Below are positions 1 through 64,000 of a stretch of DNA of 64,000 nucleotides, in pieces; positions within the stretch are counted from its first letter, which is position 1; every line of letters begins with the position of its first letter. The stretch lies in contig NZ_FMXN01000004.1 of NCBI RefSeq assembly GCF_900104245.1, positions 62,001 through 126,000 on the forward strand, written 5' to 3'. Position numbers and translations under genes: made by a program. The notes under the pieces are model-generated. The model was not told the origin of the DNA, did no database searches, and saw only the letters and a list, made by a program, of their open reading frames with translations. Origin of the DNA: Pseudidiomarina indica. Lineage in GTDB: Bacteria; Pseudomonadota; Gammaproteobacteria; Enterobacterales; Alteromonadaceae.

Positions 1-17
1 AACTGCAACTCACATTG

Positions 18-44
18 GCATTGGGGACATGGCACCCCCAATGC
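18..44. repeat. Perfect 9-bp inverted repeat downstream of smg
   Basis: GCATTGGGG (18-26) and CCCCAATGC (36-44) flank a 9-nt loop in the 71 bases after the smg stop. Neither strand has a T-tract after the stem, so an intrinsic terminator is only possible. The rest of 1-71 shows no gene; whatever lies beyond base 1 is outside the window. Confidence 0.4.
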
Positions 45-71
45 TTGTGGTTCTAAAAAATTGTCTGACAT

Positions 72-545
72 TTAATGTAATAAACCCTCAGGCTCTTCAA
101 ACAGCAGCCCTTCCATTTGATCATAGGCGTCTTCATGGCCTGGCACATTAAACAGCACCATCAAAATCACCCATTTCAAATCATCTAAAGTAAATTGCTG
201 AGTATCCAGTTCCATCACACGGTCAATAACCATCTCTCGTGTGGCAAAATCCAACACCCCGAGGTTTTCTAAATACATGATAAAGCCTCGGCTTTCACAA
301 TCCAGACGTGCCGCTTCTTCAGCGGTAAAAACACGGATACTTTTATGCTGTGATTGGTGGGTGTAGGGAATTGCTTGGCTGTCTTGTAAGTCAGCTAATC
401 GCTCAAGCCACGCCAATGCCTTGAGGATTTCTTGGCGATGGAAGCCAGCCCGCGTAAGTTCGTCAGTAAGCTCGTCATGATTGACGACCACCTCCATGTC
501 CGAATGAATAAAATTTTCGAACAAATACATGAGGATATCAAACAT
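72..545 (-). CDS. smg: Smg family protein (DUF494)
   Basis: This 157-aa protein matches the Smg/DUF494 family: it starts with [10 protein letters not shown] and has the acidic helical N-terminus and usual length of the family. The biochemical role of Smg is not established. It is conserved beside dprA near the def-fmt region in many gammaproteobacteria, and that context holds here: dprA lies 2 bp upstream on the same strand, so the two form an operon. The family call is secure; no function can be read from the sequence. Confidence 0.9.
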
Positions 546-547
546 CG

Positions 548-1594
548 TTAGCGCCTCCCCATTCTGATGTAACCGCCAGGAACTGAGGTAACAACGCCCT
601 CTAGTTCTAACATCACCAATTGTTCTGTCACAATCGCTATGGGTAGCCCACTGCGTGCGACAATCGTATCAACCGAAGTGACTTCCAATCCCACATTAGC
701 CAACAATTGGTGGTTTGCCAAGCTCCGCGTGGAATTAATTTTATCGGATGGCACTGCCTGACTAGATGGTGGCGGCACGGCAAAATTCAACTCCCGCAAA
801 AGGTCATCCACCGAGGTGGCTAATCCAGCCCCTTCTTTGAGGAGTTTGAAACTGCCGCTAAAGGCAACGTCCCACATGGATCCGGGCACCACCCAAATAT
901 CTTTGTTCTGCGCCTGAGCCAGCCCAGCCGTGGTCATGGTACCGCTGCGTAACTTCGCCTCGATAATCAGTATCAACGACGATAACCCGCTTAAAATACG
1001 ATTGCGCCGCGGAAAATGATCCCGCTTAGGCGGCATACCAGGCGCAAATTCCGATACCAACACGCCCGCTTGGCGCACTTGTTGTTGTAATTGCCGATGA
1101 CGTGGCGGGTAATAGATATCCGTGCCATTTCCTAGTACGGCCAACGTGGCGCCTTGTGCCAGCGCACCGCGATGAGCAGCCCCATCAATTCCCGTTGCCA
1201 GCCCACTGCTAACTAACACCCCCGCTTGGGTGAGCCCTCGCGCAAAATAATCCGCCGTATGCAGGCCAATTGGGGATGCATTGCGACTGCCAATAATCGC
1301 CACTTGCGGTACCTGCAACAATTCGGCGTTGCCACTGACAAACAACACCAACGGAGGATCATCAATTTGCCGCAAGCGCTCTGGATAAGCGGCGTCACGA
1401 ATGGTGATATACCGACAATCTGGGTGCCGCAACCACTGCATAAAATGGCGGCAATGAGCGGGCGCAATCACCGTCTTGGAATGGTTCGCATGCGCCAGCA
1501 TGTGGTCGATCGAACTCAGCGAACGTAAATAGCGACGATGCCTGGTCGGGGCACTTGCTAGAGCGAGCACCTGCTCGGCCAATTCTGCATCCAT
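548..1594 (-). CDS. dprA: DNA-processing protein DprA
   Basis: This 348-aa protein is a DprA/Smf. In naturally competent bacteria DprA binds incoming single-stranded DNA and loads RecA. The Rossmann-like core is recognisable by [10 protein letters not shown] near residue 100 and [16 protein letters not shown] near 130-145, followed by the GNGTDIYYP segment. A C-terminal winged-helix-like segment (about 290-348) completes the usual length. It is the first gene of the dprA-smg operon, divergent from def. DprA alone does not prove competence, since it is nearly universal. Confidence 0.95.
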
Positions 1595-1681
1595 GCGGAA
1601 CCTCTCAACGGTTGTAAATTCGTGTGTTTACCCTCAAATTAAGGTAAAATTGGCTAAGTTGAATTAATTGAATGAAAGGTT

Positions 1682-2188
1682 ATGAGTAAATTAACTATTT
1701 TGAAATACCCAGACGAACGTTTACGCACCGTCGCACAGCCAATTGAGCAAGTGGATGACGCGTTGCGGAACCAAATCGATGACATGCTGGAAACCATGTA
1801 TGAATCCAATGGCGTGGGCTTAGCTGCCACTCAAGTGGATTTTCATTACCGGTTATTTGTCGCCGACTGCAGCGCTGATCAAGATGAGCCGTTGGTATTT
1901 ATTAACCCTGAAATTACCGCCAAAGAAGGGGAATTTACCAACGAAGAAGGCTGCTTATCCTTCCCTGGCGTGTATGCCAAAGTTGAACGCGCTGGGAAAG
2001 TGACGGTGCAAGCTCTCGATCGCAATGGGCAACCCTTTAGTTTAACCACTGAAGGACTACTCGCGATTTGTATTCAGCACGAGATTGACCATTTAAATGG
2101 CAAGTTATTCGTGGATTACTTATCGCCCCTAAAGCGTGACCGTATTCGCAAAAAGCTGGAAAAAGAAGCGCGGCTCAATGGCGAATAA
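1682..2188 (+). CDS. def: Peptide deformylase
   Basis: This 168-aa cytosolic metalloenzyme removes the N-formyl group from nascent proteins. All three signature motifs are present: GVGLAATQ (44-51), EGCLS (89-93, metal ligand Cys91) and QHEIDHL (132-138, ligands His133 and His137 with catalytic Glu134). An AAAGG ribosome-binding site lies 5 bases before ATG 1682. It heads a def-fmt-rsmB-trkA run with overlapping genes, the same order as in pseudomonads, and overlaps fmt by 11 bp. Confidence 0.97.
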
Positions 2189-3143
2189 ACAACGAATTGT
2201 CTTTGCCGGAACACCGGAATTTGCCGCCCAACATTTGGCCGCATTGTTAGCAGATGAGCGCTGGGAAGTGGTTGCTGTCTATACACAGCCGGACCGCCCT
2301 GCTGGACGTGGCAAAAAGCTGCAAGCCAGTGCCGTCAAACAGCTTGCCCAAGCGCATCAGCTGCCCGTTGAGCAACCCGTGTCACTCAAATCTGCCGAGG
2401 CGCAGCAGCAATTACGGGACTATGCACCCGATGTGATGGTGGTCGTTGCCTATGGACTCCTCCTGCCCCAAGCGGTGCTGGATATCCCAACCTACGGCTG
2501 TGTGAACGTGCACGGTTCCTTATTACCTCGCTGGCGCGGCGCAGCACCGATTCAACGTGCGCTGTGGGCCGGCGATGATGAAACGGGCGTGGCCATTATG
2601 CGGATGGAAGCCGGGCTGGATACCGGGCCGGTGCTGTTAGAGGCAAAACTGCCCATTCTACCGACCGACACCTCTGCAAGTTTATACGAGAAGCTGGCCG
2701 AACTAGGCCCTAAAGCCTTATGTGAGGCATTGGCCCAATTACCAACGCTTCTTGACCAAGCCCAGCCGCAGGACGATAGCCAAGCCACCTACGCCCATAA
2801 ACTCTCCAAAGAAGAAGCACAACTGGACTGGCAATTGCCAGCAGTGCAGTTGGAGCGTTGGGTGCGCGCATTTAATCCTTGGCCGATCTGCTGGTTCCCT
2901 GCCGCGAATGGTGAAATCATTAAGGTGTGGCAAGCGCAAGTCGATAACCAACAGAGTACCGCCCCTGCAGGCACAGTGTTACACGCCGATAAGCACGGTA
3001 TTGTGATTCAAACCGGGCAAGGAGCGTTGCGCATCACCCAGCTGCAACCCGCCGGTAAGAAGCCCATGTCTGCCACCGATTTCTTGAACGGTCGCAGTGA
3101 TTGGCTCGTGGTTGGCACGCAACTACCAACGGGGACATCATGA
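2178..3143 (+). CDS. fmt: Methionyl-tRNA formyltransferase
   Basis: This 321-aa enzyme formylates initiator Met-tRNA using 10-formyl-tetrahydrofolate, the reaction that Def reverses on proteins. Visible features are the N-terminal FAGTPEFAA, the catalytic [18 protein letters not shown] segment (109-126; Asn110, His112) and Asp148 in GLDTGP. A C-terminal OB-fold-like domain follows. The ATG at 2178 is chosen because the family begins just before IVFAGTPEF; the frame is open further upstream but those codons lie inside def. It overlaps def by 11 bp and rsmB by 4 bp (ATGA). Confidence 0.97.
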
Positions 3144-4438
3144 GCACCTGGGCCGGTGCGGAGAGCCGTGCCGCCGCGGCTCAAGCAGTGTTCCAAGTGG
3201 TTGAACAAGGGCGCTCCTTAAGTCAGGCGTTGCCACAGCTCACCCGCTCACTGAGTGGTCGAGATAAAGGCATGGCGCAAGCATTAGCCTACGGCACATT
3301 GCGCTTTTTACCACCGTTGAATTACATGATTAGCCAACAGCTGGCCAAGCCGCTGAAAGGGGAACTACTGCCCCTCCACAGTCTTTTGTTAGTGGGCGCT
3401 TACCAACTTACCTACATGGGCGCTGCTGAACATGCGGCTGTATCCGCCACCGTGGACGCTGCCCATTTACTGAAACGCAGTAAACAAAAAGGGCTAGTCA
3501 ACGCGGTATTGCGCAATATTCAGCGCCAATGGCCTGAATTACAAGCAGCCATTGCCGCACACCCACAACTCAGCCATGCCCATCCGCGCTGGTTGGCAGA
3601 CGCGATTCATACGCATTATCCGCAGCAAGCCGCACAAGTTATTGCAGCCAATAATGCTCAAGCGCCCATGTGGCTTCGCATTAACGAACAGTACACCACC
3701 CGCGACAACTATTTAGCCTTGCTGGCACAAGCAGGTATTGACGCCCTGCCCCAAGCACCGCTCAGCAGTGCCATTCAATTAGCGCAAGCCGTGGATGTGC
3801 AATCCTTGCCCCATTTCGCAGACGGCTGGGTATCAGTGCAAGACATTGCTGCACAACACGCGGTCTATTTATTGAACGCCCAAGCCGGTGAGCGTATTTT
3901 GGACTGCTGCGCTGCCCCAGGAGGGAAAACGGCGCACATTTTAGAACGTCAGCCTACGGCTCAGGTACTCGCCATTGATGTGGATGAGCAGCGCTTAACC
4001 CGGGTGCACGACAACTTGCAGCGCCTAGGCTTGCAAGCGCAAGTACAAGTGGCCGACGCCACCCAAACTGATTGGTGGGATGGTCAACTATTTGATCGAA
4101 TTCTACTCGACGCGCCCTGTTCAGCAACCGGCGTGATCCGCCGTCATCCTGATATAAAATGGTTACGGCGTGCCACTGATATTACTGAGTTGGCCACCTT
4201 ACAGCAGCAGATTTTGCAAACCCTTTGGCCATTATTAAAACCGGGCGGTACTCTGCTGTACGCAACTTGCTCAATTTTGGCAGAAGAAAATACCCAGCAA
4301 ATTGCGAGATTTATCGACCACACCGCTGATGCAATTCAGGTTGCGACCGCACCAACCGGTGCGCTAGAGTGGCAATGGTTGCCAGGCGAAAACGATGGTG
4401 ACGGCTTCTTTTATGCAACTCTGGAAAAACGACCATGA
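3140..4438 (+). CDS. rsmB: 16S rRNA m5C967 methyltransferase
   Basis: This 432-aa protein is RsmB (Sun/Fmu), which methylates C967 of 16S rRNA with S-adenosylmethionine. It has an N-terminal NusB-like RNA-binding domain (about 1-140) and a C-terminal Rossmann methyltransferase domain. The SAM loop is [10 protein letters not shown]. The two cysteine motifs of RNA m5C methyltransferases are present: LDAPCSATG (with RRHPDIKW) and ATCSI. The start at 3140 overlaps the fmt stop as ATGA, which suggests translational coupling. trkA follows with another 4-bp overlap. Confidence 0.96.
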
Positions 4439-5811
4439 AAATTGTGATTCTAGGCGGCGGACAGGTTGGGGCAACCCTTGCTGAGAACCTGGTAGGCGAA
4501 GATAACGATATTACTGTTGTCGATACTGATAAACGTCGATTGGAATCACTTGCTGAAGCCCTTGATATTCGTACCATTGAGGGCCACGCCTCGCATCCAC
4601 GCGTGTTGCGCGCAGCCGGGTGCGAAGATGCCGACATGCTCATTGCCGTCACCACCAGTGATGAAATCAACATGATGGCATGTCAGGTGGCCTACACCCT
4701 ATTCAAAACACCCAAGCGGATTGCCCGTATTCGCTCACATGAATACAGTGATTTTGCCGATTCCCTGTTCCATAAAGATGACCTTCCCGTTGACCACGTC
4801 ATTTCACCGGAGCAACAAGTCACGGATTATATTAAACGCTTGGTGGATTACCCGGGTGCGTTGCAAGTGGTGGAGTTTGCCAATGGCAGAGCCAGCTTAG
4901 TGGCGGTGCGTGCTTATTATGGCGGCAAACTGGTGGGCCACCCCATTGCTGCGTTAAAAAATCACCTATCTAACGCCGAGGCCCGAGTTGCTGCAATTTT
5001 TCGGCGCGGACACGCGATTAAACCAACTGGAACCACCATCATCGAAGCCGGCGATGAAGTATTTTTTGTCACTGATACGCGCGCTGTACGAACGGTGATG
5101 GAAGCCATGCAGAGACTTGAAAACCCTTATCGACGCATCCTGATTGCTGGGGGCGGCAATGTCGGTGCGGGCTTGGCGGCACAATTAGAAAATCAGCACT
5201 ATGTGAAGCTGATCGAGCAGAATCCCGAGCGCGCGGAAGCATTAAACGAACGCTTAGAAAAAACCACCGTGCTGTATGGCAATGCCTCTGATGAACGATT
5301 GTTGCTAGACGAAAACGTGGATGACATGGATGTATTTATTGCCGTGACCAATGACGATGAGGCCAATATTATGTCGGCCATGCTCGCCAAACGGCTCGGT
5401 GCGAAGAAAACCATGGTGCTAATTCAGCGCCAAGCCTATATTGAATTAACCCAAGATCACGTCATCGATATCGCAATTTCACCGCAACGTGCCACTGTTT
5501 CATCCTTACTTTCGCTGGTCAGAAAAGGCGATATAGTGAATGCTTACTCACTCCGTAAAGGCGTTGCAGAGGCGATTGAGGTGATTGCCCATGGCGATGA
5601 ACAAACCTCCAAAGTCATTGGCAAAAGCATTGATGAAATTAAATTACCACCCGGCGCAACCATTGGCGCCATTGTGCGCGGTCATGAGGTGCTGATTGCT
5701 CACCACGACACCATTTTACAGGCCGATGACCACGTGATTGTGTTCTTAGTAGATAAGCAATATATCGGCGAAGTTGAGCACCTATTCCAACCCGGCGCCC
5801 TCTTCTTCTAG
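4435..5811 (+). CDS. trkA: Trk potassium uptake regulatory protein TrkA
   Basis: This 458-aa peripheral membrane protein gates Trk potassium channels in response to nucleotides. It has the standard duplicated RCK architecture: an NAD-binding Rossmann motif GGGQVG near residue 8, a second at GGGNVGAG near 240, and a TrkA-C domain after each half. It overlaps rsmB by 4 bp and is convergent with trkH, with only 4 bp between the stops. The channel subunit TrkH is thus next door but on the opposite strand, so the two are not co-transcribed. Confidence 0.97.
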
Positions 5812-5815
5812 CACT

Positions 5816-7267
5816 TTAACTACGCCAGAAAGTGGGGGTTAAGAGCACCAAGATGGTGAAGATTTCTAACCGCCCAAACAACATCGCAAGCATCAGCATC
5901 CATTTAGCTGGAGCTGAAATATCCGCATAGTTTTGCACCACCTCGCCAAAGCCTGGACCTAAATTATTTAAACAGGCGGCGACCGCAGAAAATGCCGTGA
6001 CTTGATCCAACCCAGTGGCTAATAAACCCAGCATGATCACGGCAAAGACCAGCGCATAGGCGGCAAAAAAGCCCCACACCGCTTCCACTACCCGAGGCGG
6101 CACAATACGCGAACCTAGTTTTACCGAATACACGCCTTGTGGATGAACCAACCGATTCAATTCACGCACCCCCTGCCGTGCTAGTAGCAACACACGCACT
6201 ACTTTCAAGCCGCCAGCGGTGGAACTGGCACAGCCCCCAATGAAGCTAGCTAAAATCAACAGCACTGGAATAAATAGCGGCCACACCGAGAAATCTGCGG
6301 TGGTAAAGCCGGCGGTGGTGCTAATCGATACGCTCTGAATAAAGGCTTGATCCAAAGTTTCAGCAGCACTACCAAACACCTGCTGACTCAACAAAGTCAC
6401 AAACACCACAACGAATAACGTCACTTGAACCAGCATGAATGCACGCACTTCAGAGTCCTGGGTATAACTGCGGAACGAACGCCCAGTAATGGCCGCGTAG
6501 TGAACGGCAAAATTCATCGCTGACAACAGCAGAAAAATGCCACAAATGGTGTTAATCAAAGCACTATCGAAATAGCCTAAATTGGCATCATAGGTACTAA
6601 AGCCTCCCACCGAGACCGTGGAAAATGCATGGCCAATAGCGTCAAACCACCCCATGCCAGCAACTTTATAGGCGGCTGCGCAGGCCACCGTTAGCGCCAC
6701 ATAGATGTACCATAAGTGTTTGGCAGTATCGGCAATGCGCGGCGTCATCTTGGCATCTTTTAATGGCCCCGGAATTTCAGCGCGATAGAGCTGCATGCCA
6801 CCAATGCCTAACATGGGTAAAATAGCGACCGCTAACACGATAATCCCCATACCGCCGAGCCATTGCAATTGCTGTCGGTAGTAAAGAATGCTGTGAGGAA
6901 GGGTTTCAATGCCGCTCAGGACGGTGGCACCGGTGGTGGTTAAGCCCGAAAACGACTCGAATGCGGCATCGGTAAAACTGAGCCCGAGTTCACCGGTAAA
7001 CCAAAAGGGCAGGATGCCGACACAGCCCAACACCGACCAAAACAGCACGGTCAGTAAAAAACCATCGCGAACTTTCAGGTCAGAATATGCAGCGCGGTTC
7101 GGGTACCACACCCAAAACCCCACAATGAGGCTTACGACAAATGCCACTAAAAACGCTAAACCGCCGCCATCTTGATACCAAAGCGCAATTAAAGCGGGCG
7201 GGATGAGGGTGACGCTGAACAAGCAGATTAATAAACCTAATGTTCTTAAAATACCACGCCATCGCAT
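5816..7267 (-). CDS. trkH: Trk potassium uptake channel subunit TrkH
   Basis: This 483-aa inner-membrane protein is the potassium-translocating TrkH/TrkG subunit. It is hydrophobic throughout. Selectivity-filter loops of the MPM-repeat type are visible, such as GLTTTGATV near 108, TVSVGGFSTYD near 220, STTAGFTTADF near 320 and LNNLGPGFG near 435. It works with TrkA, encoded convergently beside it. The upstream gene (YigZ family) shares the base at 7267, so trkH is probably transcribed behind slt and yigZ. Confidence 0.96.
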   Translation of the reverse strand: MRWRGILRTLGLLICLFSVTLIPPALIALWYQDGGGLAFLVAFVVSLIVGFWVWYPNRAAYSDLKVRDGFLLTVLFWSVLGCVGILPFWFTGELGLSFTDAAFESFSGLTTTGATVLSGIETLPHSILYYRQQLQWLGGMGIIVLAVAILPMLGIGGMQLYRAEIPGPLKDAKMTPRIADTAKHLWYIYVALTVACAAAYKVAGMGWFDAIGHAFSTVSVGGFSTYDANLGYFDSALINTICGIFLLLSAMNFAVHYAAITGRSFRSYTQDSEVRAFMLVQVTLFVVVFVTLLSQQVFGSAAETLDQAFIQSVSISTTAGFTTADFSVWPLFIPVLLILASFIGGCASSTAGGLKVVRVLLLARQGVRELNRLVHPQGVYSVKLGSRIVPPRVVEAVWGFFAAYALVFAVIMLGLLATGLDQVTAFSAVAACLNNLGPGFGEVVQNYADISAPAKWMLMLAMLFGRLEIFTILVLLTPTFWRS

Positions 7268-7887
7268 TAGGAAGCCTCGTCCGCAATGGTCATGATTACG
7301 CGCCCTTGAGTCATGTTGGTTAGTTCCGTTTGTAGTGCGGAGGCCGTGTCTGCAACCACCTCTAGTTGCATTTCAATGACATCCGTAAACTCTTGCGTTG
7401 CGATAACCGCATCATATTTTTGTAAGGTATGGGTCACCACGCTTTGGTCCCCGTAATCGTAGTTGATTTGGGCGGTTTTGCGCAATATTTTCGGCGTGGT
7501 CGTCACGCATTTTAGGACCTCACTGACAGCTTGACTGTACGCCCGCTGGAGCCCACCCGTCCCTAACTTGATGCCGCCAAAATAACGCACCACGATCACC
7601 GACACCTCGCCTAACCCACTGCTTTGAAGCACATGAAACATGGGCCGACCTGCGGTTCCCGAGGGCTCGCCATCATCGCTCATGGCATAGGCTTGGCTGT
7701 TATTCGGAGCCCCCCAAATGGCCGCCGTACAATAATGCGTAGCACCAGGCCACTCTTGCTGACAATAACGTAAATGCTGCTGATGCTCCGCAGCACTTGA
7801 AACAGGCCATAACGACGTAATAAAACGACTGTTTTTAATCACTAACTCATGTGTCGCTGGTGCGCTGGGCACCTGATATCCACTCAT
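7267..7887 (-). CDS. yigZ: YigZ/IMPACT family protein
   Basis: This 206-aa protein is a member of the YigZ/IMPACT (UPF0029) family. The family signature is clear in the middle: DDGEPSGTAGRPM followed by VRYFGGIKLGTGGLQRAY. A C-terminal DUF1949-like domain (about 140-206) is present. The bacterial function is not settled; the eukaryotic relative IMPACT regulates GCN2. It sits between slt and trkH on the same strand, 7 bp after slt and abutting trkH. Confidence 0.9.
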   Translation of the reverse strand: MSGYQVPSAPATHELVIKNSRFITSLWPVSSAAEHQQHLRYCQQEWPGATHYCTAAIWGAPNNSQAYAMSDDGEPSGTAGRPMFHVLQSSGLGEVSVIVVRYFGGIKLGTGGLQRAYSQAVSEVLKCVTTTPKILRKTAQINYDYGDQSVVTHTLQKYDAVIATQEFTDVIEMQLEVVADTASALQTELTNMTQGRVIMTIADEAS

Positions 7888-7894
7888 GACTTTC

Positions 7895-9880
7895 CTAACG
7901 TTGATACTGCGCTTTACTCACTCGCATCGGAACGAGCTCAGCAAATAACTGTGGCTGTTGCTCTTGGTCACGAAGGGCGCGATAAACCTGTTGATACATC
8001 AACACTTGCTTCACATAATTGCGGGTTTCCGCATAAGGGATGAGCTCAATCCAACGGTCCGCTTCCATCCCTTCGGCGGGCAACCAATCGACCACCCGAT
8101 AAATGCCTGCATTATACGCTGCGGTCGCCAAGATCCAATTGCCATCCAAACGCCGTTGCAAGTTTGCCAAGTAGCGCGTGCCGAGCCGGATGTTACGAGC
8201 TGGTTGGTAGAGTTCATGGGCACTGACATCGGCTCGCTCCACAAGTTTGGCGGTGCTTGGCAGCAATTGCATGAGCCCGTACGCGCCAGCGTGGGAATAC
8301 GCATCCACCCGAAACGCACTTTCCCGTCGCGAAACTGCTAACGCCCAATTCACATCAATTTGCGCAGCGTCGGCAAAACGTTCATGAAGATCCAAAAAGG
8401 CCATGGGGAAACGTTCTTCAACGGCATCGAATTCCTGCAGCAATCCCAGCGTATAAATACTTTGGTCATGCCAGCCCCATTCATGGGCAATGCGCGCTAA
8501 GGCACGCTGATCGGTGGCCGCAGAGTGTTCTAATAAAGCATTCCATTCGCGGCGAGCATCTAACGTGCGCTCCAATTGCAATAATTCATAGGCGCGTTGT
8601 ACCCCAGGCAATTGCCGCACTCGATGCAACGTTTCAGGCGTTACTTGCAACGGGGTGTCGCTGAGGGATAACGGTTGCTGCAGGTGAGCTGCCGCCAAGA
8701 AACCATAATAACTCCGTTGCTCGGCCAAAGGCTGTAATACCGCTTGACCTGCCTCAGGCTGTTGAGTCGCTGCTAACGCACGGGCGTACCAGTATTGCCA
8801 CTGCCCCGACTGCTGCTGTTCCACTGATAACTGTGGCACAAAAGCAAGCATCGCGGCCCAGTCTTGATCTCTTAGCCATTGCGCCAACTGCCAATGCAAG
8901 GTCACGTCGGTATGTTCATGGGGCGCCAGCTGGGCCAACCACTCCCGAGCTTGAGACATGCCCTTGGCACTGAGTGCGACGGCAAAGGTTTGGCGAATTT
9001 TTAAATCTTGCTCAGGGGTCAGCTGAATATGTTCTGGCAGCTGGTGCCAGCGGCGCAGTGCGCGTTCTGGTTCGCGCCAAATCATACGACCGAACCCATA
9101 GGTCACAATTTGGGCTTCATGCTCGGGAAAGTCGCCATGCAAATACTTAAATTGCCCAATTTGGCCGGGATTACGGCGCACCCGATGGAAGTGCTCCGCC
9201 AAATACTGCATGTTATCAGGCAATAAGCGCTGCAAATAAGGAATCAAGGTATGCCGGCCGCCGTCCCCCGCCAACACCACCCGCTGCCAAATTAAATCGG
9301 TGGAACGTAACCCTGCTTCTTCCCACTCTTTGAGCAGTGGGTCACAGGCTTTCGGCAAGGATTCCCCTGTCAGCCAAATATCATTCACCAACCGTAGCGT
9401 GGCGTCCCGTCGTTCAGGATAAAGCGCTAGCTGGGCGGTCACCGCAAAACACTGTTGCTGATAGGTGCCCCCATTGCCTGGGTTTAAGCGATAAAGTTGC
9501 AAAAACGCATCATAGTCCTGCCGCCGCATGAACCGCCCCAACCATGATTGCCGCACTGTGCGTACCAAGGGGGACAACTCATGTTCCGCTAAAAATTGAT
9601 AAACGCGGTCAACCTCATCCAACCGAGCGCGCTCGCGCAAGTATTGTGCCTCAAGATAAGGACGTAACGGGTAATCCCCCAACTGCTTATAATAATTTTC
9701 AAACTCATTCAGCTGGCGGCGAGTCAACGCGGTTTCAGCTTGCAGAAACAGTTCACGCTGTTGCTCCAGTTGGGTGGTTGTCTGGCTGGGCTCGGCGAGT
9801 ACCTTGGGCGCAGCCGTCAGCGCAACGCCCAACAAGGTGTAGATAACGACCCTATGCAATGATTGAAACCACTGTGTCAT
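7895..9880 (-). CDS. slt: Soluble lytic murein transglycosylase
   Basis: This 661-aa periplasmic enzyme cleaves peptidoglycan glycan strands to 1,6-anhydromuropeptides. A signal peptide occupies about residues 1-29 and ends ...KVLAEPS. A long superhelical U/L domain of helical repeats (about 35-470) follows, then the C-terminal goose-lysozyme-like domain. The catalytic glutamate lies in SRRESAF, followed by GAYGLMQLLP and the AAYNAG motif. Length is close to E. coli Slt70. It is divergent from fadB and first in a probable slt-yigZ-trkH operon. Confidence 0.95.
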   Translation of the reverse strand: MTQWFQSLHRVVIYTLLGVALTAAPKVLAEPSQTTTQLEQQRELFLQAETALTRRQLNEFENYYKQLGDYPLRPYLEAQYLRERARLDEVDRVYQFLAEHELSPLVRTVRQSWLGRFMRRQDYDAFLQLYRLNPGNGGTYQQQCFAVTAQLALYPERRDATLRLVNDIWLTGESLPKACDPLLKEWEEAGLRSTDLIWQRVVLAGDGGRHTLIPYLQRLLPDNMQYLAEHFHRVRRNPGQIGQFKYLHGDFPEHEAQIVTYGFGRMIWREPERALRRWHQLPEHIQLTPEQDLKIRQTFAVALSAKGMSQAREWLAQLAPHEHTDVTLHWQLAQWLRDQDWAAMLAFVPQLSVEQQQSGQWQYWYARALAATQQPEAGQAVLQPLAEQRSYYGFLAAAHLQQPLSLSDTPLQVTPETLHRVRQLPGVQRAYELLQLERTLDARREWNALLEHSAATDQRALARIAHEWGWHDQSIYTLGLLQEFDAVEERFPMAFLDLHERFADAAQIDVNWALAVSRRESAFRVDAYSHAGAYGLMQLLPSTAKLVERADVSAHELYQPARNIRLGTRYLANLQRRLDGNWILATAAYNAGIYRVVDWLPAEGMEADRWIELIPYAETRNYVKQVLMYQQVYRALRDQEQQPQLFAELVPMRVSKAQYQR

Positions 9881-9884
9881 AATT

Positions 9885-9898
9885 CAAACGCACGTTTA
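9885..9898. promoter_or_regulatory. Possible PsrA/TetR-type operator in the slt-fadB gap
   Basis: CAAAC-GCAC-GTTTA is a near-palindrome 16 bp upstream of the proposed fadB -35 box. It resembles the published PsrA motif of Pseudomonas (G/CAAAC, 2-4 bases, GTTTG/C), which controls fadBA there, with one mismatch in the last position. No psrA gene lies in the window, so this is a motif-based guess. Confidence 0.3.
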
Positions 9899-9913
9899 AA
9901 AATAGATTGAAAA

Positions 9914-9942
9914 TTTACCCTATTCGGGCCACACTCTATAAC
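9914..9942 (+). promoter_or_regulatory. Predicted sigma-70 promoter of fadBA
   Basis: TTTACC (9914-9919) and TATAAC (9937-9942) are separated by 17 bp. They match 4/6 and 5/6 of the sigma-70 consensus and lie 64 bp before the fadB ATG. An AAGGAG ribosome-binding site precedes the gene. Confidence 0.5.
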
Positions 9943-10006
9943 GACTATAAGAACCACTTTAACCGAAAGCAATCTGATTATCAGTAACCGCTCAAGGAGA
10001 TCGAAC

Positions 10007-13346
<3,340 letters not shown>

Positions 13347-13348
<2 letters not shown>

Positions 13349-14048
13349 AGCTGCCTTTGCGAATGACGTAACGATATGGGGTGGTTGCGGTTTCGGCCGC
13401 AACCAACTCATGATCCATAAAACGACAGAAACTCGGAATATCCCGGGTTGTTGCAGGGTCATCTGCAATCACTTCGAGCATGTCTCCCGGCGCCATATTG
13501 CGAATAGCAACGCGCACCATCATCACCGGCTCAGGACAGCGCAAGCCCAAGGTATCCAATTGCTTGCTCGGCAATACTTTCTGCCAAAATTCCGCTTTGC
13601 CCATGCTGGCATCGAGTTGATAGGGCTCAAATCCATACTTGCGATAAGCCAATTGCCCAGGCTCATTGCCTTGCAACACTTCGAGGGTGAGCTTACAACA
13701 ACCCCGTTGGACTGCCTCGGCCTCTACTGCCGCGAGTAATTTCTGGGCAATGCCCTGCCCCCGATAACCATCCAACACAGCAATATCATGCACGTTGATT
13801 AACGGCTTCGCCGCAAACGTGGAAAACCCTTCCACACAGTTCACTAAGCCAACCGGCTGATCGTTCAGGTATGCCAGGAACGAAAACACCTGGGGCCGTT
13901 TGGCCATTTCATCCAATAATGTTGCTTGAGTTTGTGCTGGAAGTGGCTCACCGCCGCCCATAGGGTCACAGGCGTAGTGATTTAATAATGTCAGTAAGGC
14001 GTCGCGGTGGCTCGGATTGTGATAATCCACCCGTACTATCTCAAGCAT
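13347..14048 (-). CDS. GNAT acetyltransferase fused to a TusA sulfur-carrier domain
   Basis: This 233-aa protein joins two domains in one uninterrupted frame. Residues 1-158 are a GNAT N-acetyltransferase with the acetyl-CoA loop [12 protein letters not shown] (94-105) and the AYRKYGF ending. Residues 163-233 are a TusA/SirA domain very close to E. coli TusA, with the active cysteine at 171 in LGLRCPEP, then [17 protein letters not shown] and PYRYVIRKG. TusA relays persulfide sulfur from IscS for tRNA 2-thiolation. The acetylation substrate cannot be read from sequence. The gene is convergent with fadA and 12 bp from tag. Confidence 0.88.
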
Positions 14049-14060
14049 AATTATCTCTTA

Positions 14061-14654
14061 TTAAAGTGAAAAAGTTTCCATTTGCTCACAAATGGACGCA
14101 TAACAATGGCAATCAACCACATGGTCATTGACCATCCCAACGGCCTGCATTAAGGCGTAGCAGATGGTGCTGCCAACGAAGCTAAACCCTAATTTTTTTA
14201 ATGCTTTCGCCATGGCATCAGAGACCTCATCGGTAGCCGGGATATCACCGCCCTGACGAGCAAATATCCGCGGCTTGCCTTGACTGAATTCCCATAAAAA
14301 CGCATTGAACGCAATGCCTTGCTCGGCCAGTGCAAGATAAGCTCCGGCATTTTTAAAAATGGCGGCAATTTTTAACCGATTCCGCACAATACCAGCATTG
14401 TGGATCAACGCATCACGCTGGGCTTGCGGCATGGTGACCAATTGGTAGGGATTAAACTGACAAAATGCATTTTCGTAATGCTGCTGTTTTCGTAGAATAG
14501 TGATCCAGCTTAATCCAGCTTGTTGTCCCTCAAGGCAAAGTTTGGCAAATAATTCTTGGCTATCACGCACCGGACGGCCCCACACCTGGTCATGATAACG
14601 AACATAGTCAGGATCAGTGCCACACCAATGGCAACGGTGAATTATTGTCGTCAT
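14061..14654 (-). CDS. tag: DNA-3-methyladenine glycosylase I
   Basis: This roughly 197-aa base-excision repair enzyme removes 3-methyladenine from alkylated DNA. The zinc site typical of Tag is present: Cys8 in RCHWCG, His21 in YHDQVWG, and the C-terminal NDHVVDCHCY. The core GLSWITILRKQQHYENAF segment also matches. The start at 14654 places RC a few residues from the N-terminus as in the family; an in-frame start at 14687 would add 11 residues. tag next to glyQS is the order seen in pseudomonads. Confidence 0.95.
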   Translation of the reverse strand: MTTIIHRCHWCGTDPDYVRYHDQVWGRPVRDSQELFAKLCLEGQQAGLSWITILRKQQHYENAFCQFNPYQLVTMPQAQRDALIHNAGIVRNRLKIAAIFKNAGAYLALAEQGIAFNAFLWEFSQGKPRIFARQGGDIPATDEVSDAMAKALKKLGFSFVGSTICYALMQAVGMVNDHVVDCHCYASICEQMETFSL

Positions 14655-14691
14655 TTCACGTGGTATCCTGTAACCTCGGGCCAACAAAGGG

Positions 14692-14697
14692 TATAAT
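14692..14697 (+). promoter_or_regulatory. Probable -10 element for glyQS
   Basis: A perfect TATAAT lies 40 bp before the glyQ ATG in the tag-glyQ gap. No convincing -35 box stands 16-18 bp upstream. Confidence 0.4.
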
Positions 14698-14736
14698 TTA
14701 CGCTAATTCTAATTAAAAATCAGCACGAGAAATCGC

Positions 14737-15660
14737 ATGGCAAGCTATGATGTAAAAACCTTCCAAGGGCTGATATTAGCCCTGCAAGATTACTGGGCGC
14801 AGCAAGGTTGCGCCATTGTCCAGCCATTGGATATGGAAGTTGGCGCCGGAACCTTCCACCCAATGACGTTCTTACGTTCGGTTGGCCCCGAACCAGCAAA
14901 CTTTGCGTATGTGCAGCCCTGCCGTCGTCCTACCGACGGTCGCTACGGCGAAAACCCGAACCGTCTGCAGCACTACTATCAGTTTCAAGTGTTGATGAAA
15001 CCATCACCAAGTAACTTACAAGAGCTCTATCTTGGCTCTTTAGAGGTATTAGGCTTCGACCCCTTGGTCCATGACATTCGCTTCGTCGAAGACAACTGGG
15101 AATCCCCTACTTTGGGAGCCTGGGGCTTGGGCTGGGAAGTTTGGCTCAACGGCATGGAAGTCACTCAATTCACTTACTTCCAGCAGGTGGGCGGACTTGA
15201 ATGCAAGCCCGTAGCCGGTGAAATCACCTATGGTCTAGAGCGCCTCGCCATGTATGTGCAGGGCGTCGATAGCATTTATGACCTCGTTTGGACCGATGGC
15301 CCACGCGGCAAAATGTATTACCGCGACGTGTTTCACCAAAATGAAGTGGAACAATCCACCTATAACTTCGAGCATGCCGATGTTGCAACCTTGTTTGCGC
15401 GGTTTGAAGCTTGCGAGAAAGAGTGTGCCCATCTACTTTCAGTGAACTTGCCCTTGCCCGCGTACGAGCAAGTGATGCGCGCTTCCCATGCATTTAACTT
15501 GTTGGATGCGCGTAATGCGATTTCTGTCACCGAGCGACAACGCTATATTTTACGGGTTCGCACCATGGCCAAAGGGTGCGCCGAAGGCTATTACGCCGCA
15601 CGCGAAGCATTAGGTTTTCCATTAGTTGATTCAGTTAAAGCAGTAGAAGAAGGAGCTTAA
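14737..15660 (+). CDS. glyQ: Glycyl-tRNA synthetase alpha subunit
   Basis: This 307-aa catalytic subunit of the bacterial-type alpha2beta2 glycyl-tRNA synthetase activates glycine. It carries the family N-terminus ([17 protein letters not shown]), the motif 2-like [17 protein letters not shown] segment (about 61-77) and the [11 protein letters not shown] segment near 165. Length is close to the 303 aa of E. coli. glyS follows 2 bp downstream, so the subunits are made from one transcript. Confidence 0.98.
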
Positions 15661-15662
15661 CC

Positions 15663-17735
15663 GTGCATTACGAAACGCTACTCGTTGAAATTGGCACCGA
15701 AGAGCTTCCTCCAAAGTCTCTCAAAGCATTAAGTGACGCCTTTACCGAGCAATTAACTCAGCAGCTACGTGAGCAAGATGTTGCCTTCGGTGAGGTAAAA
15801 AGTTTTGCCACCCCGCGGCGGTTTGCCGTACAGCTCTTAGCCGTCGCCTCACAACAGCCCGATAAAGTGGTCGAAAAACGCGGCCCTGCCATTGCTATGG
15901 CGTTTGACGACAATGGCCAGCCAACCAAGGCTGCCGAGGGCTGGGCGCGGGGTAATGGGATTCGCGTAGAGGACGCCGAGCGCTTGGTAACCGACAAAGG
16001 CGAATGGTTGCTCTATAAAGCCTCAGTCAAAGGACAGTCTTTGGCCGACCTACTCCCTTCAATGGTATCTAACGCGTTGAAAAATCTACCTATTCCTAAG
16101 CCAATGCGATGGGGTGCAGGCTCTGATCAGTTTATTCGCCCAGTAAAAACCGTCACCCTCATGTATGGCAGTGACGTGATCCCGGCAGAAATAATGGGGG
16201 TTACCTCCAATCGTCAGCTGCTTGGGCACCGGTTCCATGCACCTCAGGGAGTGAGCCTAGCCAACGCTAACGATTATGAGTCAGCATTAGAATCAGCTTG
16301 GGTCATTGCAGACTTTGATAAACGGCGTCAACGCATTGTTAATGGCATTGCAGAAATGGCCCAACAGCTTGGCGGTAAAGTAGTAGAAGACGCTGATTTA
16401 GTGGATGAAGTCACCGCTTTGGTGGAATGGCCCGTGGTGCTCTCAGCAACCTTCGATGCAGAGTTTTTATCGGTGCCGAAGGAGCCTTTAATCGTTACGA
16501 TGAAAGACGACCAACGCTATTTCCCGCTCGTGAATGAACAAAACGAATTATTACCAGCCTTTGTGTTTGTCACCAATATTGAGTCGAAAAATCCTCAGTT
16601 AGTGATTGCTGGGAATGAAAAAGTGGTGCGCCCTCGCCTTGCCGACGCCCAGTTTTTCTTTGAATCTGATAAAAAGGTGCCCTTGGCTGAGCGAGTGGAA
16701 GCGCTTGGCAACGTATTGTTCCAGCAGCAACTTGGTTCCATTAAAGATAAATCTGACCGGATTGCGACCGTTGCGGCTGCCATTGCCAGCCTCTTGAATG
16801 GTCAAGCGGCCATTGCCCAACGTGCTGGCTACCTCTGTAAGGCGGATTTAATTTCCCACATGGTGCAGGAATTCCCTGAAACACAAGGGGTGATGGGAAT
16901 GCATTATGCAACCCACGACCAAGAGCCAGAAGGCGTTGCAACGGCTATTTATGAGCATTATTTGCCACGCTTTGCCGGCGATGAGTTACCCCAGACCGTT
17001 GAGGGTGCGGCAGTTGCCATTGCAGATAAACTCGACACCTTAGTTGGAATTTTCGGCATTGGTCAAACGCCTAAAGGCGATCGGGACCCTTTTGCCCTGC
17101 GTCGCGCTGCCATTGGTTTGTTACGGATTATGGTGGAACAAGGTTACTCCCTGGATCTCTCTGAGTTGGTTCAGCTATCACAGAACAGCTTTGGCAATAT
17201 TCTGACCGTACCTGCCGAGCAGTTGCATACCGATGTGGTGGATTTCCTGTTAGGTCGCTTCCGCAGCTGGTATCAGGAACAAGAGATTGCAGTGGACGTG
17301 ATTCAAGCCGTGTTAGCACGCCGCCCAACCAATCCGGTGGATTTTGATCAGCGTATTAAAGCCGTCACGGCCTTCCGTGAGCTACCTGCAGCAGAGGCAT
17401 TAGCCGCAGCAAATAAACGCGTAGGCAACATCCTAGCTAAGGTAGAAGGTGATATTCCTACAACGTTGAATGAAGCATTGTTCCAAGAGGAGCAAGAAAT
17501 CGCTCTCGCACAAGCGGTTCAGCAAGCACAAACGGTGACAGCTGAAGCGTTAGACCAAGGGGATTACACCCAAGCGTTAACTGCACTGGCGCAATTACAA
17601 GAGCCAGTGGATGCGTTTTTTGATCATGTGCTGGTCAATGCTGAGGATGAAGCAGTGCGACAAAACCGCTTAGCATTACTGCACATGCTGCGTGAGTTGT
17701 TTTTACAAATTGCGGATATTTCCGTTTTAAACTAA
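15663..17735 (+). CDS. glyS: Glycyl-tRNA synthetase beta subunit
   Basis: This 690-aa beta subunit carries the tRNA-binding functions of heterotetrameric GlyRS. It begins with the family signature [13 protein letters not shown] and ATPRRFAV. An HD-like region follows ([14 protein letters not shown] near 420), then the [18 protein letters not shown] motif and a C-terminal anticodon-binding domain. Length matches E. coli GlyS (689 aa). The initiation codon is GTG. A strong hairpin terminator separates it from the convergent gyrB. Confidence 0.98.
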
Positions 17736-17792
17736 ACTATAGCAACAAGATTCTTGATTGATCATCGATTTAGATTCTTCGTTTCCAAAGCT

Positions 17793-17832
17793 AAAAAAAG
17801 GGAGCTGCATTTTCAGCTCCCTTTTCTTTTTG
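17793..17832. terminator. Bidirectional terminator between glyS and gyrB
   Basis: GGGAGCTG (17800-17807) pairs with CAGCTCCC (17814-17821) around a 6-nt loop. Seven A's precede the stem and a T-rich run follows it, so it can terminate both convergent transcripts. Confidence 0.9.
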
Positions 17833-17851
17833 TCTCAGCCTTGAATTATCA

Positions 17852-21366
<3,515 letters not shown>

Positions 21367-21386
21367 ATTGACTCACATGCGCCTTT

Positions 21387-22487
21387 TTACAGGCGCATTG
21401 GCATCACGACATAAAGTGACGAATCATCCTGACTATCCTCAATCAGTCCACTCGTATCTGGACCTGACAAGCTGATCTTCACCTGGTCGCCTTGAATGGT
21501 ATTGAGCACATCAATCAAGTAGCTCACGTTGAAACCAATCTCTAACGGCGCGCCTTGATAATCGACTTCAATAACCTCTTCGGCCGTTTCCTGCTCTGGG
21601 TTATTAGCCGTTAAGCACATCTCATTGGTGTTCAGATTAATCCGAACCCCACGGAATTTTTCATTGGAAAGAATGGCTGCACGGCTGCAAGCTTGCTTTA
21701 ATAGCTCGCGATCGGCAATCACTGTTTTGTCACCTGCAGTCGGCAACACCCGACGATAATCTGGGAAACGACCGTCTACCAGCTTACTCGTGAAACCAAT
21801 GCCGTTCGTTTCAATGCGAATGTGATTGTGGCCAACGAGAACTTTGACTTCGCTATCGTTATCATCCAGCAATCGCAACAACTCCATCACCCCTTTCCGC
21901 GGAACGATGACTTGTCGGGCGCCCAAATTTGGCTGCCCAATTTCCCAACTGCTTAATGCAAGACGGTGACCATCGGTTGCTACCGTGCGAATCAAATTCA
22001 CGTCAGTTTCAAACAACATACCGTTCAAGTAATAACGAACATCTTGGTTCGCCATTGAAAAGTGTGTGCGCTCCATCAAGCCTTTTAATACCGCTTGAGT
22101 GGTCACCAGCTGAATATCACTGTCCCAATCTTCAATATTCGGGAAGTCGCTGGCTGGCAAGGTGGCCAGGGTAAATTTAGTACGCCCTGAACGAATAATG
22201 GCTTTCTCACCTTCGGCACTGAATTGAACCTTAGCGCCATCCGGCAAACTCCGAATGATATCGACCAGCTTTTTGGCCGGGACGGTAACAGCGCCTTCCA
22301 CCCCATCGTCAACAACACACGATGAAACCAACTCAACTTCCAAGTCAGTTCCGGTCATACGCACCTCATTAGGTGCGACTTGAATTAACACATTCGATAA
22401 AATCGGAATGGTATGCCGTCGTTCAACTGCCCCACTGACAACTTGAAGTGGCTTTAAAAAAGCATCACGACTGATGGAAAAATTCAT
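21387..22487 (-). CDS. dnaN: DNA polymerase III beta sliding clamp
   Basis: This 366-aa protein forms the dimeric ring that tethers polymerase III to DNA. The three repeated clamp domains are seen, starting MNFSISRDAFLKPLQ and ending YVVMPMRL, the family's usual C-terminus. ATG 22487 is preferred over a GTG 6 bases upstream because clamps begin M-(K/N)-F and an AGGGG site lies 9 bp before it. It lies between dnaA and recF in one operon. Confidence 0.98.
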   Translation of the reverse strand: MNFSISRDAFLKPLQVVSGAVERRHTIPILSNVLIQVAPNEVRMTGTDLEVELVSSCVVDDGVEGAVTVPAKKLVDIIRSLPDGAKVQFSAEGEKAIIRSGRTKFTLATLPASDFPNIEDWDSDIQLVTTQAVLKGLMERTHFSMANQDVRYYLNGMLFETDVNLIRTVATDGHRLALSSWEIGQPNLGARQVIVPRKGVMELLRLLDDNDSEVKVLVGHNHIRIETNGIGFTSKLVDGRFPDYRRVLPTAGDKTVIADRELLKQACSRAAILSNEKFRGVRINLNTNEMCLTANNPEQETAEEVIEVDYQGAPLEIGFNVSYLIDVLNTIQGDQVKISLSGPDTSGLIEDSQDDSSLYVVMPMRL

Positions 22488-22537
22488 ACCCACTTTCCCC
22501 TGTTGTTTGTCCCTGGCCGCTTATAGGCGCATTAAGC

Positions 22538-23941
22538 TTACGCTGAAAGCGTACGTATTAAGTTACGGTAATCTTCTTTTAAATCGTTTTGTGAGTCTTT
22601 TAACTGAGCAATCACACGGCACGCATGCAACACGGTTGTATGATCACGCCCCCCAAACGCATCCCCAATTTCGGGCAAGCTATGGTTGGTTAACTCTTTC
22701 GCTAATGCCATTGCCATTTGGCGCGGGCGTGCAATGGATCGCGTCCGACGCTTTGACAGCATATCCGACATCTTGATGTTGTAATACTCTGCCACCGTTT
22801 TCTGAATGTTTTCAATGGTGACAAGCTTTTCCTGCGCGGCAATTAAATCCCGCAATGCTTCACGCACAAAATCAATCGTAATTTGTCGCCCTGTTAGATT
22901 CACGTTGGCGACTAAACGGTTCAGTGCCCCTTCAAGTTCTCGTACGTTGGAACGCAAACGTTTGGCAATAAAGAATGCCACCTCGTGGGGTAACTGAATG
23001 CCACGCTCTTGCGCCTTTCGAATTAAAATCGCGACTCGCGTTTCGAGTTCAGGGGGCTCAATAGCAATGGTTAATCCCCAACCAAAACGAGATCGAAGCC
23101 GATCTTCTAGCCCTTCAATTTCTTTCGGGTACAGATCACTCGTGAGAATAATTTGTTGGTTCCCTTCCAATAAGGCATTGAATGTGTGGAAGAATTCTTC
23201 TTGTGTGCCTTTTTTGTTGGAAAAGAAGTGAATGTCGTCAATCAACAAGGCGTCCACCGAACGATAATATCGTTTTAGTTCATCGAGCTCGCCATTCTTG
23301 AGTGCATTCACCATATCTTGAACGAAGCGTTCTGCGCGCATGTAGAAAACTTTGGCATCTTTCTTATGTGCCATAATGGCATTGCCCACAGCGTGCAGTA
23401 GGTGGGTTTTACCCAAGCCCGTGCCGCCATAGACAAATAGTGGGTTATACACACCACCTGGGTTTTCTGCCACTTGTTGAGCAGCAGCAAGCGCTAACTG
23501 GTTTGACTTACCCTCAACAAAGTTGTCAAAGGTATATTCTTCATCAATGTTGCTTTCCAACACCTGCGTAGGTGCAGAATTTTGCCCGCGAGGGGTAATA
23601 CGTTGTGGCTGTCGCCGCGCAATGGTCGGTGCTTCGCCTTTCGCGACTGTCGAACCGTCCTGCACGGGTGCTGCCCTTTCGATGGGTTCAATTCCCCCAA
23701 CGCGAAATGCAACGCGAGGCGACTCCTCGTTGCGCGCGGTGGCAAATGCCGTCAAGTACTCGTTGATTTGATTCAAGTACTTGTCTTTCACCCAATCCAC
23801 GACGTATGAGTTTGGTGCGTACAACACGAGCACATTACCGTCGAACTCGGATTGCAACGGACGGATCCAGGTATTGAAGTTTTGCGCACTTAGTTCGCTT
23901 TGCAGCCTGTCAGCACATAATTGCCAAAGCGATTTATTCAC
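22538..23941 (-). CDS. dnaA: Chromosomal replication initiator DnaA
   Basis: This 467-aa AAA+ protein opens the replication origin. Domain I is the DnaB/DiaA-binding N-terminus ([21 protein letters not shown]) and domain II a linker to about residue 125. Domain III has Walker [12 protein letters not shown] and Walker [10 protein letters not shown]. Domain IV carries the DnaA-box-binding signature [11 protein letters not shown] near the C-terminus. The start codon is GTG at 23941 with a GGAG site 6 bases upstream. It reads away from the adjacent origin spacer, toward dnaN-recF-gyrB. Confidence 0.99.
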
Positions 23942-24105
23942 ACCCGTCTCCCGTTGTTGTCTTTTATAATTATCAGCTTTGATGAGTCGCTGTTGATCCC
24001 TCTCGATCCATGCAACAGCGTCTCAAATATAACAGAATGATTGTACTAAAACCCCTGCGTGATCGCTAGCGTTTGCGGCGAAAAGCGCCCCTTCCTAACC
24101 GGAGT

Positions 24106-24114
24106 TTATCCACA
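24106..24114 (+). promoter_or_regulatory. DnaA box, perfect match
   Basis: TTATCCACA is identical to the consensus high-affinity DnaA box. Confidence 0.85.
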
Positions 24115-24139
24115 AACAAAAACCTTATCATATATTAAT

Positions 24140-24148
24140 TGTGGATAG
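24140..24148 (-). promoter_or_regulatory. DnaA box, one mismatch
   Basis: Read on the minus strand this is CTATCCACA, one base from the consensus. It is inverted relative to the first box, with 25 bp between them. Confidence 0.6.
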
Positions 24149-24157
24149 CTTTTTACG

Positions 24158-24186
24158 TTGACTTTGATCCTTTTAATCGTTAGAAT
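24158..24186 (+). promoter_or_regulatory. Predicted sigma-70 promoter of rpmH-rnpA
   Basis: TTGACT (24158-24163) and TAGAAT (24181-24186) are spaced by 17 bp. Each matches 5/6 of the consensus, and they lie 45 bp before the rpmH ATG. Confidence 0.75.
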
Positions 24187-24230
24187 TCGCGCTCTAAATT
24201 TATAGGTAACCCGAATACGGAATTAACGTC

Positions 24231-24365
24231 ATGAAAAGAACATTTCAACCAAGCGTATTAAAGCGTAAGCGCAATCACGGTTTCCGTGCTCGTATGGCAA
24301 CTAAAAACGGTCGTCAAATTTTGGCACGCCGTCGCGCCAAAGGCCGTAAAGTTCTTTCTGCATAA
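24231..24365 (+). CDS. rpmH: Ribosomal protein bL34
   Basis: This 44-aa, highly basic protein of the 50S subunit starts [20 protein letters not shown] and ends KGRKVLSA, matching bL34 almost throughout. It is short but beyond doubt, standing between the dnaA spacer and rnpA as in most bacteria. The rnpA TTG start follows the rpmH stop by 2 bases, so the two are translated from one message. Confidence 0.98.
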
Positions 24366-24367
24366 TA

Positions 24368-24760
24368 TTGAAGCAGAACTACGCTTACGGGCGGGAGTTA
24401 AGACTGTTAACTCCCGCGCACTTCCAGACCGTCTTCGATAACCCTCCGGTGAAAGCTGTAACAGCTGAACTCACCATGCTTGCCACCCCAAATAATCTCG
24501 CTAACCCTCGGTTGGGAATTACCCTATCTAAAAAACGGGCGAAACGAGCTGTTGATCGAAATCGTATTAAACGAAAGATTCGCGAGAGTTTTCGGCTGAA
24601 ACAGCATAAAATACCGGCATTCGATATTATCGTAATTGGGAAAAACGGCGTTGTGAATCTTTCTCAGGAAGAATTGCAGCAACGTTTGGATTATTTATGG
24701 CGAACATTAAGCAAGCGTTGCGCGCAATACCAATCGGCCTCATCCGACTCTACCAGCTGA
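24368..24760 (+). CDS. rnpA: Ribonuclease P protein component
   Basis: This 130-aa basic protein is the cofactor of the RNase P ribozyme that trims tRNA 5' ends. It shows [11 protein letters not shown] at the N-terminus and the RNR signature [17 protein letters not shown] (about 57-73). The start codon is a TTG only 2 bp after rpmH. No in-frame ATG before RELRLLTP fits, so TTG is the only good choice. It overlaps yidD by 64 bp, an arrangement common in proteobacteria. Confidence 0.95.
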
Positions 24761-24987
24761 TCATTAGTCCGCTCATAGGGCCGCGCTGTCGATTTTCACC
24801 AACCTGCTCACAATACGCCATCGAAGCAATCCAAATTCATGGTATCATTCGAGGCTTCTGGCTTGCCAGCAAGCGTATTCTAAAATGTCACCCGGGACAT
24901 CCCGGTGGCTTCGACCCGGTTCCAAGTCATCCTTCTTGTGAAACGGATACAACGAATCAAAGTAAAACAGAGACGAAGGACTTATGA
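24697..24987 (+). CDS. yidD: Membrane protein insertion efficiency factor YidD
   Basis: This 96-aa protein of the YidD/UPF0161 family assists YidC-dependent membrane insertion. The signature is complete: [30 protein letters not shown], then [18 protein letters not shown]. An N-terminal amphipathic segment is typical. It overlaps the end of rnpA by 64 bp and the start of yidC by 4 bp (ATGA). The tail after residue 80 is low in conservation. Confidence 0.95.
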
Positions 24988-26651
24988 ATTCGCCACGTTC
25001 TATCTTGTTTATCGCATTCTTGGTAGTGAGCTTTTTCCTCTATCAAAACTGGCTTATCGATACTGCGCCTCCAGGCACGCAGCAAGTAACGCCTACCCAG
25101 CCGCCGGCAATGGAATCTGGTGTTCCCGTAGCGCAAGGCAGTAGTATTGATGCGGGCGCGAGTTTCGTACCTGAAGCAACCAGCAGCCATGCACCAGCAA
25201 CACCAAGCGCAACCCGCAGCCAAACTGTTCGTGTCACCACCGATGTGCTTGATATAGTCATCGACACCCACGGCGGTGATGTGATTAACGCACAACTCCT
25301 TCATTTCGCACGTACCCACAATTCAGCGGAGCGATTCGAATTATTGCATTCCGACCCGAACCAACTGTATATCGCACAATCGGGTTTAGTGGGTACACAC
25401 GGCACAGATTCAGCCGAAGGGCGCCCAGTGTTCCACGTAGAACAATCAAGCTACCAAATGACTGGGGATACGCTTGAAGTACCGCTCCATTACTCTGCCA
25501 ATGGCATCGAGTACACCAAGACCTTTATCTTCACTGCAGGTTCATACGCAGTTGATGTGGTTTACACCATCAATAACCATACCAACGAACATAAACAAAT
25601 GCAGTTTTACGCTCAATTAAAGCAAGTGATGACTGAAAGCTCTGGCAACATGATGATGCCAACCTACAAAGGGGGTGCTTACTCGTGGGATAACGACCGT
25701 TACGAAAAGTACTCCTTTGACGACATGCGTGATCAACGCCTTAACCACACCACCGATGAAGGCTGGGTGGCAATGCTTGAACACTACTTCGTGTCAGCAT
25801 GGGTGCCGCGCACCGAAGGAACCAAGCAATTATTTTCACGCGTTGTGAGCGGTGATCAGGCCATTCTTGGCTTATTGTACCCAACCGCAATGGTTGCTCC
25901 AGGTGCCACCGCGGAAATCCGTGCCACCTTATTTATGGGACCGAAAGACCAAGACGCCATGGCAAAAGTTGCCAAGTACCTCGATTTAACCGTCGATTAC
26001 GGCTTCTTGTGGTGGCTAGCCCAACCGATTTTCAAACTCCTGCAATTTGTACAGGGCTTGCTGGTGAACTGGGGTCTCTCAATCATCGCCATCACTATTA
26101 TCATCAAGCTATTGCTGTACCCGCTAACCAAGAAACAATATGTTTCAATGGCGAAAATGCGCATGATTCAGCCCAAAATGCAGGCCTTGCGTGAGCGTTA
26201 TGGTGACGACCGTCAGAAACTGTCGCAAGCCATGATGAAAATGTATAAAGATGAAAAAGTGAATCCACTGGGTGGTTGTTTGCCAATGTTGCTACAACTG
26301 CCAATTTTCTTAGCGTTATATTGGGTTCTGCTCGAAAGCGTCGAATTGCGTCACGCTCCACTCTTCCTGTGGATCAATGACCTATCGGCACGTGACCCCT
26401 ACTTCGTATTGCCAATTTTGATGGGCGCTTCAATGTTCATCATGCAGAAGTTGCAACCGACCCCTGCGACGGATCCGATGCAACAAAAACTGCTGCAATA
26501 CATGCCGGTCGTGTTCACCATTTTCTTCCTGTGGTTCCCTGCCGGTCTGGTTCTGTACTGGCTCAGCAGCAACCTCATTACCATTGGTCAAATGCAGTGG
26601 ATTTATCGCGGCCTTGAAAAGCAAGGCTTGATGGACCGCAGCAAAAAGTAA
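24984..26651 (+). CDS. yidC: Membrane protein insertase YidC
   Basis: This 555-aa inner-membrane insertase has an N-terminal transmembrane anchor (about 5-20), a proline/threonine-rich linker, a large periplasmic beta domain (about 75-340) and a C-terminal five-helix Oxa1-like core. The core includes [18 protein letters not shown] near 430-447. Length and layout are those of gram-negative YidC. A parS-like palindrome lies in the variable periplasmic region at the codons for VFHVEQ. mnmE follows after 6 bp. Confidence 0.97.
25429..25444. other. parS-like site inside yidC
   Basis: TGTTCCACGTAGAACA differs by one base from the perfect palindrome found twice in recF. It lies on the other side of the dnaA-rpmH spacer, so the sites bracket the candidate origin. 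Confidence 0.7.
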
Positions 26652-26657
26652 TCGGCC

Positions 26658-28031
26658 ATGAAAATCGAATTCAACACTGACACCATTGTTGCACAAGCCA
26701 CGCCTCCCGGGCGTGGTGGTGTCGGTATTGTTCGTGTGAGTGGGCCGGCAGCGCGAAACGTTGCTGAAGGCATGCTCGGGCATTGCCCGCGCCCACGCTA
26801 CGCCGAATTCTTACCATTTAAAGATTTACAGGGCACCGTACTAGATGAAGGCATTGCCCTCTTCTTTGAAGGCCCCAATTCCTTTACCGGCGAAGACGTC
26901 CTGGAGTTACAAGGCCATGGTGGACCTGTCATTATCGACATGATCATCAAAGCGGTTTTAGACTTCCCAGACGTGCGCCCTGCTCGGCCTGGCGAATTCA
27001 GTGAGCGAGCTTTCTTGAATGACAAATTAGACCTCACCCAAGCCGAAGCCATTGCTGACCTCATTGAAACCACCTCTGAACAAGCCGCTAAAGCAGCCTT
27101 ACAAAGCTTGCAAGGGGGCTTTTCTCACGCCATTGACCAACTGGTTGATGAAGTGATTCATTTACGGATGTATGTGGAAGCCGCCATCGACTTCCCTGAT
27201 GAAGAAATCGACTTTCTCAGTGACGGGAAAGTTGCTGGTGATTTAGAAGCCATTATTGACCGCTTACACCAAGTGATGGTGCAAGCCAAACAAGGCGCCC
27301 TGCTTCGTGAAGGCATGAAAGTGGTGATCGCGGGCCGCCCGAATGCTGGCAAATCATCCTTATTAAACGCCCTCGCTGGCCGCGAATCAGCGATTGTGAC
27401 TGCCATTGCGGGCACCACTCGCGACGTGTTGCGTGAACATATTCAAATTGACGGCATGCCGCTCCACATTATCGATACCGCCGGCTTGCGAGAAAGCCCT
27501 GATGAAGTGGAACGAATTGGAATTGAACGTGCGTGGGAAGAGATTCGCAATGCCGATCGCGTGTTATTCATGGTCGATGCCACTGAAACCCAAGCGGTGC
27601 ACCCAGAAGATATCTGGCCGGAGTTTTTCGCCCAGTTACCCGACGATTTGCCCTACACCGTGATTCGTAACAAAGTGGATTTAAACGACGAGCCCGTAAC
27701 CATTGAAGATATCAGCGGTATTCCCGTGCTTCACCTCAGCGCTAAAACCGGCCATGGCGTCGAATTACTGCGTGAGCACCTCAAACATTGCGTTGGCTAC
27801 ACCTCCACCAACGAAGGCAGCTTTATGGCCCGCCGCCGCCACCTGGACGCCCTAGAGCGCGCGCGTGAGCACCTGCTGATTGGCCAAGAACACCTCGAGC
27901 ACAGCCTGGCCGGCGAACTACTCGCCGAAGAGCTCCGCCTCACCCAACAACACCTCAATGAAATCACTGGGGAATTCACCTCAGACGACTTGCTAACCAA
28001 AATTTTCAGCAGCTTCTGTATCGGGAAGTAA
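26658..28031 (+). CDS. mnmE: tRNA modification GTPase MnmE
   Basis: This 457-aa GTPase acts with MnmG to install cmnm5 on wobble uridines of certain tRNAs. The N-terminal tetrahydrofolate-binding domain carries [14 protein letters not shown]. The G domain has [14 protein letters not shown] (near 223), the DTAGLRE switch and NKVD. The C-terminus is FCIGK, with the conserved cysteine. In most relatives mnmG-rsmG-parAB follow. Here a terminator and an opposing aldo/keto reductase gene follow instead. Confidence 0.98.
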
Positions 28032-28073
28032 CGAAAAAGTAGTTTTGGATAGTCCACCAACTGAGTTTTTGTA

Positions 28074-28109
28074 AACCCCCGGTTCACCCACTGCAATGAA
28101 CCAGGGGTT
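28074..28109. terminator. Probable bidirectional terminator after mnmE
   Basis: AACCCCCGGTTCA (28074-28086) pairs with TGAACCAGGGGTT (28097-28109) with one mismatch around a 10-nt loop. It lies between the convergent mnmE and aldo/keto reductase genes. The T-tracts are weak. Confidence 0.65.
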
Positions 28110-28119
28110 GTTTGAACAA

Positions 28120-29070
28120 TTAACGGCTGGCGGTGTCGAGTTTTGTGAGCAGCTCTTGCGGTAATGTGAGCTCGACGGAGCCCAAGATTTCATCCAGCTG
28201 CGCTAGGGACGTTGCACTAACAATGGGTGCCGTTAACTGCGGCTGGTGCAGCAGCCAAGCGAGGGCCACTTGTGCGGGTTTTGCGGATAATTCTTCCGCC
28301 ACCGACATAAGCGCATCCAAGACGCGTAATCCGCGCTCATTAAAGTAGCCTTTCACGAAGTCACCGCGTGATTTCCCTTCCAGATCGGACAGTTGACGGT
28401 ATTTGCCGGTCAAAAATCCACTGGCCAGCGAAAAGTAACTCACCACACCCAACTCGTGCTCCTTGGCAAGTGGCGCCTGCGTGGATTCAAAATCAGCACG
28501 GTCGTATAAGTTATAGAGTGGCTGCATCAGCTCATAACGAGCAAGCCCCTGCTCCTGAGAAATAGCCAACGCTTGCGCTAACCGTTCTGCGCTATAGTTT
28601 GATGCCCCAATCGCACGCACCTTGCCCGCTTGAATCAGGCGGTCAAAGGCGGCCAAGGTTTCTTCCAGCGGCACTTCTTGATCATCAATGTGAGCAAAGT
28701 ACACGTCCAGATAATCGGTGCCCATGCGCGATAAGGTGTCGTCAATGGCGGCCTCAATATTGGCGGCGGAGAGCCCTTTGCGGCGCTCTAGCATGCCGAC
28801 TTTACTCATTAACACCACATCGTCACGGCGGCCGCGCTGCTTCAACCAGCGGCCAATCACGGCTTCTGATTCACCGCCTTCCAAGCCTGGTGCCCACGCG
28901 GAATAAACATCGGCGGTATCAATGGTGTTGAACCCTTGCTCGACAAAACGATCGAGCAACTTAAATGAATTCTGGTCATCCGCGGTCCAACCAAATACGT
29001 TGCCGCCAAATACTAAGGGCGCGATTTCTAATCCGGAACGCCCGACCGGCCTTTTCTCAAACTTCATCAT
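28120..29070 (-). CDS. Aldo/keto reductase
   Basis: This 316-aa protein is an NADPH-dependent aldo/keto reductase of the large bacterial group that includes YajO and Tas-like proteins. Evidence includes KRPVGRSGLEIAPL at the N-terminus, the active-site tyrosine in IDTADVYSAW (near 55), the lysine in VLMSKVGM, and IGASNYSAERLAQAL near 155. The substrate cannot be read from sequence. It lies 56 bp after the dioxygenase gene on the same strand and may be co-transcribed with it. It begins with two adjacent ATG codons. Confidence 0.88.
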   Translation of the reverse strand: MMKFEKRPVGRSGLEIAPLVFGGNVFGWTADDQNSFKLLDRFVEQGFNTIDTADVYSAWAPGLEGGESEAVIGRWLKQRGRRDDVVLMSKVGMLERRKGLSAANIEAAIDDTLSRMGTDYLDVYFAHIDDQEVPLEETLAAFDRLIQAGKVRAIGASNYSAERLAQALAISQEQGLARYELMQPLYNLYDRADFESTQAPLAKEHELGVVSYFSLASGFLTGKYRQLSDLEGKSRGDFVKGYFNERGLRVLDALMSVAEELSAKPAQVALAWLLHQPQLTAPIVSATSLAQLDEILGSVELTLPQELLTKLDTASR

Positions 29071-29126
29071 CTTGTCCTGTTATCGTTTGTCCGTCATTAA
29101 CTAATACTATTTAGCATGCCACCCGC

Positions 29127-29951
29127 TTAGCCAAATTGAAATGCGGATAATTGAGTTTCCAGAACCCGCTCAGAATAGACTTTCTGCCCAGCGTCATTTC
29201 CTGCAGCGCCAGCTACCACCATCAAGGGAAGCAAATGCTCTTCGTGCCCCAACGGGTGACAATCGAATGCGTGGGGTGCTTGGTGCCATTCTTTTAGCTG
29301 CTGATAACGTTGTTCAGGGCTGCCTTCAACTGCGGCGGTGAGCCACTCATCAAAGGCTTCTGAACGTGGTGTAAACCGTTTATCCCCATAACCACGCATG
29401 TTGTGAAAACTCATGCCACTGCCGACAATCAAGACACCTTCATCGCGCAAGGCAGCCAATGCCTGCCCTACTTGCAAGTGAGCGCGCGGGTCGAGATCTT
29501 GCCGCAATGATAGTTGCACCACTGGAATATCTGCCGCTGGGAACATCAATTTAAGCGGAATAAACATGCCGTGATCGAAGCCCCGCGTCGGGTTTTGAGT
29601 CACAGGCTGGTCAATGCCATTCACTAAATTCATGACTCGTTTCGCCAGTTCTGGCGAGCCTGGCGCTGGATAGGTCAGTGCGTAAGTATGCTCAGGGAAA
29701 CCAAAATAATCGTAAATCAGTGTCGGCTCACGACCACTGGTGACACTAAATTGTGAGGTACGCCAGTGTGCAGAAACCATTAAAATCGCCTTGGGCTTGG
29801 CCGGTAAACGGCTGGCGATTCCTTGTAGGAATTCAGCCATACCATGCCAAGTATCGGCAGGGTTCCAATCCATAAAAAAACACGGACCTGCCCCATGTGG
29901 GATAAAAAATACGGGCTGTCTGATAACTTCGCTTGATTGTATCGACATCAT
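29127..29951 (-). CDS. DODA-type extradiol aromatic ring-opening dioxygenase
   Basis: This 274-aa protein belongs to the class III extradiol dioxygenase (LigB/DODA, YgiD-like) family. The metal-binding motifs are present: IPHGAGPCFF near residue 16, VSAHWRTSQF near 60, GFDHGMFIPL near 125 and GSGMSFHNMR near 178. YgiD cleaves L-DOPA and similar catechols at the 4,5 position. The physiological substrate here is unknown. It is divergent from a LysR regulator across 112 bp, the usual target-regulator layout. Confidence 0.87.
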   Translation of the reverse strand: MMSIQSSEVIRQPVFFIPHGAGPCFFMDWNPADTWHGMAEFLQGIASRLPAKPKAILMVSAHWRTSQFSVTSGREPTLIYDYFGFPEHTYALTYPAPGSPELAKRVMNLVNGIDQPVTQNPTRGFDHGMFIPLKLMFPAADIPVVQLSLRQDLDPRAHLQVGQALAALRDEGVLIVGSGMSFHNMRGYGDKRFTPRSEAFDEWLTAAVEGSPEQRYQQLKEWHQAPHAFDCHPLGHEEHLLPLMVVAGAAGNDAGQKVYSERVLETQLSAFQFG

Positions 29952-30063
29952 TCTTCTCCAAAAGTCAGTGCTTCACGGAACATGGCCAATAGGGTATATT
30001 CACACTCATGGAATGATAATAGGCCAAAATGATAAGCAGCTTTAACTCATAGTAGGAAATGAC

Positions 30064-30981
30064 ATGCTCGATCGCTACACCAGTATGCAAGTATTTATTC
30101 AAGCCGCCGCCAAAGGCAGTTTGTCAGCAGCGGGTCGAGCATTGAATATATCGCCAGCAATGGCGTCCAAGCATTTGACCGCGCTGGAAACACGGCTGGG
30201 TGCAAAACTCATGAATCGCACCACACGCCAGCTGATTCTCACCGATGTGGGCCGTGATTACTTGGCCGCCTGTCAGCGCATTGTTCGGGATATCGACGAA
30301 GCGGAGGCCGAAGTATCGGCCCATCGCAATCAGGCCATTGGACAATTACGGGTGAATGCACCGTTATCCTTTGGTACTCGATTCATTGCCCCACTGATTC
30401 CCGAGTTCACTCGTCGCTACCCGCTGGTTGAAGTGGAACTTGGCTTGAGCGACACCCAGCAAGATTTACTAACCGAAAACTGGGATTTAATTGTGCGCAT
30501 CGGCCACCTTGCTGACAGTGACCTCAGGGCTCGTCGCCTTGGCAATTGTCCCATGCACCTGTGCGCTTCTCCCGACTACCTGAAGAAACATGGCACCCCA
30601 CAACGGGTCACGGATCTTTCCAACCATAACTGCTTAAGTTATAACCTATCCGCGTCACAACGGAGTGGTTTTTGGGCGTTTGGTACGCATGGGGAAATTC
30701 AGGTTCCGGTGAGCGGAAACCTGAGTGCCAATAATGGGGATGCATTGCTGGCTGCTGCCATTCAAGGGCAAGGCATTATCTATCAGCCCAACTTTATCGT
30801 CGCCGATGCGCTCGCCAGCGGGGCCTTGGTGGCATTCACCTTGGATCACCCCTCGCAAGACTTGGGCGGATTGCATGTGCTCTTCGCCCCCGACCGCCGC
30901 TTGCCGCTAAAGGTACGTGTCATGATTGATTACTTGGTGGAAGTGCTTGAAGGCACTCAAAAGTGTCAAATTTCTAAATAA
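30064..30981 (+). CDS. LysR family transcriptional regulator
   Basis: This 305-aa regulator has an N-terminal winged helix-turn-helix (about 1-60; GSLSAAGRALNISPAMASKHLTALE-type motif) and a LysR substrate-binding domain after about residue 90. It resembles the CrgA/DsdC-like subgroup in length. It is divergent from the dioxygenase and aldo/keto reductase genes, which are its likely targets; binding would be expected in 29952-30063. The inducer is unknown. Confidence 0.9.
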   Translation: MLDRYTSMQVFIQAAAKGSLSAAGRALNISPAMASKHLTALETRLGAKLMNRTTRQLILTDVGRDYLAACQRIVRDIDEAEAEVSAHRNQAIGQLRVNAPLSFGTRFIAPLIPEFTRRYPLVEVELGLSDTQQDLLTENWDLIVRIGHLADSDLRARRLGNCPMHLCASPDYLKKHGTPQRVTDLSNHNCLSYNLSASQRSGFWAFGTHGEIQVPVSGNLSANNGDALLAAAIQGQGIIYQPNFIVADALASGALVAFTLDHPSQDLGGLHVLFAPDRRLPLKVRVMIDYLVEVLEGTQKCQISK

Positions 30982-31253
30982 CCGCCGTTTATGGTAGACT
31001 GCGCGCCTATTTAAAATTCGTATTGTCTCGCATAAGGAATAGCACACGCTCTTTAGTAACAATGATTCATTTAACCTCTAACGTTTTTCAACCTACTTTT
31101 TTCTCCAAACGAATCTACTGCTCAACTCACCAGTTGCGTCTAACGCTACCGGTTAGTAATCCTACGTAAGCTTTTTTCTTCGTTGCCTCGTCTGCAACAA
31201 ACAATCTCATTGAAATAACTCTCTGTTATCCACTTTTTTGAGGAGGCCTATTC

Positions 31254-32906
31254 GTGGAAGAAGCCAGTCTTCATCAGTTTTCTATCGCCACCGTATTACT
31301 GCTACTGCTCGCATTTTACGGTGGAACCTATTTACTGACGTTATGCATTAAGAAGAAAAACGAAGATACCGACGCATTTATGGTATCCAACCGTTCCATT
31401 GACTTTGGGATGGGAGCAGCCAGTATGACAGCCACTTGGATTTGGGCCGCTTCGTTTTATGCCGCTGCCACGTCAGGTTATACCTACGGGATATCTGGCC
31501 CGTTACATTACGGCATGTGGGGTGCTTTGATGATTTTATTCATCTACCCCTTTGGTCGTCGTTTTCGTAAATTAGCGCCCAATGCCCATACGCTTGGTGA
31601 ACTGATCCATGCTCGTCACGGCTCATCCAGCCAGCTGATTTTGGCCGGCTCTAACATTCTTGGCAGTGCCATTAGTTTAATGGTGAACTTTACCGCCGCC
31701 GGTGCCTTGGTGTCGGTGTTATCGCCTTTGCCGTTTCAAGCAGGTGTCATTATTGCCGGTGTCGGAGTGCTGAGTTACACCCTATGGTCAGGATTTCGAG
31801 CTTCTGTACTTACTGACTTCGCCCAACTGGTTGCCATGATGACCATTGCCATTCTTATTATCCCAGCTGTCTTGTTCGCTATGGGCGGTCCCTCAGAGTT
31901 AATGGCCAACTTTGATCGCTTAACGCCAGAGCAAGCAAATATTTTCTCCAAAGAAGCCTTCTTGAAACAAGGAGCGCCTTTCTTTGTTGCGGTACTGGCC
32001 TACTCCATTGGCAACCAAACCATTTCACAGCGTCTATTCGCCGTTCGTGAAGACCATATTAAACCCACTTTCCTAACTGCTACCATTGGTTACGGCGGTA
32101 TTGTGATTGGCTTAGGGATGATTGGCCTGATGGCATTATTGGCTGGTGTAGAGCCGCTCGATGGCAATATGAACAACATTATTCCGCAAATGGTGTCACT
32201 GTACCTGCCTGCTGGTTTCATTATGTTGTTCTTTATTTTGGTGATCGGGTCACTGTCATCCACCGCTGATGCTGACTTATGTGCGCTATCAGCCATTGTC
32301 ATGGCGGATATTTACGGTAAGAACATCGCAAAAAATAATCCGGATCCGCGCAAGATGCTGTTTATTGGGCGCCTGACCATGATCGTGGCCACCACCATCG
32401 GTATCGTGCTTGCCAGTCTCGCTCTGGATATTCTAGTGATGTTGGTATTTGTCGGTGCGTTATGGGGTGCGATTGTGTTCCCTGTGATTGCCAGCACCTT
32501 CTGGAACCGTGTCACCGATAAGGCCTTTGCTTGGTCGGTGATTTTGGCCGTCCTACTATTCTGTGTGGTCCGCTTCTCACTCATTCCAATAACTGGTGTT
32601 GTCGGCGTGTTTTTCGAGCTGGTTGCTGCCGTTGGTGGCGGCGTCGTGATTGGCTTGATGGCATTTGGATTCTTCGGACGTACCGTTGGTTTTGTTATCG
32701 GTACCCTAGTTGCCTGTGTGCTTGCCTATTTCTGTGTCGGCGCCTTGCGCGAATACACCGTGCTATTAGCATCACTCACCGCTTACGGCGTCAGCACCCT
32801 GGTTTGTGTTGGCATGAGCTTAGCGGCTGATCAGCGCTTTGACTTTAAGAAAATCAACGAACGTGTCCGTGATTACGACACCCCAACCATGGAGCATCAA
32901 TCATGA
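31254..32906 (+). CDS. Sodium:solute symporter (SSF family)
   Basis: This 550-aa membrane protein has about 13 hydrophobic segments and SSF hallmarks: the DAFMVSNRSIDFGMGAAS start region, the TATWIWAASFYAA core helix and GSLSSTADADL (near 345), where the second Ser/Thr-rich segment binds sodium in the family. It may be related to urea or small-solute SSF carriers, but the substrate is not decidable. The start is GTG at 31254 with a perfect AGGAGG 7 bp upstream. A 272-bp leader precedes it. A 43-aa membrane protein gene overlaps its stop. Confidence 0.9.
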   Translation: MEEASLHQFSIATVLLLLLAFYGGTYLLTLCIKKKNEDTDAFMVSNRSIDFGMGAASMTATWIWAASFYAAATSGYTYGISGPLHYGMWGALMILFIYPFGRRFRKLAPNAHTLGELIHARHGSSSQLILAGSNILGSAISLMVNFTAAGALVSVLSPLPFQAGVIIAGVGVLSYTLWSGFRASVLTDFAQLVAMMTIAILIIPAVLFAMGGPSELMANFDRLTPEQANIFSKEAFLKQGAPFFVAVLAYSIGNQTISQRLFAVREDHIKPTFLTATIGYGGIVIGLGMIGLMALLAGVEPLDGNMNNIIPQMVSLYLPAGFIMLFFILVIGSLSSTADADLCALSAIVMADIYGKNIAKNNPDPRKMLFIGRLTMIVATTIGIVLASLALDILVMLVFVGALWGAIVFPVIASTFWNRVTDKAFAWSVILAVLLFCVVRFSLIPITGVVGVFFELVAAVGGGVVIGLMAFGFFGRTVGFVIGTLVACVLAYFCVGALREYTVLLASLTAYGVSTLVCVGMSLAADQRFDFKKINERVRDYDTPTMEHQS

Positions 32907-33034
32907 GTTTAACGTTTCTTACTTCTTACATTTTAATCTGGCCCATTATTTCTTTGGCGGTACTCGCCGTCATTGTGGGTGCCACCGTGCGTGACTACCT
33001 TCACTCCAAACGCACGGGTCGTGACATCGTTTAA
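32903..33034 (+). CDS. 43-aa membrane protein coupled to the SSF symporter
   Basis: The frame encodes MSLTFLTSYILIWPIISLAV at the N-terminus, one transmembrane helix (about 8-28), then a basic charged tail ending GRDIV. It starts at the ATGA overlap with the symporter stop and ends just before a strong terminator, so it is translated from the symporter message. Small single-helix partners are known beside some SSF carriers (for example YhdT with PanF, which is larger). A role as an accessory subunit is inference from position. It is too short for a secure family assignment. Confidence 0.75.
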   Translation: MSLTFLTSYILIWPIISLAVLAVIVGATVRDYLHSKRTGRDIV

Positions 33035-33041
33035 TCCTTTC

Positions 33042-33081
33042 CACTCAGGCAAAGCCCCAACGCTTTGCCTGAGTGCTTTTT
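33042..33081 (+). terminator. Rho-independent terminator of the symporter operon
   Basis: CACTCAGGCAAAG (33042-33054) and CTTTGCCTGAGTG (33063-33075) form a perfect 13-bp stem with an 8-nt loop, followed by CTTTTT. Confidence 0.95.
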
Positions 33082-33173
33082 ACCCATCTCCGTTCCATGC
33101 GCTTTGACCCGTGTTATACTCGCCAAGTTTTCCAGGGAAACAACAACCATAGAAAAATACAGAGAGAACAACC

Positions 33174-34331
33174 ATGGGTTTAATTATTAAGTTAATTTTG
33201 GGGATAGTGGCTGGAACCTTAATTGGGTTATACACCCCTGACGGGGTCATTCAGCTACTACTGACCTTTAAAGAGCTGTTTGGTCAACTGCTATTCTTTA
33301 CCATTCCGTTATTGATTTTGTTCTTTATTACGAGTGGTATCGCAGGATTGCCCCAAAATTCTGGGCGGATGTTAGGTCGTACCTTGGCGATCTCCTACAT
33401 ATCGACCATTGCCGCCGGTATTTTTGCTTTTGTCATTGCCAGTGCCGTGGTTCCCCTACTTGGTGACGTTGCGAATGGCACGCAGTCGAGCTCTGGTGCC
33501 TTGTTGGAGTCCTTCATTACCCTGAAGCTCCCCCCTGTGTTTGATATTATGACAGCGCTCGCTCTGGCCTTTATTTTTGGCCTAGGGATTGCTGCCACTC
33601 GCGCCGCCCAGTTCAAGCAACTTTCCGATCAAGGGCGCGACATTATTGAATTGCTGCTCGGCAAGGTCATTATCCCGTTATTACCCTTCTATATTGCTGG
33701 AGTTTTTGCCCAAATGGCTGCGGCTGGAACGGTGTTCGATACCCTCAAAACTTTCGGGTTCGTGCTCCTCATGGCGGTGATTTTGCATTGGGTTTACATT
33801 ATTGCAATGTACACGCTGGCGGGCTTAAAAGCCGGCAAGAATCCAGCCTCACTAATTAAAAACATGTTACCTGCGTATGTGACTGCACTTGGGACTATGT
33901 CCAGTGCGGCCACCATCCCAGTGACCTTGCGCTGCACCAAAGCCAACCAAGTCAACGAAGATGTCGCTAACTTTGCAGTCCCTCTCTGCGCCACCATTCA
34001 CTTGGCTGGCTCAACCATCACCATTGTTAGCTGCACGGTTGCTGTCATGTTCCTGCATAACGCACTGGAGATTCCATCATTCTTCGACATCCTGCCCTTT
34101 ATTCTTATGTTAGGGGTCGTCATGCTTGCGGCACCGGGAGTGCCTGGCGGTGCGGTGATGTCAGCTATCGGCTTGTTGGGATCGATGATGGGCTTTGGGG
34201 AAACGGCAATTGCTTTAATGATTGCACTTTACATGGCACAAGACAGTTTTGGTACTGCCTGTAATATTACCGGCGATGGCGCCATTGCACTCTTTGTCAG
34301 TGAAAGCGCCACCGCCAACAAAGCGGATTAA
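33174..34331 (+). CDS. Dicarboxylate/amino acid:cation symporter
   Basis: This 385-aa membrane protein belongs to the DAACS family (GltP/SstT/DctA). Evidence includes eight or so hydrophobic segments, a serine-rich re-entrant loop (GTMSSAATIPVTLRC near 242-256) and the VPGGAVMSAIGLLGSMMG region near 325. The substrate (glutamate, aspartate, serine or C4-dicarboxylate) cannot be distinguished. It stands alone after the symporter terminator, and its stop abuts that of the convergent OmpA-like gene (TAATTA). Confidence 0.9.
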   Translation: MGLIIKLILGIVAGTLIGLYTPDGVIQLLLTFKELFGQLLFFTIPLLILFFITSGIAGLPQNSGRMLGRTLAISYISTIAAGIFAFVIASAVVPLLGDVANGTQSSSGALLESFITLKLPPVFDIMTALALAFIFGLGIAATRAAQFKQLSDQGRDIIELLLGKVIIPLLPFYIAGVFAQMAAAGTVFDTLKTFGFVLLMAVILHWVYIIAMYTLAGLKAGKNPASLIKNMLPAYVTALGTMSSAATIPVTLRCTKANQVNEDVANFAVPLCATIHLAGSTITIVSCTVAVMFLHNALEIPSFFDILPFILMLGVVMLAAPGVPGGAVMSAIGLLGSMMGFGETAIALMIALYMAQDSFGTACNITGDGAIALFVSESATANKAD

Positions 34332-34961
34332 TTACGCCTGATTCGGCACAATGCGCAGCTCAACTCGACGGTTGAGCTGCCGTCCTGCTTCTGTGTTGTT
34401 ATCAGCAATAGGCATGCTTTCTCCGTAACCAATGGTGGTCACGCGACGTTGGTCAACACCATTACTAATCAAATGATTCCGCACCGAAAAGGCTCGATTT
34501 TCTGATAACCGCTGGTTATACGAAGCATTCCCGGTACTGTCCGTATGCCCTTCAATCATCAGTGTGGTTTTCTCATAGCGATTCAGCACTTTTGCCACAT
34601 CCGCTAACACCGGATTGAAGTTGCTGGCAATGGTGGTGCTATCCACCGCAAAGGTCACGTTGCTTGGCAACTGCAAACGAATGCTATCGCCATCACGAAT
34701 CACCTGAACGCCACTGCCGGCCAGCTCGTCACGGAATTCCTGCTCTTGCTTATCCATATAGGCACCAATAGCGGTTCCCGCCAACGCGCCCGCAACAGCC
34801 CCCCAAACATAACGGCTTTTATCGTGGTCACCAGTTCCTTTCCCGATCACCGCTCCGGCCACAGCGCCAATTGTTGCGCCTTTTTGGGTATTACTCATAT
34901 TGGCACAGCCGCTGACGACTAAGGTCGATACAGCGACCGCAAGGGTTAATTTCTTCATCAT
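34332..34961 (-). CDS. OmpA family outer-membrane lipoprotein (YiaD-like)
   Basis: This 209-aa protein has a lipoprotein signal with lipobox VVSGC (Cys19 after cleavage). A glycine-zipper region (GAVAGAVIGKG, GAVAGALAGTAIGAY; about 30-68) is followed by a C-terminal OmpA/MotB peptidoglycan-binding domain with IEGHTDSTG and the QLNRRVEL motif. Such proteins anchor the outer membrane to peptidoglycan. It sits downstream of fliA on the same strand across an 84-bp gap, but nothing ties it to the flagellum. Confidence 0.92.
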   Translation of the reverse strand: MMKKLTLAVAVSTLVVSGCANMSNTQKGATIGAVAGAVIGKGTGDHDKSRYVWGAVAGALAGTAIGAYMDKQEQEFRDELAGSGVQVIRDGDSIRLQLPSNVTFAVDSTTIASNFNPVLADVAKVLNRYEKTTLMIEGHTDSTGNASYNQRLSENRAFSVRNHLISNGVDQRRVTTIGYGESMPIADNNTEAGRQLNRRVELRIVPNQA

Positions 34962-35045
34962 GATAAGCTCCTTTACAGAGTGTTGTATGAGTTTAACTCT
35001 AGCATAGGGGAGCTGCAGCTGCGGTGGGTTTGCGTCAAATTAACG

Positions 35046-35744
35046 TTAGTCAGCAAGGCGCGCACGAATGCGCTTAATGGCTTGGCTATGTAATTGTGAC
35101 ACCCGTGATTCTGTCACATCCAATACTGCACCAATTTCTTTGAGGTTGAGTTCTTCTTGATAGTACAAGGTCATCACCAGCTTTTCGCGTTCTGGTAACG
35201 CCTCAATGGCTTCCATGAGCCGTTGTTTCAATTGGTCCGCACTCACCTGCGCCTCTGGTTCAGGTGTTTCTTCATCACTGGTTTCTAAAGTCGGGTTATC
35301 GGTTAACACATCGTCATAAGACAGCACCAAGCCATTATTGGTATCCAGCAACAGTTGCTGATAGTCCGCTAGGCTCATTTCTAACGCAGCAGCCATTTCC
35401 CGCTCTTCTGGCGGGCGTCCTAGCTCTTGTTCAAGGCGTCGTAAGGTTGCTTCCAATTCGCGACCACTACGGCGCACGCTGCGCGGCAGCCAATCACGAC
35501 TGCGCAGCTCATCAATCATTGCACCACGAATCCGTTGATGCGCAAAGGTCGAAAAAGCGACGCCCGACTCTGTATCAAAGCGGTCCACACAGCTTAACAA
35601 CCCTTCAACCCCGGCTTGGATTAAATCTTCCACATCAACGCCAGACGGCAACCTTACTTTCAGGCTAAACGCCTGCCGGCGTACCAAGGGGAGGTACTGC
35701 TCGATGACACTGTTACGATTGATTTTACCGTCTGCTGTATACAT
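35046..35744 (-). CDS. fliA: Flagellar sigma factor FliA (sigma-28)
   Basis: This 232-aa RNA polymerase sigma factor transcribes late flagellar genes. It has sigma region 2 (PLVRRQAFSLKVRLPSGVDVEDLIQ..., GVAFSTFAHQRIRGAMIDELR), region 3 and region 4 (LPEREKLVMTLYYQEELNLKEIGAVL with ESRVSQLHSQAIKRIR). It closes the flhB-flhA-flhF-(FlhG-like)-fliA cluster, 5 bp after the FlhG-like gene. Its expected targets are the five sigma-28 promoters found in this window. Confidence 0.97.
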   Translation of the reverse strand: MYTADGKINRNSVIEQYLPLVRRQAFSLKVRLPSGVDVEDLIQAGVEGLLSCVDRFDTESGVAFSTFAHQRIRGAMIDELRSRDWLPRSVRRSGRELEATLRRLEQELGRPPEEREMAAALEMSLADYQQLLLDTNNGLVLSYDDVLTDNPTLETSDEETPEPEAQVSADQLKQRLMEAIEALPEREKLVMTLYYQEELNLKEIGAVLDVTESRVSQLHSQAIKRIRARLAD

Positions 35745-35749
35745 GATTC

Positions 35750-36217
35750 TTAGCCTGAAATTACCAAGAGATCGATATCAAAATAACTTTTTGCGACTTG
35801 CTGAACATGACTCAATAAGCCCCGTCGAGACTGCATCGGTGGATATAATGCAATCATTTGCTTGGGCCCTTGTGCATGGTGAGCCGCTTTTAATGCCTCG
35901 TACGCGCGCTGGAAACTATCTAAATCCTGATCGATCCATAACGCCCAACGTGGATAAGTTTGCGCCAGCTCATTCAACTCCGGGTAATCTGAGGCAACCG
36001 GGATAATGCGCCAATGGTTGGGATCACCTACCCACTTTTTGCCTTGCTCGGCCCAACGTTGAAACACCTCAACCGCTCGAGTTGCTTGAGCTTTATCTAA
36101 GGCCGGTAATCCTAACACGACCACGTGCTCAAGCTCGCTATTAACCTGTAGTGATGTCGATTCTACTGATTTACTTTTCGCGGCCCACTGGCGTAAGCCC
36201 GCTGCTTGATCTGTCAT
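35750..36217 (-). CDS. Short FlhG-like protein without an ATP-binding P-loop
   Basis: This 155-aa protein stands where flhG/fleN normally lies, between flhF and fliA. Its N-terminus is MTDQAAGLRQWA, which fits the DQAxxLR helix by which FlhG proteins stimulate the FlhF GTPase. The MinD-type Walker A (KGGxGK) that should follow is absent. The rest (HVVVLGLPAL, WALWIDQDLDSFQRAYEALK, SRRGLLSHVQQVAKSYFDIDLL) looks like a worn-down later part of a MinD fold, about 130 residues short of FlhG's usual 280-300. ATG 36217 has an AGGAAG site and lies 10 bp after flhF. A longer frame from 36274 would start inside flhF. Confidence 0.7.
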   Translation of the reverse strand: MTDQAAGLRQWAAKSKSVESTSLQVNSELEHVVVLGLPALDKAQATRAVEVFQRWAEQGKKWVGDPNHWRIIPVASDYPELNELAQTYPRWALWIDQDLDSFQRAYEALKAAHHAQGPKQMIALYPPMQSRRGLLSHVQQVAKSYFDIDLLVISG

Positions 36218-36227
36218 GCTACTTCCT

Positions 36228-38354
36228 TTACCACTCAACTTGTCGTCCTGCCGCTTGCAGCGACGCATAAGCATTTAACACATGAATGAGCGCTGGGACC
36301 AGTTTATCACCTTGTACCCTGCCGCGTTTGCCACTCAAACTAAACAAGTCGCCGCGCAATGACGCAAACTCCGCACTGGGATGATACTCCAGATGAACCA
36401 CTGCGGCGGCAATCGCAGCGGCAACCCCGTGCAGCTCCTCGGCATTTAAATGAGACCAGACATCATGCAATTGACGCCACGCTAATCGTGTTAAGCGTGC
36501 ATATTCTTCGGTTTGCAGCATCATGGTCACCCGCGCCACCACTTGCTCGGCACTGCACTGACCGTCCACTAACCAATACCGGCGTTGAATCGGGTTTTTC
36601 CCCGCGCCGCCATGCAACGCACCGTGAATCAACTGATAAACGGGGCCTTGCTCGGTCAGTTGTGCGGCAGCAATGCTGAGTTCCAGCCGGCGGCGTTCGC
36701 CGCGATATAAAATAGTTTGGCGACTCAAGGGAATCCGCTGTTGGGTCATGCATTGTTGCACCGACACTTGACGACCTTCGCTGTAGACCCGGTGATTCAC
36801 GTTCATGAGCGCTAACCAACCTCGTTGTTGCTGGTCTAAAACGATCAGTACCGACAGTTCGGGCAAATAATCAAACAACTGCACCCCTGCTGTTGTGGGG
36901 GTAAGGTCACCGCTTTGCAAGACTGGCGGCAACTGCACCAAGCCCTCCGCGCACAGGGTTAAATGCGGCGTTAAATGCTGCCACCCTTGTAACGGCTGCG
37001 GGGCTGCCCAGCGCACAACCTCAGGCTCCAATTCAGCGAAATCCACCGCAACGAACGGGCTGCCGTCATCCTGGGGGTCGCACCACCATTGTGCCAACCG
37101 TCGAAAGCCACCCAACCGCAGTTGCAAGGTTTGCATTACCGCTTGAATCACCTTGCCGTGAGCGAATACTTGCTTCGGTACCACGCGTTCGTCGGCACGT
37201 GGCGGTTCGGCCGGAGTAATCCAATGGGCCGTTGCCGTGCCGCTGGCCAGACTATCATCAATCAACTGATGAATATTGGGGGCACATAAATCTTCTGGTA
37301 CCCGTTGCCCCACGGATACCGCCAAAATTTGTAATTGGTAACGAATAATTGTATCGACAATGGCCCCAACACGACCCGCCTCATCCAATTTGGTCAAAAT
37401 ACAATCGTGCACACTGAGGCCATTTTCGCGACCAATGCCTTGATAAATTCGTGCAACTTCATCCAAAGTCGCTGGCTGAGAGGCCGCATTCAATAGCAGT
37501 ACCAAACGGGTTTTATCGCGGAAGGACTCACTGGCTAATGCCGCTATCTTTTGCGCCAAGCGCTGATCCCGTTGGCTCATGCCCACGGTATCCACCAACA
37601 CCAAACGTTTGCCACGCATTTTGTCAGCCAAGGTTTCGAGACCTTCACCATCAGCCAATGCATGCATTTCCACCTCCAACAATTCGGCATAAATAGCCAA
37701 TTGCTGCTGGGCACCAATTCGATAACTATCGGTGGTCACCAACAACAAGCTGTCATTGCCATGTTGGATCACGTAATTCGCGGCAAGCTTGGCGGTGGTG
37801 GTGGTTTTCCCTACCCCGGTTGGCCCAATCAGCGCAATCACCCCTTGGTGTTGCAACAACTGCCATTCGTTGGGTTCCAACTCTCCTTGATGCGCAATCC
37901 GCGCCGCAAGTTGCTGCTTTAACCAGGTTTGCACATCTTGATAAGGCGTTGATTGATGATTTAAATGGGCCGGTAACAAATCAGCACATTGCTGTGCTAA
38001 TTCATCGCTAAAGTCGGCGCTGCGCAAATGTCGATAGAGTCGTTGGCGATTATCGTCACTCACTGGCTCTCCCTGCTGCTGTTGCAACAAATTGCGCATG
38101 GCCTGCATGTCAGCCATCAGTTGCTCCATGGCTTGTGCCATGGGTGGCATCGGCGCCTCAGAACTTGGCGCAGGCTCTGGCGCGGCCGTCGGCCCATTTT
38201 CAAGCAGGTCGAGGTCAGCTTCACGCATGGCAAAAATTTCAACCTCTGCGCCACTTTTGCGTGAGGTAATAATCACCGCGTCGTCGCCCAGTGCTTCCCG
38301 CACAAGACGTAAGGCTTGCCGTTGGCTATCGGCTTTAAAGCGTTGAATGGTCAT
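36228..38354 (-). CDS. flhF: Flagellar SRP-type GTPase FlhF with a long C-terminal extension
   Basis: This 708-aa protein is far longer than ordinary FlhF (about 370-500 aa). The N-terminal basic domain begins MTIQRFKADSQRQALRLVRE. The NG domain follows with G1 GPTGVGKTTTTAKLA (177-191), TTDSYRIGA (207-215), G3 DTVGM (255-259, Val for the usual Ala), G4 TKLDE (321-325) and SVGQRVPEDL (347-356). The canonical FlhF domains end near 372. Residues 373-708 form an extension I do not recognise. FlhF sets flagellar position and recruits early components. It overlaps flhA by 4 bp. Confidence 0.93.
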   Translation of the reverse strand: MTIQRFKADSQRQALRLVREALGDDAVIITSRKSGAEVEIFAMREADLDLLENGPTAAPEPAPSSEAPMPPMAQAMEQLMADMQAMRNLLQQQQGEPVSDDNRQRLYRHLRSADFSDELAQQCADLLPAHLNHQSTPYQDVQTWLKQQLAARIAHQGELEPNEWQLLQHQGVIALIGPTGVGKTTTTAKLAANYVIQHGNDSLLLVTTDSYRIGAQQQLAIYAELLEVEMHALADGEGLETLADKMRGKRLVLVDTVGMSQRDQRLAQKIAALASESFRDKTRLVLLLNAASQPATLDEVARIYQGIGRENGLSVHDCILTKLDEAGRVGAIVDTIIRYQLQILAVSVGQRVPEDLCAPNIHQLIDDSLASGTATAHWITPAEPPRADERVVPKQVFAHGKVIQAVMQTLQLRLGGFRRLAQWWCDPQDDGSPFVAVDFAELEPEVVRWAAPQPLQGWQHLTPHLTLCAEGLVQLPPVLQSGDLTPTTAGVQLFDYLPELSVLIVLDQQQRGWLALMNVNHRVYSEGRQVSVQQCMTQQRIPLSRQTILYRGERRRLELSIAAAQLTEQGPVYQLIHGALHGGAGKNPIQRRYWLVDGQCSAEQVVARVTMMLQTEEYARLTRLAWRQLHDVWSHLNAEELHGVAAAIAAAVVHLEYHPSAEFASLRGDLFSLSGKRGRVQGDKLVPALIHVLNAYASLQAAGRQVEW

Positions 38355-40435
38355 GCTTGCCCTCCAATCACGCTCACCACCTGAATGGTACGATCATCAG
38401 GGATTTCGGCTTGCGATAACACCACAAGGTCACGTAACTGGCGCCGCAAGAAGTGCGATAACAGCGGACGCAAAGCATGAGGAACCACTAACACCGGTGG
38501 CAGCCCCATGGCTTCCCCGTGCTGCATGGCTTGTTGCGTTTGTTCCTGAATGGTCACCGCCAAACCGGGCTCTAACGAACTATTTTGTTGCAACGCTTGG
38601 CTTAACATCTGCTCAAGCCCCGCATCCAAGCCCATCACTTTCAATTCACGTGCGCCACCAAAACACTTCTGCACAATGTTGCGGCCCAGCGAAATCCGTA
38701 CACGTGCGGTCAGTTCGTGGGCATCAGCTTGCTGCCCTTCAAACTCCGCCAAGGTATCGAAAATAGTGCGCAGGTCTCGAATCGAGACGTCTTCATCCAA
38801 CAGGTTCTGTAAGACTCGTTGCAAGGTCGTAAGGGTCACACATTTAGGTACCACATCTTCAACCAAGGCTTTATTTTCTTGGGTGAGTTTATCCACCAAC
38901 TGCTGTACTTCTTGGCGCCCCAAGAGCTCAGCTGCATAACGTTGAAGCAAATGGTTTAAATGAGTGGCCACCACGGTGCTGGCATCCACCACGGTGTACC
39001 CATAAATCTGAGCGTGCTCCCGTTGATCTTGCGGAATCCACTTGGCCGGTAACCCAAAGGCAGGGTCCGTGGTTTGAATGCCTTCAATATCGCCCGTCAC
39101 TTGCCCCGGATTAATGGCCAGCCAACGTTCTGGATGAATTTCTGCACGCCCAATCTCCCCCCCTTTCAGGGTGATGGTATAGGTGTTGGGCGACAATTCT
39201 AAATTATCGCGAATATGCACCACCGGTGGCAAAAACCCAACTTCTTGAGCGAATTTCTTGCGCACACTTTTAATACGGCCTAGCAGTTCACCTTGCTGGT
39301 TATCATCCACCAAGCCAATTAACCGATGGCCCACTTCCATGCCCAGCGTGTCCACCAACTGCACATCATTCCAGCTGGCTTCAGGAGCACTAAACGAGGG
39401 TGCGGGTGCCATCGCCTCTTCCGCTTGTTGTGCTGCTGCTTGTTTCGCTTGATGCTTTTGCAAGTACCAACCAAACCCGATCAACAAGGAGGTGAACAGT
39501 AAAAAGACAAAGTTGGGCATGCCCGGAATTAACCCAAGCAGACCAATCACTCCCCCGGCTAGAAAGAGCACTTTGGGGCTCACGAACAACTGCTTCACCA
39601 ACTGTTGGCCCACGTCTTGTTCGGTGTTAACCCGTGATACTGTTACCCCGGCCGCGGTAGAAATAATCAATGCAGGAATTTGTGCGACTAAACCGTCACC
39701 GATGGTCAGCAAAATATAGGTATGCGCGGCATCACCGGCGCTCATATCGTGTTGCATGACACCAATAATCAGACCGCCAATAATGTTGACCACCATGATC
39801 ACCATGCCTGCCACCGCGTCACCACGAACGAACTTACTAGCACCGTCCATGGCGCCGTAGAATTCGGCTTCTTGCGCCACATCTTGGCGGCGGCGGCGTG
39901 CCTCATCTTCACCGATCAAGCCTGCGTTCAAATCCGCATCAATGGCCATTTGCTTACCGGGCATCGCATCGAGGGTAAAACGCGCACCAACTTCTGCGAT
40001 CCGCCCTGCACCCTTAGTGATAACCATAAAGTTAATCACCACCAAAATTAAGAACACGACTAAGCCGACTGCGAAGTTACCGCCAACTAAGAACTGGCCG
40101 AAAGCTTCAATCACTTTACCAGCGGCGTCACCGCCGTTGTGACCTTCCATCAGCACGACACGTGTGGATGCAACGTTGAGTGACAACCGCAGCAGTGTAG
40201 AAAACAGCAACACCGCCGGGAACGCAGCAAACTCAAGTGGCTTTTCAGTGAACATTGCCACCAGTAGCACCATCAAGGAAAGCGCGATGTTAAAGGTAAA
40301 GAAAAAATCCAGTGCAAAAGGCGGTAGCGGTACCACCATCATCAGCAAAATGACTAAGATCAGTATCGGCCCCACCAGCAACTGCAGCTGGGCGCCTTGT
40401 AATGATTTTGCTAATCCCGTCATGCTTAATTTCAT
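38351..40435 (-). CDS. flhA: Flagellar type III export gate protein FlhA
   Basis: This 694-aa inner-membrane protein forms the nonameric export gate. About eight transmembrane helices occupy residues 20-320, with the conserved FHIPEP-type region (GGNFAVGLVVFLILVVINF, TKGAGRIAEVGARFTLDAMPGKQMAIDADL). A large cytoplasmic C-terminal domain that binds chaperone-substrate complexes follows. It is coupled to flhB upstream and flhF downstream by 4-bp overlaps. Confidence 0.98.
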   Translation of the reverse strand: MKLSMTGLAKSLQGAQLQLLVGPILILVILLMMVVPLPPFALDFFFTFNIALSLMVLLVAMFTEKPLEFAAFPAVLLFSTLLRLSLNVASTRVVLMEGHNGGDAAGKVIEAFGQFLVGGNFAVGLVVFLILVVINFMVITKGAGRIAEVGARFTLDAMPGKQMAIDADLNAGLIGEDEARRRRQDVAQEAEFYGAMDGASKFVRGDAVAGMVIMVVNIIGGLIIGVMQHDMSAGDAAHTYILLTIGDGLVAQIPALIISTAAGVTVSRVNTEQDVGQQLVKQLFVSPKVLFLAGGVIGLLGLIPGMPNFVFLLFTSLLIGFGWYLQKHQAKQAAAQQAEEAMAPAPSFSAPEASWNDVQLVDTLGMEVGHRLIGLVDDNQQGELLGRIKSVRKKFAQEVGFLPPVVHIRDNLELSPNTYTITLKGGEIGRAEIHPERWLAINPGQVTGDIEGIQTTDPAFGLPAKWIPQDQREHAQIYGYTVVDASTVVATHLNHLLQRYAAELLGRQEVQQLVDKLTQENKALVEDVVPKCVTLTTLQRVLQNLLDEDVSIRDLRTIFDTLAEFEGQQADAHELTARVRISLGRNIVQKCFGGARELKVMGLDAGLEQMLSQALQQNSSLEPGLAVTIQEQTQQAMQHGEAMGLPPVLVVPHALRPLLSHFLRRQLRDLVVLSQAEIPDDRTIQVVSVIGGQA

Positions 40436-41574
40436 GGTGCTGCCACCTCGTAATCCTCAGGAACTTCGATATTTTTCGGGGTTGGCGGCATCATGGCGAT
40501 GCCTTGGCGAGCTCGTTTTAACTGGAACGCCCAAGCGAGTACTTCAGCGACAGCTGTGTACAATGCCGCTGGAATTTCTCGCCCTAAATCAACATGCGCA
40601 TACAATGCCCGAGCTAATGCAGGTGCTTCTAAGCGGGGAACCTGGTGTTCATCACCAATTTCGCGAATTTTCTGTGCGACCAATTCCGTCCCCTTCGCAA
40701 TCACTTTGGGTGCCCCCATCCCATGCTCATCATACTGAAGCGCCACGGCATAATGAGTCGGGTTGGTGATAATAACGTCCGCTTTCGGCACTTCGCTCAT
40801 CATCCGGCGCCGTGCCATGGTTTGTTGTTGCTGCCGAATTTTCCCTTTTACAAACGGATCCCCTTCGGTTTCTTTGTTTTCACGCTTCACCTCTTCTTTC
40901 GACATGCGCAGCTTTTTCTTGTGGGTAAACATTTGATAGGGCACATCAAATGCCACCACCACAATCAGCGTGAGAATCATCAATAAACAAGCAAGTGCGG
41001 CAAGCCCCATGGCCTCGCCTAAGGCTTCTTTCACCTCAAGGCTCATGAGCCGCATGAATGACTGGCGTTGTTGCCATAAAAACAGCGTTAACACCGACCC
41101 CACCAGCAAGGTCTTCGCAATAGCTTTACCCAACTCTGCCAAGGCTTGGGTGGAGAAAATTCGTTTGAGTCCCTTCAACGGGTTCAGCTTTTCAAATTTT
41201 GGCGCCATGGCTTTGGCCGAGACCACCCAGCCACCGAGCAATGCTGGGGCCACCAATGCCAGCAACAACATCACGGCAAACAATGGCAACAAACTGAACA
41301 AGGCCACCTGGCCCAGTTCTAACACGTTTTGCAACATGGGGCCCGCTTCTGACACTTGCAAGCGTTCAAACGAAAACGCTTGCTCCATCATCAAGCCTAA
41401 GTTGTTGTACAAGCTACTGCCCATGGACCACAGCATCAACACACCGCCGAACAAGATCACAAAAGTGGTCAGCTCGCGCGATCGCGCAACCTGACCTTCT
41501 TCTCGAGACTTTTCCAGCCTTCGAGCCGTGGGTTCTTCTGTTTTTTCCTGATCGCTTGTTTGATTCTCTGCCAT
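40432..41574 (-). CDS. flhB: Flagellar export switch protein FlhB
   Basis: This 380-aa export apparatus protein switches substrate specificity from rod/hook to filament. It has an N-terminal EKTEEPTARRLEKSREEGQVARS segment, four transmembrane helices (about 35-215) and a cytoplasmic domain with the autocleavage motif NPTH at 271-274. It heads the flhBAF cluster. A separate gene with a FlhB C-terminal domain (fhlB, 44483-44785) lies in the same region. Confidence 0.98.
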   Translation of the reverse strand: MAENQTSDQEKTEEPTARRLEKSREEGQVARSRELTTFVILFGGVLMLWSMGSSLYNNLGLMMEQAFSFERLQVSEAGPMLQNVLELGQVALFSLLPLFAVMLLLALVAPALLGGWVVSAKAMAPKFEKLNPLKGLKRIFSTQALAELGKAIAKTLLVGSVLTLFLWQQRQSFMRLMSLEVKEALGEAMGLAALACLLMILTLIVVVAFDVPYQMFTHKKKLRMSKEEVKRENKETEGDPFVKGKIRQQQQTMARRRMMSEVPKADVIITNPTHYAVALQYDEHGMGAPKVIAKGTELVAQKIREIGDEHQVPRLEAPALARALYAHVDLGREIPAALYTAVAEVLAWAFQLKRARQGIAMMPPTPKNIEVPEDYEVAAP

Positions 41575-41655
41575 GGCTAGTAATCAAGTGACACTTAGGG
41601 ACACTGCGCCCAAGTATGCCTGAACGCCAATGGCAATGAAGAGGAGAATAACGGG

Positions 41656-42540
41656 TTAATTAGGCGCTATTTCTTGGTCTACGGCGTGGAGCCCGTGATC
41701 TTGAGGGAAATACCCTTGCCGACGAATGAATTCAGCCGATTCCTCGGTATGAACCACAAGGGTGATACGTCGGTTGCGAGGGTCATCAGGTGCTGTCCCT
41801 TCCAGCGGAATGCGGTCGGCCGTTCCCATCACCATGAGCAACCGCTCCGAGTCAAAGCCTGCTTCTAACAACACTTTGCGAGTGGTATGGGCGCGGTCAG
41901 CCGAAAGCTCCCAGTTACTGTAACCGAGTTCCCCCCCAGCGTACGGTAAGCTATCGGTGTGCCCACTAATGGTAATGGCGTTCGGAATTTCATTCAGTAA
42001 GGGGGCTAAGGTTTTTAGTAAGCGTTCCATGTAAGAAGCAATTCGGGCACTACCAATTTCAAACATCGGCTTGGCTTCGGTGTCCAACATCATAATGCGC
42101 AACCCTTCGCGAGTAATGTCAAAGCGCATTTGATTTTGTAAGGTTTGTAAAATTGGGTCGGCTTGAATGGCATTTTCAACGCTCCGACGAACATCAAAAA
42201 ACTGCCGCCGAATATCAGCAGGACGGGTATGCTGGCGCATAGTAATGCGCAATTGTTCCCCTTCACTGCTGGTGAAGTCAGGCCCCCCGCCGGGGATCAC
42301 GCTGGAGGAGCTGCCACTGCTTTCCCCACCCACCATAGACACTAACAAGGGCGTACGAAAGTATTCAGAAATGCTTTTGCGCTGATTTTCGCTGGACATG
42401 GAAAGAATCCACATCACCAAGAACAGCGCCATTAAAGCAGTCATAAAGTCGGCCAAGGCAATTTTCCAACTGCCACCATGGTGTTTCTTCACCTTTTTTT
42501 TTCTGCGGCGAATAATGATTGGCCTGCCTACTTGCGCCAT
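41656..42540 (-). CDS. motB: Flagellar motor stator protein MotB
   Basis: This 294-aa stator subunit anchors the motor to peptidoglycan. A basic N-terminus precedes one transmembrane helix (about 25-47) with the proton-accepting aspartate Asp31 in ALADFMTALMALF. The C-terminal OmpA-like domain shows ITISGHTDSLPYAGG and DPRNRRITL. Its closest relatives by eye are E. coli-type MotB rather than the MotD/MotY types. It lies 2 bp after motA. Confidence 0.96.
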   Translation of the reverse strand: MAQVGRPIIIRRRKKKVKKHHGGSWKIALADFMTALMALFLVMWILSMSSENQRKSISEYFRTPLLVSMVGGESSGSSSSVIPGGGPDFTSSEGEQLRITMRQHTRPADIRRQFFDVRRSVENAIQADPILQTLQNQMRFDITREGLRIMMLDTEAKPMFEIGSARIASYMERLLKTLAPLLNEIPNAITISGHTDSLPYAGGELGYSNWELSADRAHTTRKVLLEAGFDSERLLMVMGTADRIPLEGTAPDDPRNRRITLVVHTEESAEFIRRQGYFPQDHGLHAVDQEIAPN

Positions 42541-42542
42541 GG

Positions 42543-43406
42543 TTAAGCCTCCGTTTTCGCCCCACGAACATGATCTTCAAGCTCAGTGAAGCTAGGACGC
42601 TCGGCGGTGTGGAGTGCTTTACGACCAAATTCAACCGCTAGTTGCGGTGCATAGCCTTGCATGCTCGCCAGCAAGGTCACGCGAATCACTTGCAGTGTTT
42701 TAACGATTTCAGTCACTTGGCGCTCAATTCGGGTTGCTAATGGAGTGATAAAGCCATATCCCAACAGAATCCCTAGGAAGGTTCCCACCAAAGCGTGGGC
42801 AATCATTTGCCCCATCACATCTGGAGGCACGTCAGCTGTACTCAAGGCCCGCACCACCCCAAGTACCGCGGCGACAATCCCGAATGCTGGCATAGCATCC
42901 CCCACTTTGTGGAGTGCATCGGCTGGAATACTGGCTTCATCTTCCACCGTTTCGATTTCATGCAGCATTAATTCATCCAGTTCTTGCGGATCCATATTAC
43001 CGCTAATCATCAAGCGCAAATAGTCGGCAATGAAGTTTACCATCATTGGATCTTCAAGAATTTCAGGGTGCTCCTGAAAAATGGTACTTTCTTGTGGGGA
43101 TTCAATGTCGCGCTCAGCCGCCAGCATGCCGTCGCGGCGCATTTTATTGAGTAGCTTATAAATGACCGACAGCAATTCTAGGTAAGTTTCTCTATTGTAC
43201 TTTGACGACCGATAAAAGCGGCGAGATGAACGAATGGTTGCCGTAATCGCTTTACCATTGTTAGCTGCAATAAACGAGCCCACCCCAGCACCACCAATAA
43301 TGAGTAACTCTATCGGTTGAAAAATCGGCCCCAATGAACCGCCAGTTAGGACAAAGCCGCCAAACACTGAAAGCAGTACAATCAAAAATCCTATCGCGAT
43401 TAACAC
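42543..43406 (-). CDS. motA: Flagellar motor stator protein MotA
   Basis: This 287-aa membrane protein forms the proton channel of the stator with MotB. It closely resembles E. coli MotA from end to end (VFGGFVLTGGSLGP, GIGSFI-like AGVGSFIAANNGKAI, PAFGIVAAVLGVV, HALVGTFLGILLGYGFI, RPSFTELEDHV). The GTG start at 43406 is chosen because it gives the E. coli-like N-terminus LIAIGFLIVLLSVFGG and has AAGGA 7 bp upstream. An alternative TTG at 43424 would leave only about 10 bases of leader after the sigma-28 promoter. motB follows. Confidence 0.95.
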   Translation of the reverse strand: MLIAIGFLIVLLSVFGGFVLTGGSLGPIFQPIELLIIGGAGVGSFIAANNGKAITATIRSSRRFYRSSKYNRETYLELLSVIYKLLNKMRRDGMLAAERDIESPQESTIFQEHPEILEDPMMVNFIADYLRLMISGNMDPQELDELMLHEIETVEDEASIPADALHKVGDAMPAFGIVAAVLGVVRALSTADVPPDVMGQMIAHALVGTFLGILLGYGFITPLATRIERQVTEIVKTLQVIRVTLLASMQGYAPQLAVEFGRKALHTAERPSFTELEDHVRGAKTEA

Positions 43407-43440
43407 AGCCTCATCCTTCTCCAATCAACATCTTTTAGGT

Positions 43441-43467
43441 ATATCGGCTGCAATAGTGGTGACTTAA
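43441..43467 (-). promoter_or_regulatory. Sigma-28 promoter of motAB
   Basis: Read on the minus strand: -35 TTAAG (43467-43463), a 14-bp spacer and -10 GCCGATAT (43448-43441). The -35 overlaps the flhC stop codon. This lets motAB be expressed late although it lies right behind flhDC. Confidence 0.75.
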
Positions 43468-44006
43468 ATTTCATTTTGCTTTTTCGTCGTCTTCTTCAGC
43501 GGTTTTCCTGCCCGCGACGGCGGTTGACACACCCCACACACATAATCGTCATCAGGCGTATGGGCATGATTCACAAAATTTAGGCCACAACTGACACAGC
43601 GAGACAACTGGAACATGTCACTTTCAAAAAAACGCAGCAGCGTCCAGGCTCGTGTTAACGCCAAAACTTCTTCTTCGCCGCTCATTTGAATGTGTTCTTG
43701 ATACAACCGATAGGCCTTAATAAACGCCGGTAAACGTTCCAGTCCCTGCTCTTGGTGTAAACGAACATAAATATTATAAAAAAATGACGAGTGAACGTTA
43801 GGTTGCCAGGTCATGAACCAATCCGTCGAAAAAGGCAACATTCCCTTGGGTGGGGATTTGCCCGCAACCTCCTTGTACAACCTGACTAGCCGCCCTCTAT
43901 TCAAACTGACTTCAGATTCAAGTACTTGTAATCGCGCCCCTAATTCTATGAGTTCAATTGCAAGTTTTACCTGATTCAATTCGTCAAGTAACTTTTTGGC
44001 AGTCAT
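43464..44006 (-). CDS. flhC: Flagellar master regulator subunit FlhC
   Basis: This 180-aa subunit of the FlhD4C2 activator closely follows E. coli FlhC: AIELIELGARLQVLESE, RGRLVRLYKEVAGKSPPKG, MLPFSTDWFMTW, ALTRAWTLLRF. The zinc-binding cysteines are Cys137, Cys140, Cys157 and Cys160. FlhDC activates class II flagellar operons with sigma-70. flhD lies 35 bp upstream. Confidence 0.96.
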   Translation of the reverse strand: MTAKKLLDELNQVKLAIELIELGARLQVLESEVSLNRGRLVRLYKEVAGKSPPKGMLPFSTDWFMTWQPNVHSSFFYNIYVRLHQEQGLERLPAFIKAYRLYQEHIQMSGEEEVLALTRAWTLLRFFESDMFQLSRCVSCGLNFVNHAHTPDDDYVCGVCQPPSRAGKPLKKTTKKQNEI

Positions 44007-44041
44007 GAAGATTTTTCCTCGTGATGCGAATCAAATAAAAA

Positions 44042-44341
44042 TTAGGCGGTGACTAAATGCATGGCTAAATGCGTCGCTTGCATGCCGGTGTCTCGTTTAT
44101 TGGTGAGGATTGCCTTTAACTGGCTCACATCACCAAAATTAGGTTGCAACAAACTATGAGATTGGCGAGCTAAAGTAGTGAGTTCTCGAACAGACATCTC
44201 AACAATGAGATCAGCTAACTCAGCATCTATTTTCAAGCGAAAAATTGCAGTATCGCGATCTTCAACGAGCAATTTCTGAACTAAAAGCAAGTAACTTAAG
44301 TTGAGTTCCTGCAATTCAGAAATGGTCTTATTCTGACTCAT
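44042..44341 (-). CDS. flhD: Flagellar master regulator subunit FlhD
   Basis: This 99-aa subunit of FlhDC is small and helical. It matches FlhD in ELNLSYLLLVQKLLVEDRDTAIFRL and in VRELTTLARQSHSLLQPNF. The ATG at 44341 (MSQNKTISELQ) is preferred; an upstream in-frame codon at 44362 would add 7 residues unlike the family. The 141 bp upstream (44342-44482) are AT-rich, as flhDC control regions usually are, but I could not define a promoter there. Confidence 0.95.
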   Translation of the reverse strand: MSQNKTISELQELNLSYLLLVQKLLVEDRDTAIFRLKIDAELADLIVEMSVRELTTLARQSHSLLQPNFGDVSQLKAILTNKRDTGMQATHLAMHLVTA

Positions 44342-44482
44342 GAGGATAAATCTCCAGCGCACTTTGATTTATTTTTGTAATTATATCCTTATATCTTTAG
44401 CAAATCTTAACATAACTAGTCAATGAAAAAAGTGGGGCTATTTTAGATACAAAGCATACATGTTTGTTAATAAGATATTGAA

Positions 44483-44785
44483 TCAGGAAGGCGTGCGAGC
44501 GGAGCTATGAGAGGTGTCAGCGATATCTTTGGCCCATATTAACAATTCCGCAACAACAATCCAAAGCGTTTGTGGTACATAGTCATCGAGATCTATTTGC
44601 GACAAAAGGTCGACTAGATCAGGAGAATCATGAATAAAGATGCCATGCGCTTGTGCCAACTCGATTATTTTGTTAGCGACAAGACCATCCCCTTTAGCGA
44701 TGACTCGAGGGGCCGGCGCAAATGCTTCATACTGCAATGCAACGGCTTTTTTGCCGGGCAACTTAGGTAACTTAGCATCACTCAT
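44483..44785 (-). CDS. fhlB: FhlB: free-standing FlhB C-terminal domain
   Basis: This 100-aa soluble protein matches the cytoplasmic cleavage-product part of FlhB: KKAVALQYEAFAPAPRVIAKGDGLVANKI aligns with the stretch after NPTH in the full FlhB, and no transmembrane helices remain. Such FlhB-like proteins are found in many proteobacteria and can substitute for the cleaved FlhB fragment. It overlaps the FliK-like gene by 8 bp, as the last gene of a probable fliD-fliS-fliT-fliK-like-fhlB operon. Confidence 0.9.
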   Translation of the reverse strand: MSDAKLPKLPGKKAVALQYEAFAPAPRVIAKGDGLVANKIIELAQAHGIFIHDSPDLVDLLSQIDLDDYVPQTLWIVVAELLIWAKDIADTSHSSARTPS

Positions 44786-45590
44786 CGGTTAACTTAAACA
44801 CCTGAATCGTCTCAATACTCACTCCCGCGTTATCGCGGAGCCGTTTCACCAACAATGCCGTGTCTTGTTGCAATGTGTCCAGCCATTCCTCCGCACATTG
44901 CAACTGCATAGCTAGCCGCTGTTCACTGAAACGCAACTGTGCTCGCAATTCTCCCAGCCCTGGCATGGTGAGTTTGAGCTCGCTATGCCAGGCTGGAGGT
45001 TCGGCCGCTTCTCCTTGCTTACGACGCTGCTCATCGCGCCAGCGCTGAACCAGTGGTGGCACCTCGGGTTGCACCAACCATTGCAGCACCGCCTGCGGCC
45101 ACAGTTCAAACTCCATACGCAGCACCCCGGTTTGGATCAAGTCCAATTGCTGCCCTAAAATTTGTTGAATCTTCGGCAACTGTTGCGGGCCAGTCCCAAG
45201 GTTTTGGGGCTGTTGCCGCACCTCGCTAAAGGGCAGCTTATCTGCAGCCCAGCGGGCCACCGCGGCTTCATAGAAGATGCCAGAATTTTTGACCAACTGC
45301 TGCAACCGTGTCACTAACGTTAACACATCCAGCTTCGCATCCCCGAGCAGTGGCGCGGTAGTCTGAATAAAGTTCGCTTGAGGTGGGGTTGGCGGTTGTT
45401 GCTGCTGAAAGGTTTGAATCAGTGTGGCTAATCGTAGGAGTTGTTGCCCGGCTTGGCTAAATTCGGTGGTGGATGCCGGGCTAGGAACGGGCGCAATAGG
45501 GAGGGTATGGCGCGGTAACAAATCAACACTCGCGCGCTGTTTAGCAACCTGCTGAACTAAGGTGTCCAGTAACGGCGTAATGCTACTCAA
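44778..45590 (-). CDS. FliK-like hook-length control domain protein
   Basis: This 270-aa protein has a glutamine/proline-rich N-terminal half and a C-terminal half resembling the FliK Flg_hook domain (MEFELWPQAV near 180 and LGELRAQLRFSEQRLAMQLQCAEEWLDTL near 217-245). A separate canonical fliK is present at 57212-58357. FliK-like proteins paired with FhlB recur in proteobacteria. It overlaps the fliT stop by 4 bp and fhlB by 8 bp. Its role in export switching is inferred from the pairing. Confidence 0.75.
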   Translation of the reverse strand: MSSITPLLDTLVQQVAKQRASVDLLPRHTLPIAPVPSPASTTEFSQAGQQLLRLATLIQTFQQQQPPTPPQANFIQTTAPLLGDAKLDVLTLVTRLQQLVKNSGIFYEAAVARWAADKLPFSEVRQQPQNLGTGPQQLPKIQQILGQQLDLIQTGVLRMEFELWPQAVLQWLVQPEVPPLVQRWRDEQRRKQGEAAEPPAWHSELKLTMPGLGELRAQLRFSEQRLAMQLQCAEEWLDTLQQDTALLVKRLRDNAGVSIETIQVFKLTDE

Positions 45591-45889
45591 TTGCGATAAA
45601 CTTCCTCAAGTTTTTGCTTGGTATTCAAGCTCGTTAGGGCTTGCTCCAGCATGGTACGCCGCGCCACCAGCGCTTCTCGAATTTCACGGTCTTGCTCCAT
45701 AATAGCACTAAGTAAGGTCAGCTTTTCTAACTGCTGATCCTCATTTAGTTCCACCTGGTCTTCCGTCTGGCTCAACCGCTCCACCTCACGAACATACTCA
45801 ATCTCAAGCTCAATCAACGCTTCCCAATCTTCATTGCGAACGCTGTCCAACATCCGATTGGAATGCTGTAGTAATGTTCGATACGACAT
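45587..45889 (-). CDS. fliT: Flagellar chaperone FliT
   Basis: This small helical protein of about 100 aa (MSYRTLLQHSNRMLDSVRNEDW) corresponds to FliT, the FliD chaperone and FlhDC antagonist of enterics. The start at 45889 has GGAGGT 5 bp upstream. In-frame ATGs at 45910 and 45940 would give longer N-termini. It is placed after fliS as in enteric fliDST. The sequence is poorly conserved and the assignment rests mostly on position, length and the WEALIELE-like helix. Confidence 0.75.
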   Translation of the reverse strand: MSYRTLLQHSNRMLDSVRNEDWEALIELEIEYVREVERLSQTEDQVELNEDQQLEKLTLLSAIMEQDREIREALVARRTMLEQALTSLNTKQKLEEVYRN

Positions 45890-45944
45890 GATGACCTCCG
45901 TCGGTGTCATTTGGGCTGAGTGAGGGGGGCTGCTGGCCATTGTC

Positions 45945-46343
45945 CTAGACCTCTTCCGCCTGTGGTTGAATGGATTTCCAAGCCGAGCCAATCTCGTTCA
46001 ATAAATGAGCAGCTTCCGCCAACTTATTGACGTCATTGTGCAGATTAGCTTTCAGCAATAACTCACTCACATAGAGATAAATTGCTTCAAGATTATCAGC
46101 CATCTCACCACCAACCTCTTTATCCAGCGCCGCTAATAAGCCCTGCTGAACAATATCGATTGCTTTGGTGATTGCTTTGCCTTTTTCTGCAATATTCCCT
46201 TGTTCAATATGTAACTGAGCTGCACGGATATTTTTCTGCGCTCCATCGAACAGCAGAGAAATCAATTTATGTGGGCTCGCAGAGAAGACATCGCTCTCTA
46301 CGCTAACACGCCCATACGCTGCAGCTCCACGCATCCCATACAT
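45945..46343 (-). CDS. fliS: Flagellin chaperone FliS
   Basis: This 132-aa helical-bundle chaperone holds flagellin unfolded before export. It begins MYGMRGAAAYGRVSVES with the SPHKLISLLFDGAQKNI motif, and later shows EVGGEMADNLEAIYLYV, all typical of FliS. It lies 15 bp after fliD and is transcribed with it. Confidence 0.96.
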   Translation of the reverse strand: MYGMRGAAAYGRVSVESDVFSASPHKLISLLFDGAQKNIRAAQLHIEQGNIAEKGKAITKAIDIVQQGLLAALDKEVGGEMADNLEAIYLYVSELLLKANLHNDVNKLAEAAHLLNEIGSAWKSIQPQAEEV

Positions 46344-46358
46344 AGCAATAAACCTCGT

Positions 46359-47723
46359 TTACTTCTTCTGATTCAATTGCGCACTTAACATCGAAAACTG
46401 CTGCTGCAAATAAGCACTGGTCGAGTTCATGGTTGCTACCAAGCTATCCATCTGAGCAAACTGCTTCCGATACCGCTCCACCGTATTTAAAATCAACTCT
46501 TCTTCGCGCATGTAACGGTCTTCGGTGCGTTTAATGCTGGTTTTAAAGCCCTCAATACGGCTCGCCAACGGGCCTTCTTTGTGCAATAAATTGTCAACGG
46601 TCTGGTTGGTTAATGCGGCAAACCCTTTGGCATCATTCACACCACTGAAAAACGCACGCACATCATTAAGATCGTCGTTAACCAATGAGCGTAATTTGTC
46701 TTCGTCGAGTTTTAACTGACCGTTTAATTCAACCTCGATGCCAACTTCAAACAACCGGCTAAAGGCTCCCGTACCTTCAGTAGCTGCCGACATTGTTTGG
46801 CGCAACTGCGATTGAACTGTGCGCAAACCGCTATCGCCGAGCAACTGCCCTGATGCACCGCCGCTTGAATCGAAGTGATTTAAGCTGGCAATCGTTTTTT
46901 GTAATTCGTTGTACGCGTCAACAAAGCCTTTGATGCTGTCAACAATACTGTCTTGGTCACGGCTGACGGTGATGGTGGCCGTGCCTTCTTGTGCTAACGC
47001 TAAGGTAACCCCTTCGATAGCGCCTTCAACTTGGTTCGTTTGGCTACTGATCTGGATACCATTTATGGTGAAGCTCGCATTTTGCGCCGTAAGTTCCGTC
47101 GCTGTATCAATGCTAATCTGACCGGTTAACGCACCGCCATAACTGATGTTTGCGATGCCCGCATCAGTACCGGTTTTGGCTGAACTTAACACCAACCGAT
47201 GCGGTGTGCCGCTGCCATCATTAATAATCGATGCTTGAACATCAGACTGGGCGCTATTAATAGCGCGACGGATATCTTCCAGCGATGTTTTACCATCGGC
47301 TAATTCAATGGTATGCACCGTGCCATCACCTAGGGTGAGCACCACATCACCTGGGCCGCTTCCTAACGCTTGATTCTTATCAGCAACGCCATGAGTGGCC
47401 ACACTATATGAACGAGCCAACTGGCTGACGTTGACGTTATAGGTGCCTGGGGCTAAGTTTGACGAGGCTGCAACTGACAGTACGTCATTATTGACCGAGC
47501 TTTTCGTGGCACCGTAGGTATCTGCTTTTTCAAGTTTCTTAATGGCGTCTTGAAACTTGGTGAGCCCACTTTCTAACCGTCCATAGGCTGAAATTTTTGC
47601 TTCATAGCTTTGTTTTTGTTGCACAATGGGCACTAAGCGCTGACGTTCAGCGGCTTCTAACTGATTCAGAAGACCACTAAGGTCAAGCCCTGAACCAATC
47701 CCCAAAGCTGAAATTGATGCCAT
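46359..47723 (-). CDS. fliD: Flagellar filament cap protein FliD
   Basis: This 454-aa hook-associated protein 2 caps the filament and helps polymerise flagellin. The N-terminal MASISALGIGSGLDLSGLLNQLEAAER and the C-terminal coiled-coil tail match FliD. The start ATG at 47723 has AGGGG upstream and the family's N-terminus; the frame is open 23 codons further but without family similarity. It is first gene of fliD-fliS-fliT and lies about 85 bp downstream of a strong sigma-28 promoter. Confidence 0.96.
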   Translation of the reverse strand: MASISALGIGSGLDLSGLLNQLEAAERQRLVPIVQQKQSYEAKISAYGRLESGLTKFQDAIKKLEKADTYGATKSSVNNDVLSVAASSNLAPGTYNVNVSQLARSYSVATHGVADKNQALGSGPGDVVLTLGDGTVHTIELADGKTSLEDIRRAINSAQSDVQASIINDGSGTPHRLVLSSAKTGTDAGIANISYGGALTGQISIDTATELTAQNASFTINGIQISSQTNQVEGAIEGVTLALAQEGTATITVSRDQDSIVDSIKGFVDAYNELQKTIASLNHFDSSGGASGQLLGDSGLRTVQSQLRQTMSAATEGTGAFSRLFEVGIEVELNGQLKLDEDKLRSLVNDDLNDVRAFFSGVNDAKGFAALTNQTVDNLLHKEGPLASRIEGFKTSIKRTEDRYMREEELILNTVERYRKQFAQMDSLVATMNSTSAYLQQQFSMLSAQLNQKK

Positions 47724-47814
47724 GATTAAACCCCTATTTTCGATGGTGACAGCTTGCCTGAAAAATATGCAAACAAAGCTGTAAAAAAGCACAATTAATG
47801 TCGTCTATTTAACG

Positions 47815-47841
47815 TTATCGGCGGTCATGACCGCTTCTTTA
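47815..47841 (-). promoter_or_regulatory. Sigma-28 promoter of fliDST
   Basis: On the minus strand it reads TAAAG (47841-47837), a 14-bp spacer and GCCGATAA (47822-47815), which is a perfect match to the FliA consensus. The -35 overlaps the end of the PilZ/HD-GYP gene. Confidence 0.92.
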
Positions 47842-49545
47842 GTGTTCCGGTACTAACACATCCCGAATCCGCCCTAACTCTTTTAGACGAGCCCCTTCAA
47901 TCACTTCTCCCAATTTGCTGTCGGGTAGCCCTTTATGCGGTGCCAGACGTACTCGGCTCACTCGCCGTTGGGCGTCCAACCCTACCACCCAGGCCAATTC
48001 ACCTTTTTCGAAGCGCAGCAAGGAGCCAATGGGTAACACTCCAAAATGGGTCTGGTAACGTTTTACCCAAGCCTCGTCAAACTGATCCAACTTGGTTTGC
48101 AAGGACCGCGCCGCCGCAAATGCTGATAACGCCGGTCGATCGGGCCGCGACCGTTGCAAGGCATCAATGGCATCCACCACGGCTGCCGCCCGCGCCAACT
48201 GCCCAATCTCTTCGTGTTTTAACCCTTGAGGATAACCGGAACCATCCAAGCGTTCATTAATCTGCACCACCACATTCTGACAGATCACATCCGACAGCCA
48301 CTTCACGTCGCTCATTTTTTCCATCAGCTTTTGCACGTGGGTTTGCATTTCTTTATACAAATCCAAACTTAGGGTGGTGGCACGCCACAGCTCAGGTGCC
48401 AACATGCCTTTGCCCAAATCATGCATCATGGCAGCTGCCACCGAGGCTTTGCGCACCTCTCGTGGCAACTTCACCGAGTGAAGCAAATCTCCCAATCGCA
48501 CCGCCACCGCAAGCCCGTGTTTCACCCAGCGCGATTCTCGTTGCACGCAATACACCGCAAACAAACATTCTTGGCGGTCATCATCGAGCATATCCAGCAA
48601 GCGGTCGGCACTCTGTGATAATTGGTAGGCATTGACGGGCTGCCCTTGTTTGAGCATGACCATTTGACTATCCAAGTAACCAGCAATGCGCGCCATGCGC
48701 CGTGCCATGGGGGTGGCATAAGTATGCGCCTGGCGACGCCCTAAACGTTGATCATCTTCATCGCGAATACGGAATAATTCTGATTCACTGCGCTTGTCGC
48801 CGCTGGTGGCGTTTCGTGAGGCTTCCCGTTCAATTTCACGCACATAGCCCCACAGCTCCCGCTCTTGAGCTTTGCTAATATCAGCAAATTCAAACCCCAC
48901 CGCCAATACTTGTCGATCGGTGTCCGTTTTTAAATGGCGTACTTTGGCTTGTACTTGGAAGGTGGAACCGTTGGGAAAATACAGCTCAATTTCCGTTGCT
49001 AAATCAGGCAGCACTCGGGACACACCGTCTTGCATGTAGAATTCGACCAAGCAACCGGTGGCGGACAGGTCTTTTAAGTCCCCCCGTAATTCCACCAGCG
49101 CCATGTCATCGGTTTCGGTGCTCCGCAGTAGCACGCCCACATCCATGCCAATCCTCAAACTGGCTCGGAAGCTGGCACGACGTTGCTTCACGAAAATTTC
49201 GCGCGGCCAATCCACATAAGCAAATAAACGCCCTTCAACCGTCGAGAACTCTCGTACCGCCAACGGATTACTGCGCACCAAGCCACCCGGCGTGTGCCCC
49301 GACAAGATAAACTTGCCGCCTCGCCGTAATGAAGGCACCACATCGCGAATCGCGGTCAGGTCAAACAGCAGGTAGTCTTCTTCAAGTTGATCAACCAGCA
49401 CCACCGGATGACCTTTCTCGGCCGGCCCTAATAAGGTGAGCACGGCCACCCCAGGCTGGCTCAGCGCCTCAAAATAGGTGGCCAGTTCTACAATACTATT
49501 GACGGGGGTAAAGTCGTTGCTTGTTGGTTGCTTAGCGTCGCTCAC
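47839..49545 (-). CDS. YcgR-like PilZ protein fused to a divergent HD-GYP domain
   Basis: This 568-aa cytosolic protein has a YcgR-type N-terminal domain (about 20-110), a PilZ c-di-GMP-binding domain with R123-x3-R127 and D159-x-S161-x2-G164, a helical linker and a C-terminal HD-GYP phosphodiesterase-like domain. HD is at 375-376 and the GYP-like DGSGYP at 434-439. The canonical HHE metal motif is replaced by INE (429-431), so hydrolysis is doubtful. GTG 49545 has AAAGGAG upstream. A sigma-28 promoter precedes it, tying it to the late flagellar regulon, probably as a c-di-GMP brake. Confidence 0.88.
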   Translation of the reverse strand: MSDAKQPTSNDFTPVNSIVELATYFEALSQPGVAVLTLLGPAEKGHPVVLVDQLEEDYLLFDLTAIRDVVPSLRRGGKFILSGHTPGGLVRSNPLAVREFSTVEGRLFAYVDWPREIFVKQRRASFRASLRIGMDVGVLLRSTETDDMALVELRGDLKDLSATGCLVEFYMQDGVSRVLPDLATEIELYFPNGSTFQVQAKVRHLKTDTDRQVLAVGFEFADISKAQERELWGYVREIEREASRNATSGDKRSESELFRIRDEDDQRLGRRQAHTYATPMARRMARIAGYLDSQMVMLKQGQPVNAYQLSQSADRLLDMLDDDRQECLFAVYCVQRESRWVKHGLAVAVRLGDLLHSVKLPREVRKASVAAAMMHDLGKGMLAPELWRATTLSLDLYKEMQTHVQKLMEKMSDVKWLSDVICQNVVVQINERLDGSGYPQGLKHEEIGQLARAAAVVDAIDALQRSRPDRPALSAFAAARSLQTKLDQFDEAWVKRYQTHFGVLPIGSLLRFEKGELAWVVGLDAQRRVSRVRLAPHKGLPDSKLGEVIEGARLKELGRIRDVLVPEH

Positions 49546-49607
49546 GCGCTGCTCCTTTCCTTTTCATGCAATCTGCAACTCGGGTTCCTTGGGACGATAT
49601 AGCACAA

Positions 49608-49634
49608 CTATCGGCAACCCAACGCGTTTCTTTA
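49608..49634 (-). promoter_or_regulatory. Sigma-28 promoter of the PilZ/HD-GYP gene
   Basis: On the minus strand: TAAAG (49634-49630), a 14-bp spacer and GCCGATAG (49615-49608), one base from consensus. It is divergent from the fliC promoter in the same gap. Confidence 0.82.
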
Positions 49635-49683
49635 ATATAACAACCCGCGCCGGCAGTGGCAGAATATTATTTTAAAATTGCCC

Positions 49684-49710
49684 TAAAGTTTTTCTAAATC
49701 CCCCCGATAA
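49684..49710 (+). promoter_or_regulatory. Sigma-28 promoter of fliC
   Basis: TAAAG (49684-49688), a 14-bp spacer and CCCGATAA (49703-49710), one mismatch from the FliA consensus. It lies about 80 bp before the fliC ATG. Confidence 0.88.
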
Positions 49711-49788
49711 CCTCTAGCGACGGCAAGCCAACCTTGGCTGCCCACTTTGGAAACAGCCTACTTTTTTGGAAACAGAAGGAAAAGAGCT

Positions 49789-50583
49789 ATGTCAGTGATC
49801 AATACCAATATGACCTCATTGATTGGTCAACAAAACCTGATGAAGTCGCAGTCTGCACTGCAAACTTCAATGGAACGTTTATCCTCTGGCTTACGGATCA
49901 ACAGCGCTAAAGACGACGCTGCAGGCCAAGCCATCGCCAACAAAATGACTTCACAGATTCGTGGCCTTGCACAAGCACAGCGAAATGCAAACGATGGTAT
50001 CTCTCTGGCTCAAACTGCAGAAGGTACTTTGAATCAAGTAAACGATAACTTACAACGTATCCGTGAGTTAGCTGTTCAAGCTCGCAACGGAACAAACTCT
50101 GCTGAAGACATTGCTGCGCTTCAAGCTGAAGTTGATGAGCGTTTATTAGAGATCGCCCGTGTGGTTGACGATGCGGAATTTAACGGCATTAAGTTATTTG
50201 ACGGCGACGCCAATGGCTTTGATATCCAAGTTGGCGCGAATGATGGCGAAGTTATCAATATTGCACAGCTAGATTCAACAGCTTATAAATTGGGGACATT
50301 CGCTGTTGATACAGACGATCTTGCTGACTTAGATGTAGCGATTGAAGCAGTCGACGTTGCACGTAGCGATTTAGGTGCTAAACAAAACCGTTTTGAATCA
50401 GCTATCGACAATATCAGCACAACTATGACTAACCTGTCAGCTGCACGTTCACGCATTGAAGATGCTGACTACGCAGTAGAAGTGTCAAACATGACGCGTG
50501 CGCAAATCTTGCAACAAGCAGGTACCTCAGTATTGGCACAAGCCAACCAAGTACCACAGTCAGTGTTGTCACTGTTAGGTTAA
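49789..50583 (+). CDS. fliC: Flagellin
   Basis: This 264-aa filament protein keeps the conserved terminal D0-D1 domains (SVINTNMTSLIGQQNL..., SSGLRINSAKDDAAGQAIA, LAVQARNGTNS; C-terminal QQAGTSVLAQANQVPQSVLSLLG) with only a short central part. It therefore lacks the variable surface domain of longer flagellins. ATG 49789 fits the family start MSVINTN; the frame is open 14 codons upstream but with no family similarity. A sigma-28 promoter and a hairpin terminator bracket the gene as a single unit. Confidence 0.97.
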   Translation: MSVINTNMTSLIGQQNLMKSQSALQTSMERLSSGLRINSAKDDAAGQAIANKMTSQIRGLAQAQRNANDGISLAQTAEGTLNQVNDNLQRIRELAVQARNGTNSAEDIAALQAEVDERLLEIARVVDDAEFNGIKLFDGDANGFDIQVGANDGEVINIAQLDSTAYKLGTFAVDTDDLADLDVAIEAVDVARSDLGAKQNRFESAIDNISTTMTNLSAARSRIEDADYAVEVSNMTRAQILQQAGTSVLAQANQVPQSVLSLLG

Positions 50584-50611
50584 TTCCTCTTTTTAGTGGA
50601 ATCATCAATGC

Positions 50612-50641
50612 AACAGGCTCCTTTGGGAGCCTGTTTTGTTT
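50612..50641 (+). terminator. Rho-independent terminator of fliC
   Basis: AACAGGCTCC (50612-50621) pairs with GGAGCCTGTT (50626-50635) around TTTG, followed by a T-rich run. Confidence 0.9.
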
Positions 50642-50678
50642 GAGCGGTACCCACACTCATCGTTAAGGTCGCTTCATT

Positions 50679-51038
50679 ATGCTTGCCATCAATGCTCGTA
50701 TCAGTACCGATTCCTTGCTCAATGATTTGCTGCCGAAACTCAATGCGGTGGAGTTTATTATTGGCAAACGCCTCGCACGAGCCATCGACAGCACCACAGA
50801 CGCCATCGAATTAGCGCGCTTAACAGAGTTACAGCAGGAGTTTGAACTGGAGCTGCTGATGATTCACATGAATGTGGAGCACTTACTCAAGCGTTACGCC
50901 CCTATCCTGCAACCTGTTGATCAACTACCGGAAAACACCGTGCTGGATTTAACTGAGTCCGAACAGACCGCGCTGCAAGCCGCGGTGAACTTATACAACA
51001 AGGTCAGTGAATTAGGCGCTAAACTTAGTGCTGAATAA
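50679..51038 (+). CDS. Small helical protein of unknown function between fliC and flaG
   Basis: This 119-aa acidic protein begins MLAINARISTDSLLND and is predicted mostly helical from its heptad-like leucines (ELARLTELQQEFELELLMIH). I do not recognise a family. Its place between fliC and flaG, behind the fliC terminator and just ahead of the flaG sigma-28 promoter, suggests a flagellar chaperone or accessory role. Read-through from fliC is the only promoter I can see. A weak AAGG site precedes ATG 50679. Confidence 0.65.
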   Translation: MLAINARISTDSLLNDLLPKLNAVEFIIGKRLARAIDSTTDAIELARLTELQQEFELELLMIHMNVEHLLKRYAPILQPVDQLPENTVLDLTESEQTALQAAVNLYNKVSELGAKLSAE

Positions 51039-51039
51039 T

Positions 51040-51066
51040 TTAAGTTCCTGATCATGCTGCCGATAA
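51040..51066 (+). promoter_or_regulatory. Sigma-28 promoter of flaG
   Basis: TTAAG (51040-51044), a 14-bp spacer and a perfect -10 GCCGATAA (51059-51066), 43 bp before the flaG ATG. Confidence 0.85.
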
Positions 51067-51109
51067 TGCCCTTAGGAATCGTGGGCATTCATTCAAGGGA
51101 GTACTCGCT

Positions 51110-51457
51110 ATGGCAACACCAATTAAAGAGTCCAGTACCAATTGGCCGGCAGCAACGGCGGCGGCCGAACAACAACGTCTTGATCGGGTTTTACAACAAC
51201 TGCCTGCAGTTCGGCAAAGTGAAGCGCAAAAAGAGCTGAAACGGGATGACCTAGTCAAACCTTTGCAGCAAGTGAATGAGGTCATGAATAACTATGGCAT
51301 TCATTTTGAAATGAGCGACGACCACGGCAAAATAGTGATCAAAGTAGTGAATCAGGAATCCGGCGAACTTATCCGCCAAATTCCGTCAGAAGAAGTATTG
51401 CGAATTGCCGCTCATTTACATGAAGTATCAGGCTTATTGGTGCGAGAGCAGGCTTAA
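51110..51457 (+). CDS. flaG: Flagellar protein FlaG
   Basis: This 115-aa protein has the FlaG domain in its C-terminal half, with GIHFEMSDDHGKIVIKVV followed by ESGELIRQIPSEEVL. FlaG affects filament length in several bacteria. AAGGGAG lies 8 bp before ATG 51110. It has its own sigma-28 promoter, and its stop codon overlaps that of the convergent fliE. Confidence 0.92.
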   Translation: MATPIKESSTNWPAATAAAEQQRLDRVLQQLPAVRQSEAQKELKRDDLVKPLQQVNEVMNNYGIHFEMSDDHGKIVIKVVNQESGELIRQIPSEEVLRIAAHLHEVSGLLVREQA

Positions 51458-51807
51458 ACCTGCATATTCATAATCTCTTTGTAAGCGCTAACCAGCTTAT
51501 TACGGACTTGCACGCCCATTTCAAAGGCCAGCGCGGCTTTTTGCTTGTCCACCATCACCTGATTCAGTGACACGGACGGATCCCCCAGCTGGAAGCGCTG
51601 CGTATTTGTTTGTGCTGTTTGCTGCAACTGATTAATGCGCTGAATGGAGTTCTTTAACTCCCCCGCAAAACTACCAGGCGCGGCTGATTGATTGGCTGTC
51701 ACCGCGCCAGGTTGCACATTTAAATCAACCGCTAACCGAGGTGTCGTAACTTCAGATTTTAACGCTTGCATTTGTTGCAGTGCAGTTTGAATGGCTGGCA
51801 CACTCAT
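51454..51807 (-). CDS. fliE: Flagellar basal-body protein FliE
   Basis: This 117-aa protein links the MS ring to the rod. The C-terminal region with VSLNQVMVDKQKAALAFEMGVQVRNKLVSAYKEIMNM is typical of FliE. The gene is divergent from fliF rather than first in a fliEFG operon, which is the enterobacterial arrangement. The 174-bp gap between fliE and fliF (51808-51981) should contain class II promoters for both; I could not assign FlhDC boxes there. Confidence 0.95.
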   Translation of the reverse strand: MSVPAIQTALQQMQALKSEVTTPRLAVDLNVQPGAVTANQSAAPGSFAGELKNSIQRINQLQQTAQTNTQRFQLGDPSVSLNQVMVDKQKAALAFEMGVQVRNKLVSAYKEIMNMQV

Positions 51808-51981
51808 GCTGAAACCTCAATAAACAAACTTTTTGACTGTGGCCTAATTTACCACTGGCTGACTATGCTGAAGCGCATAATAGGGCATAAAAATGTGCGC
51901 TTATTTTGCCTTTGACTTGCGACTGCGTCCGCATAATGTGCAATAGATAAAACCCTTTTGCACGACCATCTGAGAGACCCA

Positions 51982-53676
51982 ATGGAAGCAACGCAAACGC
52001 AAACACCGTGGCTGGATAAACTGAAACAGCAAGGCTTAGTGCCATTACTGCTGGGCGGTGCTACCTTCGTCGGCTTGGTAATTGCTTTGATTTTGTGGGC
52101 CAGTGCCCCTGAATACCGCGTATTATACAGTAACTTAAGCGAAGCGGACGGCGGCCGAATTGTGAATGAACTGGAAGCCCGGCAAATCAAGTATCAACTC
52201 AATGGAGCGGGCACCATTTTAGTTCCGAGCAACCAAGTCCATAAGCTGCGTTTGCAAATGGCTGAGCAGGGCTTGCCTAACGGCGGCAACGTCGGTTTTA
52301 CCTTGATGGACAATCAAGCGTTCGGGATCAGTCAATTTGCCGAGCAGGTGAACTTCCAACGGGCCCTTGAAGGCGAGCTTGCCAGCTCGATGGAATCACT
52401 CGGGCCGGTACAGCGCGCCCGCGTGCATTTAGCCATGGCTAAACCCTCCGTATTTGTGCGCGAACGCGAACCTGCAAAAGCCTCGGTAGTGTTAACCTTG
52501 CACCCGGGTCGTTCTCTTGGGGAAGGCCAAGTGCAAGCCATTGTTCATATGGTGTCTAGCAGCGTTCCTGAGCTGGCTCCCGAGCAAGTTACGGTGGTCG
52601 ACCAACACGGCGCCCTGCTCTCCAATAATGATCGTGACAATCAACTCAGCAGCACCAAACTGGAATACATCCAACAAGTAGAGCGTTCATTCCAACAGCG
52701 GATTGAGAATATTCTTGCACCTATTTTAGGTCGCCAAAACATCAACGCCCAAGTGGTGGCACAAATTGACTTCTCCAAGCGTGAAGCCACTGCTGAGCGC
52801 TACACCCCCAACCAAACCCCTGATACCGCAGCGGTTCGTAGCATTCAGCGCAACATGTCTTTGCAAGGGAGTGGGGATGGTCCGATGGGTATTCCCGGCG
52901 CGTTAAGCAATACCCCGCCTGGGATTGCCGCTTCGCCCATCGAGATTGTTGAAGCCGACGAAGAAGCTGACAACACGCCTTCAAACCGTTCTCACGCGCT
53001 GCAACAAGACCAAGTGGTGAACTACGAAGTCGACCGCCTGATTGAGCATGTGGACCAACAGCGCGGGGAGCTACAGCGCTTGTCTGTCGCCGTTGTAGTG
53101 AATCATCGCACCGCCATCAATGAAGACGGCGACGTTGAATTAGTGCCGCGCAGCGAAGAAGAATTGCAATACATTCAACGTTTGGTTCGCCAAGCCATGG
53201 GCTTTTCAGAGCAGCGCGGCGATGAACTTGAGGTGGTGAACAGCCTCTTTATTCAAGAGGTGGACGATGTTAAAGAACTGCAGTGGTATCAAACCCCTGC
53301 GGTACTCGATATGACCCAAAATGTGATGCGTTATGTATTGGTGCTGATTGCAATCATTGTGTTGTATTTGGTCTTAGTTCGCCCCTTCTTACAGCGCTAT
53401 TTTGAGTTGAAAGAAATTGAAGCCGAAGCAGCATTGGCCAACAACCAAGGTAACTTGCGCGCTGTCGTGGGTGATGATGACAATGACACCGGCGGCTACA
53501 GTTCAGATTACGATGACTATGGACCCAATACTGAAAGCTCATTCCATTGGCCACAACAGCATAACAATAAGAGCTACACCCAAGCTTTAGCAAAAGCCAA
53601 AGATATCGCCAAGAATAACCCGCGTCAGGTGGCGCGAATCCTACAAAACTGGATGAACGAAGAGGAACAACTCTAA
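51982..53676 (+). CDS. fliF: Flagellar MS-ring protein FliF
   Basis: This 564-aa inner-membrane protein forms the MS ring, the base for rotor assembly. It has two transmembrane helices (near 20-45 and 450-475) flanking the periplasmic ring-building domains. It shows APEYRVLYSNLSEADGG near the start, and ends with a short FliG-binding tail (RILQNWMNEEEQL). ATG 51982 (MEATQTQ) is preferred to a TTG at 51958. It is the first gene of fliFGHIJKLMNOPQR. Confidence 0.97.
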   Translation: MEATQTQTPWLDKLKQQGLVPLLLGGATFVGLVIALILWASAPEYRVLYSNLSEADGGRIVNELEARQIKYQLNGAGTILVPSNQVHKLRLQMAEQGLPNGGNVGFTLMDNQAFGISQFAEQVNFQRALEGELASSMESLGPVQRARVHLAMAKPSVFVREREPAKASVVLTLHPGRSLGEGQVQAIVHMVSSSVPELAPEQVTVVDQHGALLSNNDRDNQLSSTKLEYIQQVERSFQQRIENILAPILGRQNINAQVVAQIDFSKREATAERYTPNQTPDTAAVRSIQRNMSLQGSGDGPMGIPGALSNTPPGIAASPIEIVEADEEADNTPSNRSHALQQDQVVNYEVDRLIEHVDQQRGELQRLSVAVVVNHRTAINEDGDVELVPRSEEELQYIQRLVRQAMGFSEQRGDELEVVNSLFIQEVDDVKELQWYQTPAVLDMTQNVMRYVLVLIAIIVLYLVLVRPFLQRYFELKEIEAEAALANNQGNLRAVVGDDDNDTGGYSSDYDDYGPNTESSFHWPQQHNNKSYTQALAKAKDIAKNNPRQVARILQNWMNEEEQL

Positions 53677-53677
53677 C

Positions 53678-54685
53678 ATGATGGACAGAACCGCCAAACC
53701 AATGTCTGGTTTACGCCGGGCTGCATTACTACTGTTAGTGTTGGAAGAAGAGGCCGCCGCTGAGGTGTTCAAGCACTTCACCCCAACGCAAATCCAGAAA
53801 ATCAGCAAAGAGATGACACGGCTGACTGATATTTCACACACCGATATCAAGGCCGCCTTGGAGTTGTTCCACCAAGATCTCGCCGACACGCCTGCTCTTG
53901 ATAAATACGATGACTATGTCCGCTCAGTGCTTACTAAAGCACTTGGCTCAGACCGCGCAAATACGCTGATCGAAGATGTGTTAGAGCAAAAAGTCGGGGG
54001 CATTGGCATTGAAGCTCTGAACATGATGGATATTCCTGAAGTGGCCGAGATGATCAAAGATGAACATCCGCAAATTATTGCCACTATCTTAATTCACTTA
54101 GATCGAGCCCAAGCCGCAGGGGTATTAGAACTCTTTGACGAACGCCTGCGCAACGATGTAGTGCTCCGGGTGGCAACCTTTACCGGGGTGCAACCGGCGG
54201 CCTTGCAAGAACTTACTGAAGTACTTGGCGGCATGCTGGATGGTCAGTCGCTCAAGCGCAGTAAAATGGGCGGTGTTCGCACTGCTGCTGAAATTCTTAA
54301 CTTACTCAGTGCTGGCCAAGAAGATACCGCACTGGAAAATATTCGTGCGTACAACGACGAACTGGCACAAAAAATTATCGACGAAATGTTCTTGTTCGAA
54401 AACCTATTGGACTTGGACGACCGCAGTATTCAAATCTTGCTGCGTCAAATTGAAACCTCTTCGCTGGTGGTGGCGCTCAAGGGCGCAGCCGACGATTTGG
54501 TCGACAAGTTCTTGAGCAATATGTCGCAACGTGCTGCCCAGTTAATTCGCGAAGAAATGGAAACCCGTGGTCCAGTGCGTGTTTCGCAAGTTGAAACTGA
54601 GCAGAAAGCAATCCTGCAAATTGTTCGCCGCTTAGCTGATAACGGTGACATTGTGTTAAGTAGTGGTGACGATGCCTTCATTTAA
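53678..54685 (+). CDS. fliG: Flagellar rotor switch protein FliG
   Basis: This 335-aa C-ring protein transmits torque and switches direction. It has the usual three armadillo-like domains, with EHPQIIATILIHLDRAQAAGVLELF in the middle and the charged C-terminal helix DDRSIQILLRQI that meets MotA. It begins 1 bp after fliF and overlaps fliH by 14 bp. Confidence 0.97.
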   Translation: MMDRTAKPMSGLRRAALLLLVLEEEAAAEVFKHFTPTQIQKISKEMTRLTDISHTDIKAALELFHQDLADTPALDKYDDYVRSVLTKALGSDRANTLIEDVLEQKVGGIGIEALNMMDIPEVAEMIKDEHPQIIATILIHLDRAQAAGVLELFDERLRNDVVLRVATFTGVQPAALQELTEVLGGMLDGQSLKRSKMGGVRTAAEILNLLSAGQEDTALENIRAYNDELAQKIIDEMFLFENLLDLDDRSIQILLRQIETSSLVVALKGAADDLVDKFLSNMSQRAAQLIREEMETRGPVRVSQVETEQKAILQIVRRLADNGDIVLSSGDDAFI

Positions 54686-55394
54686 GCCTTTTCAAGCGCT
54701 TGAAGAGCGCCCAGAAACCCAACTGGCTGCCAACGGTGATTGGCAAAGCTGGGATTTGGCGCCGTTAGGACAGGTGAAGCGGGCCAAGCGTCCCGTGGCA
54801 CCGGTGGTCGATGAGCACCAGCGCCAGCAAGAAGAACTGGCACAACAACGCCAGCTAGCGCATCAACAGGGCTACGACGAAGGGTTTGCTGAAGGCCAGG
54901 CCGCCGGCTATCAAGAGGGGCTGGAACAAGGGAAGCAAGCCGGCTACGAACAAGGGCTGCAAGAATATACCCAACAAGTTCAACAAACCTTAGCCACGCT
55001 CCAACAACTGGTGGGGCACACCGATGCCGCACTTGCTGGGCTTGCCGAGCATCTCAGCGAAAGCTTAACCCAGTTAGCTTTAACCGTGGGGCGTCAATTG
55101 GCGGGTGAGGCATTAGCGGCAAACCCAGAACATATCATAGACCTTATTCGCGCCATTATTACGGAAGACCCGTTGCTATCAGAAAAACCAACGCTCTTAT
55201 TGCATCCAAGTGATGCCGAATTAGTCGAGGCCCATTTAGCCAATGAATTGACCACTTTAGGTTGGCATTGGCGGGCAGATGCCAGTATTGAGGCCGGCGG
55301 TTGTAAAGTAACCAGCACATCGGGTGATATTGACGCCACCATTGCCAACCGTTGGCAACGTATCGTCCATCACGTACGAGGGCACCATGGCTGA
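54672..55394 (+). CDS. fliH: Flagellar export ATPase regulator FliH
   Basis: This 240-aa FliH binds and regulates the FliI ATPase. A central GxxxG-type region is visible ([32 protein letters not shown]), as is the C-terminal FliI-binding domain. The ATG at 54672 is preferred over the GTG at 54663. It overlaps fliG by 14 bp and fliI by 8 bp. Confidence 0.94.
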
Positions 55395-56760
55395 TCCAAC
55401 CCAACACCTCGTGCACCAGTGGCAACAATCACTGCAACAGGTTACCCAACGCCTGCACGGCTTGCCAACTTGGCAACGCAGCGGTCGTTTGGTGCGTGCC
55501 ACGGGCATGGTGTTAGAGGCCGTTGGATTACGCTTACCGGTCGGTGCCAGCTGCGCCATTCAAGTGGTGAGCCAAGTTGCTGAGCACGTAGAAGCCGAAG
55601 TAGTAGGCTTTGCCGGCGATGTGACTTATCTCATGCCATTAGAAACCGTGCATGGGTTAGTGCCTGGAGCACAAGTTTTACCGCTGGGAGATGGCCTGCA
55701 CAGTAGCCGTCGTTTCCCTCTGGGGGATGCCTTATTAGGGCGCGTGCTGGATGGCAGCGGGCGGCCGTTGGATCATTTGCCGTTACCTCACACGGTCGAT
55801 TATGGTTCGTTAGCAGGGCGCACCATTAATCCCATGCAGCGCGCCCCCATTGATACACCCATTGATGTGGGCATTCGTGCTATCAATGGCCTGCTGAGCG
55901 TGGGTCGCGGCCAGCGGATGGGGTTGTTTGCCGGCTCCGGCGTCGGGAAGTCGGTTCTGTTAGGCATGATGGCTCGCTTCACCCAAGCCGATGTCATTGT
56001 GGTGGGGTTGATTGGTGAACGGGGCCGTGAAGTTCAAGAATTTATTGATAGCATTTTAGGTGCTGAAGGCATGGCTCGTGCCGTTGTGGTTGCCGCGCCA
56101 GCGGATGCTTCCCCCTTACAACGGTTGCAAGGGGCGGCCTATGCCACACGTCTCGCCGAAGATTTTCGTGATCGCGGCCGCCACGTGTTGCTGATTATGG
56201 ATTCGCTCACGCGGTATGCTATGGCGCAACGAGAAATTGCGTTAGCCATTGGCGAACCACCGGCCACCAAGGGCTATCCGCCAAGTGTATTTGCCAAAAT
56301 TCCAGCCTTAGTTGAACGAACTGGGAACGGTGTGCGCGGTGGTGGTTCCATTACCGCTTTTTATACGGTGTTAACCGAAGGTGACGATCAGCAAGACCCT
56401 ATTGCTGATGCCACCCGCGCTATTCTGGATGGGCATATTGTGTTGTCACGCCAGTTGGCAGAAAGCGGACACTACCCCGCTATTGATGTGGAAGCATCCA
56501 TTAGCCGCGTGATGCCAGCGGTGACCAGTTTAGGACATCAACAACAGGCCCAACGTCTGAAAAAGTTATTCTCAGTGTATCAGCGCAACCGTGACTTAAT
56601 CAGTGTGGGAGCATACAGCCCCGGCCATGATCCACTGTTGGACCAAGCCGTGCAGAAATATCCACAGGTGGAAGCCTACTTGCAACAAGGCATGCAGGAG
56701 CAAGCCACCATCGCCATGGCCCAACAGCGCCTGACTGAGTTGGTAGGAGGTAGTGCATGA
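55387..56760 (+). CDS. fliI: Flagellum-specific ATP synthase FliI
   Basis: This 457-aa ATPase of the F1-like family energises flagellar export. Walker A is [18 protein letters not shown] (near 180). It also shows [13 protein letters not shown] and the [21 protein letters not shown] segment. The ATG at 55387 ([12 protein letters not shown]) is preferred; the frame is open 21 codons upstream inside fliH. It overlaps fliJ by 4 bp. Confidence 0.98.
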
Positions 56761-57203
56761 ATCCTGTCGTCTTAGAACATTTAACCGAACAAGCTGAAAA
56801 AGCTCGTACTGAAGCGGCACGGCTATTGGCAGAAGAGCGCCATAACAAACAAAAAATTGCCCAGCAACTTGCGACGCTGCAGCATTACCGGCAAGATTAT
56901 GTGGTGCAATTGCAAGCGCAGTTACAACAAGGGCTGGCTGGGCATTTGTTGCAAAATTACCAGCGCTTTTTGGCCAGTCTCGATGCAGCGATTCAACGCG
57001 CCGAACAAGCCTTAACCACGCAACAGCAAAAAGTGGATCAGCAACAGCAACATTGGCTGCAGCAACAGCGCACCTTGGCATCCTATGAGACGCTGCAAGA
57101 GCGCCAGCACCAAGCGGCCTTGCATCAAATGAATCAACGCGAACAGAAGCTTAATGACGAGCTTTCCATCGCCATGTACTTGCGCAATCGCGCATCACAA
57201 TGA
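56757..57203 (+). CDS. fliJ: Flagellar export protein FliJ
   Basis: This 148-aa coiled-coil protein is rich in Gln, Glu and Leu heptads throughout. It lies between fliI and fliK, the standard position of FliJ, which links FliI to the export gate. Its sequence is as variable as FliJ usually is, so the call rests on position and coiled-coil character. Confidence 0.88.
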
Positions 57204-57211
57204 GGTGACCC

Positions 57212-58357
57212 ATGGATTTGATGAAAGCCTTAAACCTAACCGCATCGACCCAAGCCGCCGGCGCTGATGTCTATCCGCAGGCGGCCAACACCGCGCCGCA
57301 GGGTGAGTTTGCAGCATTATTCGCTGCCTTACAGGCTCAGCAACCCAATGCACTGATAAAGTTACCAGAACTAGTGGCTGAGTTTGATGAAACGGCAGAG
57401 CTGGAACAACTCAGCCCCGAGCAATTGGAAGACTTACTGGCGTTATTACTGCCCCAATTGGAACAAGGCACGCCACATGACCCCTTGCCGCAACCTGAAA
57501 TGATCGAGCTAGGGCGTGGTCCTGCAGAAGAAATCATTGATCCACAGCCTATTGTGGCGCCGGTGGTTCAAGTTGCGACGCCGGTTATCACTGCCGACAC
57601 GGCTGCAGCAGCAGCCAATGGGAACCTCGCACCTGCTGCGACCTTGGCGAATGCAATGACAGCTTCAAATGCACCTGCAGAGCACTTGGCAGACCAGCCG
57701 CATGGTGCCGTTTTAGCGAGTGAACATCAGAACGAGCACCGCGGTCGTGCCGCAGCGGCAGTGTCCGCGCCGGTAACCCCCGTCATGCCGCAAGTTGAAG
57801 CCACAACCACCACGGCACCTCAGCTACTGGCAGATGCGCCGCGGCCCATGCCAAGCCACCTTCACAGCCAGATTGTGATGGTGCCCAGCCCGGTCACCAG
57901 TCCCGCGACGTCGTCCTTGTCAGCGCCCCTAACAAGCAGCGCGTGGGCAGGCCAGCTGCAACAAAACATGGTGACCATGGTGATGCGCAACCAGCAAGAA
58001 ATGACCTTGCGTTTGCACCCCGCGGAACTCGGCCCGTTGCAGATTCAACTACGGGTAGAAGACCAGCAGGCCCAATTAATGGTATTCACTCACAGCCACC
58101 AAGTTCGGGGTGCTGTTGAACAAGCCATGCCGTTGCTGCGCGATGCATTAGCAAACCAAGGCATTCAATTGGATGATGCTAATGTGGCCGATCATGGGGA
58201 ACACTTTGCTCAACACCACCAACAACAGCAGGGACAACAACAGAATCAACCAACGCACCCTGTAGAAAACTCAATTTCGGCCGAAAATATTGATAGGGCT
58301 TCAATCGCTACGCCTGCAAGCCGTCCAATGAATGGCCAAGTTGACACCTACGCTTAA
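57212..58357 (+). CDS. fliK: Flagellar hook-length control protein FliK
   Basis: This 381-aa secreted ruler protein has a low-complexity N-terminal half rich in Ala, Pro and Gln. The C-terminal Flg_hook domain shows LRLHPAELGPLQIQLRVEDQQAQLMVF, then VRGAVEQAMPLLRDALANQGIQL. A Gln/His-rich stretch precedes the C-terminus. It stands in the normal place between fliJ and fliL. Confidence 0.95.
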   Translation: MDLMKALNLTASTQAAGADVYPQAANTAPQGEFAALFAALQAQQPNALIKLPELVAEFDETAELEQLSPEQLEDLLALLLPQLEQGTPHDPLPQPEMIELGRGPAEEIIDPQPIVAPVVQVATPVITADTAAAAANGNLAPAATLANAMTASNAPAEHLADQPHGAVLASEHQNEHRGRAAAAVSAPVTPVMPQVEATTTTAPQLLADAPRPMPSHLHSQIVMVPSPVTSPATSSLSAPLTSSAWAGQLQQNMVTMVMRNQQEMTLRLHPAELGPLQIQLRVEDQQAQLMVFTHSHQVRGAVEQAMPLLRDALANQGIQLDDANVADHGEHFAQHHQQQQGQQQNQPTHPVENSISAENIDRASIATPASRPMNGQVDTYA

Positions 58358-58398
58358 GCGGCAAGGGTCAACCTTTATACATGGAGATATGATCAATT

Positions 58399-58890
58399 AT
58401 GGCGCGTAAAAAAGATACACAAGCAGTTCCTGTTGCGAAAGTATCAACCCTCTTAACACTGGTGTTATGGGTGTTAGTGATCTTGGTGGGTGTGAACACT
58501 TACTTACTGTGGGATACCCGTAATATGACGACCATGGCAGCGGGTGGTGTTCAGGTGAAAGCGCCAGAGCCGGTCGACCCGGTGTTTGTGACCATTTCAC
58601 CTTTCACGGTGAACCTGCAAAGTGATCAGTTTGGCCCGCGCCTTCTGTATGCTGGGTTAACCTTAGAAGTTCCCAGTGAAAAAGTGAAAGCAACCTTGGT
58701 CAAAAACATGCCACAGGTACGCAACCGCTTATTGGTGTTGTTATCGGGCCAAAACGCCGAACGCATTACCCAATCTGAAGGCAAACGGATGCTGGCACAA
58801 AGCATTATGGAGACTTTGACAGAACCGTACAGCGGGAATGCCGAAGTAGCCATTAATGACGTCTTGTTCACTGAATTTATTGTGCAATAA
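58399..58890 (+). CDS. fliL: Flagellar basal-body-associated protein FliL
   Basis: This 163-aa protein has one transmembrane helix (about 18-38) and a periplasmic domain that supports the stators around the motor. FTVNLQSDQFGPRLLYAGLTLEV and PQVRNRLLVLLSGQ match FliL. It is 41 bp after fliK and 21 bp before fliM. Confidence 0.95.
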   Translation: MARKKDTQAVPVAKVSTLLTLVLWVLVILVGVNTYLLWDTRNMTTMAAGGVQVKAPEPVDPVFVTISPFTVNLQSDQFGPRLLYAGLTLEVPSEKVKATLVKNMPQVRNRLLVLLSGQNAERITQSEGKRMLAQSIMETLTEPYSGNAEVAINDVLFTEFIVQ

Positions 58891-58911
58891 GCCACCACCA
58901 TTAGAGATGTT

Positions 58912-60048
58912 ATGAGTAACGGACCCCAACTGTCACAAGAAGAGCTCGATACCCTTCTTGCGGGCATGGTAGAAGAAGAGAACTTGGCTGCAGAGTCAGT
59001 GATGGCGACGCCGTCAACGTCAGCGGCTGGCCAGACGGTATCTAGTAGCGGTGCTGATGTTGAGTTTGTGCGCCCCAAAGGCCGCACTAAAAGCAAGCAA
59101 ACGTTATTTGATCCGGGCTCACAAGTACGGATTGTGCGGGAGCGTCTGCATACTCTTGAAATTATTAACGAGCGCTTTGCCCGACAGTTTCGAATGAACT
59201 TGTTCAACCTGTTGCGGCGCAACGCTGATATTTCTGTTGAGTCCATGCGTTATCAGCGCTTTAGTGATTTTGCGGATTCCACGCCAAGCCCAATCAACCT
59301 CAACATCATTGCCATGAAACCATTACGCGGCAGCGCGTTAATGGTGTTCCCTCATGCCATGGTGTCAATGATTGTCGAGAACCTATTTGGCGGTGATGGG
59401 CGTTTTATGACACGAAATGAGGCGCGGGAATTCACCGGAACGGAACAACGGATCATCAATCGCGTGCTAAACTTAGCCATTGATGCGTATCAAGAGTCAT
59501 GGCGCTCGGTGCACCCGTTAGAAATTACCTATGTGCGCTCTGAAATGCAGCCGAAATTTGCGGCCATTACCAGCTCCCCCAGTGAAATTGTGGTCACCAC
59601 TACCTTTCATTTAGAAGTGGGGCATTTAGAAAGTAACTTCAAAATCTGCATGCCGTATAGCATGGTTGAGCCGTTGCGTGACAAACTCACCAACTTACGA
59701 GCCGATGCTGGTAGCAGTAGTGATAAAATCTGGCGTGAGCGTATCAGCCACGAGTTACAAGCATCATCGGTAGAGCTGGTGGCCGACTTTGTAGAAATTC
59801 CCATGCGAATTCCACAAGTCATGTCGCTGAAACCTGGTGATGTATTGCCTATAGAGTTACCGACCACCGTGAAAGCGTCGGTGAATTCCCTTCCTATCAT
59901 GGAATGTGAATACGGCAGTTTTAATCAAAATCGAGCATTAAAAGTGAAGCGATTGCTCGAAAACCATCGCTTCTCACAATCGGTTTTGCGCAATCCCAAA
60001 GATGGTGTATTTTCCCCAATGCGGGCAAAGGAGTCTGATGATGAGTAA
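58912..60048 (+). CDS. fliM: Flagellar motor switch protein FliM
   Basis: This 378-aa C-ring protein binds phosphorylated CheY through its N-terminal peptide (LSQEELDTLLAGM) and interacts with FliG and FliN. The CheC-like middle domain and the C-terminal SpoA domain (MECEYGSFNQNRALKV) are present. It overlaps fliN by 8 bp. Confidence 0.98.
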   Translation: MSNGPQLSQEELDTLLAGMVEEENLAAESVMATPSTSAAGQTVSSSGADVEFVRPKGRTKSKQTLFDPGSQVRIVRERLHTLEIINERFARQFRMNLFNLLRRNADISVESMRYQRFSDFADSTPSPINLNIIAMKPLRGSALMVFPHAMVSMIVENLFGGDGRFMTRNEAREFTGTEQRIINRVLNLAIDAYQESWRSVHPLEITYVRSEMQPKFAAITSSPSEIVVTTTFHLEVGHLESNFKICMPYSMVEPLRDKLTNLRADAGSSSDKIWRERISHELQASSVELVADFVEIPMRIPQVMSLKPGDVLPIELPTTVKASVNSLPIMECEYGSFNQNRALKVKRLLENHRFSQSVLRNPKDGVFSPMRAKESDDE

Positions 60049-60445
60049 TAATGAACCCCTCAATCCAGAACATGACCAAGATCCATGGGCAGATGCGCTA
60101 GAGGAAGAATCAACCCCTACCGCTGAAAGTTCAGCGGACAGCGTGTTTAAACCGCTGGATGGGGCCGTTGATAAAAGCTCAATGAATGAGCTGGATATCA
60201 TCATGGATATTCCGGTGAAACTCAGCGTTGAGCTGGGGCGCACACGCATCACCATTAAACAGTTACTAGAACTGGCGCAAGGGTCCGTGGTTGAGCTGGA
60301 TGGCTTAGCGGGTGAACCCATGGATATTCTGATCAATGGTTATTTAATCGCCCAAGGTGAGGTGGTGGTATTGGATGATAAATATGGCATCCGTATTACC
60401 GAAATTGTCACCCCTTCAGAACGGGTCCAAAAGTTAAATCGATGA
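60041..60445 (+). CDS. fliN: Flagellar motor switch protein FliN
   Basis: This 134-aa protein ends in the conserved SpoA domain (MDIPVKLSVELGRTRITIKQLL, VELDGLAGEPMDILINGYLIAQGEVVVLDDKYGIRITEI). ATG 60041 has AAGGAG 7 bp upstream; the adjacent ATG at 60038 would be closer. It is translationally coupled to fliM and overlaps fliO by 4 bp. Confidence 0.97.
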   Translation: MSNNEPLNPEHDQDPWADALEEESTPTAESSADSVFKPLDGAVDKSSMNELDIIMDIPVKLSVELGRTRITIKQLLELAQGSVVELDGLAGEPMDILINGYLIAQGEVVVLDDKYGIRITEIVTPSERVQKLNR

Positions 60446-60810
60446 ACACTTCTACCGCCGTCGTTGAAGTAGACTCTGGACTTGCCCTGGTTGGGCAAGT
60501 CGCCATGATCTTAGTGCTGATTATTGCCTTGATCTTGGCCTGTGCTTGGGTCTTTCGACGCCTCGGCGGTGTTCACACAGGCACCTCGAAACAACTGAAC
60601 GTGGTCGGCAGCATTGCTGTGGGGCAACGTGAACGTGTGGTGATTGTTGCTGTCGGTGATACCTGGTTAGTACTCGGTGTAGCCGCTGGACAAGTGACTA
60701 AACTGCATGAAATGCCAGCCCAAGAGATTCCTGAACCCCTTGCACAGAATTTTGCCGCACGGTTTCAACACGCTTTAAAACAACATTCCAAGCCAAGAGA
60801 GAAACGCTAA
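60442..60810 (+). CDS. fliO: Flagellar biosynthesis protein FliO
   Basis: This 122-aa protein has a transmembrane helix near residues 16-37 and a short cytoplasmic tail. The LNVVGSIAVGQRERVVIVAVGDTWLVLGVAAGQV segment is typical of FliO. It assists FliP assembly into the export gate. Its stop abuts the fliP start. Confidence 0.92.
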   Translation: MNTSTAVVEVDSGLALVGQVAMILVLIIALILACAWVFRRLGGVHTGTSKQLNVVGSIAVGQRERVVIVAVGDTWLVLGVAAGQVTKLHEMPAQEIPEPLAQNFAARFQHALKQHSKPREKR

Positions 60811-61557
60811 ATGCGATACGGGTTATGGTTAAGTTTCATTGCCCTATTAGCACTCATCGTTCCGGGTGAGGCGCTGGCGCAATCCATTCCTGGCGTCATC
60901 ACCCAACCCACGCCGGATGGTGGGCAGCAATGGTCCCTGTCGCTACAAACCTTGTTATTTTTAACCAGCCTCACCTTCTTGCCAGCAGTGTTGCTTATGA
61001 TGACCTGCTTTGTGCGCTTAATTGTGGTGTTTGGGCTATTGCGGACTGCCATGGGAACCCAATCGGCACCGCCCAACCAAGTATTGCTTGGCCTCGCGTT
61101 ATTCCTTACGTTTTTTATTATGTCACCGGTTTTCAATCAGGTGTACGACATCGCGTGGGTTCCGTTTAGTGAAGATGCCATTTCATTCCCGCAGTTTTTA
61201 GAGCTTGCTTCCGGCCCAATGCGTGAGTTTATGTTGGCGCAAACCCGTGAGCCTGATTTGGCGTTATTTGCCAATTTAGCCAACGTTGGCCCCTTGCAAA
61301 GCCCTCAGGATGTGCCGTTTCACGTATTAGTACCATCATTTGTAACCAGTGAACTGAAAACCGCGTTCCAAATTGGGTTTACCATCTTTATTCCCTTCTT
61401 AATTATCGACTTGGTCGTTGCCAGTGTGTTGATGGCGTTGGGGATGATGATGGTGCCACCAGCCACCATTTCACTGCCATTTAAATTAATGTTGTTTGTG
61501 TTGGTCGATGGCTGGCAATTGCTGATCGGCTCCTTGGCCGCTAGCTTTTACGTGTAG
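60811..61557 (+). CDS. fliP: Flagellar export gate protein FliP
   Basis: This 248-aa membrane protein has a cleavable signal peptide (to about residue 24, GEALAQS) and four transmembrane segments. The family motifs [18 protein letters not shown] and [23 protein letters not shown] are clear. It forms the core of the FliPQR export channel with fliQ and fliR just downstream. Confidence 0.98.
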
Positions 61558-61568
61558 GAGCTGCCACC

Positions 61569-61838
61569 ATGACTCCTGAACAAGTAATGACCATCGCCTA
61601 CCAAGGCATGAAGCTATGTCTTTATCTGGCCGGCCCGTTATTGCTCACCGCGCTGTTATTGGGGTTACTCATTAGCTTGTTTCAGGCAGCCACCCAAATT
61701 AACGAAATGACCCTGAGTTTTATTCCCAAAATTCTTGGGGTGCTTGCCATGCTGGTGCTGATTGGCCCCTATTTACTGCAGCTTCTGATTGACTTTACCA
61801 CGCGTCTATTCACGAATATTCCCGTCATGATTCAGTGA
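61569..61838 (+). CDS. fliQ: Flagellar export gate protein FliQ
   Basis: This 89-aa protein has two transmembrane helices. GLLISLFQAATQINEMTLSFIPK is diagnostic of FliQ. It forms the outer helices of the FliPQR channel. Confidence 0.97.
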   Translation: MTPEQVMTIAYQGMKLCLYLAGPLLLTALLLGLLISLFQAATQINEMTLSFIPKILGVLAMLVLIGPYLLQLLIDFTTRLFTNIPVMIQ

Positions 61839-61845
61839 GGCGCAT

Positions 61846-62628
61846 ATGATTTCGGTCACGTTCGCCCAACTGCAAGAATGGATCAGTTTATTTCTATGGC
61901 CCTTTTGCCGCTTTAGCGGGTTATTCCTGATTGCCCCCATGCTCAGCCATTCCAGCGTTCCCAACCCCATCAAGTTGGGGGTGGCCTTGGTTGTGACCGT
62001 GGTGGTCAGCCCGCTCATTAGTGGCACTTTACCAGCGGTGCCGTTATTTTCTTGGGCCAGTGTCGGCATTATCGTGGAGCAACTGCTGATTGGGGTGACC
62101 ATTGGCTTAATCATGCAAGTGATATTTGCCGCCGTACAAGCCGCTGGTGAGTATATTGGCCTGCAAATGGGATTAGCCTTCGCGACCTTCTTTTCCCCCG
62201 ATAGCGGCGCCAATACGATGATTTTATCGCGGGTGTTTTATGCCTTTGCCATCTTAATGTTTGCCGCCATTGATGGTCATTTACTGATGCTGGAAGTCTT
62301 GGTGCGATCCTTTGAGCTCTTGCCCATTGGCACCTTAGGCATGAATGCAGGGGCGTTTGAACACGTCGCGCGGTTTGGCACCGTGGTCTTTAGCGCCGGA
62401 ATTTTGTTAGCCTTGCCGGTATTTGGCGCGCTACTGATTGTGAACCTAACCTTAGGGATTCTAAACCGATCGGCACCCCAATTAACGGTATTTTCAGTTG
62501 GTTTCCCAATGTCTTTAACGTTGGGATTAGTATTGTTAATGGTATTAACGACAGAATTAGGTGGGTATTTACAGCGTTTGTTTCGGGTGGGGTTAAATAT
62601 GGTGGAGCAAGTGTTGCAGGCGCTCTAA
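61846..62628 (+). CDS. fliR: Flagellar export gate protein FliR
   Basis: This 260-aa protein has about six transmembrane segments and completes the FliPQR channel. It shows FCRFSGLFLIAPMLSHSSVP-type N-terminal and GEYIGLQMGLAFATFF regions typical of the family. It is the last gene of the fliF operon. Its final codons lie inside a large nested inverted repeat shared with the convergent flgL. Confidence 0.96.
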   Translation: MISVTFAQLQEWISLFLWPFCRFSGLFLIAPMLSHSSVPNPIKLGVALVVTVVVSPLISGTLPAVPLFSWASVGIIVEQLLIGVTIGLIMQVIFAAVQAAGEYIGLQMGLAFATFFSPDSGANTMILSRVFYAFAILMFAAIDGHLLMLEVLVRSFELLPIGTLGMNAGAFEHVARFGTVVFSAGILLALPVFGALLIVNLTLGILNRSAPQLTVFSVGFPMSLTLGLVLLMVLTTELGGYLQRLFRVGLNMVEQVLQAL

Positions 62629-62662
62629 CGTCGCGTACGTTAGCGTCAGTGGCCTGCAACAC
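62611..62662. terminator. Nested hairpin between fliR and flgL
   Basis: An outer stem, GTGTTGCAGGC (62611-62621) with GCCTGCAACAC (62652-62662), encloses an inner perfect stem, CTAACGT (62625-62631) with ACGTTAG (62637-62643). The fliR stop lies inside it. The convergent genes and the symmetry suggest a bidirectional terminator, though T-tracts are short. Confidence 0.6.
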
Positions 62663-62671
62663 CTCCGGGTT

Positions 62672-63874
62672 TTATAAGAAGTTGAACAAGCTCATCCCTT
62701 TCATATCAACAAAGGCTTGTTGCGCTGCTTGTAACCCCACCATGCGGATACTGTATTGTGCCGCCGCTTCAATGTAGTCCAAGTCAACCAGATCGGAGTA
62801 GGCTTGCTCATAAGCCAATTGACGATTGCCACCAATCGCATCCAGTGCATCCAACTCGTTGAGGCGCGCACCCACTTCAGCCCGCACCGTCAAAACGTTG
62901 TCCAAGCCGTTATCCAGCTCATTCATCACAGTACGTAAGGTGTTGCGTTGGGTCGCTTGCTTCGACGCGGTATCAGCAGGATTTTCTAACACCGCCAAGG
63001 CTTTCTCAAAGGCGACGAAAATATCCGTGTTGTTGTCGTTGCCGCGCGCTAAACGTAACGAGTCACCAGCCACTGGCGTGCCTTCTAATTCAATGGCAAC
63101 ACCACCCAATTCAACCACTGTGGGATCATTGTAATCATTCCAAGCGCCACCGTTGACGCGATATTGCAGTTGCCCGCTCGCATCCTCACCAAATTCGATA
63201 TCAAACGCTTGACCGAAGGTAGCAGCCGAGGAATCGGTAATCGTAATGCCTTTGTAAGTTAGCGAGCCTTGGTTATCCATGGCCACTTCTGCCCGGTACG
63301 GCGCGCTGCTATGTACACTACGGAAAATTTGGTCGCCACTGTGTCCGACCGGCATTAAGCGAGCACCATCCACCTGTTGTTCACGCACATTCAGGTTGCC
63401 AACATAATTCACGACACCAGCTGACGGATCGCGCACAAAAGGGGCGCTATCATCTTGATGACCACCGAACAGGTAACGTCCGTTGCCATCCCGCGTATTG
63501 CCCAAACCAATCAAGGCTTCATAAATACCGCGCAGTTCACTAGCAACCGCTGTTTTATCCGCATCCGATAAGGTATCGCTGGAAGCTTGCACCAGCAGGG
63601 TTTTCGCGCGTGAATACATGTCAGCCACGTTATTCAACACGCTTTCTTCTTGTGACAGCGCATTGCGAACACCAACCCGCGCCTCACTGAACTGACCGGT
63701 GACGGATTTCGACTGACCAATGTTGATGGCCTGCGTCATGGCTTGCGGATCATCGGAAATATTCACAATCCGCTTACCGCTCGCAATTTGCTGGCTGATT
63801 TTCATGAATTCCGTTTGTTGACGGTTCATCGACGAAATATTTTGATTATAAATAGCTAAGGTACTAATACGCAT
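62672..63874 (-). CDS. flgL: Flagellar hook-filament junction protein FlgL
   Basis: This 400-aa HAP3 joins the hook to the filament with FlgK. It has flagellin-like ends: RISTLAIYNQNISSMNRQQTEFMKISQQIASGKRI at the N-terminus and MVGLQAAQQAFVDMKGMSLFNFL at the C-terminus. It is 15 bp downstream of flgK, whose tail is in the window, and has GGAG before its start. Confidence 0.96.
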   Translation of the reverse strand: MRISTLAIYNQNISSMNRQQTEFMKISQQIASGKRIVNISDDPQAMTQAINIGQSKSVTGQFSEARVGVRNALSQEESVLNNVADMYSRAKTLLVQASSDTLSDADKTAVASELRGIYEALIGLGNTRDGNGRYLFGGHQDDSAPFVRDPSAGVVNYVGNLNVREQQVDGARLMPVGHSGDQIFRSVHSSAPYRAEVAMDNQGSLTYKGITITDSSAATFGQAFDIEFGEDASGQLQYRVNGGAWNDYNDPTVVELGGVAIELEGTPVAGDSLRLARGNDNNTDIFVAFEKALAVLENPADTASKQATQRNTLRTVMNELDNGLDNVLTVRAEVGARLNELDALDAIGGNRQLAYEQAYSDLVDLDYIEAAAQYSIRMVGLQAAQQAFVDMKGMSLFNFL

Positions 63875-63889
63875 GATTCACTCCGTCGC

Positions 63890-64000
63890 TTACCGCAATT
63901 GCAAAATAGTGTCGAGAATGGTGGTCGCCGTTTCAATCACTTTCGCGTTCGCCATGTAATACTGCTGATAGCGGATTAAATTCGCGGCTTCTTCATCCAG
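63890..64000 (-). CDS. flgK: Hook-associated protein FlgK, C-terminal fragment
   Basis: The last 36 codons are visible, ending ...YYMANAKVIETATTILDTILQLR. This is the conserved C-terminal helix of FlgK (HAP1), and its position just upstream of flgL confirms it. The rest of the gene lies beyond the window. Confidence 0.92.
   Translation of the reverse strand: MDEEAANLIRYQQYYMANAKVIETATTILDTILQLR

Follow-up and report, generated by a model that had tools for sequence, protein, structure and literature searches.

The closest described counterparts of the locus presented here are the FlhF-FlhG systems, for which one published account gives the conserved glutamine of the FlhG motif DQAxxLR a stimulatory role in the FlhF dimer, and attributes to FlhG an ATP-dependent dimerisation, membrane binding via a C-terminal helix and, in monotrichous species, FlrA/FleQ repression (PMC12826062). 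The same source presents the FlhG-FleQ link as known only from monotrichous species, states that, FlrA/FleQ systems apart, the action of FlhF or FlhG on the transcription machinery is virtually unknown, and describes enteric bacteria as having acquired a betaproteobacterial flagellar operon without flhF and flhG (PMC12826062). FlhDC control and multiple polar flagella are described for Burkholderia glumae (PMC3885665), and within the genus Pseudidiomarina a lone polar flagellum, a peritrichous arrangement and the absence of flagella have all been described (PMC6193092).

Here we examine a window of 64,000 nucleotides from Pseudidiomarina indica (the whole stretch of DNA analysed) in which a short gene occupies the place of flhG. 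Judged from sequence comparison, its product is most likely a shrunken, ATPase-less FlhG, because its body, once the N-terminal motif is set aside, matches the C-terminal half of FlhG. A search of the open-licence literature returned no title or abstract start on a P-loop-less FlhG or an FlhF-transposase fusion.

Results

A short gene in the FlhG position of an FlhDC-type cluster

The flagellar cluster of the window is of the FlhDC type. On the minus strand it carries flhD (44045..44362, start approximate; PF05247, 1.2e-21), flhC (43467..44006; PF05280, 8.1e-79), a gene at 40432..41574 that we take to be flhB from its position and general features, flhA (38351..40435; 65% identity to the annotated E. 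coli flhA over 690 aa), flhF (36228..38354, 708 aa; TIGR03499 at 215.8 bits against a cut-off of 174.15, aligned to the solved FlhF 8r9r, residues 110-374), the short gene (35750..36217, 155 aa, without an ATPase motif) and fliA (35046..35744; sigma-70 region models). A gap of 10 nt separates the short gene from the stop codon of flhF, and one of 5 nt separates it from the start of fliA; these coordinates agree with the preliminary description of a 155-aa gene between flhF and fliA, in the FlhG position. It sits directly downstream of flhF in the window and in 14/14 other genus loci, 12 of which have an flhC match at the same place; in the other two, the fetched stretch stops before the flhC place (L064) or no flhC is present there (L070). 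A protein with PilZ and HD domains is also encoded within the flagellar cluster of the window, at 47842-49545.

The short protein, read from the ATG at 36217, starts MTDQAAGLRQWA; the same reading frame extends without a stop back to another ATG, 19 codons upstream. Fourteen of the 15 genus members use ATG as the start at this place and one uses GTG; 11 of the 15 have no alternative in-frame start before the previous stop, L004 and L014 do have alternatives, and in L018 a GTG start lies one codon ahead of the match.

Beyond the genus, the arrangement resembles that of E. coli, where the order is flhDC-motAB-che-flhB-flhA-flhE. Common to both are flhDC, motAB and the order flhBA, and a Halomonadaceae relative (G421) reads flhF-short gene-flhE-fliA, with flhE (PF06366, 6.8e-16) again downstream. 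In E. coli, however, flhE follows flhA immediately with no flhF or flhG between, whereas the window cluster has flhF and the short gene. An FlhA tree of 43 rows was rooted at the midpoint, after manual thinning had reduced 71 short-gene rows to 29; L126, E. coli and L313 sit on long branches. In it, the 29 short-gene rows form one clade (100/99) that is sister to E. coli (100/100). This clade stands apart from the canonical-system FlhA of the same genus, family and order (L072-L075, L077).

An invariant N-terminal motif without a P-loop

At the N-terminus, the DQAAGLR reported in the preliminary description is indeed present at residues 3-9 (36191..36211), and D3, Q4, A5, L8 and R9 are invariant in 103/103 distinct family members. 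DQAxxLR occurs in 121/121 profile-found ORFs of the loci examined, duplicates counted. The 67 loci fetched from named genomes by DNA pattern do lean towards the motif, because one of the two fetching patterns includes it; the remaining loci came from whole-protein searches. The motif stays fixed while the rest of the protein diverges, W69 and A142 being the other positions invariant in the 103 members, followed by the tryptophans W91 and W94 (0.99), W62 (0.97) and W55 (0.93).

The missing MinD-type Walker A motif was likewise confirmed: neither GxxxxGK[ST] nor KGGxGK was found in any of the 103 distinct members, the window protein included, and a short GEGKS string in the linker of L109 is not a Walker A.

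The AF2 model of the short protein, built from 15 sequences (mean pLDDT 82.4, pTM 0.76), places the motif in a predicted helix at residues 3-13, a low-confidence element (mean pLDDT 53 for residues 1-10). It is followed by a probably disordered linker (residues 14-28, 36134..36178; pLDDT <50 at 15-27), with 6-165 residues between window positions 12 and 32 across the 103 members, and then by alternating strands and helices to the C-terminus, forming an alpha/beta body (residues 29-155, 35753..36133) that contains no nucleotide-binding motif. Searches with the short protein gave no Pfam match at E 1, only a DprA model in NCBIfam (E 0.0063, 15.7 bits against a cut-off of 495), and a single match (E 0.85) among solved-structure sequences.

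A conserved family under purifying selection

Within the genus, the short protein is present in 15/26 genomes, the window genome included, and the same 15 carry the matching fliA. Ten of the 26 have neither at E 1e-40 (three of these are <90% complete), and in the last, G021, fliA is canonical and FlhG has its P-loop. The flhA-flhF-flhG-fliA cluster of G021 (L072) is of the canonical kind as well and includes chemotaxis-type genes, in contrast to the FlhDC-type arrangement of the other members. Among the relatives fetched, the nearest is a MAG bearing the name Pseudidiomarina indica, with 89% identity in the short protein.

A profile search of 369 genomes of the class gave two matches, one of them the window genome, and the scan of named genomes returned 67 loci: 14 in Idiomarina/Pseudidiomarina (one titled only as a gammaproteobacterial MAG), five in Aliidiomarina, 41 in Halomonadaceae, two in Alloalcanivorax, one in Mangrovimicrobium and four in Pseudomonas. 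Among the Halomonadaceae (the family of G421), 79/151 genomes match, ten of them weakly, and DNA was fetched for 39 of the 79. These counts are lower bounds, because the profile failed to pick up a further, more diverged member, which came to light in G328 on reading the locus. As far as its sequence distribution goes, the short gene is a conserved family, mostly of salt-tolerant bacteria. In another family, a fliA 59% identical to that of the window lies near a flagellin-like gene (L076, genome G051), with no flhF beside it in the 20 kb read.

The short gene is also, on codon comparison, under strong purifying selection. Nei-Gojobori dN/dS against the closest relative is 0.060/1.33, and the other five pairs give 0.011/0.172, 0.024/0.387, 0.016/0.465, 0.055/0.304 and 0.137/1.91; three of these six pairs share genomes, and two have near-saturated dS. 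Across the first 14 codons dN is 0 in 6/6 pairs, and 25 columns are invariant among the 15 genus members.

Erosion of the P-loop in other FlhG proteins

Forty FlhF loci were picked among the better-scoring matches listed from the 369 genomes, a sample in which weak FlhFs are under-represented. FlhF is followed by an ORF with [GSA]KGGxGK in 38 of them, 23 of these with DQAxxLR ahead; the remaining two have a variant loop (L219) and none (L233).

In the order of G165 (loci L285-L305; G379 belongs to it too), which we take to be probably Burkholderiales, 22/250 genomes match a P-loop-less query, a query that favours eroded cases. Fifteen of the 22 have an FlhG with DQAxxLR and without KGGxGK: two with no recognisable loop, six with the GK[ST] lysine replaced and seven that retain GK[ST]. 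The rest comprise one P-loop without the motif, four Soj/ParA-type or non-FlhG proteins, and L286 and L288, which have neither loop nor exact motif (DQGAGLR and HQGFSLS in its place), so P-loop loss is not always paired with motif retention. The FlhGs of L308 and L309, rows of the FlhA tree outside the short-gene clade, also have no P-loop.

Three named Burkholderiales (L351-L353, 3 of 23 matching plasmid-collection records), namely Burkholderia glumae BGR1 (pBGF2), Cupriavidus metallidurans CH34 and C. campinensis, all have DQAxxLR and no Walker A; a plasmid search with the FlhG of G165 gave no match. These proteins share with the short protein the retained motif and the lost Walker A, and the G165-order FlhGs are its nearest relatives by profile, but the Burkholderiales FlhGs have kept roughly their full length, with open frames of 271-297 aa against 155 aa. 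By sequence, it is plausible that they represent the same loss at an earlier stage.

The body resembles the C-terminal half of FlhG

The 15 genus members by themselves compare poorly with the FlhG profile (probability 1%), aligning only through the N-terminus and a doubtful continuation. With the wider profile of the body (103 members, motif removed), comparison to 45 canonical FlhGs gave E 1.4e-3, a probability of 17% and a score of 27.9, above 150/150 column shuffles (maximum 25.6) and above reversed columns (16.6). Against 12 FlhGs of the order of G165, mostly P-loop-eroded and most of them found with the P-loop-less query, hhalign gave a probability of 88, E 3.1e-6 and a score of 44.3, again above 150/150 shuffles (maximum 24.6). 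Removing the two most eroded rows, those with no recognisable loop, left E 1.7e-5 and a score of 39.9, and all FlhGs together gave E 1.2e-5 and a score of 40.7 against a shuffle maximum of 22.0.

The aligned segment (window residues ~84-153, 35759..35968) covers the region of FlhG that follows Walker B, so that in FlhG the P-loop and Walker B precede it and the membrane helix comes after it; the alignment to the G165-order FlhGs is collinear and falls in the expected place after the motif. Since the short protein ends two residues past this segment, the C-terminal membrane-targeting helix of FlhG has no counterpart in it. No relative was detected for residues 29-83. The eroded MinD fold that the preliminary description saw in the later part of the protein is therefore backed by profile evidence for the C-terminal half, and the first half of the body is left without a match.

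Structure comparison was more diffuse. Foldseek with the short-protein model against the PDB gave no match at E 0.001; FlhG 4rz3 ranked seventh (E 4.7e-3, probability 1.00, TM 0.46) and FleN structures ranked 37, 40 and 44. Otherwise the top of the list consists mostly of Rossmann-like and flavodoxin-like folds, among them flavodoxin fusions and reductases, and several of these have a better E-value than FlhG does. Taken together, the short protein shares with FlhG/FleN/YlxH the flhF-fliA position, the N-terminal DQAxxLR helix and profile homology in the C-terminal half, but it has neither the deviant Walker A nor the C-terminal part of FlhG, and measures 155 aa against about 280-300.

Other ParA- and MinD-type proteins in the genome

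The preliminary description held that a P-loop FlhG elsewhere in the genome would speak against its reading; none was recognised with the ParA, AAA_31, CbiA and MinD models in the assembly (2.2 Mb, 99.9% complete, 31 contigs). PF10609, PF13614 and PF01656 match at 3, 3 and 6 places, respectively. We take these to be a Soj/ParA-type gene beside a gidB-type gene and, from model, sequence and size, presumably an Mrp-type protein and a tyrosine-kinase-like protein; three further CbiA places are weaker than these. TIGR01968 (MinD) has matches in 26/26 genus genomes, none of them over the model cut-off, and its best match in the genus is the canonical FlhG of G021.

A C-terminal extension of the neighbouring FlhF

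FlhF next to the short gene is itself unusual in length, with 286-399 residues from the QRVPED motif to its end in all 62 measurable loci (79 short-gene loci examined, at least two genomes counted twice), against 44-61 residues in the 24 measurable FlhFs among the 40 class loci and 41-48 in canonical relatives (5/5). In the window this extension spans 36231..37178. Below E 1e-3, its predicted fold (pLDDT 87.7, pTM 0.82) has six PDB matches, every one of them to Tn5 transposase or the Tn5 inhibitor (best E 1.8e-6, TM no higher than 0.42), and the next match is at 0.14.

The likeness to Tn5 transposase is thus one of predicted fold, and profile comparison of the sequences does not bear it out. 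The extension profile gave E 0.15 and a score of 19.4 against seven Tn5-like proteins (maximum of 100 shuffles 17.7), and E 0.27 and 17.3 against 14 that include these seven (maximum of 100 shuffles 22.8), the best alignments of the two comparisons lying near one diagonal. No conserved DDE acids were found in the 62 extension sequences, where no single acid exceeds 81% of a column and D and E together reach at most 89%; the Tn5-like comparison set does have invariant acids, so DDE catalysis is unlikely. Pfam gave scattered matches to one member each, a viral fold library no match at E 0.001, and a solved-structure sequence search only the FlhF GTPase end and one match at 0.34. A relationship of the extension to FlhG was considered and rejected on profile comparison.

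Discussion

We consider it probable that the short protein is a miniaturised FlhG, an N-terminal helix on a remnant body that would stimulate the FlhF GTPase without ATP-driven control, within an FlhDC cluster. The DQAxxLR helix is kept, and a presumably flexible linker ties it to a small body of alpha/beta type; the second half of this body would derive from the C-terminal half of the FlhG MinD fold. Because the P-loop and the C-terminal part are gone and no Walker B is recognisable, FlhG-like ATP binding, ATP-dependent dimerisation and membrane cycling would be absent, and the protein would most likely stimulate FlhF GTP hydrolysis constitutively or, alternatively, once the body has engaged a partner, for example the FlhF extra domain or the C-ring. 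Loss of the ATPase may be tolerable because the cluster carries FlhDC instead of depending on FleQ/FlrA, so that the ATP-dependent FlhG-FleQ branch would no longer be needed. Activation of the FlhF GTPase, the loss of ATP control and the reason for that loss are what we infer from these comparisons, along with the idea that the short protein retains only the GTPase-stimulating activity of FlhG. The named Burkholderiales cases help this reading at the sequence level, whereas L286 and L288, having lost the exact motif too, show that no simple rule applies.

One alternative is decay, given a gene far shorter than flhG that has lost the P-loop, with its frame perhaps kept by chance. We regard it as very improbable and, as far as sequence allows, reject it: dN/dS is about 0.03-0.18 in six pairs, 25 columns are invariant in the 15 genus members, and the gene is kept in Halomonadaceae and other groups, so that the earlier judgement of an intact gene that is not obviously a pseudogene stands. 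It could instead be that FlhG was replaced by a small alpha/beta protein of other descent to which a DQAxxLR helix had been fused, in which case FlhF would still be activated but the body would be no FlhG remnant. The weak match to canonical FlhG, the unmatched residues 29-83 and the flavodoxin and other Rossmann-like folds in Foldseek, several of which outrank FlhG by E-value, would all fit such a replacement, which we nevertheless hold to be rather unlikely in view of the collinear, correctly placed match to the G165-order profile (E 3.1e-6, or 1.7e-5 minus its two most eroded rows) and of the partial P-loop loss in that order, a plausible intermediate. A greater, though still minority, share of our belief goes to a protein that binds FlhF through the helix and serves mainly as a scaffold or brake, on the C-ring, the FlhF extra domain or FlhDC, with GTPase stimulation secondary. 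The variable linker (6-165 residues) and five strongly conserved tryptophans suggest a second partner, and the extra domain is present in 62/62 measurable FlhF neighbours; against this, the Gln held to be catalytic is invariant in 103/103, as expected if stimulation matters.

Returning to the miniaturised FlhG, a broader and more tentative proposal, to which we give slightly more credence than to the scaffold, is that the whole switch has been rewired. ATP control would have been abandoned, FlhG pared down to a remnant body that carries a GTPase-activating helix, and FlhF would have domesticated a catalytically dead Tn5-type domain for a second interaction, making this system a surviving sister of the lineage in which enterics lost flhF and flhG. 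The short-gene system would offer an intermediate for the enteric loss of both genes. More generally, the two halves of FlhG appear to have been separated naturally, with the FlhF-acting helix under strict selection and the ATPase discarded, so that the contributions of the two parts to flagellar position and to flagellar number could be tested separately. Among the carriers of the short gene is P. piscicola (L145), whose motility is ascribed in one paper to a polar flagellum, although its abstract uses the plural, polar flagella (PMC8055624).
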